Assembly (NCBI RefSeq): GCF_004923315.1
Contig: NZ_CP039647.1
Location: 124,001 to 188,000, forward strand
Source of the DNA: Azospirillum sp. TSA2s
GTDB lineage: Bacteria; Pseudomonadota; Alphaproteobacteria; Azospirillales; Azospirillaceae
Length of the DNA: 64,000 bases
Direction: 5' to 3'
Position numbers and translations under genes: made by a program
Shown: piece after piece, positions 1-64,000 of the stretch
Position numbering within the stretch: position 1 is the first letter of the stretch
Layout: each line of letters starts with the position of its first letter
Notes under the pieces: model-generated
Database searches by the model: none
What the model was told of the DNA's origin: nothing
Seen by the model: only the letters and a program-made list of their open reading frames with translations

Positions 1-232
1 GAAGGTCGAGCCAGAAGTGGGCGGGCATGCCGCAGAGCCGGGCCAGTCGGGCCGCCATCTCTGGCGTAACTGCGGCCTTGCCAGCCAACACGCGATGGAG
101 CGTCTGGCGGGCGATTGCCAACTCCTGAGCCGCCTGGGTCACCGTCAACCGAAGTTCGGGCAGAACCCGGTTGCGCAGCACAGCACCAGGATGAGGTGGA
201 GGATCATTGGACAATGGGGATTCAGCAGACAT
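1..232 (-). CDS. higA: HigA-type antitoxin, partial at window edge
   Basis: Read on the minus strand from an ATG at 232, the first 77 codons encode a HigA/VapI-type XRE antitoxin. The typical pattern is PGAVLRNRVL, then LTVTQAAQELAIARQTL, then the HTH tail RVLAGKAAVTPEMAARL and the closing FWLDL block. The protein runs off the left edge, so its C-terminus is not visible. HigB toxins normally sit just upstream of higA, but 233-400 holds no HigB-like frame. The antitoxin is therefore either solitary or has lost its partner. The family binds its own promoter and a RelE-like toxin. Confidence 0.8.
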   Translation of the reverse strand, partial: MSAESPLSNDPPPHPGAVLRNRVLPELRLTVTQAAQELAIARQTLHRVLAGKAAVTPEMAARLARLCGMPAHFWLDL

Positions 233-417
233 CGAGCACGGCCAGAGGGAACTACCTTCCAGATGTAGCGCATCACGCGACAGAGGACAGCCTGTGCGAT
301 CCGCATCTGCCTTTTGGGGGGGCGGCGAAGGCACGCCGTCAATCAGTGGACAGGACGTCTTTAGGGTTGCTATTCAGACTGTCCTTCATACCGCCGTTTG
401 ATGGCCACGCCGGAAGC

Positions 418-482
418 TGTCCGGAAACCCGCGTTGACTACGGCTTTCCGGACACATAGTTTGTCGGACGGGTTTCCGGACA
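418..482. repeat. Candidate resolvase (res-like) sites
   Basis: The ten-base word TGTCCGGAAA occurs once directly (418-427) and twice in inverted orientation (445-454 and 473-482). A near copy of the half site, TTTGTCGGAC, lies at about 460-469. The cluster ends just 10 bases before the serine resolvase start at 493. Small serine resolvases of the Tn3 type bind grouped, variably spaced inverted sites next to their own gene, where binding also represses transcription. Assignment to this resolvase is inference. Confidence 0.45.
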
Positions 483-492
483 AACGGAGCGG

Positions 493-1068
493 ATGGTGGC
501 GAACATCGGCTATGCCAGGGTCTCGACCGCCGATCAGGATCCGGCTCTGCAACTCGACGCTCTGGCCAAGGCGGACTGCGAGCGGGTATTCCAGGACCAA
601 TCATCCGGAGCCAAGGCTGATCGACCGGGGCTGGCGGCGGCCATCGCGTTCGCCCGAAGTGGCGACATCCTGGTGGTCTGGAAGCTGGACCGTCTCGGCC
701 GGTCGCTGCCGCACCTGATCGAGACCGTGAACATGCTGGAGGCCCGTGGCGTCGGCTTTCGGTCGCTGACCGAAGCGATTGACACGACCACGCCTGGCGG
801 CCGGCTGGTGTTCCACATCTTCGGCGCTCTTGGCCAATTCGAGCGTGACCTCATCCGGGAACGGACCCGTGCCGGTTTGGTCGCTGCTGTCGCTCGTGGC
901 CGGAAGGGCGGACGCGCGCCGGTGGTGACCGAGGACAAGCTCCGCCGGGCAAAGGCACTCCTCGCCCAAGGTTTCACGGTTCGTGAAGCCGCTGCGCGGA
1001 TCAAGGTCGGAAAGACCGCGCTCTATGCAGCTCTTGGCGTAAACGGAAGCGAGAACGCTGATCCATGA
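493..1068 (+). CDS. Small serine resolvase/invertase
   Basis: This 191-residue protein has the N-terminal catalytic serine motif YARVSTADQ (Ser about residue 11), the core WKLDRLGRSLPHL and the GRLVFHIFGALGQFERDLIRE stretch typical of Tn3/Hin-type recombinases. A short C-terminal HTH follows (FTVREAAARIKVGKTALY). The length is normal for the family. It performs site-specific recombination through a serine-DNA covalent intermediate, usually to resolve cointegrates. It stands alone beside an IS21 stub, with repeated binding-site-like words directly upstream. No transposase of a Tn3 element is present, so it is probably a leftover or a plasmid multimer resolvase. Confidence 0.9.
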   Translation: MVANIGYARVSTADQDPALQLDALAKADCERVFQDQSSGAKADRPGLAAAIAFARSGDILVVWKLDRLGRSLPHLIETVNMLEARGVGFRSLTEAIDTTTPGGRLVFHIFGALGQFERDLIRERTRAGLVAAVARGRKGGRAPVVTEDKLRRAKALLAQGFTVREAAARIKVGKTALYAALGVNGSENADP

Positions 1069-1113
1069 ACGGAGTTCTTTGTCCGTTCCGCCTTAGCGTT
1101 GTTTAGGTGACAC

Positions 1114-1602
1114 TTATCGCGCTGCCCTCGAGAACAGCCAGACGATCCGCTCCACCTCGGGCTCGTCGGTGAAGGTCGTCTTGAAGAAGGCGAAATCGAC
1201 CTGGGCCTGCTTGCCGGGCGGCGTCTCGAAGCGACGCTCGAAGGACGGTGACGGGGTAGGACGGATGGCGCGGACCACGGCTTTCAGGATGGTATAGCCG
1301 CCGCTGTAACCGCGCTCCTTGAGTTCCCGCAGCAGGCGGCGGGCGCTGAGATCAGGAAAGGCCTGTAGGCGTTCGCGCAGATAGGGCTCGAAAGGCGTGA
1401 GCAGCGTCGGCCGAGTTGGCCGAGGGGTGTAGGCCGGCGCCTCCAGTCTGCGGGCGATGTATTTGCGGATGGTCTTGCGATCCAGGCCGGTGCGGCGTGC
1501 GATCGCTGACACCGAAAGGCCCTCGCGGGCGAGATCGAGAATCATGACGAGTTCCCCAAGTCTGACCACCTGTGCCCTCCCTCCGCCTCGGAGGGTGATC
1601 AT
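1114..1602 (-). pseudogene. istA fragment of a different IS21-family element
   Basis: The minus-strand frame begins at 1602 (MITLRGGG) and encodes the N-terminal HTH of an IS21 IstA transposase (LSVSAIARRTGLDRKTIRKYI). It reaches the first catalytic aspartate region (KQAQVDF) and is cut after IVWLFSRA at about 1125. Full IstA proteins are about 500 residues, so over two thirds is missing. The sequence differs from the intact IS21 copies in the window. IS21 copy A begins ten bases upstream of its start codon, so this is an older element hit by the newer one. Confidence 0.8.
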
Positions 1603-1811
1603 GGGCGATGAGTGTCAATCGGCTTCCAAAAACCAGCCAGCATCGGCGTCCAATATCCAGCCACGCCTGAGGTTGCAGAACCCGTTGTCCAGGGTGTCCA
1701 CGGGAGGGTCCCGCGCGCGCCGCGAAGTGCTCTCATTGCTGACGCAGCGGCGCGCGTGGGAGGGACCTGTGGGCTCCCCTGGGCAACGAGCGGGTGGATG
1801 AGATGGGCTGC

Positions 1812-2543
1812 TCAGGAGCGGTTCTTGAACCGCCAGCTTTCGTTGCCGGTTTCGAGGATGTCGCAGTGATGCGTCAGCCGGTCGAGCAAGGCGGTCGTCA
1901 TCTTGGCATCGCCGCCGAAGACGGTCGGCCATTCGGCAAAGCTCAAGTTCGTGGTGATGAGCACTGAGGTCTGGGAGTAAAGCTTGCTGATCAGATGGAA
2001 CAGCAGCTGCCCTCCGCTCTGGGAAAACGGCAGGTAGCCCAACTCGTCGAGCACAACGAGATCGACGCGGGTCAGCTGTTCGGCAAGCCGGCCGGCCTGT
2101 CCGGCCCGGGTTTCCGCTTCCAGCCGGTTCACCAGGTCGATGACGTTGAAGAAGCGGGCGCGGGCGCCATGGCGCACGCAGTTGGCCGTGATGGCAATGC
2201 ACAGGTGCGTCTTGCCGGTGCCGGTCCCGCCGACGCACACGGCGTTACGCTGCGTCTTCAGAAAGCCGCCATCGTGCAGATCGCGCACCACCGCCTCGTT
2301 GACCGGGCTGGCGGTGAAGTCGAACTCGGCCAGGGTTTTGGCCAAGGGCAGCTTGGCCGCTCCCAGCTGATAGCGGATGGAGCGGGCCTTCTTCTCCGCC
2401 ACCTCCGCCGCCAGCAGATCGCCCAGGATCTGCTGGGGCGAGCGCTGCCGCTTCAGCCCATCGCGCATCACCTCGTCGTAGGCGGCGCGCATGCCGGCCA
2501 AGCTCAGCTCGGCCATCATCGCCATCACATCATGCCGCTCCAT
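1812..2543 (-). CDS. istB: IS21 helper ATPase IstB, copy A
   Basis: This 243-residue AAA+ ATPase has the Walker A motif [10 protein letters not shown], the Walker B region [13 protein letters not shown] and the sensor block [13 protein letters not shown], all standard for IstB. IstB is the target-selection and regulatory partner of IstA in IS21 transposition. The ATG at 2543 lies inside the end of istA (14-base overlap), as usual for translationally coupled istAB. The protein is identical to the copy at 36125-36856. Confidence 0.95.
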
Positions 2544-4050
2544 GGCAGGCCTCCCCGGCGGTCCGCAGGCGGTCGTAGCGGGCGCAATCGGCGGCCGGCT
2601 CGATCCGCAACGTCAAGGCGGCGGGCACCGCCAGCGGTGCCGATGGCGTGATGTCATGGCGGCGGGCAAGGATGTTCAGCACCACGTCGCTGCCACAGGG
2701 TCCATCCTGCAATGCAGTCTGACAGGCGGCTTCCACTGCATCGAGCCCGTCGCTGAGAATGGCGCCGAGGATCGCCACGAACTGCCGGTCCGCCTCGTTG
2801 GAGCGTCCCAGCCGGGCCTTCACCTTGCTCAGCCCCGGCGGCAGCTCCCAGTCCCGGAATGGCGCGCCGTTGCGCAGCGCCCCCGGTTTGCGGGTGAGGA
2901 TGGGCAGGTAGTGCCAGGGATCGTAGACGGTGGCATCGCGGTCGAAGCGGCGCCGGTGCTCGGCCACCACCTGACCGTTCCACCACACAACGATGCGGTC
3001 GGCGTAGGCGCGCACCTGTACCGGCCGGCCAGCGGCCATGGCGGCCACGCTGTAGCGGTTGCGCTCGAAGCGGATCAGGCAGGTCTTCGAGGCGCTGACG
3101 GTGGTCTCGTGGAAGCCGTCGAACGGATCGGTCACCGCGATCAGCGCCGGCCGCTCGGCCTGGAACATCTCCCACACGCTGCGACTTCGGCATTCTGGAT
3201 GCGCGGTGTCCCGCGCCCAGCTCTCCACCTCACCACGCAGCCAGTCGTTCAGTTCCTCCAGTGTCTTCACGCGGGGACGCGGCGTGAACAGGCGCTGCCG
3301 CAAGGTGCCGACCTGATTCTCGACCTGTCCCTTTTCCCAGCCCGCCGCCGGTGTGCAGGCCACAGGCTCGACCAGATAATGCGAACACATCTGGGCGAAG
3401 CGGCGGTTGAACTGGCGGTCCTTGCCGACGAACACGGCCTCGACCGCCGTCTTCATGTTGTCGTAGATGCCACGCTCGCACAGCCCGCCGTAAAAGGCCG
3501 CGGCGCCGGCGTGGGCATCAAACACCATCTCTTGGGTCTGGCGCGGGTAGACTCGGACGAAGGGCATGCGGCTGTGGCACAGCCGGACGTGCGCCACCTG
3601 CACCTTGGTGGTGACGCCGTCCAAGATGACCCAGTCCTCGGCCCAGTCGAACTGATAGGCTTCGCCTGGGGCAAAGGTCAGCGGAACAAAGCCCTGCGTC
3701 GAAGTGACCACCGGCTGGTGCTGCCGGAAACGCTTGATGTAGCGGCGCACTGCATCATAGCCGCCCGGAAACCCCAACGCCTGAAGGCGCTTGAAGAGGC
3801 CTAGGTAATCGAGCCGGTCCCGCGCCGGCTGACGATCGTTCTCCTCGACCAGCCGCTCCAACTCCTTCTGGAAGGCCCCCAACTGCGGATAGGGCTGCAC
3901 CTGCCGCTCATAGCGCGGCGCCGTCTCCCCCGAGCGCAGGTACTTGCTCACCGTCTCCCGCGACACCTTCAGCGACCGGGCGATCGCCCGCTCACTCTTC
4001 CCCTTCGCGTGCTCCCGTCGGATCCGCGCTATCGTCTCCACCGTCAGCAT
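2530..4050 (-). CDS. istA: IS21 transposase IstA, copy A
   Basis: This 506-residue transposase has an N-terminal HTH ([21 protein letters not shown]), a DDE core that starts at [10 protein letters not shown] with the second aspartate in [13 protein letters not shown], the acidic residue in [14 protein letters not shown], and a C-terminal beta-rich domain ([20 protein letters not shown]). It cuts and joins the IS ends, working with IstB. The length and motif order are complete, so it should be active. It is identical to the copy at 34618-36138. Confidence 0.95.
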
Positions 4051-4167
4051 CCTCGCTTGGCCACCCTGTCGTCCAACCCAGGGTGGAAGTCTGCCAGATC
4101 AGGAGGTGGCTGGGTTTTGGACGCCGATCACCCCCGAAACTGGCCTACTGTTCCACGCCGATGCACA

Positions 4168-6008
4168 CCCTGGAGCTTGCCCGACAGCTGATGGGCACGC
4201 CGAGGCATCTGTCTCAGCACCCGGGTGGTTTTGTGCTGACGCAGGGTCGGCTCGACGAACTCGTCCCCATTGAACCCGCCGCTATGGAGGACCGGCAGGT
4301 TATCGAATGGGACAAGGACGACATCGACGTCCTCCGCATCATGAAGGTCGACGTCCTCGGCCTTGGCATGCTCGGCTGCATGCGCAGGGCCTTCGAAATC
4401 CTGGAGGAGCACAAGGGCATCCGCATGGACTTGGCGGGAATCCCGGCCGAGGACCCGGCGACCTACGCGATGATCCGGCGGGCCGACACATTGGGCGTTT
4501 TCCAGATCGAGAGCCGGGCGCAGATGGCCATGCTGCCGCGGATCAAGCCGGGGACCTTCTACGACTTGGTCATTGAGGTGGCCATCGTCAGGCCGGGCCC
4601 GATCCAGGGTGACATGGTGCATCCGTATTTGCGCCGTCGTGAGGGGCTGGAGCCGGTGGAATACCCGAAACCCGAGCTCGAGGTCGTGCTGGGACCGACC
4701 TTGGGGGTGCCGCTTTTCCAGGAGCAGGCGATGCGGGTCGCCATCGAATGCGCGGGCTTCACCCCCGGCGAGGCCGACCAGTTGCGGAAGTCGATGGCCA
4801 CCTTCAAGTTCACCGGCGGCGTCAGCAGGTTCCGCGACAAGCTGGTCAACGGCATGGTGGCGCGCGGGTACACCCAGGATTTCGCGGAGGCGACTTTCAA
4901 GCAGTTGGAAGGCTTCGGGTCCTACGGGTTCCCCGAAAGCCACGCGGCTTCCTTCGCCCTGATCGCCTACGCCAGCAGCTGGATGAAATGCCATCATCCC
5001 GAGGTGTTCTGTGCCGCCCTGCTGAATGCGCAGCCGATGGGCTTCTACGCACCCGCACAGATCGTCCGGGATGCGCGCGAGCACGGCGCCGAGGTTCGAC
5101 CGGTCGACGTCAACGCTTCGCGCTGGGACTGCACCTTGGAGCCAATGCTGGACGGCAGGTTGGCCGTCCGGCTTGGTTTCCGGATGGTCAAGGGGCTGGC
5201 CAACGCCGCCGCGGCCGGAATCGTTGCCGCCCGCGAGGACCGGCCTTATGGCAGCGTTGAGGACTTGTGGCGCCGGGCGGGTGTGCCGGTGGCGGCTCTT
5301 CGCCAGTTGGCGGCCGCCGATGCCTTCGCTGGCCTTGGTCTGAGGCGCCGGGAAGCGGTCTGGGCCATCCGGGCGCTCAGGGATGAGGCACTGCCGCTGT
5401 TTGCGGCGGCCGGGGCCGAGCGGGAGGCTGATGAGCCGGAGGTCGCCCTCAGGCCCATGAGCGCGGGCAGCGAGGTGGTCGAGGACTACTCGACGACGGG
5501 CTTGAGCCTGCGTAGCCATCCGCTGTCGTTCCTGCGCAGGGATTTCCGACGTCAGGGCATCATCCCCTGCACTGACCTCGCTCGCACGCGCGACGGACGC
5601 CGGGTCACGGCGTCCGGCTTGGTACTGGTCAGGCAGCGGCCGGGAAGCGCCAACGGGGTTTTGTTCATCACGCTTGAGGACGAAACCGGTATTGCCAACG
5701 TCATCGTCTGGAAGAAGCTCTTCGAGCAGCAGCGCCGGGTCGTCCTGGGCGCCACCATGATGGCGGTGAAGGGCCGTGTACAGGTCGAGGGCGAGGTCAT
5801 CCACCTGATCGCTGAGCGGTTGACCGACCAGACGAACCTGCTGCGGTCGCTTGGTGGCCGAGGGGAGCCGATGCCGTTGAAACAGTGCCGGGCTGATGAG
5901 GTTGGGATGGTCGCGGCTAAGCCGCAGATGCCGCAGGCAAAGGAAATGTACGACCCCAACCTGCGGCTCGGGTCCGGCATCAAGCCGCAGACGAGGGACT
6001 TTCGATAG
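4168..6008 (+). pseudogene. dnaE2: Error-prone DNA polymerase DnaE2 (ImuC), 5'-truncated
   Basis: From 4168 the plus strand encodes about 613 residues of the C-terminal part of DnaE2: [49 protein letters not shown], the helix-hairpin-helix and tau-binding regions, and an OB-fold ([20 protein letters not shown]). Full DnaE2 is about 1100 residues. The N-terminal PHP domain and the palm strand with two of the three catalytic aspartates are gone, replaced by the end of IS21 copy A. An ATG upstream in IS sequence (4083) keeps the frame open, but a product would lack catalysis. No imuA or imuB is nearby. Intact DnaE2 performs SOS-induced translesion synthesis. Confidence 0.9.
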
Positions 6009-6093
6009 ACCGCCCGAACCGAGTTCGACCCAGTCGAGGTTGGGCAGCCGCGCAGAGCGATCCGATCTCGAACTGGAGCAACGTCGCGAGGCT

Positions 6094-6240
6094 GGAGGAT
6101 GGGCGCGCACCGCGGTGGAATCGATCATCACCTGAGCCGGTGGGCCACCCACCGCCACCAAGGCATGGAAGATGTCATCCCACACGCCCATGGCCGCCCA
6201 GCGGACGAAGCGGTTGTAGAGCGTCTTGCGTGCAGTCGCT
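6094..6240 (-). pseudogene. IS5-family transposase fragment
   Basis: The minus strand contains the short transposase block RFVRWAAMGVWDDIFHAL followed by AQVMIDSTAVRAHP, which is the start of the catalytic domain of IS5-family (IS427/IS1031-type) transposases. No ends or second half are present. It lies between the dnaE2 remnant and the Rnk-like gene. It is a relic only. Confidence 0.7.
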
Positions 6241-6254
6241 CTTCAGACCGCGGA

Positions 6255-6677
6255 TCACGCGGCGACGGCGCCCTCGTCCCCGACAAGACGCTCGACAGCC
6301 AGAACGGTGAGGGTCTTCGCCTCGCCCTCCCGCGTGTACCATGTGATCGACTGTCCTTCCGCGACGCCAATGAGGGCCGCGCCAATGGGGGTCAGCACAG
6401 ACACCCGACCGGCCGCGAGATCGGCGTCATGCGGATAAACCAGCGTGACGGTCCGCTCCTGTCCGGTCACTTCGTCCCTGAACGCCGCGCGCGCGCCCAT
6501 CGTGACCACCGCCATCGCGAGCTCACTGGCATCGATCACCGCGGCGCGATCCAGTTCGACCGTGAGGTACTCGTAGACGTCGGGCAGCTTCTCGGAAACG
6601 GCCTCGACCAGGGCCGAGAGGCGGTCATGGTCGGTAGCGGTCAGCACGATGGGCGGAAACTGGTCTGCGGGACGCAT
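6255..6677 (-). CDS. rnk: Rnk-like GreA/GreB C-domain protein
   Basis: The start chosen is the ATG at 6677 (MRPADQFPPI); an open upstream extension has no family resemblance. The 140-residue protein has a short N-terminal helical part (DHDRLSALVEAV) and the GreA/GreB-type C-terminal FKBP-like domain: VTMGARAAFRD, VTLVYPHDADLAAGRVSVLTPIG, ALIGVAEGQSITW. This matches regulator of nucleoside diphosphate kinase (Rnk), which binds RNA polymerase near the secondary channel. Rnk lacks the long catalytic coiled coil of GreA, and it is absent here too. Such genes are common as extra copies on alphaproteobacterial plasmids. It is monocistronic as far as can be seen. Confidence 0.85.
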   Translation of the reverse strand: MRPADQFPPIVLTATDHDRLSALVEAVSEKLPDVYEYLTVELDRAAVIDASELAMAVVTMGARAAFRDEVTGQERTVTLVYPHDADLAAGRVSVLTPIGAALIGVAEGQSITWYTREGEAKTLTVLAVERLVGDEGAVAA

Positions 6678-7089
6678 CGAGGTCTTCCTTCGCTTTTCTC
6701 GACATGCACAACCGGCCACCAGGCGGCGTCCCCCGGTGGACGCCTCATCGGTCATGCTGCGGTTGCACGTGATAACTCCGCGGCCGCATGGATGCGGTTC
6801 GAGAGGATTTCTTGGATTCGGAGACGATGTTGGCCCCGGAAGGTCCGGGAGCCTTGCCTCAGGCGACCAGATCCGGGGCGAGCGAGCCTGCGTGAACGCG
6901 GCCTGCACGCAGGAGGTTACGGATATGGCGGGACGGCAGTGTCATGGTTCCCCGAACTTGGACAGGTTTGCTCTGGAATTCAAGGATTACCCGATCACGA
7001 CAGGGGCACGCGCGGCCCCCACTCCCTAAAGCAAGCCCTTCCGGAGCGGACGTACCCCCTTGGGCAAGAGGAAGACGTTCCCGCACCAG
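6678..7089. other. Intergenic region, no convincing gene
   Basis: This roughly 410-base stretch separates the Rnk-like gene from the end of the helicase gene. Its only notable content is a possible 34-codon frame at 6925-7029 with a strong AGGAGG ahead of it. No repeat, RNA or promoter could be assigned. Confidence 0.4.
6925..7029 (+). CDS. Possible small ORF with strong ribosome-binding site
   Basis: An AGGAGG at 6911-6916 lies eight bases before an ATG at 6925 that opens a 34-codon frame (MAGRQCHGSPNLDRF and onward) ending at 7029. The peptide resembles nothing I recognise. The Shine-Dalgarno spacing is the only support, so this may be chance. Confidence 0.2.
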   Translation: MAGRQCHGSPNLDRFALEFKDYPITTGARAAPTP

Positions 7090-9273
7090 TCAGGCCGATT
7101 TTGCCAGAAGCCATTCCTTCAGCTTCGACCACCGGCGCCCCTCCTGTCGTGCCCGCACCGCCATCCCGAGTGCCTTCCGCTGGCCCACGACGACGACCAG
7201 CCGCTTCCCGCGGGTGACGCCGGTGTAGACGAGATTGCGCCTGAGCATCGTCCAATGTTGCATCGCCAACGGGATGACGACGGCCGGGTATTCCGAGCCC
7301 TGGCTCTTGTGGATCGTCGTCGCGTAGGCCAGCGATACCCTATCCAGTTCGCCGAAGTCGTAGGGAACCTCACGACCGTCGAAGTCGATCAGCAGCTCAC
7401 TGTTCTCCGGATCCATCGCGGTGATGACGCCCAGGTCGCCGTTGTAGACCTCCTTTTCGTAATCGTTCTCGGTCTGCATCACCTTGTCGCCGACGCAATA
7501 GGTCCAGCCGAAGCGCTCGACCCGGACATCGCCTGGCGGGTTCAGCACCGCCTGGAGTTCCACGTTCAGCGACCGGGCGCCGAGGCCTCCGCGGTTCATC
7601 GGACAGAGCACCTGGACATCGCGTACGGGGTCCAGACCGAAGCGCTTCGGGATCCGGTTCAAAACGACCTCGATCAGCTTGCGAACACCATCCTCGGGCT
7701 CCGCCGCTTCGACGAAGTAGAAGTCCGAGCCCTCTACGGGTGTCAGATCCGGCATCTGCCCCTGGTTGATGCGATGGGCGTTGACGATGATGCGGCTGGC
7801 CGCCGCCTGTCGAAAAACCTCGGTCAGGCGTACCACGGGCACGGCGCCGGATGCGATCACGTCGGCGAGCACCTGCCCCGGCCCCACCGACGGCAACTGG
7901 TCGACATCGCCGACCAGGATCAGGGCCGACCTGTCGGGCGTCGCCTTCAGCAGCGCGTTCATCAGCGGCACGTCGACCATGGACGTCTCGTCGACGACGA
8001 GCAGGTCGCACTCCAGCCGGTTCTCCTCATTGTGCTTGAAGCCTCCGGCAGCCGGGTCGAAGGCAAGCATCCGGTGGATGGTCCTGGCCTCCATTCCGGT
8101 GCTCTCCGAGAGCCGCTTGGCCGCCCGGCCGGTCGGGGCGCAGAGCAGAATGCGGGTGTGCTTGGCGGCCAGGATCTTCAGGATGGAGTTGACCAGCGTC
8201 GTCTTGCCGACGCCGGGGCCGCCGGTGATGACCATGACCTTGGATGCCAGAGCAAGCCGGACAGCCTCCCGCTGGCTCGGCGCCAGCGTCAGACCCGTCC
8301 TTCCCTCCACCCACTCCAGCGCCTTCTCCATGTCGATGGAAGGCCAGGGCAGTGTCCCGCCCGCAAGCCCCCGCAGACGGGCAGCGATGGCCTGCTCGGC
8401 ACGATACAGCCCGGCCAGGAAGACGCAGTTTCTGCCTTCCAACTGGTCGCCGATGACGGCGCCGTCACGAAGCTCGTCCGCCAGCGCCTCGGCCACCAAA
8501 TCGATGTCGACCTCCAGGAGGTCGCTGGCGAGCTTCTCCAGGTCCTCCATCGGCAGGCCGCAGTGCCCTTCGTCCATCGCCTCAGCCAGCGCGTAGCCGA
8601 TGCCTGCCCGGACGCGGACCATGGCCGTCTTCTCGATGCCCAGCTTGGCCGCGATCTGATCGGCCGTCTTGAAGCCAATGCCGCGAATGTCCCGTGCCAG
8701 CCGGTATGGGTTCTCGGTGATCAGCTGGATCGCCTCCTGCCCGTAGGTCTTGTAGATGCGGACCGCCCTGGAGGTACCGACGCCGTTGGCGTGCAGGAAC
8801 AGCATGATCTCCCTGATCGCCCGCTGGTCGGCCCATCCTTTGACGATGCGGTCGGCCCGCCTGGGCCCGATGCCCGTGACCTCGCGCAGGCGACTGGGCT
8901 CGGCTTCGATGACGTCGAACACGGCCTCGCCGAACGCCTTCACCAGCTTCCTGGCGTAAATGGGGCCGATGCCCTTGATCATACCGGAGCCCAAGTACTT
9001 CTCGATGCCTTCCAGCGTCGTCGGCTGGGTTGCCTTCAGGAAGGTGGTCTTGAACTGGAGGCCGTGGGTGCGATCGTTGACCCAGCTGCCGCTCGCCTGG
9101 ATCCATTCCCCGGCCGAGATCATCGCCGCGTGGCCGACGACAACAACCAAGTCCCGATGTCCGCGGACCTTCACCCGAAGCACGCAAAAGCCGGTCTCGG
9201 CGCTGTGAAAGGTCACACGCTCCACCAGCCCTGCCAGGGACTCCGTCGATGACGCGATGGCTTGCCCGCTCAT
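7090..9273 (-). CDS. recD2: RecD2-type ATP-dependent DNA helicase
   Basis: This about 727-residue SF1B helicase has the N-terminal OB-like domain (ETGFCVLRVKVRG), helix-hairpin-helix repeats (GIGPIYARKLVKAFG, VTGIGPRRADRIVKGW, IRGIGFKTADQIA), Walker A (GGPGVGKTT), Walker B (DLLVVDETSMVD), motif III (LVGDVDQLPSVGPG) and the C-terminal UvrD-like motif ending in YTGVTRGKRLVVVVG. This matches RecD2, a 5'-3' helicase used in repair outside RecBCD. The ATG at 9273 is preferred; a GTG at 9315 would add 14 residues that show no similarity. It is transcribed away from a dehalogenase remnant on the other strand. Confidence 0.9.
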   Translation of the reverse strand: MSGQAIASSTESLAGLVERVTFHSAETGFCVLRVKVRGHRDLVVVVGHAAMISAGEWIQASGSWVNDRTHGLQFKTTFLKATQPTTLEGIEKYLGSGMIKGIGPIYARKLVKAFGEAVFDVIEAEPSRLREVTGIGPRRADRIVKGWADQRAIREIMLFLHANGVGTSRAVRIYKTYGQEAIQLITENPYRLARDIRGIGFKTADQIAAKLGIEKTAMVRVRAGIGYALAEAMDEGHCGLPMEDLEKLASDLLEVDIDLVAEALADELRDGAVIGDQLEGRNCVFLAGLYRAEQAIAARLRGLAGGTLPWPSIDMEKALEWVEGRTGLTLAPSQREAVRLALASKVMVITGGPGVGKTTLVNSILKILAAKHTRILLCAPTGRAAKRLSESTGMEARTIHRMLAFDPAAGGFKHNEENRLECDLLVVDETSMVDVPLMNALLKATPDRSALILVGDVDQLPSVGPGQVLADVIASGAVPVVRLTEVFRQAAASRIIVNAHRINQGQMPDLTPVEGSDFYFVEAAEPEDGVRKLIEVVLNRIPKRFGLDPVRDVQVLCPMNRGGLGARSLNVELQAVLNPPGDVRVERFGWTYCVGDKVMQTENDYEKEVYNGDLGVITAMDPENSELLIDFDGREVPYDFGELDRVSLAYATTIHKSQGSEYPAVVIPLAMQHWTMLRRNLVYTGVTRGKRLVVVVGQRKALGMAVRARQEGRRWSKLKEWLLAKSA

Positions 9274-9318
9274 GCCGGGATTGTGCTTGATTCCGGAGCT
9301 CTGGGCCAGTCGCACATG

Positions 9319-9576
9319 CGAAGACGGTCCGGTGCCGACGTGGGTGACGAAACGGACTGGCAGACGGGACGGACACTCGCCTGCCCGACCCTCGCCCTAT
9401 GGTCACTGCGCAATGACCTCGAGGCGCTCTATAGCGATGTCCTCTCGGTCTGGGGGCTCTGGGCAACCGATCTGCGTGGTCGAGGTCTGGACTGCGGACA
9501 CCATATGGCCGAGGAGGCGCCGGAGGAGCTTGCTCGGGAGCTCCTGGCGTTCCTGGCGACTGAGAGTGGCAGATGA
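9319..9576 (+). pseudogene. 3' remnant of a haloacetate dehalogenase-type alpha/beta hydrolase
   Basis: The plus strand encodes the last 85 or so residues of an alpha/beta hydrolase close to fluoroacetate/haloacetate dehalogenases. CPTLALW is followed by an acid-bearing loop, then VLSVWGLWATDLRGRGLDCGHHMAEEAPEE with the catalytic histidine in CGHHMAEE, and a normal ending FLATESGR at 9576. The nucleophile elbow and the rest of the protein are missing; the helicase start lies where the gene body should be. Confidence 0.65.
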
Positions 9577-9882
9577 GTCGATAGGCCCGACCGAAGACGA
9601 CAGAGATCGTCTTGTCAAGCCCAAGCAGCAGACGAATTACGCGTCGAAGGACCGCGAACAAGGCACTCAGGCACGCTTGAAGTCGGATAAAGCGTCTGGA
9701 AGCCCAATGGAACGCGACAAAGCAGTCGGAACCGGGTGGCTTTGGCGCAAACTCCTGGGAAAACGGCGAAAAACGGCGTTTAAGAGTGCATTTAGAGCGA
9801 ATGCATACAGGTATACTCGCACAGTCTATCAACTAGGCCCCATCGTGCTGTCTGCCGAGGGGGCTTTGACACGATAGCTGGT
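9577..9882. other. Intergenic region, nothing assigned
   Basis: About 300 bases of lower GC content than the neighbours (for example GCATACAGGTATACTCG near 9803). Frames cross it on both strands, but none shows a start signal, family motifs or alphaproteobacterial codon use. A promoter is possible but not defined. Confidence 0.4.
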
Positions 9883-10098
9883 TCACGTGTTTGCCCGGCC
9901 GTCCTTAGCTTCATGGTGCTGCGCCGGTGGATCAGCGGGAAGGGTGCGCCAGGAGGCGATGGCCCTCACCGCCTGCAAGGCGCTGGTGTTGTCAGCGATG
10001 TGGACATGGCGGCGCAGTTCCACCACGGCGGGACATTCGCCCTGCTGGTGGAAGACCCGCTGCACGGCTTCCGCCATCTCCTTGCTCACCACGAACAC
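9883..10098 (-). CDS. Small hypothetical protein
   Basis: A GTG at 10098 is preceded by GAGG at seven bases and opens a 71-residue frame: VFVVSKEMAEAVQRVF, CPAVVELRRHVHIADN, ALQAVRAIASWRTLP, then a charged tail. Composition and codon use look coding, and the hydrophobic/charged pattern suggests a small folded alpha/beta protein. I do not recognise the family. It is divergent from the thermonuclease gene. Confidence 0.45.
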   Translation of the reverse strand: MFVVSKEMAEAVQRVFHQQGECPAVVELRRHVHIADNTSALQAVRAIASWRTLPADPPAQHHEAKDGRANT

Positions 10099-10249
10099 CA
10101 GAAGACCTCGCAGAGTTGAACGCCTGGACAATGAACAGGCCCCGGCAGCCAAGCAAGCGACCTTTCGGCGGGCGCCGGGTGGGAGGCGGGAAATTCCTGC
10201 ATGACGAGGACATGTCCGTTCGGTAGCATCAAGCCACCGTCGTTCCCTC

Positions 10250-10717
10250 ATGAGTAGGCGCATGAACCTGCCATCCGCAGCGCTCCGCGGATTTCACCGA
10301 ATTGCTCTTGCCGCCATGCTGATGCCTTTGGCCGGTCACACAACCCTCGCGGCCGAGATCTCCGTGATCGCCGGAGACCGGATCGAAGTGGAAGGGCGGG
10401 ACATCCACCTCTGGGGTGTCCAGGCGCCGGAGGCCGATGCCATGTGCCATGGAAATGGCCAGGGGGATTCCTGCGCCAAGGTGTCCCGCCGCCTACTCCA
10501 GGCCCTCATCGGCAACGATGATGTCATCTGCATCGTGAAGGACGGCAGCCCGGACAAGCCGGTCAGCGCCCAATGCTCGGTCAACGGCGCTGACCTCGGC
10601 CACCTGATGATCACCTCGGGATGGGCAACAGACGACCGGGCCGAGAGCGCAGGGTTCTATGAACTCCAGGAGCAGGCGGCACGAACCGAACGGGTGGGAA
10701 TGTGGAAGTACCGGTGA
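10250..10717 (+). CDS. Secreted thermonuclease-family (SNase-like) protein
   Basis: This 155-residue protein has a signal peptide (RIALAAMLMPLAGHTTLAAE) and a reduced staphylococcal-nuclease fold: VIAGDRIEVEGRDIHLWGVQAPEA, then ASARRLLQ-like CAKVSRRLLQALIG, the core VSAQCSVNGADLGHLMITSGWA and a final ERVGMWKYR. The family cleaves DNA and RNA with calcium in the periplasm or outside the cell. The canonical Arg in GVDAPE-like and later positions is only partly kept, so activity is uncertain. It is a single gene, convergent with the Lrp regulator. Confidence 0.8.
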   Translation: MSRRMNLPSAALRGFHRIALAAMLMPLAGHTTLAAEISVIAGDRIEVEGRDIHLWGVQAPEADAMCHGNGQGDSCAKVSRRLLQALIGNDDVICIVKDGSPDKPVSAQCSVNGADLGHLMITSGWATDDRAESAGFYELQEQAARTERVGMWKYR

Positions 10718-10730
10718 GGCCAGCACCCAA

Positions 10731-11204
10731 TCAGGCGTCGATCGGGATCTTGGTCTCGTACTTGACCCGGCTGATCACCGTCAGGGTGATGAACCGCTTG
10801 ATCAATGGGTTGGCGTAGAGCGTTGCCCGGGCGAATTTCTCGAATTCACTCATGTTCCTGACGCAGACCACCAGCACATAGTCGGTCGATCCGGTGACCA
10901 AATAGCACTGCATCACGCAGTCCTGGGCGTGGATGGTCTTCTCGAAGGCATCCATCAATACCCGGTCGTCGCCCTTGAGCTCGACTGTCACAATCAGCTG
11001 GATGTGGCTGCCGAGCTTGCTGGGATCGACGATCGCGACATCCTTGGCGATGACCCCAGCCTCGCGCAACCGGCGGACCCGGCGCAGACAGGTCGGCGGC
11101 GACACCGCAACCGCATCGGCGAGCTCCAGATTGGTGATCTGGCTGTTCCCCTGAAGCAGGTTGATGATCTTCCGGTCGATTTGGTCGAGTTCGATGTCAG
11201 GCAT
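10731..11204 (-). CDS. Lrp/AsnC-family transcriptional regulator
   Basis: At 157 residues this is a full-length Lrp/AsnC protein. It starts MPDIELDQIDRKIINLLQG and has the winged HTH ITNLELADAVAVSPPTCLRRVRRL, then a RAM ligand-binding domain (VTVELKG, CYLVTGSTDYVLVVCV). These regulators sense amino acids and control linked transport or metabolism. It is divergent from the kinase gene at 11465 across a 260-base gap, so it is the likely local regulator of the biosynthetic cluster. That link is inferred from position. Confidence 0.93.
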   Translation of the reverse strand: MPDIELDQIDRKIINLLQGNSQITNLELADAVAVSPPTCLRRVRRLREAGVIAKDVAIVDPSKLGSHIQLIVTVELKGDDRVLMDAFEKTIHAQDCVMQCYLVTGSTDYVLVVCVRNMSEFEKFARATLYANPLIKRFITLTVISRVKYETKIPIDA

Positions 11205-11464
11205 GGGCGACCGCTCGTTTAAGGAGATTTCACACTTATGAGTGTCGCGCCTTGCGCCGTCAATTTTTCCATCGTGACAAACCGGGTGGCAGAATTAGAA
11301 ATTTCATAACGTCCAGATGGCGCTACAGTCTGCTCATCACGACGCAATGAACTGCGCCGCGGCGCAAACAGCTTCCCAGTAGTAGCTAATTATCCCCGTT
11401 AGAGCGGGGACACTCGCCTAAACATCAACAATAGAAACTGACCCATTTAGCGAAGAGGTTTCGA
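11205..11464. promoter_or_regulatory. Divergent promoter region between Lrp gene and biosynthetic cluster
   Basis: The 260-base region is AT-richer than its flanks. It holds a perfect 14-base palindrome TGCGCCGCGGCGCA at 11353-11366 and a small hairpin (TCCCCG at 11393-11398, CGGGGA at 11405-11410) in the leader of the plus-strand operon. GAAGAGG lies a few bases before the kinase ATG at 11465. No known riboswitch fold was recognised. The palindrome is a candidate operator for the Lrp-type regulator. Confidence 0.45.
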
Positions 11465-12430
11465 ATGCCCGGAGATGTGATCTCTCGGTTTGCCTCCGTG
11501 CGCCTTGGCACCAGGGGAAATCAGCAAAAAGAACACGGTTTCGGCCAAGTGAACGGTCATCACGGCGAGATCCTCCAGGGGGTTTTCCCGGACGATGCAG
11601 GCCGCCTGCACCGCGGTCTCGTCACGCTCCCGTGCAACATCGTTTCATCCACCGCCGTCTTCCGCCCGGCTCCAGGGAGCCTGGTCACCGTCCCCGACGA
11701 CAAGCTCAAGGCGGCCGAGGCCGCGCGGCTGACGCTGGACAGCCTGGGCCTGCATGATCAGGGCGGCCACCTGACAGTGGAGAGCAGCATCCCGGTCGGC
11801 CTCGGCATGGGGTCCTCGACCGCCGACGTGGTGGCCGCCATCCGCGCCGTCGCTGACGCCCACGGCGCGGCCCTCGGCGCCGACGAGGTAGCCCGGCTGG
11901 CGGTTCGGGCGGAGACGGCCAGCGACAGCATCATGCACGGCGACCTCGCCGTGCTCTTCGCCCAGCGCGAGGGCATTGTGTTGGAGCATCTCGGCCCCGC
12001 CCTGCCGCCGCTGGAGGTCCTCAGCGTCAACACGGCCCCCGGCGCCCTTGTGGACACCGTGAAGCAGCCTCCGGCCGACTACGACGAGTGGGAGGTCCAG
12101 GCCTTCCGGCCACTGCGCGGCATGCTGCGGCGGGCGATCCGCACCGGCGACGCGGCTCTGCTCGGCCGGGTTGCCACGGCCAGCGCCCGAATCTCCCAGC
12201 GCCATCTGCCCAAGCCCGCCTTCGAGGAGATCAACGCCATCGCGGCCTCCGCCGGGGCGCTCGGCATCCAGGTCGCTCACAGCGGCACCGTCGTCGGCCT
12301 GCTCTTCGACCCCCGCAACCCGGCCACGACCCGCCGGATCGCCGAAACGGCCGCCCGCCTCGAGGTCTTCGGCCTGCCCCCCGCTTTCCATTTCCGCACC
12401 GATGCCGCCGAGGTCCGCCATGTCGCTTGA
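11465..12430 (+). CDS. GHMP kinase, PduX/L-threonine-kinase-like
   Basis: This 321-residue GHMP-superfamily kinase has the N-terminal signature GQVNGHHGEILQGVF (PduX proteins have a CGELxQG block here), the ATP-binding motif IPVGLGMGSSTADV at about residues 109-122 and the C-terminal HSGTVVGLLFD glycine loop. PduX and BluE phosphorylate L-threonine to O-phospho-L-threonine for cobalamin side chains, but no cobalamin genes are here. The next gene, a PLP-dependent beta-replacement enzyme starting inside this stop codon (11-base overlap), suggests instead that the kinase activates an amino-acid hydroxyl (Ser, Thr or homoserine) as a leaving group. The substrate is inferred. Confidence 0.85.
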   Translation: MPGDVISRFASVRLGTRGNQQKEHGFGQVNGHHGEILQGVFPDDAGRLHRGLVTLPCNIVSSTAVFRPAPGSLVTVPDDKLKAAEAARLTLDSLGLHDQGGHLTVESSIPVGLGMGSSTADVVAAIRAVADAHGAALGADEVARLAVRAETASDSIMHGDLAVLFAQREGIVLEHLGPALPPLEVLSVNTAPGALVDTVKQPPADYDEWEVQAFRPLRGMLRRAIRTGDAALLGRVATASARISQRHLPKPAFEEINAIAASAGALGIQVAHSGTVVGLLFDPRNPATTRRIAETAARLEVFGLPPAFHFRTDAAEVRHVA

Positions 12431-13505
12431 GATGACGATGTCCCAGCCCCTGTCCCGCGAGTCCCGTGGCTTTCCCGATTATGAACTCCCTCGCCTGGTG
12501 CGGCTGACGGACAACCTGCATGGCGCCGCCTTCTTCCTGATGAAGCTGCTCCCGGCCCGGCACATGCTGGACCGCGCGGCGGCCGACGGCCGCCTGAAGC
12601 CCGGCGGCACCATCTGCGAGACGACGTCGGGGACCTTCGGTCTGGCGCTCGCCATGCTGGCGGCGGTGCGCGGCTACAAGCTCATCCTGGTCAGCGACCC
12701 GGCCATCGACGAGCACCTGCACAAGCGCCTGCTGGAACTGGGCGTCACGCTGGAGATCGTCGAGAAGCCCTATGAGGTCGGCGGCTTCCAGACCGCCCGC
12801 CTCGACCGGCTGCGCGCCGCGCTGGAGGCCAACCCGGGCAGCTTCTGCCCCTCGCAATATGGCAACGCCGACAACCCGCGTGCCTACGCCGAGGTGGCCG
12901 AGCAGATCGCCGAACGCCTCGGTCATGTCGACTGCCTCGTCGGCACCGTTGGTTCCGGCGGCTCGATGTCGGGCATCGCCCGCTTCCTGCGCCACCTCAA
13001 CCCCGACCTTCACGTCATCGGCGTCGATACCCCCAACAGCGTCGTCTTCGGCCAGCCCGACGGCAAGCGTCTGCTGCGCGGCCTCGGCAACAGCTTGGTG
13101 CCGCCGAACGTCGACCATCGCCAGTTCGACGAAGTCCATTGGGTCGGCGCCGCAGAGGCGTTCCTGGCCACCCGCCGCCTGCACCAGCACCACGCGCTCT
13201 ACCAGGGCGGCACCAGCGGGGCGGCCTACCTGGTGGCCGAATGGTGGGCACGCACCCATCCCGACCGCAAGGTGGTGACGCTGTTGCCCGACGAGGGCCA
13301 CCGCTACGTCGCCACCATCTACAATGACGATTGGCTTGCAGCGCTGCCGGGCTGGACCGGCGTGCTGCCCGAAGCCCCGCAGCCGGTGGCGCATCCCAGC
13401 GACATCCTGCCCAGCTGGAGCAGCTTCCGCTGGGACCGCCGGACGCTGGACGAGGTGCTGGCGGCAGGCACCCCGGTGGCGCGCAACCTCGCGGAGGCCG
13501 CGTGA
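12420..13505 (+). CDS. PLP-dependent cysteine-synthase-family enzyme
   Basis: The start chosen is the ATG at 12420, which overlaps the kinase stop; a second ATG at 12432 is possible. The 361-residue fold-type II PLP enzyme has the lysine region FFLMKLLPARHMLDRA, the substrate loop CETTSGTFGLALAML and the phosphate-binding GTVGSGGSMSGIARFL. Cysteine synthases have NPTGSVKDR and STSGNTG at these places, so the active site is altered. Relatives such as SbnA use O-phosphoserine with an amino acid as nucleophile, and others make aminopolycarboxylates. Here the product is probably a beta-substituted alanine or homologue made from the kinase product. This is inference from context. Confidence 0.85.
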   Translation: MSLEMTMSQPLSRESRGFPDYELPRLVRLTDNLHGAAFFLMKLLPARHMLDRAAADGRLKPGGTICETTSGTFGLALAMLAAVRGYKLILVSDPAIDEHLHKRLLELGVTLEIVEKPYEVGGFQTARLDRLRAALEANPGSFCPSQYGNADNPRAYAEVAEQIAERLGHVDCLVGTVGSGGSMSGIARFLRHLNPDLHVIGVDTPNSVVFGQPDGKRLLRGLGNSLVPPNVDHRQFDEVHWVGAAEAFLATRRLHQHHALYQGGTSGAAYLVAEWWARTHPDRKVVTLLPDEGHRYVATIYNDDWLAALPGWTGVLPEAPQPVAHPSDILPSWSSFRWDRRTLDEVLAAGTPVARNLAEAA

Positions 13506-14731
13506 TGCCGCGCCTTCTGCTGTTCGTCGAGAGCAACACTTCGGGCACCGGCCGCCTGTTCGCCCACACGGCCCGCGACCTTGGCTTCGAGCCGGTGCTG
13601 ATCAGCCGCCAGCCCAGCCGCTATCCCTATGTCGCTGAGGACTCCATCCGCAGCATCGAGGCCAATTCCGCCGACCTGACCGTTCTGCGCTCGCTGGTGC
13701 GGCAGCTGGCGCACAGCGAGGGGGTGGCCGGGATCACCTCCAGTTCGGAATATTTCATTGCCACCGCCGCCCGCCTGGCCGCCGAGTTCGGCCTGCCGGG
13801 ACCGGATGCCGACGCGGTGGCCGCCTGCCGCAACAAGGCAACCCAGCGCCGCCGCCTGGACGAGGCCGGTGTCGACCGCGTGCGCCATGCCGAAGTCACC
13901 GACGCCGCCGATGCCGTCCAGGCCGCCATCGGCATCGGATTGCCCGTTGTCCTGAAGCCGGTGGCCGGATCGGGCAGTGTCGGCGTTCGGCTCTGCGCCA
14001 CGATGGCCGAGGTGGCGGCCCACGCCAGATCGCTGCTGGCCGACCCGACCTGTGGCGCACTGCTGGTCGAGGAGGTCGTCCGGGGCGACGAGTATTCGGT
14101 GGAGATCTTCCACGACGCCGTCATCGGCGTGACCCGCAAGCACCTGGGCGCCCTGCCGCACTTCGTTGAGATGGGCCACGATTTCCCGGCACCGCTGGCC
14201 ACGGCCGCGGCGGACCGCATCGCGGGCTTCGCGCTGGCCGCGACGCGGGCGCTCGGCCTGACCTGGGGGCCGCTGCATGTCGAGCTTCGCCTCGGCGAGG
14301 ACGGCCCGCACCTGATGGAGGTCAACCCGCGGCTCGCCGGGGGATTCATCCCCGAGCTCGTCCGCCAGGCCACCGGCATCGACCTCATCAGGGCGACCGT
14401 CGAACTGGCCGTCGGCCGGACGCCGGAGGTGACGCCGACCCGGCAGGAGCACGCGGCAATCCGCTTCCTCACGCCACCCGACGACGGACTGTGGTTCGCT
14501 ACCGAGGGTCTGGAGGCGGCACGGGGTGCCCCCTTCCTGCGCGACCTGCGGCTCTACCGTGCAGCCCCGCTGCTGATCGCCCTCCGCGGCGATTTCCAAG
14601 ACCGCCTCGGCCATGCGCTCACCAGCGCTCCCACCCTGGAGGGCGCGGTGGCCGCCGCCGAACTGGCGCGCCGCGCCGTCCGCTTCCGTGTCGCGGCGGA
14701 CGGCACCGGATCCCTTGCCACCGTCGCCTGA
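13505..14731 (+). CDS. ATP-grasp carboxylate-amine ligase
   Basis: This 408-residue protein has the ATP-grasp layout: N-terminal Rossmann-like part (PRLLLFVESNTSGTGRLF), central LPVVLKPVAGSGSVGVRL (ATP lysine and glycine loop), LLVEEVVRGDEYSVEIF and the metal/ATP residues LHVELRLGEDGPHLMEVNPRLAGG. It resembles L-amino-acid ligases and carbamoyl-phosphate-synthase-like ligases that join a carboxylate to an amine through an acyl phosphate. The ATG at 13505 shares a base with the previous stop, so the two are translationally coupled. It most likely ligates an amino acid to the product of the PLP enzyme. Confidence 0.88.
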   Translation: MPRLLLFVESNTSGTGRLFAHTARDLGFEPVLISRQPSRYPYVAEDSIRSIEANSADLTVLRSLVRQLAHSEGVAGITSSSEYFIATAARLAAEFGLPGPDADAVAACRNKATQRRRLDEAGVDRVRHAEVTDAADAVQAAIGIGLPVVLKPVAGSGSVGVRLCATMAEVAAHARSLLADPTCGALLVEEVVRGDEYSVEIFHDAVIGVTRKHLGALPHFVEMGHDFPAPLATAAADRIAGFALAATRALGLTWGPLHVELRLGEDGPHLMEVNPRLAGGFIPELVRQATGIDLIRATVELAVGRTPEVTPTRQEHAAIRFLTPPDDGLWFATEGLEAARGAPFLRDLRLYRAAPLLIALRGDFQDRLGHALTSAPTLEGAVAAAELARRAVRFRVAADGTGSLATVA

Positions 14732-14757
14732 CCGGAACAGCAGCAGGAGCCCCTTCC

Positions 14758-15687
14758 ATGTCCTCAACCTCCATTGCGGCCGGCGGACCGTCGCGCGCCG
14801 GGGCGAACCCGGCGCTGCTCTCCCTGCTGGCGGGCGCGCTCGCCATTGCGCTCGCCCCCATCCTGGTGCGGGTCAGCGAACTCGAACCGATCGCCACCGC
14901 CTTCTACCGGCTGGTCATCGCGCTGCCCTTCTTCTGGCTCGGTATGCTCGCCGAACGGAAGGCGCCCCAGGCCGCCAGCGCGCGCGTCACCGCCACTGAC
15001 ATGGTGCTGATGGGGGTGGCCGGGCTGATGCTGGCGGGGGACTTGGCACTCTGGCATCTCAGCATCACCATGACCTCGGTGGCCAAGGCGACGCTGTTCA
15101 ACAACTGCGCCCCGGTTTTTGTCGCCCTGCTCGGCTGGTTGCTGTTCGGTGAGCGGATCGGCCTCGGCCTGATTGTCGCCCTGGCAGTCTCTCTGTCGGG
15201 CATGGCGCTGCTGATCGGCGACGGGCTGTTCGCGTCGGTGGGAAGTGCTGCGGAGGGGCAATGGCAGGGTGACGCCATCGCAGTCAGCACCGCCGCCTTC
15301 TACGCCGTCTACCTGATGGCGGTGAAACGCCTGCGGTCCAGCCATTCGACCAGCGTCATCATGGCGGGATCGAGTGCTGCCGCCGCCCTGGTGCTGGCGG
15401 TGGCCGCCTGGATTGAGGGCGGCCCGCTGCTGCCCGCAACCGCCTGGGGCTGGGCCGTGGTGCTGGCGCTGGGTGTCGCCTGCCATGTCATCGGCCAGGG
15501 CCTCATCACCCATGCGCTGGCCCACCTGCCCGTCACCTTCTCGTCCATCGGCCTGCTCATCCAACCGGTCGCGGCGGCGGCGCTGGCCTGGATGCTGTTC
15601 GGCGAGGCCCTGGGCCCGCTTCAATGGCTCGGCGGCGCGCTGGCGCTGGTCGGCATCACGCTGGCCCGCCGGACCTCCAGCCGCTGA
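14758..15687 (+). CDS. EamA/DMT-family transporter
   Basis: This 309-residue protein has about ten hydrophobic segments in two EamA repeats, for example LLSLLAGALAIALAPILV, MVLMGVAGLMLAGDLALW and GALALVGITLA, with the usual FxRxxIALPF and LLFGE features. DMT-family proteins commonly export amino acids and small metabolites across the inner membrane. Its place inside the cluster points to export of the pathway product. It starts 26 bases after the ligase. Confidence 0.9.
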   Translation: MSSTSIAAGGPSRAGANPALLSLLAGALAIALAPILVRVSELEPIATAFYRLVIALPFFWLGMLAERKAPQAASARVTATDMVLMGVAGLMLAGDLALWHLSITMTSVAKATLFNNCAPVFVALLGWLLFGERIGLGLIVALAVSLSGMALLIGDGLFASVGSAAEGQWQGDAIAVSTAAFYAVYLMAVKRLRSSHSTSVIMAGSSAAAALVLAVAAWIEGGPLLPATAWGWAVVLALGVACHVIGQGLITHALAHLPVTFSSIGLLIQPVAAAALAWMLFGEALGPLQWLGGALALVGITLARRTSSR

Positions 15688-15753
15688 CCCGGCGACCAGC
15701 CACGCTCCGACCAGCCATAAACCCGAAACCCCTTCTCACCGGGAGCCACCGTC

Positions 15754-17295
15754 ATGGTGATCAGCAACGCCCAGATCCTGGCCCACCTCGGCGACACCGG
15801 CCGGGTGGCTGGGACGCTCAACCCGACCGCCCAGTCCATCCTGTTCGGCGACGTCGCCGACGACGCCATCGACCGTGACCTGCCCTGGATCACCCAGGTC
15901 GACCGGGCGCACCTAGTGATGATGGCCGAGACCGGCCTGCTGCCGGTGGCGCAGGTCTCGCCTCTGCTGCGGCGCATCGACGAGATGGAAGGATCGGGCT
16001 TCGCCGTCCTGCGCGGCCGTTCGGCCCCGCGCGGCGTCTACCTGCTCTACGAGACCTATCTCATCGCCGACCTCGGCGAGGAGATAGGCGGCGTTCTCCA
16101 GACAGCGCGCTCGCGCAACGACCTGGGCGCCACCGTGCTGCGCCTGCGGTTGCGCAGCGTCGTCGCCGACCTGCTGACCGGCCTGACCCGGCTCCAGACC
16201 ACGCTCCTGCGCCGCGCCGCGGCCTGCACCGACGCCGTGTTCCCAATCTACACCCACTATCAGCCCGCCCAGCCGGTGACCCTGGCCCACTATTACGCTG
16301 GGGTCGCCGCGGCGCTGGACCGCGACGCCGAGTCCCTGCATGCCGTGCTGGCCGATCTCGACCGCTGCCCGCTGGGTGCTGGAGCGGTGGGTGGCACCGG
16401 GCTTCCCATCGACACCCGGCGGACGGCCGCCCTGCTCGGCTTCTCGGCGCCCTGGACGCACTCCATCGACGCCGTGGCCTCGCGCGACGCCGTCCTGCGC
16501 CTGCTGGCGGCCCTGGGCATCCTCGGCGTGACGCTCAGCCGCCTTGCCCATGACCTCCAGCTGTGGACCACCGGCGAGTTCGGTTTCCTGACGGTGGCCG
16601 ACGATCTGGTCGGCACCAGTTCGATGATGCCGCAGAAGCGCAACGTCTACATGCTGGAGCACGTCAAGGGTCTGGCGGCGGCGCCTATGGGTGCCCTGAC
16701 GTCGGCAGCGATGGCGATGCACGCCACCCCCTTCTCCAACTCCATCGCCGTCGGCACCGAGGGCGTCAAGCCGGTGTGGTCGGCGGCCTCGGGAATGCTG
16801 GATGCGCTGACGCTGGTCCGGCTGATCGTGGCCGGGGCGGAGCCGAATCAGGGAGCCATGCGCCTCAGGGCGGTGTCCGGCCAGACCAACGCCACCGCGC
16901 TGGCCGACTGGCTGGTCCGGGAGCATGGCATGCCGTTCCGCCGCGCCCACCATGAGGTCGGGGACATCATCCGCTCGATGATGGTCCAGGGTGTGGTCGA
17001 TCTGGAGACTGCCGCGCGCGAGGCTCGGCCGGAGTGGTTCCGCGGCACCCGGTCGCCCGTGCTGCGGCCGGTCGACATCGCCGCGGCCCAGGAGCATGGC
17101 GGCGGCCCCGGGCGCGAATCCACCGCCAGCGAGATCGAACGGGTGCGGGACTCGCTTCGCAGCCGCCGTGGCGCGCTGGTGGAGCAGCGGCGGCGCTGGC
17201 GCCGGGCAAACCGGTCCTTGCGTTTGGCGGTCGATGGCGTCCTCGGCATTGCCGTTCTCGACCGGACGGGCCGTGGCCGCTCCGGCCAAGCATAA
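15754..17295 (+). CDS. Argininosuccinate-lyase-like enzyme
   Basis: This 513-residue member of the fumarase/aspartase superfamily is closest to ArgH. It has the conserved QTARSRNDLGATVLRLRLR block, THYQPAQPVTLAHYY, and the signature GTSSMMPQKRN that provides the catalytic serine loop. The superfamily eliminates fumarate from N-substituted aspartates. ArgH proper is about 460 residues; here a basic C-terminal tail (RQRRRWRRANRSLRLA type) extends it. No argG or other arginine gene is nearby. In this cluster it could release an amine from an aspartate adduct and so complete transfer of nitrogen. Confidence 0.85.
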   Translation: MVISNAQILAHLGDTGRVAGTLNPTAQSILFGDVADDAIDRDLPWITQVDRAHLVMMAETGLLPVAQVSPLLRRIDEMEGSGFAVLRGRSAPRGVYLLYETYLIADLGEEIGGVLQTARSRNDLGATVLRLRLRSVVADLLTGLTRLQTTLLRRAAACTDAVFPIYTHYQPAQPVTLAHYYAGVAAALDRDAESLHAVLADLDRCPLGAGAVGGTGLPIDTRRTAALLGFSAPWTHSIDAVASRDAVLRLLAALGILGVTLSRLAHDLQLWTTGEFGFLTVADDLVGTSSMMPQKRNVYMLEHVKGLAAAPMGALTSAAMAMHATPFSNSIAVGTEGVKPVWSAASGMLDALTLVRLIVAGAEPNQGAMRLRAVSGQTNATALADWLVREHGMPFRRAHHEVGDIIRSMMVQGVVDLETAAREARPEWFRGTRSPVLRPVDIAAAQEHGGGPGRESTASEIERVRDSLRSRRGALVEQRRRWRRANRSLRLAVDGVLGIAVLDRTGRGRSGQA

Positions 17296-17315
17296 TCAGG
17301 AGTGAGAGGTCGACC

Positions 17316-18110
17316 ATGCCAAGCATGGCCAAGGTTGCGCCCAGGGCGAGGGCCGGGAGACCGGCGGCCGCCAACAGCCCCCGGCCGTTCCCGGTGATGA
17401 GGGACCCGAGGGTCGGCGGGAGCCTGGAGGGGATGCCGGACGAAGCCCTGCTGTCCTCTTTACTCGCGATGGCCGCCCCGGACGCCGACGGCGATCTCCT
17501 GGCCCTGCGCCTGCTGGCTGGGCATGGCTCATTGGAGACGGCGATCGCAGCGGCGTCAGCGGGGAAGCTGCCCGGCGGCATACCCTGGGACGATCATGCT
17601 GCCCTTCGCTTCCAGGCCGTGCTCGAACTGGCGGCACGCTTGGCAAGGCCTGTGCTGGAGCAACGCCCGATCCTGTCCTCTCACGAGGATCTGGTCACCT
17701 ATGCCCGCCTCCGCGCCGCGTGCTCGTCCGTCCAGACGCTGCGCCTGCTGTTCCTCGACCGCCAGCGCAAGTTGATTGCCGATGAGCTTCACCGAACCGG
17801 GTCAGTCGGTGACGTCGCCTTGTATGTCCGGGAGATCATGAGTCGTGCGCTGACCATGGACGCCAGTGGTTTGGTGATCGTCCACAGCTGCCCCAGCGAT
17901 GAACCACCGAACCCGGCCAGCGTCAGGGTGTCCTGCGCGGACATCCAGAAGGCCGGGAGCTTGCTCGGGGTCGAATTGGTCGAGTACCTCCTCATCGGCA
18001 GGCGCTCTTACGTCACCCTGCTGGGCGAACCTGTCGTGAAGCGGTTGGCCCGCCTTGTTGCAGCGGAACGGGACGGTGCAACGGCGTCGCCGGAAGCCGC
18101 CGTCCGTTAG
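17316..18110 (+). CDS. RadC/JAB-domain protein with degenerate metal site
   Basis: The start is the ATG at 17316 behind GAGAGG. The 264-residue protein has the RadC order: an HhH-like N-terminal part (DLLALRLLAGHGSLETAI), then the MPN/JAB domain with LRLLFLDRQRKLIADELH, LVIVHSCPSDEPPNP and GVELVEYLLIGRRSYVTL. In RadC the metal motif is HNHPSG followed later by an aspartate. Here the second histidine is a cysteine (HSCPS) and the aspartate position is not acidic, so peptidase-type catalysis is unlikely. RadC homologues are often found on mobile DNA with unknown function. Its end overlaps the convergent XRE gene by four bases. Confidence 0.82.
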   Translation: MPSMAKVAPRARAGRPAAANSPRPFPVMRDPRVGGSLEGMPDEALLSSLLAMAAPDADGDLLALRLLAGHGSLETAIAAASAGKLPGGIPWDDHAALRFQAVLELAARLARPVLEQRPILSSHEDLVTYARLRAACSSVQTLRLLFLDRQRKLIADELHRTGSVGDVALYVREIMSRALTMDASGLVIVHSCPSDEPPNPASVRVSCADIQKAGSLLGVELVEYLLIGRRSYVTLLGEPVVKRLARLVAAERDGATASPEAAVR

Positions 18111-18580
18111 GCATCGGTGGCGGCCAGAAAGGCGTCCGCTGGGACGTCCGCTGCGGCAACCGCCCTGATCAGGTCGAGCAGCCGTCTGCGTAAGGCTCGG
18201 TCCTCAATGCGATAGTAGGCTCGGACAAGCTCAAGCGTCTCTCGTCTTGCCATCGGGTCCGGCTCTCCCGGTGCGCAGAGATCGGCTTCGAGCGTCACGT
18301 CCGGCATATAGTCTTGGTCGGCAAGGCCGTCGAAGAAGAAGGACACAGGCACATCCAGCGTCGCCCCGAACTGCCACAGGCGGGATGCGGATACCCTGTT
18401 GGCTCCCTTCTCGTACTTCTGGATCTGCTGGAACGTGAGCCCAACAGCCTGCCCCAACGCGGTCTGGGTCATGCCCAGAAGCGTGCGACGCAGCCGGATG
18501 CGGCTTCCAACATATTGGTCTACCGCTGCGGTCGCTACAACTTCGTCTTTAGCTTGGGCTCCATTCCTTCGACGCGCCAT
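18107..18580 (-). CDS. XRE-family transcriptional regulator
   Basis: From an ATG at 18580 (an in-frame TTG at 18610 is the alternative) this encodes 157 residues. The N-terminal XRE HTH is VGSRIRLRRTLLGMTQTALGQAVGLTFQQIQKYEKGANRV, followed by a region typical of alphaproteobacterial regulators (LWQFGATLDVPVSFFFDGL). Such proteins repress stress, phage or plasmid genes. The AT-rich stretch just upstream (18600-18640) may hold its promoter. No target could be assigned. Confidence 0.9.
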   Translation of the reverse strand: MARRRNGAQAKDEVVATAAVDQYVGSRIRLRRTLLGMTQTALGQAVGLTFQQIQKYEKGANRVSASRLWQFGATLDVPVSFFFDGLADQDYMPDVTLEADLCAPGEPDPMARRETLELVRAYYRIEDRALRRRLLDLIRAVAAADVPADAFLAATDA

Positions 18581-18756
18581 GCCACCCAACCTATCCGTCT
18601 GCGTGAGCAAATTAAATCATTATACAACCATCATGCCCGCACATCCAAATGTACTTTCACGGACCTGGGTCGGGCACAGTGGGCAAGGAGTGCTTGTTGG
18701 CATGTCCCCAAGGTCAGCGGGACAGCCAAGGTTGTGAACACTGTGTCCGCTGCCAT

Positions 18757-19005
18757 TCACTTGAACGGGTTGTCGACCGTATCCGTTGGCTTCGGCGGAG
18801 GGATCTGGTCGGGAAGGTCAGTTTCGGTCTCCAGGGATTTCACGACGGCAGCCAGCAGGTCACGCAGCTTGCGGGCATGTTCCAGTCCTTGCTTATCCCT
18901 GGTCAGATCGATTGACCCATAGAGCGCCACCCGGTCGGTGCCGTTCTCGACCTGGAGTTCACCGATCTGCATGGCTCCGGCGTCGTCGGCATACGGCTTG
19001 ATCAT
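18757..19005 (-). CDS. Small hypothetical protein coupled to NUC1 nuclease
   Basis: This 82-residue protein starts MIKPYADDAGAMQIGELQVENGTDRVALYGSIDLTRDK and continues with a helical stretch EHARKLRDLLAAVV. Its ATG overlaps the nuclease stop codon (ATGA), so it is translationally coupled. The family is unknown to me. The lack of a signal peptide argues against a periplasmic inhibitor of the secreted nuclease, but a cytoplasmic immunity role is possible. Confidence 0.65.
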   Translation of the reverse strand: MIKPYADDAGAMQIGELQVENGTDRVALYGSIDLTRDKQGLEHARKLRDLLAAVVKSLETETDLPDQIPPPKPTDTVDNPFK

Positions 19006-19880
19006 CGCATCAACTCCTTCAGGAACTTCAGCACGTCGCGTTCAGAGAAACCGGGCTCATCCTTCTTCCGTCCCCGCCCCGAGGCCTGAGGTTCCGGCAG
19101 AGCCAGTACCGTGGACTTGGCCGTGGCCGGGATGCCTGGAAAGACCGAGATGCCGGTGACCTCCTCCAGCTGTGCAATGGGGATGCGCTGGTAATCGTTC
19201 CCTGGCGCGTTGGGCACGAGATAGGCGGCGGCCTCACGGCGACGCGGATCGTAGATGGCCTTGAAGACGTGGGTCGGCACGAGAACCCGGCCGCCGATAC
19301 GCTGGAGGTTGGCGCCCTGGAAGACGGGACCAGTCACGACATAGACCTCGCCGCGGGTGTTGGCGAGATGGCGGGTCGCCCCTTCGATGGCACTCCAGAT
19401 CCCACGGTTGCTCTCACCGACCTGGGGGATCATGTTGGCCAGAGAAAAGCTCTCCTGCTGGGCCTTCGGCGTTGGCATGTCGCCGTTCGGCGCCATGTGG
19501 CCGCGGTCGAAGCCAGAGCGCTTGAAGTCGGCCAATTCGGAGCGCTCGTCCGGCGGCAAGGCCGTTTCGGCGTGGAAGGCGCTCGCCTCCGGACGCTCGA
19601 GGCCCTTGGCGGCCGCAACGCTGTCGCGGGTCAGGTGCTCAACAGCATAAAGAGGAGTCCGTGTCACACCGGAATGAAGAACGGCGAAGGCTGAGTAGCA
19701 AAGCTCCCGCGTCTTCGCAGCCAGCTTCTGATTGATCAGGTCCGGCGCTACGGCCGCAGCATAATGATCAGGGCAAGCAGTCGATGCGGCGTCAGCGGGA
19801 GCAGAAAGGGCGAACAGGACGAGAGCCGGAAGCGAGCAGGCGCCCCCCCATCGGGCAACGACATATAGTCCGCGAAGCAT
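19002..19880 (-). CDS. Secreted DNA/RNA non-specific endonuclease (NUC1 family)
   Basis: The start is the ATG at 19880, which has GGGAG six bases upstream; an ATG at 19892 is less well placed. The 292-residue protein has a signal peptide (ACSLPALVLFALSAPADA) and a beta-beta-alpha-metal nuclease domain with the motif FDRGHMAPNGDMP (catalytic His in DRGH), followed by SLANMIPQ and VYVVTGPVF. The family cleaves single- and double-stranded nucleic acid with magnesium in the periplasm or medium. It is the middle gene of a three-gene minus-strand group. Confidence 0.92.
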   Translation of the reverse strand: MLRGLYVVARWGGACSLPALVLFALSAPADAASTACPDHYAAAVAPDLINQKLAAKTRELCYSAFAVLHSGVTRTPLYAVEHLTRDSVAAAKGLERPEASAFHAETALPPDERSELADFKRSGFDRGHMAPNGDMPTPKAQQESFSLANMIPQVGESNRGIWSAIEGATRHLANTRGEVYVVTGPVFQGANLQRIGGRVLVPTHVFKAIYDPRRREAAAYLVPNAPGNDYQRIPIAQLEEVTGISVFPGIPATAKSTVLALPEPQASGRGRKKDEPGFSERDVLKFLKELMR

Positions 19881-19933
19881 GGTGTCTCCCATTCCCAGAA
19901 GTGGCCGAAGCTACGACAGCTTGCAGTGCACTG

Positions 19934-20323
19934 TCAGCCGTTGTGCACTTCCAACAGGAGCAGCCGCTTGTCGAAATCGATGACCCGAGGTTCGTGGCAA
20001 TCGTACTCCTGCACGCCTCCGAATCGGAGAATCTCGACCCGAATAGGCAGGTAGCTGCGGGGCGTAGAGGCGGCCGTCAGGTCGGGCGGCGTCTGGGCGG
20101 CGACGTCCACCAGGAGCGGCAGCAGGTCTTTGGCGACGGCCTTCGACCACACCGGCCGGTTCCTCCGGTACCAGTCGAGCAAGGACCGCGCCTCGTCCGT
20201 TCCCAGGGCGAAACGGCGCGTTCCGTCCGCGTCCAACCCAACCGGCCGACCGCTGACCAGATCGGCCAGCAGACTGTCCAGCGAATGGAGATGCAGGCTG
20301 CGGACGTCTGCGGTAGCCAGCAT
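19934..20323 (-). CDS. Hypothetical protein upstream of NUC1 nuclease
   Basis: From ATG 20323 (MLATADVRSLHLHSL) this encodes about 129 residues; an ATG at 20377 is an alternative. Recognisable features are limited to RFALGTDEARSLLDWYRRNRPVW and a beta-rich end (PIRVEILRFGGVQEYDCHEP, RLLLLEVHNG). It lies 53 bases upstream of the nuclease on the same strand. No family is recognised. Confidence 0.6.
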   Translation of the reverse strand: MLATADVRSLHLHSLDSLLADLVSGRPVGLDADGTRRFALGTDEARSLLDWYRRNRPVWSKAVAKDLLPLLVDVAAQTPPDLTAASTPRSYLPIRVEILRFGGVQEYDCHEPRVIDFDKRLLLLEVHNG

Positions 20324-20518
20324 GAAAATCTTCCAGTTCGGCAATGATCGGACGAAAGTTAGCGTGGCCTTGACCATTTACGCAACCGGGGAGAGATGGA
20401 CTTCACGAACCCGCGCGCCGCACGGAATGGTCCGACGCCGGGATTGACCGTGACGGGTCGAACACCCGACACTGTGACCATAACTCCCCCCTTCCGGCTA
20501 TTCAGATCGCCATTTTCC

Positions 20519-22526
20519 ATGCCGACCTTCGTCCGACGTTCACCGAGGCAATGTCCTGTCCTCGTGACGCGCCGCCTCCGGCAGGTTCTGCCCGCATCCG
20601 AAGACGGCCAGCCGCGCGAGGGGGTGTTCGCGGACTTCCTGGACAACCGCCTCGTCGTGCTGCTGGGCGAGCCGGGGCTCGGCAAGACCACCGAGTTCAA
20701 ACGGGCCGCGGCGGGTGAGGCGGATGCGGAGGTGATGCCGGTCGGCCGCTTCCTGAGCCGGCCGGCATCGGCGATGCAGGGCCGAACGCTGTACCTGGAC
20801 GGTCTTGACGAGCACCGGGCGCGCACCGGCGGCGGGCGCAGCGTGATGGATCACATCCTCGGCAAGCTGGAGGAACTCGGCAGCCCGAAGGTCCGGCTGT
20901 CCTGTCGCACCGCCGACTGGTACGGCGGCAGCGATACCCGCATGCTGTCGCAGCTCGGCAGGGAGCCGGTGGTCCTGGAGCTGCTGCCGCTCAGGTTCGA
21001 GGATGCCGTCGTCATCGCGGCAGCGCGGTTGGACGACGCCGGGGCCAGGGCTTTCATCGCCGGAGCCAGGGCGCGCAACCTGGACCCCTGGCTGCTCAAT
21101 CCCGAACTGCTCGGCCTGTTGCTGGAGGCCCATGTCGGTGATGGCGGCTGGCCCGCCACCCGCACCGCCCTGTTCGAAAGCGCCCGTGCCCAGCTGCTGA
21201 CGGAACTGAACGACGAGCATGCCGAGATGGTGGGCGATTCCGTGTCCGACCCGGCGCTGTCCGCGGCGGCCGATTGGCTCTCCGCCGTGGCGCTGCTCGC
21301 CAACCGGATGGGCTTCGCGCTCCACCCCAACCAAGCCGATGCCGAGTTCACCGCGATCCAGTCCCTTGGCGGCGATGTTCCGGCCTTGTCCGCGGCGGCA
21401 CGGCGGCGGCCGTTCTCACCGGTCGAGGGCCGGCGGGTGGTGCCGCGCCACCGCATGATCGCCGAGTATATGGTCGCACGCCACCTGCGCGAACGGTTGC
21501 GGACAGGGGGCCTGCCGCTCGGCCGCGTGCTGGCGCTGATCACCGGCTGGGATGGCGGCACGCTGTCGGACCTGCGCGGCGTCTATGCCTGGCTGGTCGC
21601 CCTGATGCCGGAGCATGCCGAGCGGCTTCTCGGCCGCGATCCGCTGGGGGCCATCCTGTACGGCGACGCCACGTCTTGGAGCGTGGAGGCCAAGCGCTCG
21701 GCATTTCGCCATCTGAGGGCGCTGGCGGATCAGGACCCATGGTTCCGGGCGCAGGAGCGGACGCCGGGCTGGTCGGGCATGGGTGCGCCCTTCGGCGGCC
21801 TGTCCTGCCCGGAGCTCGTGCCGGATTTCCGCGATGCACTTTGCGGGACGGGCAAGCCCCATCTGCTCGCGACCGTGTTAGACATCGCCAAGAATGGGCC
21901 GCCGCAGCCGGAACTCGGGGATGATCTGCTTGCCGCCGCACGGGACAGTAGCCTCGAGCACGGCTTCAGTTTGGACGCCATTGAGGCGTTCTCTCATTCC
22001 TGCCCAGACCGAGAGGACGATTTGCTTGCCCTTTTGGATACTGTGCATGGCAACATGATCGCGGATCACGACCGAGAACTCAGGGCGGCACTGCTGCGGC
22101 AGCTTTATCCAAGACGTCTGACTCCAGATCAGCTTGTCAGCTATTTAGCTCCGACACCCCAGCATGGATATATTGGGAACTACGGCTTCGATCTGCGATA
22201 CCGGATAGTTCGTTGGACACCGCGGGATCAGTTGCTGTCTCTCGCGGATGCGCTCGCGTCGCGTGGGGCCCCCCACGACCCGATCTCGCAATTCGACCAA
22301 TCTGCGCTGGTGATCGGACTTCTGGAGCGCATCCTTCGCGACGTGCCTGAAGGCGCCACTCCGGAACGTCTGTACCGCTGGCTTGCCGCCGGGCTGGACG
22401 ATCGGCATCAGACCATTCGGCTACCCGAGGCTGAAGGGCTGCGAGCGCACCTAGCGAAGCCAGACATGGTGCGCGGGATGTTTCTGGCATGGTTGTCTGA
22501 GACACATGACGAGTACGGGCGCGCTT
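20519..22526 (+). pseudogene. N-terminal part of split P-loop NTPase/nuclease (putative defence protein)
   Basis: From the ATG at 20519 this encodes about 669 residues before IS21-type insertion at 22527. It has Walker A LLGEPGLGKTTE at about residues 48-59 and Walker B TLYLDGLDEHR at about 90-100, then a long helical region of the kind seen in STAND/NACHT-like proteins. An earlier ATG at 20396 is possible but the extension looks non-coding. The left reading frame continues 74 bases into the IS and stops at 22600. Together with 25661-27777 it forms one ancestral frame of about 1374 residues; the junction EYGRAYQFFQ is restored exactly when the IS and one target repeat are removed. The STAND and anti-phage role is inferred. 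Confidence 0.78.
22521..22526. repeat. Target duplication GCGCTT, left copy
   Basis: GCGCTT directly abuts the left end of the IS21-type element. The same six bases follow its right end at 25655-25660. This marks a simple, un-rearranged insertion. Confidence 0.85.
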
Positions 22527-22590
22527 TGTGCAACGACAATTTCGATGTCCGGCGGACGTCAATTACCTTGTCCTGCCGAAATTGGATCGG

Positions 22591-23199
22591 TCAGTCGTAG
22601 CGCAAGAGTGCCGCTCGACGTTTTGCGGATCGAACGGCAGCTCGAACAGCCCGATCGGTCTTGATGAGGTCGAACTTCTCCGGGTGAAAGGCACGTCCTG
22701 CCCATCGCTTCATATCGGCATGCTCTGAGTGGCTTGGGTCGTGAAAGACCTCAAGGAAGTCGGCGTAGCCATGGACGCCGCCGACGTCCTCCGGCGGCCG
22801 GGAGCGTGCGCCGTCGACGCAGGCGGGGTACTTGCGATCGGCCTCGGGCAGCAGCACCGTTTCGGCCTCGATCCGATGATGCCAATCGTCGCCGAAGTCG
22901 TAGAGATAGAGGAACGGCGGCGGGTTGGGCAGGAAGTCGAACAGCCGAACGTCGTCCTCCGGCAAAGCCAGACTGTCGTCATCGAAGGCATCGGCGTTGA
23001 GCAGGTCGGGGTCGCCGAAGCGCAGGCCGCCGATCTCGAACTGATGCAGGTGATAGTCGAGCCAGCCGAAGGCGGCCTGGATGATGTGGTGCAACTCGGC
23101 CAACGTTGTCTTGCGCGGCACCAGCAGGCGCCGCCAGATCGGCGGATCGATGCCCAGGATCGTGATCTTCAGCTGAACGATGGTCGGAGGCTCGTACAT
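22591..23199 (-). CDS. Plasmid pRiA4b ORF-3 family protein (IS passenger)
   Basis: The 202-residue protein from ATG 23199 shows the family pattern: LKITILGIDPPIWRRLLVPR, TTLAELHHIIQAAFGWLDYHLHQF, LYLYDFGDDWHHRIEAE and CVDGARSRPPEDVGGVHGY. The family is named after an Agrobacterium rhizogenes plasmid ORF and is widespread on plasmids and next to IS elements. No biochemical function is known to me. It lies within the transposed segment and is in line with istAB, so it moves with the element. Confidence 0.88.
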   Translation of the reverse strand: MYEPPTIVQLKITILGIDPPIWRRLLVPRKTTLAELHHIIQAAFGWLDYHLHQFEIGGLRFGDPDLLNADAFDDDSLALPEDDVRLFDFLPNPPPFLYLYDFGDDWHHRIEAETVLLPEADRKYPACVDGARSRPPEDVGGVHGYADFLEVFHDPSHSEHADMKRWAGRAFHPEKFDLIKTDRAVRAAVRSAKRRAALLRYD

Positions 23200-23255
23200 G
23201 GCCGCCATCATGCCGCCGCGCACGCCCGGCGACAATTACGCCGTTGTGGCGTCGA

Positions 23256-24032
23256 TTACCCTTCGGAGGCCTTCGGGTCCCGGGCCGCGGCCAGGGCGGA
23301 GCGGCGGCGGTAGCTTTCCGTGTTCAACTCCAGGATGGTGGCATGGTGAACCAGTCGGTCGATGGCGGCGACGGTCATCGCGGGATCGGGAAAGATTGCA
23401 TTCCATTCGCTGAAGGGCTGATTGCAGGTCAAGATCAAGCTTCGGCGCTCATAGCGTTCGGCGATCAGCTCGAACAGAACGGCGGTTTCAGCCTGATCCT
23501 TGCGAACATAGCCAAGGTCGTCGAGAATCAGGCCGTCGAAGCGGTCGAGCCGGGCCAGCAGGCTTGGCAATGCCAGATCGCGCCGTGCCGCCTGAAGCTT
23601 CTGCACGAGATCGGTGGTCCGGGTGAACAGGACGCGCCGGCCGCCCTCAATGAGCGCCGTGCCGATGGCGGAGGCGACATGGGTCTTGCCGACGCCGCTG
23701 GGGCCGAAGATCAGCAGGTTGGCGCCGCGCTCGATCCAGCCGTCGCCTCGGCCCAACGCCTCGATATGGGGCTTGCGGATGGTCGGCACGGCGGCGAAGT
23801 CGAAGGTGGCCAGCGTCTTGCCGGCGGGGAGCTCCGACTCGGCCATGTGGCGGGCGATGCGGCGTTCGCTGCGTTCGGCCAGTTCGTGTTCGCACAGGGT
23901 GGCCAGGAAGCGTGCGGCTCCCCAACCCTCCCGGTCGGCCCGTTCGGCAAAGCCCGGCCACAGTCGGCCGATGGTCGGCAAGCGTAGGGAGGACAGCATC
24001 ACGGGCAATTTGGCGGCGTCGATATCAGTCAT
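23256..24032 (-). CDS. istB: IS21-type helper ATPase IstB
   Basis: This 258-residue IstB has Walker A FGPSGVGKTHVASAI, Walker B DGLILDDLGYVRKDQ and the sensor segment SLILTCNQPFSEWN. The start overlaps the istA stop by four bases. It belongs to a different IS21 branch from the copies at 1812 and 36125. It would act with IstA in target choice and strand transfer. Confidence 0.94.
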   Translation of the reverse strand: MTDIDAAKLPVMLSSLRLPTIGRLWPGFAERADREGWGAARFLATLCEHELAERSERRIARHMAESELPAGKTLATFDFAAVPTIRKPHIEALGRGDGWIERGANLLIFGPSGVGKTHVASAIGTALIEGGRRVLFTRTTDLVQKLQAARRDLALPSLLARLDRFDGLILDDLGYVRKDQAETAVLFELIAERYERRSLILTCNQPFSEWNAIFPDPAMTVAAIDRLVHHATILELNTESYRRRSALAAARDPKASEG

Positions 24033-25555
24033 GCGGGCTCCGGATCGGCGGTGGAAGGGGCCGGCCGCAAAAGGCTGTCGTATCCGGCGAGATCGGGTGG
24101 CGCCACGGTGATCAGCGGCACGGCGGCAGGTTGCGGCGGCGCCACGGCCGTCCGGGCAATCTCGAGATCGGGCAGGTCGCCGCGGTCGAGCACGGCGTCG
24201 AGATGCTCGGCCAGGGCGGCCTCGCAGGCGCCGGTAGCAGCCAGATGCAGCAAGCCGACGTAGACGCGACAGGCTCTGCGATCGTCGAGACGTTCGTCCA
24301 GCACCTCCCAGGCTCGGCGGAAGGCTGGGCGGGGAAAGAGTTCGTCGCGGAAGACGGAGCGGCGGAATGCCTGCGGCTTGCGCACCAGGGACGTGGCGAG
24401 GTGACGGTAATCCACGACCCGATCACGCTGCTTGCCTTTGGCATGCTTGCGGGTGAGCGTCAGCACCTGGGTCGTGCCTAGCCAGCAAAGAAGCCGGTCA
24501 TCGTAGAGGTGCACCTTGAGCCGGCAGCCCACGAGGCGGGACGGGACGGTGTAGAGCACCTTGCGTACGGAAATGGTGCCGCTGCGGGTCACGGTGACGG
24601 TGGTGGTGGAGAAATCGGTGGTGCGGTGGCGGGGCAGCGGCTTGAGCTCCGGCAATTCCACCTCCAGTGCCTTTCGGCGGCGGGCGTTCTTGCGGGCGAT
24701 GGTGTCCTGCAGGAAGGCTTGGTAGGCGGGGATGTCCGGGAAATCGCGCGATCCCCGCAGATCGAGGGCGTCGCGCAGGGCTGCCTTCAGATGTCCATGG
24801 GAGGCTTCGACGCTGCCGTTCTCATGAGCGACGCCGGCGTTGTTGCGGGTCGGGGTCATGCCGTAGTGGCGGCAGAAGGCAGCGTATCCGGCGGCTTCGT
24901 CGTCCTCGGCCGTCAGGTTGCGGTAGGCGGCGGACAGGCGGTCGGTGCGATGGGTGTGAGGAACGCCGCCGAGTTGCCACAGCGCTTCCTGAAGCCCTTC
25001 GGTCAGCGCGGTAAAGCTCTCGCCACCCTGGACGAGCTTGACCGACTCCCAGCCGCTGTAGGCCAGCCAGAAATGGTAGAGGAGATGGTCGAAGGGAGCG
25101 CCGTCGATGGTGATACCGAGGCTGGCGGTCTCGGTAAAGTCGGACAGGGCCTGATGCCCCGGGGGATGGTCCTGGCGGAAGATCAAATCCTGCTCGGGGC
25201 CTTCCGTGGCTCGCCACAGCGCGACCCGGCGCTGGAGCGAGCGCAGCATGCTGTCGGGATAGTCGCCGGGATGGCGGCGCTGGAGTTCCTCCAACAGCGT
25301 GGTCGCCCGGATGTGCGGAGCCGAGCGCAGGACCGGCACCAACTCCTCCTCCCAGACCCCGGCGAACGGATCCTCGCGGGTGCGCCAGGTCCGTTCCCCC
25401 GGCCGTTGGCTCGGCAGCATCGGGTTGGCGTCGATCCGCCGGGCCGTCCGCTCACTGAACCCGGCCTTTACCGCCGCTGTCGCTTGACCGCGTCCTTGCC
25501 TGCGCTCGTCCATGTACCGCCTGACCTGTCGGTCGGTGATCCGCGCTCCCGTCAT
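24029..25555 (-). CDS. istA: IS21-type transposase IstA
   Basis: The start is the ATG at 25555 (MTGARITDRQVRRYMDE), which has GGGGAGAGG just before it. The 508-residue protein has an N-terminal HTH (QATAAVKAGFSERTARRI), a DDE core beginning QALSDFTETASLG and continuing through HENGSVEASHGHLK, and a C-terminal part with RTRKHAKGKQRDR-like basic segments. Length and motifs are complete. The SD and ATG lie inside a perfect 50-base palindrome, so translation could be blocked in transcripts entering from outside. Confidence 0.93.
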   Translation of the reverse strand: MTGARITDRQVRRYMDERRQGRGQATAAVKAGFSERTARRIDANPMLPSQRPGERTWRTREDPFAGVWEEELVPVLRSAPHIRATTLLEELQRRHPGDYPDSMLRSLQRRVALWRATEGPEQDLIFRQDHPPGHQALSDFTETASLGITIDGAPFDHLLYHFWLAYSGWESVKLVQGGESFTALTEGLQEALWQLGGVPHTHRTDRLSAAYRNLTAEDDEAAGYAAFCRHYGMTPTRNNAGVAHENGSVEASHGHLKAALRDALDLRGSRDFPDIPAYQAFLQDTIARKNARRRKALEVELPELKPLPRHRTTDFSTTTVTVTRSGTISVRKVLYTVPSRLVGCRLKVHLYDDRLLCWLGTTQVLTLTRKHAKGKQRDRVVDYRHLATSLVRKPQAFRRSVFRDELFPRPAFRRAWEVLDERLDDRRACRVYVGLLHLAATGACEAALAEHLDAVLDRGDLPDLEIARTAVAPPQPAAVPLITVAPPDLAGYDSLLRPAPSTADPEPA

Positions 25556-25597
25556 CAGCCTCTCCCCCGTGATCACGGGGGAGAGGCTGATGACGGG
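25548..25597. promoter_or_regulatory. Perfect 50-bp palindrome over the istA start
   Basis: The sequence from 25548 to 25597 equals its own reverse complement; the centre is GATC at 25571-25574 and the arms begin CCCGTCATCAGCCTCTCC. On the minus strand, the Shine-Dalgarno (GGGGGAGAGG) and the istA ATG (25555) form the 3' arm. A transcript starting outside the element would fold this into a 25-bp hairpin hiding the start, while one starting within it would not. Confidence 0.85.
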
Positions 25598-25654
25598 GCC
25601 GTCTTCCGGCCATTCCAATCGTCGTTAGGCGGTTATCGTAATTGGCGTCGTGCA

Positions 25655-25660
25655 GCGCTT
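25655..25660. repeat. Target duplication GCGCTT, right copy
   Basis: This is the second GCGCTT, directly after the right IS end. The codon frame GCT TAC CAG continues the ancestral protein from here. Confidence 0.85.
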
Positions 25661-27777
25661 ACCAGTTCTTTCAGGCACGCATCCTCAACCCGCCACTTCC
25701 CCCAGGCTTTTCCTTCGATCTTGTGTCCTGGGCAAGGGAGGCCAGCGAAGCGGCAAGGGCTGCGTTCCTGCTCGACTTGGCAATTCATGTGGCCGGAGGT
25801 CGCGTTGGCGATGGCTGTGAGGTGACGCTCGACCACTTGTCGACGCTTGCCGAAGACCGGCCGGATCTTGAGCCGGTGCTCGCCGCCGCCCTCACAACGC
25901 GCGTGTATGAGGGACATGCCGAACACATCGCACGCTCCCTCCGGCAGCAGGAAGCCGAGGAACGCCGGCGCGCCGAAGGTGCTGCTGAACTGGCCCCGCA
26001 TCTGGAAGAAGTCCGGAGCGGAGCCGCCTTCGACACGCTCGACCGGGCAGCGCGGGTCGGATCGTTCACCGGGGTGAAGGACGAAACACAGGAGGCCTTC
26101 CGCAGGCGCATCGCAGAGGATGTCGGAGATGACGCGGCCGATGCGATCATCACCGGCTTCCGGAACATTCTGACCCGTGACGATCTGCCGAACCCGGCCG
26201 AGCTTGCCGATTTGACCGAGACTGGTCACCGGCACTTCGCGGTGCTTCCGCTCCAGGTCGGCATGGCGATGTGGGCGGCGCAGGGACGGGAGGCCATTCT
26301 GCGTCTGCCGGATCGCACCTTGGAAGCAGCCCTGTGCGGTGCCGTGATCGAGGATCGGACATCCGAACCATGGATCGAATGGATTCTGGTGGAGCGTTCC
26401 AATTTGGCCTCGCGGAGTCTGGAGGCGTTCTGGCGCATCTGCCTCGAGCGGAGCTTGCAGTGTCCTTTAGGGCTATTGGGCTTGAACGGGCAAGCACCCC
26501 TTGGGCGCGTTGCCGGCGGTATGGCGATCACTTTGCTGCGGGATTTCCCGAGAGCCCCGATCCGGGCGGTGGACGGCTTGCTGAACGCAGCCCTGTGGCA
26601 TGGTGACCGCGAAGCCCTGCTGGACCTCGCCGTTCACCGGCTTGCCGGAGACGACCCGGATGACGAGCGGCTCCTGCTGTGGAGCGCCATGGCCTTTCAT
26701 CTCGCGCCGGACCGCTTTGCCGCCAATTTCGAAGACCGGCTGTCCCGGTGGGAGGACATGAGCTGGGACGTCATCGCCCCTGTCCTGCTGTTGGCCCTGG
26801 GTGGCCGCGCCGAGGGGTGGAGCTTTTCCACCCAGCAGGCCATGGTGCTGATCCGGTCACTGGCCCCACGTTTCAACGACGCTGCGTACAGCGTCGAGAA
26901 CGGGCGTCGGGTTCGCGGGGAGTCCGATTTCGCGCGCCTCATCCGCGCCTGTATCGATCATCTCGCCGCCGATCCCTCGACGGACGCGGCCGACTTCCTT
27001 GCCGCTTGGCGCGACGATCCCCGGCGGGCCTCCTGGCGTGACTCCTTCGCCCACGCAGCGGCGCGACAGGTGCGGGTCCGCCGCGAAGCATTGTTCCAGC
27101 ACGCCGACGTCGCGCAGGTGGTGACGGCGCTCGACGGCGGGGCGCCGGCCAACGCGGCGGATTTGCAGGCGCTCGTCGTCCAGCATCTGGAGGACATCGC
27201 CGAGGAAATCCGCACCGGCTCCGGCGACGCCTGGAAGACTTTCTGGAACACCGAGGTGGAGAAGCATGTCAGACCCAAGGTGGAGAACATCTGCCGCAAC
27301 GCCCTGCTCGGCCTGCTGAAACCCCGCCTTATCCGCCACGGCGCGGTGGCGAAGCCGGAGGGCCACTACGCCGGGAGCAAGCGCGCCGACATCGACGTGA
27401 CCGCCGGCACCCTCGTGCTGCCCATCGAGATCAAACTGCAGATGCACGATGCGCTGTGGACGGCGGCGGAAGGGCAGTTGCAGCGGCTCTACACGGCCGA
27501 TCCGCTGGCGGGCGGACGTGGCGTGTATCTTGTGTTCTGGTTCGGCCCGACGATCGACCTCACGTCTCCACGCGACGGCTCACTGCCACCGGCATCGGCG
27601 GGGGAGTTAAAGACGGCGCTCGTGAACCGGCTGACGGCCAGTGCGCGCGAACTGCTGTCGGTGGTGGTGATCGACGCAGGGCCGCCGGACCCTACTCTTC
27701 AGCACCAGCAGGTCCGAAGGCGGCGTAAGGCGATCCTTCGGGTACCTCGCGCATCATCTCCGACAGTTCGGACCTGA
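25661..27777 (+). pseudogene. C-terminal part of split P-loop NTPase/nuclease (putative defence protein)
   Basis: This about 705-residue segment continues the frame broken at 22526. A TTG at 25642 inside the IS keeps it open, but there is no good start signal. It has a long helical region rich in charged repeats (FLLDLAIHVAGG, EAEERRRAEGAAEL) and a C-terminal PD-(D/E)XK-like nuclease block: KRADIDVTAGTLVLPIEIK, where the first aspartate and the ExK pair are visible, then EGQLQRLYTAD. A helical sensor with an ATPase and a nuclease effector fits the layout of anti-phage STAND proteins. The nuclease call rests on motif spacing only. Confidence 0.72.
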
Positions 27778-27931
27778 CCTGTTGGGCGAGGCTCTCTCTC
27801 CAAATTCCAGCCGACGACCAACGCCACCTCTACTCGGTCAAGCCGATGCCCGCAGCCTTATTCACAAGGTCGTGGGACAGAGCGCCCTCCACTGCTTCCA
27901 TGTCGATTCCGACAGCTTTCGCGCCAGCTTG
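27778..27931. other. Junction region with possible minus-strand remnant
   Basis: On the minus strand a stop-separated pair of plausible peptides (IDMEAVEGALSHDLVNKAA and SLAQQVRSELSEMMREVP) is seen in one frame across about 27690-27930. It could be the end of a decayed gene converging on the nuclease gene. No family could be assigned. Confidence 0.25.
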
Positions 27932-28090
27932 GCCATCCTGGTCGGCTGTAGCGTCCGCGGCGCCGGGCTGATGCTGGAGGATCTGGTAGCCTGCGGCGCT
28001 GCCGTCGAGGTGAGCGACCGCGGCAGCCACCGCTTGTACGGCCTGCCGGGTACCGAAGGCATCCGTGGCGAAACCACCGGACCGCGCCCC
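27932..28090 (+). pseudogene. DUF1612/HTH plasmid gene, remnant 1
   Basis: The block ILVGCSVRGAGLMLEDL through GSHRLYGLPGTEGI matches residue for residue most of the HTH region of the longer remnant at 28418-29203 (LLGCTVRGTGLMLEEL). Only about 53 codons survive. It is an out-of-context duplicate of the C-terminal HTH of that plasmid family. Confidence 0.65.
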
Positions 28091-28417
28091 TGGGCGGGAA
28101 CTTCGTTCCCCTGTTCAAGAATACTCTGTTCTAAGATTCCGGAGAGCCGGAACCCCGCACCCATCCTGGACGGAGACGGGGTGTCGGGGTGAAAAGTACG
28201 GGGTTCCGGGGTTGCGTGCGCGGGGAACCGGCTGCCGACGGGGTGATCCGTACGGGGTCGCGGAGTGTCTTGGACGGGGGCGCACGATGCATTATGCCGA
28301 TGCGGAACCTCCATGCAGCAAGTTTCGCACCTAAGAGCTTGATGCAGCAAAGATTCCGGGATGCCAATTCACTGCCAACGCTGGTGCCTTCGCACCGCTT
28401 GGCACCGCTCAGGCTGG

Positions 28418-29203
28418 ATGGCCCGCGTCGATCTGCAGCGCCTCGGCGCCGATCTCGAAGCCCTGAAGCACGCCCTGCGTCTGAATGGTTCGATGACCAC
28501 CGCCCGGAGCGGGAACTCAATGCCACCACCGACGTCCCGGAGCACCGGCGCCTCGCGGAGGACGCGCTGTGGTCGTTGACGCAGCCCACCCCCGGCGCCC
28601 GCCTGCCGGCGCTCGCCCGGGCGATGCGGGCGTGGCTCGTCGCTGACCGCCCGCTGGACCCAGACGGCTGGACGCTGGCCTTCGCCGGCAGCCTGGAGCG
28701 CGAGGCCGCGGACGACCTCGCCGTCCTGCGTCGGCTCGAGCACGCCTGGCGTGGCGCCCGTGCCGCCATCGGCGCGCGCCTCGACCGGCCGCCTGCAGGC
28801 TGCCGTCGACCTGCTCGCCGCCACCCCGCTGCTCGGCCCTGCCCGGCTGGCCAGCCTGCTCGGCTGCACCGTCCGCGGCACCGGGCTGATGCTGGAGGAG
28901 TTGGTAGCCTGCGGGGCTGCCGTGGAGGTGACCAGCCGCGGCAGCCACCGCCTGTACGGCCTGCCCGGCACCGACGGCATCCGCAGCGAGACCGCCGGGC
29001 CGCGCCGCTACGGACAGCGGCGGGGACGGCCGCCGAAGGTGGTCGTGCCGGAGCCGTTAGCGACGGCGGAAGAGCCCCCGCCCGCACCAGCGGTGACGGC
29101 CCGCCTTGAGCGCCTGGAGGTCGACTACGCCGCGCTCGACGCCTTGCTCGCCGACACCAACCGGGTCGTCGAGCGCGTCCAGGCGATGCTGAAGAAGCGG
29201 TAG
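28418..29203 (+). pseudogene. DUF1612/HTH (RHE_PE00001-like) gene, frameshifted remnant 2
   Basis: Three frames must be joined to read the protein: WMARVDLQRLGADLEALKHAL (from about 28418), then ELNATTDVPEHRRLAEDALW through EHAWRGARAAIGARL (about 28510-28790), then LASLLGCTVRGTGLMLEEL and the end LADTNRVVERVQAMLKKR at 29203. Alphaproteobacterial plasmids carry intact relatives of about 350-380 residues with a DUF1612 part and a C-terminal HTH. The N-terminus is missing. At least two frameshifts make it inactive. Confidence 0.7.
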
Positions 29204-29494
29204 GGCGAGACCGGGTTGTGCGACTGCCGGTACAATCTGCGTGCCCACCGTGCGCGCGCATGATCTGTATGCGCTCTGTTCTATGGGTTCTTGTTCTGAT
29301 CTGTTCTTAGGGTGCCACTCCCGACAAAGGCCCCGTTGTCGGCCAGGACCCACGCGGCGCCAGTCCGCCGATAAAGAGACCGACCAGCGATGGGCGCCGC
29401 TCCGAACCGAGCCGGCGCCCATCCCTCAGCCGATCCGCGCCTAAACCGACATGACTGACTCATGCAGAATCTGTCCGGCAACCCGCCACGTCGC
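29204..29494. other. Intergenic region, one small hairpin
   Basis: About 290 bases with no supported gene. CGACAA near 29323 and TTGTCG near 29336 can form a weak 6-bp stem. Nothing else was recognised. Confidence 0.4.
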
Positions 29495-29911
29495 TTAATC
29501 AAGCACACCGTACGTCTCGGTCGCTGCGAACACGCGGCAGGTCACCGAGGCATCAAGCGCGACACCGAAGTAGGCGGTCCGTTCGGGCGTCCGCCACGTG
29601 GGGTCCACCACCGTCCCGGACTCCGTCACGCACCACGCGTGCTCGAGCGGGACGCCACCGTCATTCTCCAGGGCGTAGCCCTCCGCATAACGGTAGCGAC
29701 GCGGGTTGGACATCATCAGCTGAAAGGCGTTCTGGAAGCACATCTTCCGCGTGCCGAAGGGGATGTCGGGCGGCAGCGGCGCCGGCGTCCAGAAACGGCC
29801 CTTGCCAAACAGAAAAGCGGTCGGGAACGGCAGACCCGGACGGCGCTGCCCCGGCATCTTGGAAGGATCGATCAGTGCGAGGAACTCGCGGAGCTTCGTC
29901 TCAGCGTCCAT
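29495..29911 (-). CDS. Hypothetical protein with Cys-His-Asp pattern
   Basis: This 138-residue protein (MDAETKLREFLALIDPSK) contains KMCFQNAFQLM, then GVPLEHAWCV, then GTVVDPTW. The order Cys, His, Asp with this spacing is that of papain-like and transglutaminase-like folds, and such short proteins are known from plasmids and phages. The role is unknown. It is a single gene on the minus strand with ordinary codon use. The enzyme assignment is inference from three residues. Confidence 0.6.
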   Translation of the reverse strand: MDAETKLREFLALIDPSKMPGQRRPGLPFPTAFLFGKGRFWTPAPLPPDIPFGTRKMCFQNAFQLMMSNPRRYRYAEGYALENDGGVPLEHAWCVTESGTVVDPTWRTPERTAYFGVALDASVTCRVFAATETYGVLD

Positions 29912-30093
29912 GCATGGTACTCCCAGACATTTTCCCCCAAGACGAAGGTACCACCCGCGCCCTCTCAGGCGCCCTGGTCAGCGCACCGCGCCAGCGTGTC
30001 AGCACGCAAAAATTTCGGCCATCCGCAGCACGCGGCTGCAGATCAATCCCATCGCGAGCAGTGCGTTCGGGAACTCGGCTTCACCCTGCGCCG

Positions 30094-30620
30094 TCAGCCC
30101 GCCGTGATCGTGTTCGAGGTCGTCCTGAGCCACGCGACCGAGCTGCCCCGGCGGTGCCGACCGTACGCGGCCGCGGTCGCGAATTGCCAGGCGGCCATGG
30201 CCTGCGTCCGGACGGTGCGCAGGGTGCGGCGGGAGACCAGGTGGCGCTGAGGGGTGGAGGTGTTGTTGACGGCGGCGTGCAGAGAGACGAAGCGCTGGGC
30301 TAAGCCTGGAGAGTTGAAGCGCTGCATCTTCTTTGCGCGTCGCCGGAGCGGCTGGTGCGAGACTTCGGCCCAGTTGTTCTGGCGCCGGCCTCGTTCATGG
30401 TGCGTCATCAGGCCGATCTCACGAAACGCGGCCCCAGAGGAGCGCAGCTTGTCGGCGGAAACCCGGGCCGGGGCAGAGCCCTGCTTCTTGAGCAGCGTAC
30501 GCATCAGCTTGCCGGCGGCGGCCTTGTCCCGTCGGCGTTGGATGAAAACCTCCAGCACCTCGCTCTCATCATCGACGGCCCTCCACAGGTACCTGTATTG
30601 GCCGCGGCGAAACTGCGCTA
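30094..30620 (-). pseudogene. IS6-family transposase, 3' fragment
   Basis: The minus-strand frame encodes YRYLWRAVDDESEVLEVF, then RRDKAAAGKLMRTLLKKQG, then the ending region MTHHERGRRQNNWAEVSHQPLRRR and MQRFNSPGLAQRFVSLHAAV. This is the C-terminal half of an IS6-family (IS26-like) DDE transposase. The N-terminal half and the first aspartates are missing. The break at 30620 abuts the first hipBA operator. Confidence 0.82.
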
Positions 30621-30622
30621 GG

Positions 30623-30738
30623 CTTCCCGAACGGGAAGTTTCCGGTCCCCGACTCTGTCAAACCGAGCATTCCTTCCCGCTCGGTAAGATACCGCCTTGA
30701 CACGGGCGAGAGGAGGCATCATCTTCCCGAGCGGGAAG
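30623..30738. promoter_or_regulatory. Three palindromic hipBA operators at 50-bp intervals
   Basis: CTTCCCGAACGGGAAG (30623-30638, perfect), CTTCCCGCTCGGTAAG (30673-30688, one arm altered) and CTTCCCGAGCGGGAAG (30723-30738, perfect) begin exactly 50 bases apart. A TTGACA at 30697-30702 and a TAAGAT at 30685-30690 lie among them. HipB proteins repress hipBA by binding several palindromes; here the last site ends 13 bases before the hipB ATG. Confidence 0.75.
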
Positions 30739-30751
30739 AGCGGTGGATGCC

Positions 30752-31042
30752 ATGGAATTTATCGACACGCCGGGCCGCTTCGGCAGCCTCGTCCGCTCTC
30801 GGCGGCAGGCCCTCGGCATAACCCAGCGCGACCTCGCGCTGGCGGTCAACGTCGGCGAGCGGTTCATCGTCGATCTCGAAAGCGGCAAGCCGACGTGCCA
30901 GCTCGGCAAGGCCCTCGCCGTCGCCAAGAGCGTCGGCATCCGGTTGACCGACCAAGCCCCTGTTCCGTCCGCCGATACACTGCCCGACCTCGGCCCCGGC
31001 GATGCCTATCCAGACCTCCCCGACCTCGGAGACGAGGCGTGA
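30752..31042 (+). CDS. hipB: HipB-type antitoxin
   Basis: The start is the ATG at 30752 with GGAAGAG upstream; a GTG at 30743 is possible. The 96-residue protein has an XRE HTH (SLVRSRRQALGITQRDLALAVNVGERFIVDLESGKPTCQ) with a short acidic tail. It neutralises HipA and represses the operon through the palindromes in front of it. Its stop overlaps the hipA GTG. Confidence 0.9.
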   Translation: MEFIDTPGRFGSLVRSRRQALGITQRDLALAVNVGERFIVDLESGKPTCQLGKALAVAKSVGIRLTDQAPVPSADTLPDLGPGDAYPDLPDLGDEA

Positions 31043-32325
31043 GCACGCTTCCCGTCCATTATGAACATCTCGTCATCGGCGCTATCACCCTCGCCGAAGA
31101 GGAGCCGTCCTTCGCCTACGACATCCGCTGGCAAAACACGCGGGGGGCGTTCCCGGTATCGCTGGGGATGCCGCTTGGCGGGGGGCCCTTCGGCCCGGAG
31201 GTCCTGATGCCGTGGCTGGCCAACCTGCTGCCCGAGGATGCCAACCTGCTCGCCGTCGGACGGAACCTCGGCGTCTCGCCGCAGGACGTCATCGGCATCC
31301 TGGAGCGGATCGGCCGCGACACGGCGGGAGCACTGACCATCGGGCGTCTCCGCGCGGGGGAGGCCCCCGATTACCGTCCGATCGACGGCGAGGCCGAGCT
31401 TGAGAAGATCATCGAGGAGCTGCCGGCCAAGCCGTTCCTGGCGGGCGAGGACGGCGTGTCGATGTCGCTGGCCGGCGCCCAGGAGAAGCTGCCCGTCGCC
31501 CTGCTGCCGGACGGACGGATGGCAATTCCGGTCAACGGAGCGCCGTCCACACACATCCTGAAGCCAGACGCCCGCCGACGGCTGTGGGGCAGCGTGCAGA
31601 ACGAGGCCCTCTGCATGACACTCGCCCACCGTTGCGACCTGAAGACGGCGGCGGTGACGACGGGCAAGGCGGGAGAGCGGAGCTACCTTCTGGTGACCCG
31701 CTACGACCGGGTGCAGCGGGACGGGCGCTGGCTGCGCGTCCACCAGGAGGACTTCTGCCAAGCGCTCGGCAAGCCGCCTGGGGCGAAGTACGAGCGCAAC
31801 CGCTCGGGCATCAAAGGGCCGCGGCTCGTGGACATGTTCAAGGTGGTGGACGACCACCTGACGGCGGCCGACCGCATGCGGCTGCTCGACGCCATAGTCT
31901 TCAACGTGCTGATCTGCAACACCGACGCACATGCCAAGAACTACAGTATCCTGCTGACGGGCCGGGGGTTCTCGCTGGCCCCGCTCTACGACCTCATGTG
32001 CGCGGCCGCGTGGGAGAACGTCACGAAGAACCTGTCGCAGACAATCGCCGGCAAGGATCGCGGCGATCATCTCAAGGGCCACCATTGGCAGCGCATGGCC
32101 GACGAGTGCGGCTTCAACCGCACAATGATCCTGGGGCGGATCGAGACGGTCGCGGAACGGGTCCGGCGGGAGCTGCCCGAGGCGGTCGCAGCGGTCAGGG
32201 CGATGCCGGGCGGGGACCACCCGCTGCTGGGCGAGTTCGCCGCGGCGATCGAGGCTCGCTGCCGGACCGTCGTGCGGCTCCTCGCCCACGTCGAGGAAGA
32301 CGCCGAGGACAAGCATCCGCGGTGA
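31039..32325 (+). CDS. hipA: HipA-type serine/threonine kinase toxin
   Basis: The GTG at 31039 overlaps the hipB stop (GTGA). The 428-residue protein has the N-terminal HipA domain (WLANLLPEDANLLAVGRNLG), the kinase signature GVSMSLAGAQEKLPVAL, THILKP, the catalytic FNVLICNTDAHAKNYSIL and the metal-binding LAPLYDLMCA. E. coli HipA phosphorylates glutamyl-tRNA synthetase and causes growth arrest and persistence. All key segments are present, so the pair should be functional. Confidence 0.93.
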   Translation: MSTLPVHYEHLVIGAITLAEEEPSFAYDIRWQNTRGAFPVSLGMPLGGGPFGPEVLMPWLANLLPEDANLLAVGRNLGVSPQDVIGILERIGRDTAGALTIGRLRAGEAPDYRPIDGEAELEKIIEELPAKPFLAGEDGVSMSLAGAQEKLPVALLPDGRMAIPVNGAPSTHILKPDARRRLWGSVQNEALCMTLAHRCDLKTAAVTTGKAGERSYLLVTRYDRVQRDGRWLRVHQEDFCQALGKPPGAKYERNRSGIKGPRLVDMFKVVDDHLTAADRMRLLDAIVFNVLICNTDAHAKNYSILLTGRGFSLAPLYDLMCAAAWENVTKNLSQTIAGKDRGDHLKGHHWQRMADECGFNRTMILGRIETVAERVRRELPEAVAAVRAMPGGDHPLLGEFAAAIEARCRTVVRLLAHVEEDAEDKHPR

Positions 32326-32344
32326 GACCGCTGGGCCGGGCCGG

Positions 32345-32435
32345 TACGGGGGCACTGGCGGGGACGGCCGCCGAAGATCGTGGTACCGGAGCCGCTGGCC
32401 GCTACCGAGCCACCGATCTCGCGTTCGAACAGGGA
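32345..32435 (+). pseudogene. DUF1612/HTH plasmid gene, remnant 3
   Basis: The DNA from about 32345 (GGGGACGGCCGCCGAAGAT, GTACCGGAGCCGCTGGCC) closely matches the segment around 29015-29060 of the longer DUF1612 remnant. It is a short third copy of the same region. It lies just after hipA and before a dehydrogenase remnant. Confidence 0.55.
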
Positions 32436-32442
32436 GCCCCTC

Positions 32443-32739
32443 ATGGCGAAGCTTCTGGACAGCAAGGTCGCCGTCTTCGCCCGCAACGCCAAAGCCCTTC
32501 AGATCTCGCCGTTAGGGCTCCGGACCAGGTGCTTGCCGTGCCCGGCGACGTCATCGTGCGCGCCGACCTCGAACGTCTGGTCACGACGACGGTTAAGCGA
32601 TTCGGCGGGGTGGACGTGGTGGTGCCGAACGCCGGCGTCACCAAGGTGGTCTCCTTCGCCGACAGCGAGGAACAGGCTACCCACGAGCAGTTCTCGGTCA
32701 ATTTCGTCGGGGCGCTGCAGACCGCGCGGCTGTTCCTGG
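32443..32739 (+). pseudogene. Short-chain dehydrogenase remnant
   Basis: It starts MAKLLDSKVAVF at 32443, loses the Rossmann glycine motif, and then, after a frame change, gives VRADLERLVTTTVKRFGGVDVVVPNAG and EQFSVNFVGALQTARLFL. This matches the middle of classical SDR oxidoreductases (the NAG motif is kept). The Tyr-Lys catalytic part is absent. The frame is cut at 32740 by the small inverted-repeat element. Confidence 0.65.
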
Positions 32740-32819
32740 GGGCACTACACAAAAATGTACAGATTGTCCGGGATGTAGGAACACAAGGTGGACGTAGGCT
32801 TGGCCGCGCTTAACCTCCT

Positions 32820-33203
32820 TTACGCGACAGATATCGAACCTGGGGTGGCCGGCGATGCGTCGTTGTGATCTGCCCGTCGCCCGCTTCCGAGTTCGTCCAG
32901 AACATGCTGGTATTCGCTTGGTGGCAGCGCGCGTGCATCCTCGGCCATGTGCCGTAAGGCAGCGAGGCCAGCCTCGGTAAACCGAGCCCGCAGCCAATGG
33001 CTACCGTCATCCCGCAACTCCAGCAGCCCACGGTCCAGCATCCCCTGAATGACCGTTCCCGGCTTCGGCTGACCCTTGTTCGGCCCGGTGGCCCACCGCT
33101 TCACCAGAATGCCGCTCTCCAGCCGCGGTGCCTGCCCAAAGCGCACCATGAATTCGTTGCGGATCAGAGCCCGCTCTCGCGGCGTCAAGGTGGTGTCGCT
33201 CAC
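32820..33203 (-). CDS. Hypothetical protein, possible winged-helix type
   Basis: The GTG at 33203 has GGGAG about eight bases upstream, which decides the start. The 127-residue product (VSDTTLTPRERALIRNEFMVRF) contains LVKRWATGPNKGQPKPGTVIQGMLDRGLLELRDD, a layout that suggests a DNA-binding winged helix, and GLAALRHMAEDARAL. I do not recognise a named family. It lies 13 bases after the small gene at 33217-33354, likely one operon, inside the inverted-repeat element. Confidence 0.6.
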   Translation of the reverse strand: MSDTTLTPRERALIRNEFMVRFGQAPRLESGILVKRWATGPNKGQPKPGTVIQGMLDRGLLELRDDGSHWLRARFTEAGLAALRHMAEDARALPPSEYQHVLDELGSGRRADHNDASPATPGSISVA

Positions 33204-33216
33204 CGGTTCATCTCCC

Positions 33217-33354
33217 TCAATCCTCTCCCCGCGATACGCGGAACCAATGCTCAGCATATTGCCGACACAGCTCAGCCTCCACGCCATCTCCGGTGCGTTC
33301 GGCATCGGCGGCGCGGGCGAGCCACTGAGACTGTTTCTGAAGCGCTGATCCGTT
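33217..33354 (-). CDS. Small protein resembling the DUF4167 C-terminus
   Basis: A 45-residue frame from a GTG at 33354 reads SALQKQSQWLARAADAERTGDGVEAELCRQYAEHWFRV. Alphaproteobacterial DUF4167 proteins contain a similar stretch (a KYERYLALARAEAxxGDxxxAENYxQHAEHYFR pattern). It may be a stand-alone version or a relic of such a gene. The start is uncertain, since the frame is open further upstream. Confidence 0.4.
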   Translation of the reverse strand, partial: NGSALQKQSQWLARAADAERTGDGVEAELCRQYAEHWFRVSRGED

Positions 33355-33827
33355 CACACGGGCGGGTAATGGTCGAACTCCGGCCGAAGCGACAGTGGTT
33401 GGACGAGGTTTGTTGAAATTCGGTCGCGGCACTGGTACGCGGGGCCTCGAGGGTGGCATGGAGCTTACCGACTTCCTTGGAGAGTGAAGCATCATCCTGT
33501 AACCCGGCAGAGTCTACGCCGTGCATCGCTACGATGCGCGAAAATTTTCTGACGCGGCGGTGATGCTGACATCTGCCGACGCGCGGACCGACACCGGGGG
33601 CGCGACCGACCGGCCGGGCCAGTGGTCCGTAGCCGAGGCGGCGCTGGCGAGATGGCCAAACCGCCCCTCTCGTCATCAGCGAATGGGCCACCAACCGGCA
33701 GCCACGCCCACGTTCGCATCGCAACCTTGCATCCCGGACAATTAGCACACTTTCATGTAGTGCCTCCTTGCATTGGGACACTTCGGTTCGGCTCCAAGGG
33801 GCATCTGGTCTGGTCGGAGGGCGTTCA
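33355..33827. other. Region without a supported gene
   Basis: Frames cross this 470-base stretch on both strands but none has family motifs or a ribosome-binding site. The right terminal repeat of the small element (33727-33762) lies here. Confidence 0.4.
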
Positions 33828-34490
33828 TCAAGAGTCACGCGCCGATCTTCGCCCGCCTTCGTCACGCCGACGACGGTGATGAATCCGCGCCTTCAACAGG
33901 CGGCGGACCTTCGCTTCCTCCTCATCGAGAAGGAGCGCAATGTCCGGGATGGACCGTCCGGCGAGCAGCAGTTCCTCGGCCCGAAGCGCCACCCCGGCGG
34001 TGCCGACGCCCTCCTGGAGCGAAATGCGGTAGACTGAGCCTGGCGCGCACCCCGTTTCGGCGACGATTGCGCCGATGCGGCAACCCGCCGTGAGCAGAGC
34101 GACGATGCGGCTCCGGTCCAGCCGCGGCCGCCCCCGCAGAACGCCCGCCCGCCGGAGCACGCGCCGAATGGCCTGCTCTGAGCGCCCCGTCCAGGCCATA
34201 ATCGCCACGATCGTGTGCCCACTGTTTGCCAGGTCCAGAACGCGGGCCTTGTCCGCCGGAGTCAGCCATTGCCGAGGAACGCGCGGAACCCGCCAGCGGC
34301 GGAGCGCGGTTCGGATTGACGTATGACCGCGCCCCAGCCGCTGAGCGATGCGCCGGACCGACCAACCCTCGCGCTGCAACCGGCGCACCTCGCGGGCCTG
34401 CTCCTCCGTCAACGGCGGCGGATGCACGACCTTGGGCCGCACGCCGGCGCGCCGCAGCACGGAGCGAACGCTGCTCTCGGGAGAGCCCAT
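33828..34490 (-). CDS. Protein made of tandem HTH units, cut near its start by IS21
   Basis: The 220 visible residues from ATG 34490 contain repeated helix-turn-helix units of about 40 residues: EGWSVRRIAQRLGRGHTSIRTAL, SGHTIVAIMAWTGRSEQAIRRVL, AGCRIGAIVAETGCAPGSVYRI and AGRSIPDIALLLDEEEAKVRRLL, plus a half unit at the N-terminus (ESSVRSVLRRAGV). IS21 copy B ends ten bases upstream, so a native start or more repeats may have been lost. Poly-HTH proteins with Tc1/IS630-like HTHs exist, but this is not a transposase: no DDE core follows. A DNA-binding role is inferred. Confidence 0.65.
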   Translation of the reverse strand: MGSPESSVRSVLRRAGVRPKVVHPPPLTEEQAREVRRLQREGWSVRRIAQRLGRGHTSIRTALRRWRVPRVPRQWLTPADKARVLDLANSGHTIVAIMAWTGRSEQAIRRVLRRAGVLRGRPRLDRSRIVALLTAGCRIGAIVAETGCAPGSVYRISLQEGVGTAGVALRAEELLLAGRSIPDIALLLDEEEAKVRRLLKARIHHRRRRDEGGRRSARDS

Positions 34491-34617
34491 GATCGCCGCG
34501 TGTGCATCGGCGTGGAACAGTAGGCCAGTTTCGGGGGTGATCGGCGTCCAAAACCCAGCCACCTCCTGATCTGGCAGACTTCCACCCTGGGTTGGACGAC
34601 AGGGTGGCCAAGCGAGG

Positions 34618-36138
34618 ATGCTGACGGTGGAGACGATAGCGCGGATCCGACGGGAGCACGCGAAGGGGAAGAGTGAGCGGGCGATCGCCCGGTCGCTGAA
34701 GGTGTCGCGGGAGACGGTGAGCAAGTACCTGCGCTCGGGGGAGACGGCGCCGCGCTATGAGCGGCAGGTGCAGCCCTATCCGCAGTTGGGGGCCTTCCAG
34801 AAGGAGTTGGAGCGGCTGGTCGAGGAGAACGATCGTCAGCCGGCGCGGGACCGGCTCGATTACCTAGGCCTCTTCAAGCGCCTTCAGGCGTTGGGGTTTC
34901 CGGGCGGCTATGATGCAGTGCGCCGCTACATCAAGCGTTTCCGGCAGCACCAGCCGGTGGTCACTTCGACGCAGGGCTTTGTTCCGCTGACCTTTGCCCC
35001 AGGCGAAGCCTATCAGTTCGACTGGGCCGAGGACTGGGTCATCTTGGACGGCGTCACCACCAAGGTGCAGGTGGCGCACGTCCGGCTGTGCCACAGCCGC
35101 ATGCCCTTCGTCCGAGTCTACCCGCGCCAGACCCAAGAGATGGTGTTTGATGCCCACGCCGGCGCCGCGGCCTTTTACGGCGGGCTGTGCGAGCGTGGCA
35201 TCTACGACAACATGAAGACGGCGGTCGAGGCCGTGTTCGTCGGCAAGGACCGCCAGTTCAACCGCCGCTTCGCCCAGATGTGTTCGCATTATCTGGTCGA
35301 GCCTGTGGCCTGCACACCGGCGGCGGGCTGGGAAAAGGGACAGGTCGAGAATCAGGTCGGCACCTTGCGGCAGCGCCTGTTCACGCCGCGTCCCCGCGTG
35401 AAGACACTGGAGGAACTGAACGACTGGCTGCGTGGTGAGGTGGAGAGCTGGGCGCGGGACACCGCGCATCCAGAATGCCGAAGTCGCAGCGTGTGGGAGA
35501 TGTTCCAGGCCGAGCGGCCGGCGCTGATCGCGGTGACCGATCCGTTCGACGGCTTCCACGAGACCACCGTCAGCGCCTCGAAGACCTGCCTGATCCGCTT
35601 CGAGCGCAACCGCTACAGCGTGGCCGCCATGGCCGCTGGCCGGCCGGTACAGGTGCGCGCCTACGCCGACCGCATCGTTGTGTGGTGGAACGGTCAGGTG
35701 GTGGCCGAGCACCGGCGCCGCTTCGACCGCGATGCCACCGTCTACGATCCCTGGCACTACCTGCCCATCCTCACCCGCAAACCGGGGGCGCTGCGCAACG
35801 GCGCGCCATTCCGGGACTGGGAGCTGCCGCCGGGGCTGAGCAAGGTGAAGGCCCGGCTGGGACGCTCCAACGAGGCGGACCGGCAGTTCGTGGCGATCCT
35901 CGGCGCCATTCTCAGCGACGGGCTCGATGCAGTGGAAGCCGCCTGTCAGACTGCATTGCAGGATGGACCCTGTGGCAGCGACGTGGTGCTGAACATCCTT
36001 GCCCGCCGCCATGACATCACGCCATCGGCACCGCTGGCGGTGCCCGCCGCCTTGACGTTGCGGATCGAGCCGGCCGCCGATTGCGCCCGCTACGACCGCC
36101 TGCGGACCGCCGGGGAGGCCTGCCATGGAGCGGCATGA
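34618..36138 (+). CDS. istA: IS21 transposase IstA, copy B
   Basis: This 506-residue protein is identical to the product of 2530-4050: N-terminal HTH, DDE core from [10 protein letters not shown], and C-terminal beta domain. It is intact and presumably active. It overlaps istB by 14 bases. Confidence 0.95.
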
Positions 36139-36856
36139 TGTGATGGCGATGATGGCCGAGCTGAGCTTGGCCGGCATGCGCGCCGCCTACGACGAGGTGA
36201 TGCGCGATGGGCTGAAGCGGCAGCGCTCGCCCCAGCAGATCCTGGGCGATCTGCTGGCGGCGGAGGTGGCGGAGAAGAAGGCCCGCTCCATCCGCTATCA
36301 GCTGGGAGCGGCCAAGCTGCCCTTGGCCAAAACCCTGGCCGAGTTCGACTTCACCGCCAGCCCGGTCAACGAGGCGGTGGTGCGCGATCTGCACGATGGC
36401 GGCTTTCTGAAGACGCAGCGTAACGCCGTGTGCGTCGGCGGGACCGGCACCGGCAAGACGCACCTGTGCATTGCCATCACGGCCAACTGCGTGCGCCATG
36501 GCGCCCGCGCCCGCTTCTTCAACGTCATCGACCTGGTGAACCGGCTGGAAGCGGAAACCCGGGCCGGACAGGCCGGCCGGCTTGCCGAACAGCTGACCCG
36601 CGTCGATCTCGTTGTGCTCGACGAGTTGGGCTACCTGCCGTTTTCCCAGAGCGGAGGGCAGCTGCTGTTCCATCTGATCAGCAAGCTTTACTCCCAGACC
36701 TCAGTGCTCATCACCACGAACTTGAGCTTTGCCGAATGGCCGACCGTCTTCGGCGGCGATGCCAAGATGACGACCGCCTTGCTCGACCGGCTGACGCATC
36801 ACTGCGACATCCTCGAAACCGGCAACGAAAGCTGGCGGTTCAAGAACCGCTCCTGA
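36125..36856 (+). CDS. istB: IS21 helper ATPase IstB, copy B
   Basis: This 243-residue AAA+ protein is identical to the product of 1812-2543, with [10 protein letters not shown] and [10 protein letters not shown] motifs. A 199-base non-coding end segment follows it up to the IS terminus. Confidence 0.95.
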
Positions 36857-37055
36857 GCAGCCCATCTCATCCACCCGCTCGTTGCCCAGGGGAGCCCACA
36901 GGTCCCTCCCACGCGCGCCGCTGCGTCAGCAATGAGAGCACTTCGCGGCGCGCGCGGGACCCTCCCGTGGACACCCTGGACAACGGGTTCTGCAACCTCA
37001 GGCGTGGCTGGATATTGGACGCCGATGCTGGCTGGTTTTTGGAAGCCGATTGACA

Positions 37056-37945
37056 CTTTCCAGGCTTTCTGGAGCCGCGGCGGATGGCCGAGAAGGCGCT
37101 GACGGCGGTGATCCAGGAGGCCTACATCCAAGGCATCTCGACCCGCTCGGTGGACGATCTGGTCCAGGCGATGGGAATGTCCGGCATCTCCAAGAGCCAG
37201 GTCAGCCGGTTGTGCGCCGAGATCGATGACCGGGTGAAGACCTTCCTCGGCCGCCCCATCGAGGGCGACTGGCCCTACCTGTGGCTGGATGCCACGTATG
37301 TGAAGGTTCGCCAGAACGGGCGCATCGTCTCGGTCGCCGTCACCATCGCGGTGGCGGTCAACACCGACGGCCGCCGCGAGGTGCTGGGCATGGACATCGG
37401 CCCGTCGGAGGCCGAGACCTTCTGGATCGAGTTCCTGCGTAAGCTCAAGCGCCGGGGGCTGAATGGCGTCAAGTTGGTGATCTCCGATGCCCATGGCGGC
37501 ATCAAGGCCGCCGTCACCCGCGTCTTCCAGGCGACGTGGCAAAGGTGCCGGGTGCATTTTTCCAGGACCGCCCTTGCCCATGCTGGCAAGAGCGGACGCC
37601 GCGTCGTGGCGGCCTTCATCGCCACCGCCTTCGCGCAGGACGATGCGGCCTCCGCCCGAACACAGTGGCGGCAAGTGGCCGATCAGGTCCGTCCAAAACT
37701 GCCGAAGCTTGCCACCCTGATGGACGAGGAGGAAGAAGACGTTCTGGCTTACATGACCTTTCCCAAGGAGCATCGGGCCAAGCTTCACTCGACAAACCCC
37801 ATTGAACGTCTCAACGGCGAGATCAAGCGGCGCACCGAGGTCGTGGGTATATTTCCGAACGAGGAAGCGATTACACGGCTCATCGGTGCCATCCTCTTGG
37901 AACAGAACGATGAATGGGCCGTTCAGCGGGCACGATACATGACAC
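37056..37945 (+). pseudogene. IS256-family transposase, both ends lost
   Basis: From the IS21 end the frame reads [19 protein letters not shown] and continues through the mutator-type core [53 protein letters not shown] and [17 protein letters not shown] to RARYMTL. The first 80 or so residues are missing at the IS21 junction. After 37945 the normal ending is replaced by unrelated sequence. It is a different element from the IS256 copy at 44693. Confidence 0.88.
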
Positions 37946-38386
37946 TTGTATGGGAAATTCGTCGTCAAGCACTTTGCATCAAGAACTCCATTCCTTTGTT
38001 CGACTGGGATGGACCATTCCTTCGTCCCGACCTGACACCCCGTCAGCAGCGCGCGCAGGGACGGTCAAGGAGGCCCGCAGGGCACCGCGCAGCGGCGCGA
38101 AGCGTCCTTGACCGTTCTGAGCACGCTGCTGTGCTCGATGGTCAGGCTGGGCGAGGCGGTCGGAGGAGGAGCCGGCTTGCAGAGCGCACGAGGTGCGCTG
38201 CGACCTTGTATTCGGTGGGCGAAACGCCCGTACCATGATGCAGGCATCCGCATCGTCAGCCAAGCTCCGGTGCGGCGGTCCCTATCTGGAAAGCGGTACG
38301 AAGACCACGTCATGTACCGGGCTGCCGCCACCTCGGACCCGCCAGAACAGCTAAGCGGCTACTGCCACCTGCCGTCCCGTCGAGAG
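37946..38386. other. Non-coding region downstream of IS110-family transposase
   Basis: No gene is supported in this 440-base stretch. It contains the long imperfect hairpin described at 38044-38131. It probably includes the 3' end of the IS110-family element, whose exact border is not visible. Confidence 0.4.
38044..38131. repeat. Long imperfect hairpin, GTCAAGG type
   Basis: ACGGTCAAGGA at 38061-38071 pairs with TCCTTGACCGT at 38105-38115. Outside these, CAGCAGCG and GCTGCTG extend the pairing imperfectly to 38044 and 38131. A similar GTCAAGG/CCTTGAC hairpin lies downstream of the second IS110-family gene at 62508-62559. Confidence 0.6.
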
Positions 38387-39562
38387 CTACGCCGCCGCAG
38401 GATCAGGTCGGACGAGAGCGCCCTGGGGCACTTCGCCGGTCTTCACCATCCGCCACAATGCGATCAACAGCTTACGGGCGAGTGCGACGATCAACGCCAT
38501 GCGGGTTCGCCCCCGGCCATCGGCCGTGCGTTCCCGATACCATTTCACCAACGCGCTCTCCTTCTGAAAGACAAGGAAGCGCCACGCGAGTTGGACCATG
38601 GCTTTTCGGACCCGCGCATTACCGGCGCGCGATAACCCGCGCTCGCGGCGGCGCGCACCGCTCTCATCAGGAGACCCGGTCAATCCGGCATAGCGGGCAA
38701 CCGCCCGGCGATCCCGCAGATCGCGCAGCAGGATCTCTTGCACCAACAGGTCGGCCGTCTCCACGCCAACACCGACCACGCGCGACAGCATGCGGAGCAT
38801 ACCGTCGGCGCGGCTGCGCTGCGGAGCGGCCTGGGCAATGCGGTCCATACGCTCGCGCTCAATCTCGGCAATCTGTTCCTCAACCATCCGAAGCCGGGCT
38901 ATATCGCGGCGAAGTTCTGCCAGCGTGTTTGCGGGGATCATCCCACCCTCAGGGGTCCGTAGCTTGTCCAGTCGTTCGGCCGTCTTGCGCAGTGCCGGGT
39001 TGACGTTGCGAATGCCGAGACGGGCGAAGGTCGCCTTCATCCGGTTTACGATCCGAGTGCGCTCGGCTATCAGGTTCTCACGCTCGCGTGTCGGACGCTT
39101 CGCGTCTTCCTCCTCAATCCCCGGTACGGCAACCATAGAGCAATGTCCGGGTTCGCCACGCAACCAGCCCAGCAGGACGCGCGTGAGCAGCGCCGTGTCG
39201 AGCCGATCGGTCTTCGCGCGGCGACGGTCGCGCGATACCGCTACGCTGCTGGCGTGGATGACATGGGCTTCGATGCCTCGGGCCCGCAGCCAGCGTGCCA
39301 GCCAGAACCCATCCCGCCCGGACTCGTACGCGACCACGACACGCGTGATCGTTCGGCCGGCGGCCATTGCCTCGCAGCGCCAGCCATCCAGGAGAAGCAG
39401 AAGGTCGTTCTCATTGGGGCTGAGCTTCTTCAAGGGACGGCGGTCGACGCCAGGGACAAGCCCGGCAACGAGCCACGTGGACAGGCTCATCTCAATGACC
39501 GCAACCAGGGTTTCGTCGGGAACGAAGGTGGCCGTCGAGCGGCCGATCTCGGGCTGCTGCAT
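38387..39562 (-). CDS. IS110-family transposase (copy 1)
   Basis: The start chosen is ATG 39562 (MQQPEIGRSTATF). The 391-residue DEDD transposase has TLVAVIEMSLSTWLVAG at the N-terminus, VVVAYESGRDGFWLARWL, the AKTDRLDTALL motif and a C-terminal Tnp_20 domain with LSRVVGVGVETADLLVQEI, AVARYAGLTGSPDES and the serine region NARVRKAMVQLAW. IS110 enzymes cut and join DNA guided by a bridge RNA encoded at the element end. The N-terminal acidic position is Glu (IEMS) instead of the usual Asp. Confidence 0.9.
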   Translation of the reverse strand: MQQPEIGRSTATFVPDETLVAVIEMSLSTWLVAGLVPGVDRRPLKKLSPNENDLLLLLDGWRCEAMAAGRTITRVVVAYESGRDGFWLARWLRARGIEAHVIHASSVAVSRDRRRAKTDRLDTALLTRVLLGWLRGEPGHCSMVAVPGIEEEDAKRPTRERENLIAERTRIVNRMKATFARLGIRNVNPALRKTAERLDKLRTPEGGMIPANTLAELRRDIARLRMVEEQIAEIERERMDRIAQAAPQRSRADGMLRMLSRVVGVGVETADLLVQEILLRDLRDRRAVARYAGLTGSPDESGARRRERGLSRAGNARVRKAMVQLAWRFLVFQKESALVKWYRERTADGRGRTRMALIVALARKLLIALWRMVKTGEVPQGALVRPDPAAA

Positions 39563-39745
39563 GGGAGCGTCTCCATCGGTTCCAAATGCCTCAGCGTGCC
39601 GCAACGTCACGCCGTCCCATAGCATCTGGAAACCATCGCTCCGCTCGGCGATGATCCACTCGTCAGCCTGCCCGTCATGGCCGCCTGACCATCCGGCCAG
39701 ACCAGCCGGAGGACCTGATGAGAGACCCAGCTCCTACACCACGCT
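39563..39745 (-). ncRNA. Possible bridge-RNA leader of IS110 copy 1
   Basis: About 180 bases lie between the recombinase stop and the IS110-type start, a usual length for the IS110 5' non-coding end that encodes the bridge RNA. Inverted segments (GGTCCTCCGGC and GTCTGGCCGG) are visible near 39690-39715. Guide loops could not be matched to a target by eye. Confidence 0.3.
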
Positions 39746-39756
39746 CAGGGGCACGA

Positions 39757-41940
39757 TCAGCGCGCCTTCAGGCGCCACTCCCACTGGCCACAGCCGCGTG
39801 TGGTTCGGAAGGCGATGTAGTCGCCGCGCCGAACGCGCGCCCAGACGGCATCACGCTCCACTCCCATGTCCTCGGCGACCTCGGTGAGGGTTGGAAGCCC
39901 GCTGACCTCGGCGGAGCCATCGAGCCGGGCGATGTCCGCGTCCGTCAGCTGGATCCACTGCTTGGAATAAGGACAGCGCTGGTCGCAGGTGAGGATCCCA
40001 TGCTGTACCCAGATTTGCACCAGCGATGACGTGATGCCCAGCCGCTTGGCTACCGCCTTGGCGGACAGGCGCCCATCCGCCCGAGGCTGCAGCGAGCCGG
40101 TCCGAATGGGACAGCCGGTTGCAAGGCCGTACTGCTTGCGCATGGAAAAGACGCGCTCGTAGGTCCACTCCTTTCCGGTTCTGGTGCGCAGACCCAGTGC
40201 GTTGAGCTCGCTGGCAACCGCATGGTCGGGCAACCGGGCGGACAGCTCCCGAATGCGGTCGATCACCGCGGCGTCGGTCGTGGAGTGCAGGCCGATCGGC
40301 GGCAGGGGCACCGAGTGCGTCGAGGTGGCGCCGCCCGTCCATAGAAGAACCACATCGACACGCCGTGCGATGCGGTCGACTGTCACGGTGACGGCGGTAA
40401 CCGCCAGACGCAGAAGCCGCTTGCGATCGACGGCCGTGGTCGTGTCCGCCCGCCACAAACTAGGCAGGTCGGCGGCAATCCGACGCACCTCCTCCCGCTC
40501 GGCAGCGGTCAGCGGCATCAGATCGGTTCGCTGCATCAAGGCGTATTCGCTGTCGAGTGTCTCCAACGCGAGCAACGCTGCGTTCCAACGCCGTTCCAAT
40601 TCCCGAGCTACCAAGCGGTTGTCAGGATCGACAGCATCGTATTGACGTTGGGCCAAGGCCACCTCATACCGGGCGCGTTCCAGGCGCAGCTGCCAGTGCC
40701 GATTGATGACCTCTCGCTCGTGCTCCAGCATTTCCAGGGCCGCCAGGGTGGCCTCAAGGCCAGCCGGCGCCACCGCTTCCAGGAAAGCGGCAGTGACGAT
40801 GCTGTCCAGCAGCCCCACCGGACAGGACTGGCATTGCCGCTCGCCGTAATCGACCTGGGCCCGGCGGCAATGATAGCTGTGATACACGGAGCCGTAGTTG
40901 ACGGCCATCCGGCGACCGCAGCGGCCACAAACGACCAGCCCGGTGAGCAAAGCAATCCCTTCGCGCGGTGCGCCGCAGCCCTTATGGGCGAAGTTGTAGA
41001 GGTTCTCCTGCAGCGCCTGACGGTTGGCGAGGTAGGCATCGTAGGTCAGGTAGCCGGGGTAGACGTCGGGCACCACGATGTCCCACTCCGTCACGCCGAT
41101 CCGGTGGTCGATTACCGTCGGCGGGTCTCCTGGCACGGCTTGGCGCCGCCGCCGACCATAGACAAAGACGCCGGCGTAAGCTGGGTTGGTGAGGATCTGC
41201 TGGATCATTTGGTAGGTCGGCCGCACCCACGTGATGGTGCCGGCGGAGGCCCCGGTCTGAGCGCATCGCGGCAAGGACAGCCGGTTCTCCAAAAAGTGGC
41301 GCTGTACGGCTCTGGCGTTGCGCAGCACAGTGAAGCGCTCGAACACCGTGGCGATGGCCAGACGCACGGCATCATCCGGGTCCTGCACCACCACTCCGTC
41401 GGGGCGGCGCCGGAAGCCGACCGGCAGGCGCAGCGCGAGTTCACCACGGCGCGCCTTGTTCAGCAGGTTGCCGCGCATCCGGCCACGCAGAATGTGCAGT
41501 TCGGCGGCGAATAGCGTGCCCTTGACGCCCAACAAGAGGAGATCGTTGGGATCCCGCGCGTCATAGACGCCGTCCTCGTCAGCAATGAGAGTGCGGAAAA
41601 CCCCGCACAGTTCGATGACGCGGTGCCAATCGCTGTTGCGCCGGGACAGGCGCGACACTTCGGTAACGAGGATGATGCCCACCTCGCCCAAACCGATGGC
41701 GGCGACCAGCTTTTGGAAGCCCGTCCGTTGGCGACTGCTCGCACCGGAGAGGCCAAGATCCTCGTCAATGACCCGGATTTGGGATGGCGACCAGCCCATC
41801 ATCCGTGCGCGTTCAGCCAACTGGTATTGGCGGCGGGTGCTCTCCTGGTTGCACTGTACCTGCTTGGGCGTGGACTGGCGGATGTAGACGATCGCCTGCA
41901 ACTGCTGATGACGGGGTTCGATCTTGGGCGAGAGGATCAT
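39757..41940 (-). CDS. Large serine recombinase
   Basis: This 727-residue protein has an N-terminal resolvase domain (IVYIRQSTPKQV with the catalytic serine, IILVTEVSRLSRRNSDW), a Recombinase domain (ARAVQRHFLENRL, QQILTNPAYAGVFVYGRRR), a zinc ribbon (LVVCGRCGRRMAV and later CQSC) and a coiled coil. The C-terminal half has an extra HTH-rich region (LSAKAVAKRLGITSSLVQIWV and LPTLTEVAEDMGVERDAVW). Large serine recombinases integrate phages and mobilise elements between att sites. Its ATG overlaps the upstream gene's stop (ATGA). Confidence 0.93.
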   Translation of the reverse strand: MILSPKIEPRHQQLQAIVYIRQSTPKQVQCNQESTRRQYQLAERARMMGWSPSQIRVIDEDLGLSGASSRQRTGFQKLVAAIGLGEVGIILVTEVSRLSRRNSDWHRVIELCGVFRTLIADEDGVYDARDPNDLLLLGVKGTLFAAELHILRGRMRGNLLNKARRGELALRLPVGFRRRPDGVVVQDPDDAVRLAIATVFERFTVLRNARAVQRHFLENRLSLPRCAQTGASAGTITWVRPTYQMIQQILTNPAYAGVFVYGRRRRQAVPGDPPTVIDHRIGVTEWDIVVPDVYPGYLTYDAYLANRQALQENLYNFAHKGCGAPREGIALLTGLVVCGRCGRRMAVNYGSVYHSYHCRRAQVDYGERQCQSCPVGLLDSIVTAAFLEAVAPAGLEATLAALEMLEHEREVINRHWQLRLERARYEVALAQRQYDAVDPDNRLVARELERRWNAALLALETLDSEYALMQRTDLMPLTAAEREEVRRIAADLPSLWRADTTTAVDRKRLLRLAVTAVTVTVDRIARRVDVVLLWTGGATSTHSVPLPPIGLHSTTDAAVIDRIRELSARLPDHAVASELNALGLRTRTGKEWTYERVFSMRKQYGLATGCPIRTGSLQPRADGRLSAKAVAKRLGITSSLVQIWVQHGILTCDQRCPYSKQWIQLTDADIARLDGSAEVSGLPTLTEVAEDMGVERDAVWARVRRGDYIAFRTTRGCGQWEWRLKAR

Positions 41941-42370
41941 GGAGCGTCTCCTTGTGGGCCATCCGGCCCGTCAGCCGGCGCCGCAGCAAGTCGCTCCACA
42001 GCGCGATCATCGGCCTCTGCGCCTCCAGCGGTAGAATGCTCCACAGGATCGGGGTCGGGGTTGGCATGGCGAGCCTCCGCGGGCGGGGATGTGCGGCAGG
42101 CTTCGACCAGCCGGACGAGGGCACGCAGGCTTCCAGGCGTGAAGCGCAGGACCGGCATGACAGGCTCCTCAACACGGGCAGCTTCGGTCCACGCCAGCGG
42201 CATCATCTGCCGGTGGCCGTCCTCTCCTTCAACGACCAGATCCGTGCCGGCGTCGCGTCGCAGCCGCCGTATAACCCGTACAACCCGCCCCAGCCATGGA
42301 TGATGCGGTGCGGTTACCCGAATCCATTGGATCTCAGCGGAATTGGCTGACGCAGTGTGTTGGCCGATGT
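41937..42370 (-). CDS. DUF5372-like protein coupled to the recombinase, N-terminus unclear
   Basis: The minus-strand frame reads [39 protein letters not shown] and [17 protein letters not shown], which resembles DUF5372 proteins. These are short and often precede recombinase genes on mobile DNA. The frame is open from the IS21 copy C junction at 42371 and shows no ATG before MMPLAW at 42206; a well-placed internal start with GAGGAG is at 42158. The stop overlaps the recombinase ATG, so the two are translated together. It may act as an accessory or directionality factor, which is inference. Confidence 0.6.
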
Positions 42371-42746
42371 AGCAAGCTTTACTCCCAGACCTCAGTGCTC
42401 ATCACCACGAACTTGAGCTTTGCCGAATGGCCGACCGTCTTCGGCGGCGATGCCAAGATGACGACCGCCTTGCTCGACCGGCTGACGCATCACTGCGACA
42501 TCCTCGAAACCGGCAACGAAAGCTGGCGGTTCAAGAACCGCTCCTGAGCAGCCCATCTCATCCACCCGCTCGTTGCCCAGGGGAGCCCACAGGTCCCTCC
42601 CACGCGCGCCGCTGCGTCAGCAATGAGAGCACTTCGCGGCGCGCGCGGGACCCTCCCGTGGACACCCTGGACAACGGGTTCTGCAACCTCAGGCGTGGCT
42701 GGATATTGGACGCCGATGCTGGCTGGTTTTTGGAAGCCGATTGACA
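42371..42746 (+). mobile_element. IS21 copy C, 376-bp right-end fragment
   Basis: From AGCAAGCTTTACTCCC at 42371 to the end ATTGACA at 42746 the sequence matches bases 36680-37055 of copy B over its full length. It includes the last 59 codons of istB. The left break is not an IS end, so it was made by later recombination, perhaps with the recombinase region. The right side abuts a hydrolase gene without a start. Confidence 0.9.
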
Positions 42747-42747
42747 G

Positions 42748-44447
42748 GTTTTCGCGCTGGCAGAGATGGCGTTCCTGCACGCCGAGTATCGGGGTGGTCG
42801 GCCCTATTACCTGGCCTCTGCTCTCTACGCCTACGCCTTCCTCTTTCCCGGCGCGGCGGATGCGCCGCCCAGCCCCTACGATCCGCGTTTCCGGCTTGCC
42901 GCCGATATGTACAACCGCGGCCTGACATTGGGATTGGAGACAGAGGACCGGACCGGAGTGGTCATCCAGGCGGCGACCCACCAGTTGCCATTCGGCCAGT
43001 TGGATATCGCCTTCGATTCTCGGGGACTCGCCTGGGGGGGGGGCGGCAGCTGACCGACTTCTTTCCCATCGCCGAGGTGGAGGTCGACGGCCTCGACGCC
43101 CGCTACCGCCAGCCCGGCATCGGCGCCCCTCTGGCGGCTGGGACCACGCAGGGCACTCTGTCGAAGGGATTCCAAGTGGCTCCACGGGTCAAGACGCCGG
43201 TGACCGCGTTTTTGCGCATCCCGGACCCGCGGCGACAGCTGGCGGCCGGGCGGGTGAGCGCCCAACTCGAACTCTATCCATCCTCCGAAGCCGAAGCGGT
43301 GCTAATCGATCATCAGCATGTCCCGCTGGAAGTAGAGTATACGGCGACGCTGGCCTACATGCTGGACGGTATGCCGGTCTGGGAATTTGAATTCGGCGGG
43401 TTCTTGCGAGGCAGCCTGCTGGAGCAGAAAGTGCCGTCCCGCCTGGTCGCTCTGGAACCCTACCGGCCCGATCGCATTCCTGTCGTCCTGGTCCACGGGA
43501 CAGCATCGAGTGCCGTGCGCTGGGCGGAGATGCTGAACGACCTGAGAGGCGATCCGCGCATCCGCGACCATTTCCAATTCTGGTTCTTCAGCTACGAAAC
43601 CGGCAATCCGATCCCTTATTCCGCGATGCTGCTGCGTGACGCATTGCAGGCGGCCGTTGCCTCCCTGGATCCGTCCGGACGCGATACGGCGTTGCACGAG
43701 ATGGTCGTTATCGGGCACAGCCAGGGCGGCCTGCTGACCAAATTGACGGCGGTCGATACCGGCGCCCAATTCTGGAACGCAGCGTTTCGGAAGCCGCCGG
43801 ACGAGCTGCCGGTCGATCCGGAAACTCGGGATCTGCTGACGCAAATGTTGTTCGTGAAGCCGGTGCCCTCGGTCAAGCGTCTCATCTTCATTGCCACCCC
43901 CCACCGCGGCAGCTACGTCGCCGGCAACCGGATCAGCCAGTTCGTCGCAAGTCTGGTCCGGCTGCCAGGAAACATCCTGCGGGGGGTGTTGACCTTGGGC
44001 ACGCTGGACAGCACGAGCACTGCTCTGGCCGGACAAGAGGGGTTCGGCAGCGTCTACGGCATGACGCCCGGCAGCCTGATTATCCGGACCCTGGCGGCCA
44101 CGCCCATCGCCCCCGGAATTAAGGCGCACTCGATCATCGCCGTCCGCGGCGATGGGGCAATCGAAACGGGCGACGATGGCGTCGTGGAGTACCAGAGCGC
44201 CCACATCGAGGGCGTTGAATCGGAATACATTGTTCGTTCGGGCCACTCCACGCAGAGCGATCCACACACCATTGCAGAGGTGCGGCGCATCCTTCTGAAG
44301 CACTGGGCGGAGTCCTGCACGAAATGCCAGGGTTGCGGACCGCTGGACGGCGCCGCGCCGCGAATTGCAAGCGGGTCACCTGGTGTTTGCGCATTGAAAT
44401 ATGGAAGTCGGTTGGCAGGTGCCGCGAGTATGGCCAATCAAGACTGA
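42748..44447 (+). pseudogene. Alpha/beta hydrolase (lipase-like), truncated and frameshifted
   Basis: Two frames are needed. The first, from the IS junction, reads FALAEMAFLHAEYRGGRPYY to AFDSRGLAW, and the second continues RQLTDFFPIAEVEVDGLDA to 44447. The switch falls at a run of ten Gs (43034-43043). The second part holds the hydrolase core: IPVVLVHGTASSAVRW (oxyanion region), VVIGHSQGGLLTKL (nucleophile elbow GHSQG) and late acid/His segments (VRSGHSTQSDP). The N-terminus is lost at IS21 copy C. Eight or eleven Gs would restore one frame. Confidence 0.8.
43034..43043 (+). repeat. Run of ten Gs at the hydrolase frameshift
   Basis: CCT is followed by ten Gs and then CGGCAG. The length sets the reading frame of the hydrolase: ten puts it out of frame, while eight or eleven join the halves. 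Such tracts slip during replication, and also during sequencing. Confidence 0.85.
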
Positions 44448-44567
44448 TTATCTGTTTGTAGGTGTCACACGCCGACAGCCTGAGGCGCGAGGCACTTGAT
44501 ATGGCTGGAGAGGATGGAGACGAAGGCGATGGTAACGTCCAGAGGCGTGGTGGAAAAGCGCCTATGA

Positions 44568-44628
44568 AGGATCGGGCTGGGGCCGGGCGAAGCTCGCACA
44601 CAGCGTAGCCCGGCCCCAGCCCGATCCT
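44568..44628. terminator. Strong hairpin with 21-bp perfect arms
   Basis: The arm at 44568-44588 (AGGATCGGGCTGGGGCCGGG and C) is the exact reverse complement of 44608-44628, with a 19-base loop. It lies between the hydrolase remnant and the IS256 gene. It could be a terminator, though no T run follows, or a structured IS-associated repeat. Confidence 0.55.
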
Positions 44629-44692
44629 CCGCCTCGCAGGCGGTGTGTTCGGCGGCAGGAGGTGGTCATCGCGCATCTTCGGTTAGGTCAAG

Positions 44693-45911
44693 TTGCGACA
44701 CGCGACCACGACCAAGGACACGACGGTGACCGACGACAGACTGGCACTGATCGAGCAAATCCAGAAGAGCACGGACGGCGACTTCCAGCGCTCTGTCGCC
44801 GAGCACACGTTGCATCGGCTGATGGACTTCGAGGTTGAGGGGCTGATCGGCGCCGCTCGCCATGAACGCACCGGCTCGCGCCCGCGCCAGCTCGACACCC
44901 GGCTCGGCACGCTGGACCTGAAGATCCCCAAGCTGCGCCAGGCCTCCTATTTTCCCGGCTTTCCTGGAGCCGCGCAAGACGGCCGAGAAGGCGCTCACCG
45001 CTGTCATCCAGGAAGCGTGGATTCAGGGCGTCTCAACCCGCAAGGTCGATGACCTCGTGCAGGCGCTCGGCATGACCGGCATCTCCAAGTCCCAAGTCTC
45101 GGCGCTGTGCCAGGAGATCGACACCCGGGTGCAGTCCTTCCTGGAGCGTCCGCTCGAGGGGGACTGGCCGTACCTCTGGCTGGATGCCACCTACCTGAAG
45201 GTCCGCCAGGACGGCCGCATCGTGTCGATCGCCGCGATAATCGCCACCGGCGTCAATCAGGATGGGCGGCGCGAGATCCTCGGCCTCGGGCTCGGGCAAT
45301 CGGAGGCGCCGATCTTCTGGATTAAGTTTCTCCGTGGCCTCGTGCGGAGCGGGCTGAAAGGCGTCAAGCTGGTGATCTCCGATGCCCATGAGGGACTGAA
45401 GGCGGCGATCAGCCAGGTGCTGAGCGCCACCTGGCAACGCTGTCGTGTTCATTTCCTTCGCTCGCTGCTCTGCCATGTGCCCAAGGGCCAGCAAACCGTG
45501 GTGTCGGCCGCTGTGCGCCAAGTCTTCGTGCAGCCCGGCCGCAAGAACGCCGGTGAGGTCTGGCGCCATGTCGCCGATCCACTGCGGGCACGCTTTCCCA
45601 AGGTGGCAGCACTGCTCGACGACGCCGAGCATGACGTGCTCGCCTACATGGACTATCCCGAGGCGCACCGCACCAAACTACACTCAACCAATCCGCTTGA
45701 ACGTCTTAACAAGGAGGTCAAGCGCCGCACTGATGTTGTTGGTATATTCCCGAATGAGGAAAGTGTTCGAAGGCTCGTCGACGCGATCTTGCTGGAGCAA
45801 AATGATGACTGGCAGCTCCAGCACCGTTACCTGACGCTCGAAACCATGGCCGGGATCACCGCCGCCAATGAGCCCGCCATCACATCGCTCCCTTCAGCAA
45901 AGGCGGCCTGA
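44693..45911 (+). pseudogene. IS256-family transposase with a one-base frameshift
   Basis: The first frame runs DDRLALIEQIQKSTDGDFQ to [11 protein letters not shown]; the second, in a different phase, continues [18 protein letters not shown] through [34 protein letters not shown] and [17 protein letters not shown] to the end SLPSAKAA at 45911. The phase change is at GGCTTTCCTGG near 44960, where one extra C would account for it. Apart from that, the transposase is complete at about 400 residues. A start near 44726 (GTG) is also possible. Confidence 0.85.
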
Positions 45912-46110
45912 CCGACGACGCACCTGACCACCTTCCAATTTCCACCACCTTGACGGACGTGACCGAGAGACCCCAGTGCCTTGGTCAGCCGCCGGGTGCA
46001 TCAAGCGAGAGACGCCACAGCTCCTGGAAAGCACTCGGCGAACATGCGGTGGGGGCAGGTTGATTGCGAGCAACAGAACCGCTGAACCAGAGCAAAATCA
46101 GTATAGAGGT
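45912..46110. other. Intergenic region before kdp leader
   Basis: About 200 bases with no gene. It should include the right end of the IS256 element, but the terminal repeat could not be fixed. Confidence 0.35.
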
Positions 46111-46152
46111 CCTATATTTCCGGGCTTTGCCTCCCCCATCGCATTTATACGC
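46111..46152 (+). promoter_or_regulatory. Promoter-like element 1 of the kdp region
   Basis: CCTATATTTCCGGGC, then CCCCCATCGCATTTATACGC. A closely similar 42-base segment recurs at 46651-46692 in front of kdpF. TTTATAC resembles part of the KdpE-binding sequence known from E. coli. It lies about 60 bases before the two small membrane proteins. Confidence 0.5.
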
Positions 46153-46214
46153 TAGACAGCCTTCTTCTCAGGAGGATGCCGGCCAGTGGCCGCCCTTTGG
46201 ATAGCGAGGCTGTC

Positions 46215-46424
46215 ATGCAAGGAAAATTGCCTCACGCGCTGCTTGATCGGACTGCCCTACCCCTGGCGCAAATGGATGGGCGCGATCCGCAGGCATCGGC
46301 CGACACCTCTCATGAGGTGTTTCCCTCTCCGGGCGCGGTGTTGGGCGAGGCGGCGTTCACCATCGCCGCCTTCCTGCTGATCGCGCTGGCGCTGCAAGTG
46401 CTGGTCGTCTGGATCGGCGCATGA
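46215..46424 (+). CDS. Small membrane protein upstream of kdp (1)
   Basis: The 69-residue frame from ATG 46215 has GCGAGG upstream. It ends in one transmembrane segment, AAFTIAAFLLIALALQVLVVW, after a polar N-terminus. Its stop overlaps the next ATG (ATGA). No family is recognised. A promoter-like copy shared with kdp suggests co-regulation. Confidence 0.5.
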   Translation: MQGKLPHALLDRTALPLAQMDGRDPQASADTSHEVFPSPGAVLGEAAFTIAAFLLIALALQVLVVWIGA

Positions 46425-46624
46425 CCCCGGCGGCGGCACGCCTGGGCATGGTGGATGCGATGCCCTCGGCGAATGGAATTTGGAAACGTCCTGCGATCGT
46501 CGATCAGGTCATGGCTGCGATCCTGTTTCTGTTGGCTTGTGCCCATATCGGCCACCGCATGAGGATTGCGTGGCCGCCACGCGAGCGCCAGGGCCGCCGG
46601 TCGGCTCATCTCCCGAGAGACTGA
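46421..46624 (+). CDS. Small membrane protein upstream of kdp (2)
   Basis: This 67-residue frame has one hydrophobic stretch (VMAAILFLLACAHIG) followed by a basic tail (RMRIAWPPRERQGRR), which suggests a single N-out or hairpin membrane segment. It is translationally coupled to the gene before it. Function unknown. Confidence 0.45.
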   Translation: MTPAAARLGMVDAMPSANGIWKRPAIVDQVMAAILFLLACAHIGHRMRIAWPPRERQGRRSAHLPRD

Positions 46625-46650
46625 CGGCAGCCCGACGGCATATATGGCGC

Positions 46651-46692
46651 GTATATTTTCCGGCATCGCCGCCCCCCATCGAATCTATACGC
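46651..46692 (+). promoter_or_regulatory. Promoter-like element 2, in front of kdpF
   Basis: GTATATTTTCCGGCA, then CCCCCCATCGAATCTATACGC. It aligns without gaps to 46111-46152, with the cores TTTCCGG, CCCCCATCG and TATACGC shared. It probably drives and regulates kdpFABC. The KdpE assignment is inference. Confidence 0.5.
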
Positions 46693-46847
46693 GGTTCCGG
46701 CGCACCCTTCCAGGGCCGGACCTCTCGTGCCGCCATCATGGCGAGCGGATGGTTCGACCCTGTTCCGCTTGACCCAGGTTATCCCGCCGGCGCTGAACCG
46801 GCGCGATGATCGGGGCCGAGGGGAAGGAAACTCCGGAGACCCGAACC

Positions 46848-46931
46848 ATGCTCGACCTTCTGTTCGTGGCGCTCACCGTCGGCTTCTTCGCCGCGGCGGT
46901 CGCCTATGTCCATGCCTGCGACCGGCTGTGA
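46848..46931 (+). CDS. 27-residue membrane peptide before kdpF
   Basis: MLDLLFVALTVGFFAAAVAY followed by VHACDRL, one transmembrane helix. Similar tiny proteins precede kdpF in other alpha- and betaproteobacteria, which supports it as real. It starts the kdp transcription unit, eleven bases ahead of kdpF. Confidence 0.65.
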   Translation: MLDLLFVALTVGFFAAAVAYVHACDRL

Positions 46932-46941
46932 GGGGCGCGCC

Positions 46942-47031
46942 ATGACCCTCGACTACGCCTTGGCCGGCCTCGTGACCGCCGGGCTGCTGGCCTATCTGGT
47001 CTATGCCCTGATCCGCCCCGAACGGTTCTGA
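46942..47031 (+). CDS. kdpF: KdpF, small subunit of the K+-transporting ATPase
   Basis: 29 residues with one transmembrane helix: [20 protein letters not shown] then YALIRPERF. The ending LxxPERF is typical of KdpF. It stabilises the KdpABC complex in the inner membrane. It is thirteen bases before kdpA. Confidence 0.85.
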
Positions 47032-47044
47032 GGAGACCCATCCC

Positions 47045-48754
47045 ATGACCGTCAACGGCTGGATCCAGATCCTGGTCTTCCTCGCCCTGGTCATCGCGGT
47101 AACGCGGCCCCTGGGTGGCTTCATGACGCGCGTCTTCACCGGCGAGCGCACGCTGCTCTCCCCCATCCTCGCCCCCGTCGAGCGCGGCCTCTACCGGCTG
47201 GCCGGCGTCGACGAACGCGCCGAGCAGCATTGGGTGACCTACGCCGTGTCGATGCTGCTGTTCAGCGCCGCCGGCATGCTGCTGCTCTATGCCCTGCAGC
47301 GGCTGCAGGACGTGCTGCCGCTGAACCCGCTTGGCATGGCGGCAGTGCCCGCCGACCTCGCCTTCAACACCGCCGCCAGCTTCACCACCAACACCAACTG
47401 GCAGAATTACGGCGGCGAGACCACCATGGGCCACTTGGTGCAGATGGCCGGGCTGACCTTCCACAACTACGTCTCCGCCGCCACCGGCATCGCGCTGGCG
47501 GTGGCGCTGGTCCGCGGCTTCGCCCGCAGTTCCGCCCGCACGGTCGGCAATTTCTGGGTCGACCTGACCCGCTGCACCCTCTACGTCCTGCTGCCGCTGT
47601 GCATCGTCTATGCGCTGTTCCTGGTCTGGCAGGGCGTGCCGCAGACGCTGGCTGGTGCCGTCGACGCCACCACGCTGGAGGGGGCGAAGCAGACAATCTC
47701 CCTCGGCCCCGTCGCCTCGCAGGAGGCGATCAAGATGCTGGGCACCAACGGCGGCGGCTTCTTCAACGCCAACTCCGCCCATCCCTTCGAGAATCCCAAC
47801 GCGCTGACCAACCTCGTCCAGATGCTGTCGATCTTCGCGCTGGGCGCCGGGATGACCAATCTGTTCGGCCGCATGGTCGGCGACGAACGGCAGGGCTGGG
47901 CGATCCTTGCCGCCATGGGCCTGCTCTTCGTCGCCGGCGTCACCGTCGCCTATTGGGCGGAAGCCCAGGGCAATCCAGCCTTCGCCGCCTTCGGCATCGA
48001 CGGCGCCGCCGGCAACATGGAGGGCAAGGAGACCCGCTTCGGCGTCGCCGCCTCCGCCCTGTTCGCCACCGTGACCACCGCCGCCTCCTGCGGTGCGGTG
48101 AACGCCATGCATGACAGCTTCATGCCCTTGGGCGGCATGGTGCCGATGATCAACATGATGCTGGGCGAGATCATCGTCGGCGGCGTCGGCGCCGGCCTCT
48201 ACGGCATGCTGCTGTTCGCCATCGTGGCGCTGTTCGTCGCCGGGCTGATGGTCGGCCGAACACCGGAATATCTCGGCAAGAAGCTGGAGGCGAAGGAGGT
48301 CAAGATGACTATGCTCGCCATTCTCTGCCTGCCGCTGATGATGCTGGGCTTCACCGCCGTCGCCGTGGTGCTCGACACCGGCACCGCCTCGATGGCCAAC
48401 GCCGGGCCGCACGGCTTCGCGGAAGCGCTCTACGCCTATGTCTCGGGTGCCGCCAATAACGGCAGCGCCTTCGGCGGCCTGACCGGCAACACGCCCTGGT
48501 ACAACGTCACCATCGCCATCGCCATGCTGGTCGGCCGCTTCCTGGTCATCGTGCCGATGATGGCAATCGCCGGCTCGCTGGCCGCCAAGCGCCGGGCGCC
48601 CGTCTCGGCCGGCACCTTTCCCACCCATGACGGGCTGTTCGTCGGGCTGCTGGTCGGCGTCATCCTGATCGTCGGCGGCCTCACCTTCTTCCCGGCTCTC
48701 GCCCTCGGCCCGGTGGTCGAGCATCTGGCGATGACCGCCGGCACCCTCTTCTGA
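47045..48754 (+). CDS. kdpA: KdpA, potassium-binding translocating subunit
   Basis: A full-length 569-residue polytopic membrane protein. The selectivity-filter-like segments are visible: [51 protein letters not shown] and [12 protein letters not shown]. KdpA binds K+ with high affinity and passes it through an SKT-type pore to the KdpB pump. AGGAG lies shortly before the ATG. It leads the kdpABC block. Confidence 0.97.
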
Positions 48755-48768
48755 TCGGGAACGCTCCC

Positions 48769-50901
48769 ATGCATGCCAAAAGCAAACGGTCCGGCCGGAC
48801 ACCCGCCAAAAAGGTGGCCAGATCGGCGGCCAGTACCCTGCTGGACCCCGCAATCCTGGTGCCGGCCATCGGCGGCTCCATCGCCAAGCTTTCCCCGCAC
48901 CAGATGATCCGCAACCCAGTGATGTTCTGCGTCGAGGTGGTGGCGGCGCTCACCACCCTGCTGGTCCTGCGCGATGCGGTCACCAGTGCCGGGGTGTCCG
49001 GTTTCGCGGTGCAGATCGTCGTCTGGCTGTGGTTCACGCTGATCTTCGCCAACTTCGCCGAGGTGGTGGCGGAGGGACGCGGCAAGGCCCAGGCCGCCAG
49101 CCTGCGCAAGACCCGCACCGAGACCAGCGCCAAGAAGCTGGAGAACGGCACCGTCCGCACGGTGCCTGCCACCGCGCTGAAACCGGGAGATCTGGTGCTG
49201 GTGGAGGCCGGCGACATCATCCCGTCCGACGGCGAGGTGGTGGAGGGCGTCGCCTCGGTCAACGAGGCCGCCATCACCGGCGAATCCGCGCCCGTGATCC
49301 GTGAGAGCGGCGGCGACCGGTCGGCCGTCACCGGCGGCACCCAGGTGCTCTCCGACCACATCAAGGTGCGGATCACCGCCGCCCCTGGATCGACCTTCCT
49401 CGACCGTATGATCTCGTTGGTGGAAGGCGCCCAGCGCCAGAAGACCCCCAACGAGATCGCGCTGAACATCCTGCTGGCCGGGCTAACCATCGTCTTCGTC
49501 ATCGCGGTTGCGACCATCCCCAGCTTCGCCGCCTATGCCGGCGGCTCGGTCGGCGTGCTTGTGCTGGTGGCCCTGTTCGTCACGCTGATCCCCACCACCA
49601 TCGGTGCGCTGCTGTCCGCCATCGGCATCGCCGGCATGGACCGTCTGGTCCGCTTCAACGTGCTCGCCATGTCCGGCCGGGCGGTGGAAGCGGCGGGCGA
49701 CGTCGACACGCTGCTGCTCGACAAGACCGGCACCATCACGCTGGGCAATCGCCAGGCGGCGGAGTTCCTGCCGGTCGCCGGCGTCGGCGAGGAGGAACTG
49801 GCCGACGCTGCCCAACTCGCTTCGCTGGCCGACGAGACGCCGGAAGGCCGCTCCATCGTCGTACTGGCCAAGAAGGAATACGGCATCCGCGCCCGCAGGA
49901 TGGAGGAGATGCACGCCCACTTCGTCCCGTTCACCGCCCAAACCCGCATCAGCGGCATCGACACCGGCGGCACGGTGATCCGAAAAGGTGCGGTGGACGC
50001 GGTGCTGGCCCACGTCAACGGGGCGCAGCGCGTCGCCGTGGCCGGCGGGCGCGGCGTGACCGCCCTGCATCCGGCGGCCAGTGCGACGGAACGCGAGATC
50101 CTCGCTATTGCCGAACGGGTGGCCAAGGCCGGCGGCACGCCGCTGGCGGTGGCGCGCGACGGCCGGCTGCTTGGCATCATTCACCTGAAGGACATCGTCA
50201 AGGGCGGCATCCGCGAACGCTTCGCCGCCCTGCGCCAGATGGGCATCCGCACGGTGATGATCACCGGCGACAACCCGATGACCGCCGCCGCCATCGCTGC
50301 CGAGGCCGGGGTGGACGATTTCCTCGCCCAGGCCACACCCGAAGCCAAGCTGCAGCTGATCCGCGACGAGCAGGCGAAGGGCAAGCTGGTCGCCATGTGC
50401 GGCGACGGCACCAACGATGCGCCGGCACTGGCCCAGGCCGATGTCGGGGTGGCGATGAACACCGGCACGGTGGCGGCGCGCGAGGCCGGCAACATGGTCG
50501 ACCTCGACAGCGACCCGACCAAGCTGATCGAGATCGTCGAGATCGGCAAGCAGCTGCTGATGACCCGTGGCGCCTTGACCACCTTCTCCATCGCCAACGA
50601 CGTGGCGAAGTATTTCGCCATCATCCCCGCCATGTTCCTTGCCTTCTACCCGCAGCTCCAGGCGCTGAACGTGATGGGACTGCACAGCCCGGAAAGCGCC
50701 ATCCTGTCGGCGATCATCTTCAACGCGCTGATCATTGTAGCGCTGATCCCGCTGGCGCTGCGCGGTGTGCGCTACCGCGCGGTGGGAGCCGCCTCGCTGC
50801 TCCGCCGCAACCTATTGATTTACGGCCTCGGCGGGCTGGTGGTGCCCTTCGTCGGCATCAAGTCGATTGATCTGATCGTCACCGCCCTCGGCCTGATTTG
50901 A
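48769..50901 (+). CDS. kdpB: KdpB, P-type ATPase subunit
   Basis: A 710-residue P-type ATPase with the phosphorylation motif DKTGTITLG, the actuator loop TGESAPV, the nucleotide-binding domain and the hinge [19 protein letters not shown]. It has about seven hydrophobic segments. It hydrolyses ATP to drive K+ import with KdpA and KdpC. It starts fourteen bases after kdpA and is complete. Confidence 0.97.
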
Positions 50902-50911
50902 GGAACCTCCC

Positions 50912-51523
50912 ATGCTGAAGGACCTGCGTCCCGCCCTGGTGATGACCGCCGCACTGACCGTCATCACCGGGCTCGCCTATCCGCTGGCCGTCACCGGCAT
51001 CGCGCAAATCCTGTTTCCGCATCAGGCCAACGGCAGTCTGATCGAGCGGAACGGAACCATCGTCGGCTCCAGCCCGATCGGGCAGGATTTCACCGGCGAA
51101 GGCTATTTCCACCCGCGCCCGTCGGCCACCACCGGCGCCGCCCCCGCCGATCCGGCCAAGACCGTGCCTGCTCCCTACAACGCGGCGAATTCGATGGGCT
51201 CCAACCTCGGCCCGACGAGCAAGGCGCTGGTTGACCGCGTGCAGGTCGACGCCGAAAAACTGAAGGCCGAGAATCCCGGCGTTCCGGTCCCGGTGGAGCT
51301 GGTGACCACGTCGGGCAGCGGCCTTGACCCCGACCTGTCGCCGGCCGCCGCCGATTTCCAGGTGCCGCGCGTTGCCAAGGCCCGCGGTCTGTCGGAAGGC
51401 GCCGTGCGCAAGCTGATCGCCATCACCACCGCGCCGCGCCAGCTGGGGTTCCTCGGCGAGCCGACTGTCAACGTCCTCGCGCTCAACCTTGCTCTGGATC
51501 GAGCGGTCGAGATGGGCCGGTAA
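50912..51523 (+). CDS. kdpC: KdpC subunit
   Basis: 203 residues with an N-terminal membrane anchor ([19 protein letters not shown]) and the family segments [34 protein letters not shown] and [13 protein letters not shown]. KdpC is the periplasmic-side assembly subunit of the pump. A terminator-like hairpin follows within ten bases. Confidence 0.95.
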
Positions 51524-51527
51524 ATCT

Positions 51528-51556
51528 CCCTCTCCCCGGGGGAGAGGGGATCTTTT
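51528..51556 (+). terminator. Terminator hairpin between kdpC and kdpD
   Basis: CCCTCTCCCC (51528-51537) pairs with GGGGAGAGGG, followed by GATCTTTT. This gives a factor-independent terminator layout. It would lower readthrough into kdpDE. Confidence 0.7.
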
Positions 51557-51666
51557 ACTGCGCAATACCCCCGCCGCTTTGGCCACGCCATATTTCGACC
51601 GAACACGGAATCGGCTATCGGTTAGAAATGCCGACGAAGCGACCGGGGGCTAAAAGGGGCGATGTC

Positions 51667-54408
51667 ATGAGCGACGAACAAGCCGACCGCTCCCATGGCG
51701 ACCGCACCGGACGGCCCTCTCCCGACGCGCTGCTGCGCCAGGCGGCGAAGGACGAGCAGGGACGGCTCAAAATCTTTCTCGGCGCGGCCCCCGGCGTCGG
51801 CAAGACCTTTGAGATGCTGCAGACCGCCCAGGCCAAGCGCCGCGATGGCGTCGACATCGTCGTCGGGGTGGTGGAGACCCATGGCCGGCGCGAGACCGAG
51901 GCGCTGGTCGCCGGGCTGGAGGTGGTTCCGCGCCGCAAGATCGAGCACAAGGGCCATGCACTGACCGAAATGGACCTGGACGCCATCCTCGCCCGCCGCC
52001 CGAAGATCGTGCTGGTCGACGAACTGGCCCACACCAACGCCCCCGGCAGCCGTCATCCGAAGCGTTATCTCGACGTGGAGGAACTGCTGGCCGCTGGCAT
52101 CGACGTCTACACCACCCTGAACATCCAGCATGTCGAAAGCCTGAACGACGTCGTCACCAAGATCACGCGGGTCCGGGTCCGCGAGACGGTGCCGGACTCG
52201 ATCCTCGACCGCGCCGACGACATCGAGGTCATCGATATCGCGCCCGACGACCTGATCCAGCGCCTCCAGCAAGGAAAGGTCTATGTCCCGCGCACCGCCG
52301 AGCGCGCGATCCGCCATTATTTCTCCCCCGGAAACCTGACCGCGCTCCGTGAACTGGCACTGCGGCGCACTGCCGACCGCGTCGACGAGCAGCTGCTGAC
52401 CCACATGCAGGCGCACGCGATCTCCGGCCCCTGGGCGGCCGGTGAGCGCCTGCTGGTCTGCATCAACGAGGACGCCAGCGGCGCCAGCCTGGTGCGTTAC
52501 GCAAGGCGCCAAGCCGAGAGGCTACGCGCCCGCTGGAGCGCCATCCATGTCGAAACGAGCCGGGCGCTGGGCCTGGGCGAGGCCGAGCGCGACCGCATCG
52601 CCGACACGCTGCGTCTGGTGGAGAGGCTGGGCGGCGAGGCGATCACTGTGCCCGGCAGTGATGTCGCCGACACTGTGGCCGACTATGCACGGGCCAACAA
52701 CGTCACGCACATCGTCATCGCCAAATCCGGGCGTTCGCGCTGGTCTGAGCTGCTGCACGGTTCCGTGGCGCACAGTTTGATCCGTCGGGCCGGTGATATC
52801 AGCGTGCATGTCATTGCCGCCACCTCCGGCGCCCCGGTTCCCGCCAAGACGGTCAGGACCGAAGCGGCCCGGCAACGGGCCTTTGCCTGGTGGCCCTATG
52901 TCGCGAGCACGGGCTATGTCGCGGCGGCACTGGGCGCCGGGCATGTGCTGCATCGGGTGCTGGCTCTCAACAACCTGACGCTGGTCTTCCTGACCGCCGT
53001 GCTGGCGAGCGCCGTCACCGGCGGGCTGGCGCCGTCGCTCTATGCCAGCGTGATCAGCGTTCTGGCTTTCAACTACTTCTTCCTGCCGCCGCTTTACACC
53101 TTCACGATTTCCGATCCGGAAAACATCGTCGCCTTGCTGGTGTTCGCTGTCGTCTCGGTGATCGCCAGCAACCTGACCGCCCGTGTCCGCGCCCAGGCGG
53201 TGACCGCGCGGCTGCGCGCCAAGACGACGGAAGACCTCTACCAGTTCAGCCGCAAGTTGGCCGGCGTGGTGACCATGGACGACCTGCTGTGGGCCACCGC
53301 CTATCAGATCGCCGCCATGCTGAAGGTCCATGTCGTTCTGCTCTTGCCTGAGGCGGGCAGCGTGGCGGTTCGCGCCGGCTACCCACCGGAGGACGTCATC
53401 GAGGATACCGATCTGGCCGCCGCGGTCTGGGCCTGGGAGAACAACCGGCCCACCGGCAAGGGGGCCGACACGTTGCCCGGCGCCAAGTGGCTGTTCCTGC
53501 CGATGCGCACCGGGCGGGGCGTCGTCGGAGTGGTCGGTATCGATACCGGCGGTGGGAAGGGACGGGCGAGTGGCTTCCTGACACCCGACCAACGGCGGCT
53601 TCTCGACGCCCTGATCGATCAGGCGGCCCTGGCTATCGAGCGGGTGACGCTGGCCGAGGATGTCGACCGGACCAAGCTGGCGGCTGAAACCGAGCGCTTG
53701 CGCTCGGCCCTGCTCACGTCGATCTCCCACGATCTGCGCACGCCGTTGGCTTCCATCCTCGGCTCGGCGACCAGCCTCGTCAGCTATGGACCGAAGATGG
53801 ACGAGGAGGACCGGCGCGACCTGGCCGCGACGATCCAGGATGAGGCGGAACGGCTTAACCGCTTCATCGCCAACCTACTCGACATGACACGGCTGGAATC
53901 GGGGGCCATCCGGCCCCGCACCGGGGCGGTCGACCTGTCCGAGGTGGTCGGCAGTGCGTTGGAGCGGGTGTCGCGCATCCTCGCCGGCCATCGGGTGGAC
54001 ATCGACCTTCCTGTCGACTTGCCGATGGTCGACATCGATGCGGTGCTGATCGAGCAGGCGCTGTTCAACCTGCTGGACAATGCCGGCAAATACGCGCCGG
54101 CCGGTTCGCTGATCACGGTTCGGGGGCGCCAGGACGGCGGGCTTGTCCGCATCGAGGTCCTGGATGAGGGCAGCGGCATTCCGTCGGAGGATGTGGAGCG
54201 GATCTTCGATAAGTTCTATCGTGTCCATGCCCAGGACCGGCAGCGCGCCGGCACCGGGCTGGGACTGGCGATCTGCCGGGGCTTTGTCGAAGCGATGGGA
54301 GGGACGGTCACGGCCGGCAACCGCCTCGACCGGAGCGGCGCCGTCTTTACCCTGACCCTCCCCAAGGCTGCCGATGTGTCCGGATTTGAAGAGGAAGCAG
54401 CCGCATGA
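51667..54408 (+). CDS. kdpD: KdpD sensor histidine kinase
   Basis: The ATG at 51667 ([11 protein letters not shown]) has AAGGGGCG upstream; an open ATG at 51628 is less likely. The 913-residue protein has the N-terminal KdpD domain with Walker [15 protein letters not shown], a USP-like domain ([18 protein letters not shown]), four transmembrane helices ([17 protein letters not shown] and neighbours), a GAF domain, HisKA with the phospho-accepting H in [15 protein letters not shown], and an HATPase with [12 protein letters not shown]. It senses potassium limitation and ionic strength and phosphorylates KdpE. Confidence 0.96.
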
Positions 54409-55103
54409 AATCGGACTCCATCCCGTTGCGCGTGCTCGTCGTCGATGACGAACCGCCCATCCGGCGCTTTCTGCGCACCAGCCTGGCTGCCCAGGGATAC
54501 GACATCATCGAGGCCGAGGACGGCACCAAGGCCCTGGAGGAGGTGCGCCGGCGATCTCCCGATCTTCTGGTCCTCGATCTCGGATTGCCGGGCATCGATG
54601 GGCTGGAGGTCATCCGGCGCCTGCGTGGAAGCGGCGTGACCCTGCCGATCATCGTGTTGTCCAGCCGGGTGGACGAGGCCGGCAAGGTCGAAGCGCTCGA
54701 TCTCGGGGCGGACGACTATGTGACCAAACCCTTTGGGGTCGAGGAACTGCTCGCTCGCATCCGCACGGCCATGCGCCACAAGCTGCAGCAACAGGGGGAA
54801 CGGCCGCTGTTCCGCAGCGGCGACCTGACGGTCGATCTGGTTCGGCGCATCGTGACCGTGCGCGGAGAGGAGGTGAAGCTGTCGCCGCGCGAATATGACC
54901 TGCTGCGGCTTCTCGTCGCCCATGCCGGTAAGGTGCTGACCCACCGCCTCATCCTCAAGGAGGTATGGGGCGGTGAAACCGACATCCAGTATCTGCGAAT
55001 CTACGTCCGTCAACTGCGGCAGAAGATCGAACCCAATCCGGAACGACCCCACCACATCCTGACCGAGACAGGGGTCGGCTATCGGCTGCGCACGCCGAAC
55101 TGA
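54405..55103 (+). CDS. kdpE: KdpE response regulator
   Basis: A 232-residue OmpR-type regulator. The receiver has acidic residues in [13 protein letters not shown] and the phospho-aspartate in [13 protein letters not shown]; the C-terminal winged helix includes [20 protein letters not shown] and [11 protein letters not shown]. The start overlaps the kdpD stop (ATGA). It should activate kdpFABC, perhaps at the elements near 46111 and 46651. Confidence 0.96.
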
Positions 55104-55142
55104 AACCGACCTGCGTCGCAAGAAAACAACCAGGGCGTCGAC

Positions 55143-55270
55143 ATGGACCTCTTCACGTTGTTTTCCCCTGATAGCAGTGTTGCCTCCCTTGGCGCCGCCA
55201 ATAAAGGACAGCTTCTGGCGGAACTTGCCCGGCGCGCCTCCAGCGCGACCGGCACCCCGACTCTGGACAT
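55143..55270 (+). pseudogene. ptsN: PtsN (EIIA-Ntr)-like gene, truncated by IS701-type insertion
   Basis: From ATG 55143 about 43 codons resemble the start of PtsN-type EIIA proteins: MDLFTLFSPDSSVASLGAAN, GQLLAELARRAS and DIQDGLLAR. The conserved phospho-histidine segment lies later in the family and is missing. Foreign sequence begins at about 55271. PtsN binds KdpD and tunes K+ uptake in E. coli, so a copy directly after kdpE makes sense. The end point is approximate. Confidence 0.65.
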
Positions 55271-56595
55271 TCAGGACGGACTTCTCGCCAGAGTGGGGCC
55301 ATGGTGCCCATTCAACTTTCCGCATTTTGGAATGCTTGTCCTATCATACGCAGGCATCGCTTTACCGTCGGCGAAAGACTGTTGGCAGATCAACGGACAA
55401 TACCAGAGGTGCCCCATGGCACACCTCGCCATCCCCCTTCCTCCGACTTTCGTCGCTTGGCTGTGGCCCTATCTGGTCACCTTCGCGGGGCGCACCCGCT
55501 CAACGGTGGCCGCGCTCGCGGTCGGAGCGGTGCTGGCGGTTGGTCCCCGCACCGTCGCCAACCTGCTGCGCACCCTCGGCTTGGCGGACGATCCCGGCTT
55601 CGCCACCTTTCACCGTGTGCTCAACCGCAACCGCTGGTCGGGGCTGAAGCTCGCACGCACCCTGCTGAACGCCCTTGTCAGCGCCTTCGTCCCGGACGGC
55701 CCGATCGTCATTGGTGTCGACCATACTCTTGAAAATCGCCGTGGAACCCATGTTCGCCCAGCCAGTCATTGCTTCGACTCCGTCCGATCTTCGACGGAGC
55801 GGACGGTCACCAGCCGTGGGTTGCACTGGATGAATGCCATGCTGCCGGTCGAAGGTTCCGTTTGTCGGCCGCATCTGGGGACTTCCGGTGCTGAGCGCGC
55901 TGGTGCCGAGCCGCGCCTGGTGTGAGGCGCAGAGCCAGCATTACCGGCCGACCACCGCCTGGGCCCGGGCCATCCTGCTGCGCGTGCCCCGCTGGCGGCC
56001 GGATCGGCTGCTGGTCACCGTGAAGGATGGCGAATTCGCCGCGCTGACTCTGCTCGACGCAGTCAGCCCGCACAAGATCGCAATCACCCGGTTGCGCCTG
56101 GATGCGCGCCTGTTCGATCCGCCACCAGCCCCACCCTTGACCCTGCGGCAGGTAATGAAGGGCGCCCGCCAGCCCAGCTTGCGGGCCCGTCTGACCGATA
56201 AGGCAACGGTGTGGCGCCGGGCCGTCCAACCAAGCCGAACCCGGTGGCGCTCCAGCGGCTGGATCGACTATGCCTCCGGCACGGCGCTGTGGCATCACCA
56301 GGGCAAGCCGATTGTGCCGATCCTCTGGGTGATGGTGCGCTATCCCGATGGCCGGCGCGATCCGGAAACCTTTTCTGTGCACCGACCTGTCGGTGCCGCC
56401 ACGTACGGTGCTGGAATGGTTCAACCGCCGCTGGGCGATGGAGACGACGTGCGAAGAGAGCCGGGCACTAGACAAGATCGGCTAGCTGGAAGCGAATCTC
56501 GCCACGCTGCGGTGGAACGCGAGCGCTTGGGGGGTTCCGGCGAGCAGCCGCCCGAAAGCTCTAGGAAAAGTTCGGCCGTTCCGCCTAGCGGATAG
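55271..56595 (+). mobile_element. IS701-type element, approximate limits
   Basis: The insertion starts about where the PtsN frame is lost and ends before the TonB receptor gene. Terminal repeats could not be fixed by eye. It encodes a frameshifted transposase (55416 to about 56490). Confidence 0.55.
55416..56490 (+). pseudogene. IS701-type transposase, frameshifted
   Basis: From ATG 55416 the protein reads MAHLAIPLPPTFVAWLWPYL, TFHRVLNRNRWSGLKLAR and GPIVIGVDHTLENRRG (first catalytic Asp). Around 55855 the frame changes and continues PFVGRIWGLPVLSALVPSR through DYASGTALWHH, and near 56375 it changes again into VLEWFNRRWAMETTCEES (catalytic Glu region). At least two frameshifts are needed, so it is inactive. 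Confidence 0.75.
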
Positions 56596-56657
56596 TCACG
56601 GTCAAGGCTGCTATAAAGCTCGTTCGTGCAGACACTGAACCGAGCCAGCAAGCACCA

Positions 56658-58607
56658 ATGCCATGGTCAGCCACCCGTCGGGACAGCAGATGCCGCAGGT
56701 CTGAGAGAGCCGGTCGTCCGGCACGGTGGCTGTCGGTCGCCCTGTCGCTCGCCCTGATCCCGCATGCGGCACCGGCCCAAACGGTTGAGGATCTGTCGAC
56801 CCTGTCAATCGAGGAGCTGGGGGCGATCAAGGTCACCTCCATCTCCAAGCGGCCGGAACCGCTGAGTGACGCTGCGGCGTCCGTCTATGTCATCACGGCG
56901 GAGGACATCAGGCGTTCCGGCGCGACCAGCCTGCCGGAGGCCCTGCGGCTGGCGCCCAACCTGGAGGTGGCGCGGCTGAACACCGCCGGCTACAGCGTCA
57001 CCGCCCGCGGCTTCAACTCGCCGGAATCGGCCAACAAGCTGCAGGTGATGATCGACGGCCGCAGTGTCTATTCGCCGGTCGCCTCTACCGTCTTCTGGGA
57101 GGCGGTCAACGTCCCGCTGTCGGAGATCGAGCGGATCGAGGTGGTCAGCGGCCCCGGCGGCACGCTGTGGGGGGCCAATGCTGTCAACGGCGTCGTCAAC
57201 GTCATCACCAGGTCCGCCAAGGACAGCCAGGGCGGATTTGCCGAGATCGGCGCCGGCTCCGGCGAGCGCAACGGCACCCTGCGCTATGGCGTGACGGCGG
57301 GGGGAGAGGGTAGGACCGCGCAGATGGCGCTGCGCGGCTATCTCACCGGCTTCGACCGGCGCAGCAGCCACGCGGTGACGCCGGGCGATCGCACCACCGA
57401 CGCCTTCGACGGCTCGCAGGCCGGCTTCCGGCTGGACGGAACGGCGGCAGGCGGGGCGGCGTCCTATACCCTGCAGGGCGATCTCTACCGCAACCACACC
57501 GACTGGCTGGACACAACGCTGCATGGCGGAAACCTGCTGGGGCGCTGGACGTACAAGCTGAACGGCGGTTCGTCGGTGCAGCTGCAGGCCTATTATGACC
57601 AGCAGAACCGTGACTATCTGGTCGCGACCGACCGGTTGCAGACCTTCGACGTCCAGGCCCAGCACAATGTGGCGCTGGGCACCCGGCACCAGCTGGTCTG
57701 GGGCGGGCAGTACCGGGTGTGGCGGTCGGCCTTCCGTTCTCTGGTCGCCTTCGGCTTCCCGGACGAGGACGCGACGATCTCGCTGGGCAGCCTGTTTGCC
57801 CAGGACGAGGTGACGCTGGCCCCGAAGCTGAAGCTGACGGTCGGGATGAAGGCGGAATACAACAGCTATTCCGGCTTCGACCTGCTGCCCAACTTGCGGC
57901 TCGCCTGGAAGCTGTCGGATGCGCACATGCTGTGGACGGCGGTCAGCCGGTCGGTGCGCACGCCGTCGCGCATCGACCGCGAGCTGTCGGGGGCGGGCAT
58001 CCTGGCGCCCTCGCCCGACTTCCGGTCGGAGCGGCTGACCGCCTACGAGGTGGGATATCGCGGCCAGCCCACCGCCAACAGCCGCGTGGCCCTGTCGGCC
58101 TTCTACAATGTCTATGACGACTTGCGCACCATCAGCCTGACCAACGGCGGTCTGCCGGTCATGCTGCGCAACGACATGGAGGGCAGCACCTATGGCGTCG
58201 AAGGCTGGGGCAGCTATGGGCTGACCAGCTGGTGGACCCTGCATGCCGGTGCCAACTGGCTGCACAAGAGCCTGCGGCTGAAGCCGGGGGCGACCGACCT
58301 GTCCGGATTCCAGGCTGCCGGGCAGGACCCGGCCTATCAGGTCCAGCTGCGATCGCGGATGAATCTGACGCCCGATGTGGAGTTCGACGCCACGCTGCGC
58401 CGGGTCGGCCGGGTGGCCGTGTCGAATGTCCCGGCCTATACCGAGGCCGACCTGCATCTGGGCTGGCAGGTCACGCCGTCGCTGGACCTGTCGCTATTCG
58501 GCCGGAATTTGCTTCACGCCCGCCATTTGGAGGCCTACGACCCGTCCAACAACGCGCCGCGCGCCATCGGGCGGAGCATCTATGCCCGCCTGCGGGTGGG
58601 GTTCTGA
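56658..58607 (+). CDS. TonB-dependent outer-membrane receptor
   Basis: This 649-residue protein has a signal peptide (ALSLALIPHAAPAQ), a TonB-box-like stretch (EELGAIKVTSISKR), a plug domain (SVYVITAEDIRRSGATSLPE, VSGPGGTLWGANAVNGVVNVI) and a beta-barrel ending in SIYARLRVGF with the terminal Phe. It imports a bound substrate using TonB energy; the ligand is not evident. It starts a module with a YfiR protein two bases downstream and a sensor kinase. There is no FecI/FecR pair and no Fur-like box was seen. Confidence 0.93.
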   Translation: MPWSATRRDSRCRRSERAGRPARWLSVALSLALIPHAAPAQTVEDLSTLSIEELGAIKVTSISKRPEPLSDAAASVYVITAEDIRRSGATSLPEALRLAPNLEVARLNTAGYSVTARGFNSPESANKLQVMIDGRSVYSPVASTVFWEAVNVPLSEIERIEVVSGPGGTLWGANAVNGVVNVITRSAKDSQGGFAEIGAGSGERNGTLRYGVTAGGEGRTAQMALRGYLTGFDRRSSHAVTPGDRTTDAFDGSQAGFRLDGTAAGGAASYTLQGDLYRNHTDWLDTTLHGGNLLGRWTYKLNGGSSVQLQAYYDQQNRDYLVATDRLQTFDVQAQHNVALGTRHQLVWGGQYRVWRSAFRSLVAFGFPDEDATISLGSLFAQDEVTLAPKLKLTVGMKAEYNSYSGFDLLPNLRLAWKLSDAHMLWTAVSRSVRTPSRIDRELSGAGILAPSPDFRSERLTAYEVGYRGQPTANSRVALSAFYNVYDDLRTISLTNGGLPVMLRNDMEGSTYGVEGWGSYGLTSWWTLHAGANWLHKSLRLKPGATDLSGFQAAGQDPAYQVQLRSRMNLTPDVEFDATLRRVGRVAVSNVPAYTEADLHLGWQVTPSLDLSLFGRNLLHARHLEAYDPSNNAPRAIGRSIYARLRVGF

Positions 58608-58609
58608 GC

Positions 58610-59143
58610 GTGGAGGAGTGGCCGACCCGCTGGTGCCGTCCGCTGGCGCTGAGCCTGCTGCTGGTGCTGGCCGGCACCCCGGTGTCCCTGGCGGTGGCGG
58701 CGGAACCGCTGGAGGCGGCGGTCAAGGCGACCTTCCTCTACAAGTTCATCGCCTTCGTCTCCTGGCCGCAATCCGCCTTCGCCGGGCCGTACAGCCCGTT
58801 CCGCATCTGCGTCGAGGGGACGGACCCGTTCGGTGAATTGCTGGACCGCGCTGTCGCCGGGCAGAACGTCGGCGGCCGGCCCATCGAGCTGTGGCGCCGG
58901 TCGCGGTTCGACCGCGGGTCGGGCTGTCACCTGCTTTATGCGACCGGTTCCATGGACCGGCTGCGCGGCGAACCGGTGCTGACCGTCAGCGATGTCGATT
59001 CAGCGGGAGGACCGGCCGCCGGTGCGGTTATCACCTTTGTGCTGCGCGAGGATCGGGTCCGCTTCGTCATCGATGCGGCTGCGGCACAGGACAACCATCT
59101 GGCGATCAGCTCCAAACTGATGAGCCTGGCGGTGCAGCCATGA
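58610..59143 (+). CDS. YfiR-family periplasmic protein
   Basis: The GTG at 58610, two bases after the receptor stop, is chosen as the start of 177 residues. It has a signal peptide (LALSLLLVLAGTPVSLAVA) and the YfiR core: VKATFLYKFIAFVSWP, FRICVEGTDPFGELLD, GCHLLYAT, AGAVITFVLREDRVRFVID and NHLAISSKLMSLA. YfiR binds and restrains the periplasmic domain of the membrane protein YfiN in other bacteria. Here the following gene is a histidine kinase with a YfiN-like input domain. Confidence 0.9.
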   Translation: MEEWPTRWCRPLALSLLLVLAGTPVSLAVAAEPLEAAVKATFLYKFIAFVSWPQSAFAGPYSPFRICVEGTDPFGELLDRAVAGQNVGGRPIELWRRSRFDRGSGCHLLYATGSMDRLRGEPVLTVSDVDSAGGPAAGAVITFVLREDRVRFVIDAAAAQDNHLAISSKLMSLAVQP

Positions 59144-59176
59144 GGAAACTGCCATGACCAAGCTGGAGGGCGGGAC

Positions 59177-60934
59177 GTGACCGATCTGGCCGGATTCTGG
59201 CGGCATACGCCGCGTCTGACGGTGCTGGCGGTGGCGGTGCTGCTGATCACCGGCGGGCTGATGGCCCTGGCCAGCGAACGTGCGTATCGTGAGGAGCGGG
59301 CGGGGGACGTGGAGGTGCAGGCGCGCATCCTGGCCGCCACCGTCACCGCGGCGCTCAGCTTCAACGACCGCACGGCTGCCGGGGAATATGTGGCGGCGCT
59401 GTCCGCCAGCCCGGAGTTCGAGGCCGCAGGCGTCTATGACGGGAATGGCGCCATATTCGCCACCCATACCGCGGGTGGGATGCAGCCGATGCTGGCCTTC
59501 GCCGAGCCGCCGGGCCGTCATTTCGACGGCGGGCACCTGACGGTGACTGTGCCCGTGATGCAGGACGGGCGCGCCATCGGCAGCGTTTCGCTGCGCACGC
59601 AGGTGGAGCCCTTCGCCCGCCGTGCCGAACGCTATGTCGGGATGGCGCTGCTGCTGGCGATGACGGTGCTGATGGTGCTGGTGCTGGGGGCGGCGCAGGC
59701 GGCGCTGGCGCGGGCGAACCGCGATCTGGCGGAGCGTGCGCGCGACCTGTCCACCGCCAACGAGGCGTTGAACGCGGAAATCGCCGAGTGCGAGAAGGTC
59801 GAGGCCGCCCTGCGCCAGAGCCAGAAGATGGAGGCGATGGGCCAGCTGACCGGCGGCATCGCCCATGACTTCAACAATCTGCTGCAGGCGCTGGCCGGCT
59901 GTCTTCAGCTGGTCGGCCGCCGGGCGAAGGAGCCGTCGATCCAGCCGCTGCTGGAAACCGGGCAGCAGGCGATCGACCGCGGCGCCAAGCTGGTCCAGCA
60001 GCTGATGGCCTTCGCCCGCCGCCAGACCCTGCGGCCGGAGCCGATGGACGTCCGCGACCGTCTGCTGGGCATGGCCGACCTGCTGACCCGCGCCATCCGT
60101 GCCGACATCACGCTGGAGACGGAGCTGGAGCCCGGCCTGTGGCCGGTGGAGGTCGATCCGACGCAGTTCGAGCTGGCGATCCTGAACCTTGCCGTCAATG
60201 CGCGCGACGCCATGCCCGAGGGCGGCCAGCTGCACATCACCGCCCGCAACCGGCCGGCCGGCGACGCGGGAATAGAGGGCGATCTGGTGCAGGTGACCGT
60301 CAGCGACACCGGCACCGGCATGGAACCGGAGGTGAAGGCCCGCGTCTTCGAGCCCTTCTTCACCACCAAGGAGGTTGGCAAGGGCTCCGGTCTCGGGCTG
60401 GCGCAGGTGTATGGCTTCACCCGGCAGTCGTCGGGACGGGTGGAGATCGACAGCGCGCCTGGCCGCGGCACCGCCGTCTCGCTGTTCCTGCCGCGGACGG
60501 CCAAGCCGGTGGCGGCCCCGGCGGCGGAGCGGGCCCTGGACACCGGGTGCGGGGGGGACCGGCACCTCCTGCTGGTGGAGGACGACCCCATCGTCGGCAG
60601 CATGGTGGCGGCGGCACTCGAGGAGATCGGCTATGCTGTGCTGCGCGCCGCCAATGCCGAGGAAGCGCTGGGGCTGCTGACCGATGGCGATCTGCGGATC
60701 GACATCTTGTTCAGTGACGTGGTGATGCCAGGGCCGATGAACGGTGTCGACCTCGCCCACGCCGCCCGGCGCCTGCGCCCCGGCCTGCCGGTGGTGCTGA
60801 CCACCGGCTACAGCGAGGATGTCGCCCGCATCGAGGGGGTGCGGGTGTTGCCGAAGCCCTACCGTGTTGGGGCGCTGGCCGAACTGCTAGACGCGGTGCT
60901 GGCGGCCGAGGGGGATCTCACTCTCACCCGGTGA
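59177..60934 (+). CDS. Hybrid sensor histidine kinase with receiver, YfiN-like input
   Basis: The GTG at 59177 starts 585 residues. Two membrane helices ([18 protein letters not shown] and [18 protein letters not shown]) flank a periplasmic domain of about 110 residues that resembles CHASE8 ([23 protein letters not shown]). HisKA follows with H in [16 protein letters not shown], then HATPase ([13 protein letters not shown]-like [26 protein letters not shown]) and a C-terminal receiver ([29 protein letters not shown]). No HTH output is present. With YfiR and the TonB receptor it likely forms a signalling unit. Confidence 0.92.
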
Positions 60935-60945
60935 GAGGGTCGGGG
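60919..60945 (+). terminator. Hairpin overlapping the kinase stop codon
   Basis: CTCTCACC (60921-60928) pairs with GGTGAGAG (60930-60937) across the kinase stop. It has no T run, so it is a weak terminator at best. Confidence 0.4.
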
Positions 60946-61334
60946 TGAGGGCGATGCACCGGGAGGATTCTTGGTGAAGGGCCGCCGCGCGACCCCCTCG
61001 CCCTAGATGCCGTAGTGGGCCTTGCACCAAGCTCTGGCTTGGGCGGGCGGCTGTCACTACAGTGAGAGCTTGTTCGCAGCAGGCGCATCCCTGGCGGGGC
61101 TGAGGTGATGTGGTGGACGGCTCTTCCACCTTCTGGGATTGATGGCAAGCTAATGCCGTCGAAGACGGCCATGTGTGGACGACCCCTCCGGTGCAAAAGG
61201 GAAATCCGCACTGGCTGGCCGAGAAGAATGCATCCATATGTGTCCAGCCTGTTGTCGCAGCCGCTAGCTGCTGGCCTTGATGAATTCGACGGATCGACAC
61301 CCAAATCACCTTGTGTCGTGGGAAAGTCCTAAAT
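60946..61334. other. Region without a supported gene
   Basis: About 390 bases between the kinase and the IS110-family leader. Short frames are present but none has motifs. Composition is more even in AT than the flanks after 61070. Confidence 0.4.
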
Positions 61335-61496
61335 TGATGCCCAGACGGCCCGCCATTGGCGGGCCGTCTGGGCTGACCGACCCCGCAATCACCTTGGCGG
61401 ACAGGCCGTGACTGAGCTCGGAGGCGGTCAGCCCTTCCTTGAAGTCCGAACGGTTGCTTGGGCTCGAGCCCGCACTACAAGGAAGGAACAGCAAGG
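61335..61496 (+). ncRNA. Possible bridge-RNA leader of IS110 copy 2
   Basis: The 160-base leader begins with a perfect 16-bp hairpin (61339-61354 with 61358-61373; arm GCCCAGACGGCCCGCC, loop ATT) and is followed by less regular pairing before the transposase ATG at 61497. IS110-group bridge RNAs occupy this place and start with a stem-loop. Guide loops were not matched. Confidence 0.35.
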
Positions 61497-62441
61497 ATGT
61501 CCACCATCGAGATGGCCGCTGGTATTGACTGCGGTAAGCGCTTTTTGGATGTGGCGGTTTCCGCCACCGGTGACACGATCCAAGTCGCCAACACGCCTTC
61601 TGGGCATCAGGAACTGGCGGCGTGGTTGGCTCATCGAGGGATCAGGGATGTCGGCATCAAGGCCAGCGGCGGCTACGAGCGGCCGGTCCGTGATGCGTTG
61701 CGCGCGGCGAGCTTGTCGGTGCGGGTGTTTGATCCGGCACGCGTGCGTTTTTATGCAAAAGCCATGGGGCGGCGGGCCAAGAACAATACCATCGACGCCG
61801 CCCTGATCGCGGCCTTCACCGCCTCCGGGGCTGCGTCGACCGCCACGCCGGTGGATCCGACCCGCGAGGAATTGGCCGGCTTGGTAAAGGCGCGTCGTCT
61901 GCTCGTCGACAAGCGAGGCGATCTGCGCCGCGCCTTGATCTCCGCTCCGGCAGCAGCCAAAACGGCGCTGGAAGAGGCCATTGACGCTTTGACCGAGGCG
62001 CTGACCACGCTGGAAGCCGCGATCGAGCGCACGCTCGCCACCGTGCCGGTGATGGCTGAAACCGTGGCTGCGCTCCAGACTGCTCCCGGGGTCGGACCGG
62101 TGGTGGCGATCGGCCTCGCCGCTTTGCTCCCGGAACTGGGCCACACGACCGGTCGGAAGGTCGCCGTCCTGGTCGGCGTTGCGCCCTTCGATCATGACAG
62201 CGGGCAAGCGCATGGCCGCCGTCGTATCGGTGGCGGCCGCCCCGATGTTCGGCGAATCCTCTACATGGCCGCCGCCGTCGCAGCCCTCCATACCACCGGC
62301 GTGATCGCCGACCACTATGCCCAACTGACCAAGCGCGGAAAGCCGCCGAAGTTGGCTCTCGTCGCCTGCATGCACAAGCTGATCGTCCGCCTCAACGCTA
62401 TGCTCGCAAAGGGACGGACCTGGGAGATCAAAATCGCCTGA
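61497..62441 (+). CDS. IS110-family transposase (copy 2)
   Basis: The 314-residue protein from ATG 61497 has the N-terminal DEDD part (AAGIDCGKRFLDVAVSATG, GIKASGGYERPVRDAL, RVRFYAKAMGRRAKNNTIDAALI) and the C-terminal Tnp_20 domain (LQTAPGVGPVVAIGLAALLP, LVGVAPFDHDSG, RRILYMAAAVAAL). In the family the second acidic residue lies in an EASGGYE-type motif; here it is KASGGYE, so catalysis may be lost. AAGGA lies just before the start. Confidence 0.88.
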   Translation: MSTIEMAAGIDCGKRFLDVAVSATGDTIQVANTPSGHQELAAWLAHRGIRDVGIKASGGYERPVRDALRAASLSVRVFDPARVRFYAKAMGRRAKNNTIDAALIAAFTASGAASTATPVDPTREELAGLVKARRLLVDKRGDLRRALISAPAAAKTALEEAIDALTEALTTLEAAIERTLATVPVMAETVAALQTAPGVGPVVAIGLAALLPELGHTTGRKVAVLVGVAPFDHDSGQAHGRRRIGGGRPDVRRILYMAAAVAALHTTGVIADHYAQLTKRGKPPKLALVACMHKLIVRLNAMLAKGRTWEIKIA

Positions 62442-62507
62442 CGATGCCGGCAGTCGGCGCTCGCCGCCGACCCCATGCCAAACCCAATGAACCGGGTGCG
62501 CGGATGG

Positions 62508-62559
62508 GTCAAGGCCGCAGCCGCCCGAAGGGCGGGCGCGCGTCCGCGCGAGCCTTGAC
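62508..62559. repeat. Hairpin downstream of IS110 copy 2, GTCAAGG type
   Basis: GTCAAGGC (62508-62515) pairs with GCCTTGAC (62552-62559), and CCGCCC/GGGCGG (62521-62535) forms an inner stem. It resembles the hairpin at 38061-38115 near the other IS110-family gene. It may be a target or an element end. Confidence 0.55.
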
Positions 62560-62625
62560 GCGGAGCACATCCGGTTCAAGCACGTTTCGTCATTAAGACG
62601 GTTGCTCAGTAGGTCGTACAGCCGT

Positions 62626-62967
62626 ATGCACATGTCGTCGGCAATTGGAAGAGAACTGAGGAGCTACATGCCTCGTGAGGCCAGCCGGATTGTAGCGATC
62701 TGCGTGAGTCCCGATCTAAACTCAAACCTACCCGAGGTCATTCTCGTTGGTAAGTCGTCCGATGTCGAAGAACGAGCAGCTCAGTTCATCCAGCAAGCTG
62801 AAGCTCTTCCTGCCTTCGTTGAACTCGGGCCAAGCCAATGGATGTACGTAGGGGTGCGGACTTCGAAAACCACGACCACTGATCCGGCAGTGATCGCTAG
62901 CGAAGCGGCCCACGCTTCTCGAACAGACGTGGTGCGGGTTCTTTATCTTAAGCAGGTTAGCCGATAA
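62626..62967 (+). CDS. Hypothetical protein
   Basis: 113 residues from ATG 62626: MSSAIGRELRSYMPREASRI, then VAICVSPDLNSNLPEVILVG and a C-terminal segment ending RVLYLKQVSR. GC content is lower than in most genes here, which suggests recent transfer. No family is recognised. It precedes the partition genes in the same direction. Confidence 0.45.
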   Translation: MHMSSAIGRELRSYMPREASRIVAICVSPDLNSNLPEVILVGKSSDVEERAAQFIQQAEALPAFVELGPSQWMYVGVRTSKTTTTDPAVIASEAAHASRTDVVRVLYLKQVSR

Positions 62968-63102
62968 GGCTTGCCGTCAATCCAATCGCCCATCACACTC
63001 CGGTATCGTAGACTTGAGCGTTCCGCTGACTGCCATTGACAGCGCGTTCGGAAATCCTCCAGTTTTGTCGGCGAGAATTTCCAACACCGCGGGAGAAAGA
63101 TC

Positions 63103-63726
63103 GTGGCGATCATCGCCGTTGCCACCACGAAGGGCGGCTCCGGGAAGAGCACGCTTGCCGCATGCCTCTCCGCGTATTGGGCCGAGAGCGGCGTTACTGT
63201 GCAGACCCTCGACACCGATCCCAACCGTAACCTGCTCGCCCGTCTCGATGGCTCAGGAATTCCATGCCTAGGCGTAGACGAGGAGGCAATTCTCATGGCT
63301 GTCGCCGCTGCAGCCAAGGAAGTAGAAATCGTGATCGTGGACGTTGCCGGCGCCCTCGCCCGCGGCATGCTCTACGCCGTCTCGGCCGCTGACATTGTCC
63401 TCATCCCCTGTCGCCCCGACCGTAACGACGTGGTAGAGGCTGTGCGGACCCAGGAAGTGATTCGGCAAGCCGAGGTTATGACCAGACGCTCGATTCCTCA
63501 TTCCGCCCTGCTCACCCAGGTGAACTCGCGCGCCCAAGTGACAGGCCAGACCAGAACTCAGCTTGATGCTCTTGGTATCCCCTACTTCGGGGTCAACATG
63601 CCAGCTCGTACTGCTTACCAGCAAGCCTCATATACCGGCGCCCCACTCGCAGATACAGCCGTTCAGAAGGACATAGCAGCCATTGCTGCCGCTGTCACCG
63701 AACTGATGGAGCGTGGCAATGCCTAA
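63103..63726 (+). CDS. parA: ParA-type partition ATPase
   Basis: The GTG at 63103 has GGAGAAAG upstream. The 207-residue small ParA has the deviant Walker A KGGSGKST in AVATTKGGSGKSTLAACL, Walker A' and B (VEIVIVDVAGALARGML, where a D of the standard motif is replaced by alternatives) and DIVLIPCRPDRNDVVEAV. Short ParAs segregate plasmids by forming dynamic filaments or gradients on the nucleoid. Its stop overlaps the ATG of the next gene. Confidence 0.9.
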   Translation: MAIIAVATTKGGSGKSTLAACLSAYWAESGVTVQTLDTDPNRNLLARLDGSGIPCLGVDEEAILMAVAAAAKEVEIVIVDVAGALARGMLYAVSAADIVLIPCRPDRNDVVEAVRTQEVIRQAEVMTRRSIPHSALLTQVNSRAQVTGQTRTQLDALGIPYFGVNMPARTAYQQASYTGAPLADTAVQKDIAAIAAAVTELMERGNA

Positions 63727-64000
63727 GAAGGATCTTATGAAGGGCGTCGAGGTAGTACACAAGCTGCCGGGGAGGAAGCCGAAGCCGGCAATGCGCGCCA
63801 TTGATCCAGATGAAATCCGCCGGCAGGTCGCCCCATTCGCCGACCGGTTGCCAAGTCAAACCGCCCCAACCGCTGTCACCTCCACTACGGACAAGCCTCT
63901 CAGAGGTGAGGTGCTACCGCCGGTACCGCAATCCCTTGACGAGTTCGATGCAGCGATCTCGGAGGAACTGGTCCGTGCACGCAAAAGCTACTTGCGAATC
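63719..64000 (+). CDS. Putative ParB-type partner, partial at window edge
   Basis: The ATG at 63719 lies within the end of parA. The visible 94 residues are charged and low in complexity: MPKKDLMKGVEVVHKLPGRK, DPDEIRRQVAPFADRLPSQ and SLDEFDAAISEELVRARKSY. In plasmids with small ParAs the gene at this place is a small DNA-binding ParB/ParG-type partner. The C-terminal DNA-binding region would lie beyond the window. The call rests on position. Confidence 0.6.
   Translation, partial: MPKKDLMKGVEVVHKLPGRKPKPAMRAIDPDEIRRQVAPFADRLPSQTAPTAVTSTTDKPLRGEVLPPVPQSLDEFDAAISEELVRARKSYLRI

Follow-up and report, generated by a model that had tools for sequence, protein, structure and literature searches.

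Azospirillum sp. TSA2s carries, within the 64,000-nucleotide stretch of DNA analyzed here (the window), a locus in which a co-inherited and horizontally portable set of four enzymes (a PduX-like kinase, a PLP-dependent enzyme, an ATP-grasp ligase, and an ArgH-like lyase) is combined with an older pair consisting of an Lrp-family regulator and an EamA exporter. It is quite possible, although we would stop short of calling it likely, that the four enzymes form a portable module for a non-proteinogenic amino acid, probably 2,3-diaminobutyrate, that was captured around the older Lrp-controlled exporter.

Organization of the locus

The five open reading frames of the locus are intact and co-oriented (window positions 11465–17295, + strand), with spacings of -11, -1, +26, and +66 nt between the kinase, PLP enzyme, ATP-grasp, EamA, and lyase genes. 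The EamA/DMT exporter (14758–15687, + strand; Pfam EamA, 2e-31) separates the ATP-grasp and lyase genes, and the Lrp/AsnC-family regulator (10731–11204, - strand; Pfam HTH_AsnC-type and AsnC_trans_reg) is divergent. These coordinates and Pfam matches confirm the arrangement described in a first-pass annotation of this DNA, namely five co-oriented genes with overlaps or short gaps and a divergent Lrp gene. A RadC-like JAB-domain gene (17316–18110, + strand; Pfam RadC) begins 20 nt 3' of the lyase gene. This gene is 88–96% conserved 3' of the cassette in Azospirillum loci L023–L027, is absent from the cassette-free B510 locus (L147), and is a companion of the cassette in Azospirillum only.

In Azospirillum B510 and in G002 (another species), the Lrp and EamA genes are adjacent and divergent with no cassette present. 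At cassette loci, they are found in Azospirillum only. The Lrp–EamA pair predates the cassette at this site. The intergenic control region (11205–11464, unstranded) was compared with B510 and G002 by blastn and alignment. The blastn match to cassette-free B510 stops at window position 11358, and GAATTAGAAATTT and GCGCTACAGTC are conserved in the alignment with cassette-free B510 and G002. Judged by these comparisons, the control region up to approximately 11358, including GAATTAGAAATTT and GCGCTACAGTC, is the ancestral Lrp–EamA promoter region, and the conserved stretch holding both elements is a putative operator. A sigma-70 promoter scan of the control region (11205–11464) returned no match.

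Distribution and co-inheritance of the cassette

The kinase–PLP–ATP-grasp–ArgH cassette is found in rhizobia, a betaproteobacterium, a cyanobacterium, an actinobacterial MAG, and many Streptomyces. The first-pass annotation would have given up its pathway had the genes not been co-conserved; instead, the four enzymes recur together in distant lineages. Among 40 Streptomyces loci selected by their ATP-grasp, the PLP enzyme and the ArgH-like lyase are each present in 40/40 and the kinase in 35/40. A TauD gene is kept and a nearby kinase is missing in 4 Streptomyces loci, suggesting that the hydroxylated substrate may vary between cassettes. Among the cyanobacteria, Rhizonema is the sole cassette case in 339 genomes sampled. 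Gene-fusion forms (PLP–ATP-grasp and ATP-grasp–ArgH) also exist.

The pairwise distances between cassette genes are correlated, with rho values of 0.93 for ArgH–PLP and 0.42–0.47 for pairs involving the kinase, and none of 500 permutations matched any observed rho. Furthermore, the PduX-like kinase and the ATP-grasp occur in an identical set of 7 species among the 42 Azospirillum species sampled, a coincidence with a chance of 1/C(42,7) = 3.7e-8 if species are assumed to be independent, which they are not. Since the four enzyme genes co-occur across several phyla, and the kinase and ATP-grasp share the same Azospirillum species, the grouping is not due to chance. Consequently, the five-gene pathway proposed earlier stands in that its enzymes form a co-inherited set; the unit, however, comprises four enzymes, and EamA and Lrp are part of the locus in Azospirillum only.

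The cassettes frequently adjoin NRPS genes, for example in Streptomyces. The first-pass annotation knew of no pathway with such a gene set, but the set is common in Streptomyces, often beside NRPS genes, and is not unique to the Azospirillum genome. Second ATP-grasp ligases or NRPSs are present alongside some cassettes, and GntG-type threonine-aldolase genes adjoin several. The neighbor lists came from a simple gene finder that mis-called some frames, and were relied on chiefly where Pfam agreed. The phenylalanine-hydroxylase motif, sought as a marker for uridyl-peptide clusters, was absent among the fetched loci.

The kinase and the PLP enzyme

The first gene encodes a GHMP-family, PduX-like small-molecule kinase with the motif HHGEILQG (11465–12430, + strand; Pfam GHMP_kinases_N, 3e-14, and GHMP_kinases_C), and the genome encodes no second member of this family. 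The GE..QG and G..SS motifs are conserved in an alignment of 15 relatives, and the best matches to curated families are weak homoserine-kinase scores. The motif resembles that of the cobalamin-linked L-threonine kinase family (PduX/BluE), and by this family resemblance the enzyme may be a threonine kinase. The presence of a dedicated kinase also points to a substrate other than serine, such as threonine, because SbnA needs no kinase, its substrate phosphoserine being a primary metabolite.

The second gene encodes a fold-type-II PLP enzyme similar to SbnA/CysK-like beta-replacement synthases (12420–13505, + strand; Pfam PALP, 3e-37). The start is placed at the ATG at 12420, and in-frame ATGs further 3' are also possible. 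The enzyme scores 241 bits against SbnA_fam (TIGR03945), under the curated cut-off of 349.95. The residues that align with SbnA are Lys42 (56/56 in the set of cassette enzymes), Arg127 (equivalent to SbnA Arg132; 55/56), and Tyr147 (equivalent to SbnA Tyr152; 55/56), while the position of SbnA Ser185, a further phosphate-selecting residue, is occupied by Gly and the loop SGTFG stands where the SbnA type has SGN. Arg132 and Tyr152 have been named as O-phosphoserine-selecting residues of SbnA (PMC12414870). The window enzyme thus keeps the phosphate-selecting Arg and Tyr, which fits the earlier proposal that the kinase acts first and the PLP enzyme second.

Similar to the SbnA/SbnB route to L-2,3-diaminopropionate (staphyloferrin B; CmnB-type in capreomycin), the cassette would rely on a PLP enzyme that carries out beta-replacement of an O-phospho amino acid and takes the amine from another amino acid. 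In contrast to the cassette, the SbnA/SbnB route includes no kinase, ATP-grasp, or lyase, and SbnB oxidizes the glutamate adduct.

The ATP-grasp ligase

The third gene encodes an ATP-grasp carboxylate–amine ligase with an L-amino-acid-ligase C-terminal domain (13505–14731, + strand). The features expected of L-amino-acid ligases are present, comprising the Pfam domains ATP-grasp_4 and LAL_C2 and the catalytic Lys, Glu, Asn, and Arg residues, seen as invariant K151, E260, E272, N274, and R276. The best match is to the N-terminal half of the ATP-grasp–ArgH fusion family PRK02186 (NF002563), a library entry without a described function, at 375 bits; the lyase in turn matches the C-terminal half best, at 465 bits. 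Whereas PRK02186 is a fusion, the two window genes are separated by EamA, and their scores fall under its cut-off, as expected of halves.

The solved-structure relatives of the ATP-grasp, BL00235 and BacD, and the LAL_C2 domain that it has in common with L-amino-acid ligases would also suit a bacilysin-like dipeptide pathway, in which the kinase, PLP enzyme, and lyase make an unusual amino acid, the ATP-grasp couples a second amino acid to it, and EamA exports the product. Distant cousins that combine an ATP-grasp and a PLP enzyme with an MR/MLE-family enzyme and an MFS protein, and rhizobial relatives that adjoin lysine 2,3-aminomutase and EctB-type genes, are consistent with such a pathway. 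However, similarity to BacD is low, and the cassette ATP-grasps carry residues that are invariant in 55/55 sequences and differ in neighboring-type ligases, diverging from these relatives at many otherwise invariant positions. The ATP-grasp is also retained in cassettes with NRPSs or a second ATP-grasp, and we consider the bacilysin-like pathway unlikely. Because the ATP-grasp is co-inherited and fused even beside NRPSs or a second ATP-grasp, it is probably more than an optional dipeptide ligase.

The ArgH-like lyase

The last gene encodes an ArgH-like lyase (15754–17295, + strand; Pfam Lyase_1 and ASL_C2). The fumarase/aspartase superfamily motifs RSRND, TH.Q, and SS.MPQ[KR].N are present in the window lyase and nearly all cassette relatives, with RSRND kept in every covering row and SS.MPQ[KR].N in almost every one. 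Retention of these motifs suggests that the lyase forms fumarate. The ArgH residues ED[IV]H, RSRNDQ, and YNKD.QEDKE, which presumably make contacts around the arginine moiety in true ArgH, are replaced by RG[LV]Y, RSRND[LI], and N[SA]I[AE]V.TE in nearly all group A/B cassette lyases. They are replaced by yet other residues in group C, whose ArgH-like proteins share just ~25% identity. Judged by its substrate residues, the lyase is not an argininosuccinate lyase.

These findings bear on whether the kinase and lyase are ordinary cobalamin and arginine genes misplaced on a secondary replicon. The lyase narrowly passes the ArgH model TIGR00838 (297 bits versus a cut-off of 279.5), RefSeq names it argH in a sister species, and the kinase motif recalls PduX. 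An arginine role is nevertheless rejected, since the genome encodes a separate true ArgH elsewhere (613 bits) and the arginine-site motifs of the lyase are lost, in agreement with the earlier view that arginine genes do not explain it. A cobalamin role is unlikely, since such a kinase is missing from 35 of the 42 sampled species of Azospirillum, though somewhat less so given that this kinase is the sole one of its kind in the genome. Overall, misplaced arginine or cobalamin genes are largely refuted and extremely improbable.

The lyase is also related to the 6g3d chain, which we take to be EDDS lyase. This relationship would be in keeping with an aminopolycarboxylate metallophore, with the lyase making C–N bonds rather than breaking them, or playing a minor part, and with a chelator of the EDDS or aspergillomarasmine type as the product. 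A kinase–PLP pair in Streptomyces melanogenes that adjoins an iron ABC transporter and DUF364 points the same way, but the stretch seen there has no annotated ATP-grasp or ArgH. Moreover, no metal-uptake gene was seen at the window locus, and a monomer better fits the NRPS neighbors; a metallophore is thus highly unlikely.

The pairing of ligase and lyase could instead follow the logic of SAICAR synthetase and adenylosuccinate lyase. The ATP-grasp would join aspartate to a carboxylate group on the PLP product, and removal of fumarate by the lyase would leave a primary carboxamide, giving a beta-substituted amino acid amide rather than a diamino acid. The fused or adjacent ATP-grasp and ArgH genes, the specialized ATP-grasp subfamily, and a lyase that retains aspartate/fumarate motifs and has lost the arginine ones are all compatible with this sequence of steps. 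It leaves the nucleophile of the PLP enzyme unnamed, however, and NRPS neighbors normally require a free carboxylate, while PLP–ATP-grasp fusions are equally compatible with other step orders. On these grounds, we regard a SAICAR-type route as improbable.

Proposed pathway

For the diamino acid module favored here, we infer the substrates, step order, product, and export from the sequences. First, the kinase would place a phosphate on the hydroxyl of L-threonine or of a similar beta-hydroxy amino acid. Next, the PLP enzyme would expel the phosphate and add an amine, with aspartate as the donor. The ArgH-like lyase would then strip the aspartate carbon skeleton as fumarate while the nitrogen stays, so that a 2,3-diamino acid results, with 2,3-diaminobutyrate as the simplest candidate. 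The ATP-grasp is poorly explained in this scheme, because a kinase–PLP–lyase route to a 2,3-diamino acid has no obvious need for it. All cassettes may share one intermediate on which it acts, forming an amide bond, perhaps by attaching aspartate ahead of the lyase step. Neither an NRPS nor a second ligase was seen next to the Azospirillum cassette, suggesting that EamA, under control of the Lrp promoter, would export a free amino acid or small amide.

2,3-Diaminobutyrate is the threonine-derived 2,3-diamino acid of uridyl-peptide antibiotics and friulimicin. Their 2,3-diaminobutyrate genes presumably also include cysteine-synthase-like and ArgH-like enzymes, and share with many cassettes an NRPS setting. 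In contrast to those clusters, which make NRPS monomers, the window cassette has no NRPS beside it. In a uridyl-peptide antibiotic study, an npsG homologue was reportedly deleted (PMC4572928).

Implications

The four-gene signature beside NRPS genes in many Streptomyces would allow genome miners to predict an unusual amino acid before a peptide is isolated. The Azospirillum copy, with an exporter and a regulator and no assembly line seen alongside, offers a simple setting for product identification, and the misleading argH label of the lyase is corrected. The locus is also an example of a biosynthetic cassette taking over a pre-existing regulator–exporter pair. In broader terms, the cassette could be a horizontally mobile route that places the nitrogen of aspartate on a beta-hydroxy amino acid, with the ATP-grasp and ArgH-like lyase acting as a coupled pair. 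Such a route, possible but on balance doubtful, would supply an NRPS monomer or, in Azospirillum, an amino acid secreted via the captured Lrp–EamA pair.

Gene Content and Distribution of the Cassette

The locus consists of five same-strand genes encoding a PduX-like kinase (11465–12430), an SbnA/CysK-like PLP enzyme (12420–13505), an ATP-grasp ligase (13505–14731), an EamA exporter (14758–15687), and an ArgH-like lyase (15754–17295), with a divergent Lrp gene upstream (10731–11204, reverse strand). The first-pass annotation placed these genes correctly; the frames are intact and the gaps are short or negative. Their respective Pfam-type families are GHMP kinase, PALP, ATP-grasp_4 with LAL_C2, EamA, Lyase_1 with ASL_C2, and Lrp/AsnC. 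In NCBIfam, the ATP-grasp and lyase match opposite halves of a single 890-aa fusion family, PRK02186. The source genome is an Azospirillum near A. oryzae and A. ramasamyi (94% DNA identity).

While these genes were initially read as a five-gene pathway controlled by Lrp, the co-inherited unit is the four enzymes. The order kinase-PLP-ATP-grasp-ArgH recurs without EamA in Rhizonema (L028), Sulfuriferula (L007), and two Streptomyces plasmids (L005, L006), where the cassettes adjoin NRPS genes. The expected co-conservation holds for the four enzymes, which co-occur in distant lineages, but not for EamA, which is absent from the set there. Gene order differs between groups, indicating that adjacency is kept despite rearrangement. 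An actinobacterial MAG (L059) has PLP-ATP-grasp-ArgH-kinase, an ATP-grasp-ArgH fusion adjoins the PLP and kinase genes in an alphaproteobacterium (L062) and on rhizobial plasmids, and PLP and ATP-grasp form a single open frame in nine Streptomyces loci. The ATP-grasp profile has matches in 66 of 393 Streptomyces genomes (E ≤ 1e-80). In 40 loci drawn from these genomes and picked by ATP-grasp, the PLP enzyme and ArgH-like lyase are always present (40/40 each) and the kinase is present in 35; one of the five kinase-less loci is truncated by a contig end. Pairwise distances of the four proteins are correlated across 46 loci (rho 0.42 to 0.93, reached by 0 of 500 permutations), values that partly reflect whole-genome shared descent.

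History of the Azospirillum Locus

The cassette is present in only 7 of 45 Azospirillum species, and among 42 species searched the PduX-like kinase occurs in exactly these seven; EamA is found in 10 of 45. In the cassette-free strain B510 (G021), Lrp and EamA are divergent neighbors, and blastn pieces ending at window position 11358 and starting at 14727 are separated by 61 bp. A second sampled genome (G002) has the same pair at ~69% identity, and the upstream region containing GAATTAGAAATTT and GCGCTACAGTC is conserved in these cassette-free species. These comparisons indicate that the exporter and regulator are older than the cassette at this locus. The simplest history is that the kinase, PLP, and ATP-grasp genes were inserted between the promoter and EamA, with ArgH and then RadC arriving downstream. 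The opposite history, exact loss of genes on both flanks of EamA, is a less simple possibility.

The RadC-like gene (17316–18110) lies 20 nt past the lyase and accompanies the cassette at Azospirillum loci L023–L027; it was not found in cassette-free B510. Thermonuclease-like (10250–10717) and DNA/RNA non-specific endonuclease (19002–19892) genes lie on either side of the locus. A 2558-bp IstA/IstB-type (IS21-like) element is present twice, at 1611–4168 and 34500–37057; its two copies are identical, lie in inverted orientation, and bound a 30-kb segment that includes the cassette.

Active Sites of the Cassette Enzymes

The lyase retains the fumarate-handling motifs, while other residues stand in place of the ArgH-specific motifs in almost every cassette protein; some of the active-site roles used in this reading are those general to the superfamily. 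It clears the ArgH model by a narrow margin, which explains the RefSeq name argH. The genome's own ArgH is located elsewhere and is 36% identical to the window lyase, upholding the earlier view that the lyase is not an arginine gene.

Of 56 PLP enzyme sequences, all keep the Lys, and 55 keep each of Arg127 and Tyr147. A phmmer alignment equates Arg127 and Tyr147 with SbnA Arg132 and Tyr152, which together with Ser185 are named as O-phosphoserine selectors (PMC12414870); the Ser185 position is Gly in the window enzyme. Apart from the outlier L063, every PLP sequence has SGT where an SGN loop is usual, as do, where readable, kinase-PLP pairs lacking ATP-grasp or ArgH. Three pairs lacking both (L009, L145, L144) are on rhizobial-type plasmids, two adjoining an annotated threonine synthase. 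Genes for DUF364 (putative heavy-metal chelation) adjoin the window-type PLP subfamily in S. melanogenes (L141, 8105–10921), with an iron ABC transporter and kinase, and in two large-genome Actinomycetota (L066–L067), with ATP-grasp, an MR/MLE enzyme, and MFS.

The ATP-grasp catalytic residues are of the general type. Ten residues (S81, E196, S198, E222, H225, H258, G280, I282, F321, R367) are invariant in 55 cassette ATP-grasps and mostly different in related ligases outside cassettes. This enzyme may attach aspartate, amidate, or form a dipeptide. On rhizobial plasmids or genomes (L163, L165, L166, L173, L174), related ligases adjoin varied makers of unusual amino acids, annotated as GntG aldolase, DapF-like, EctB, and lysine 2,3-aminomutase, plus a PanD-like protein recognized by eye. 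Peptide-like metabolites made by symbiotic bacteria may form a family that is still unexplored.

Proposed Function and Product

SbnA pathways draw on phosphoserine already present in the cell, whereas the cassette has its own kinase, suggesting a different hydroxyl amino acid. Threonine-aldolase-type GntG genes adjoin several cassettes and point to threonine or a relative, which the kinase would phosphorylate. The ArgH-like lyase implies that an aspartate adduct would be formed, from which the lyase would free fumarate. The simplest predicted product is 2,3-diaminobutyrate. The overall scheme is tentative, falling slightly short of an even chance. NRPS genes or a second ATP-grasp adjoin many cassettes, suggesting that the cassette makes a monomer that other enzymes assemble. 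No assembler was seen beside the Azospirillum cassette; EamA may export the product there.

A compact Streptomyces cluster (L115, L114, L123, L124, and similar loci) contains PLP, ArgH-like, ATP-grasp, a single A-T-TE NRPS, kinase, and TauD genes; L115 additionally carries a CmlA-type hydroxylase and hydroxyphenylglycine-type genes. In the friulimicin and uridyl-peptide clusters, cysteine-synthase-like and ArgH-like enzymes produce 2,3-diaminobutyrate. Published papers give the precursors of this diamino acid as threonine and ammonia, and report that a gene proposed for this step is required. The module itself is widespread in Streptomyces, while the Azospirillum locus is a standalone, exporter-coupled form. 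Should the friulimicin and uridyl-peptide clusters hold the same four genes, the Azospirillum locus would be a further member of that pathway, novel in its setting.
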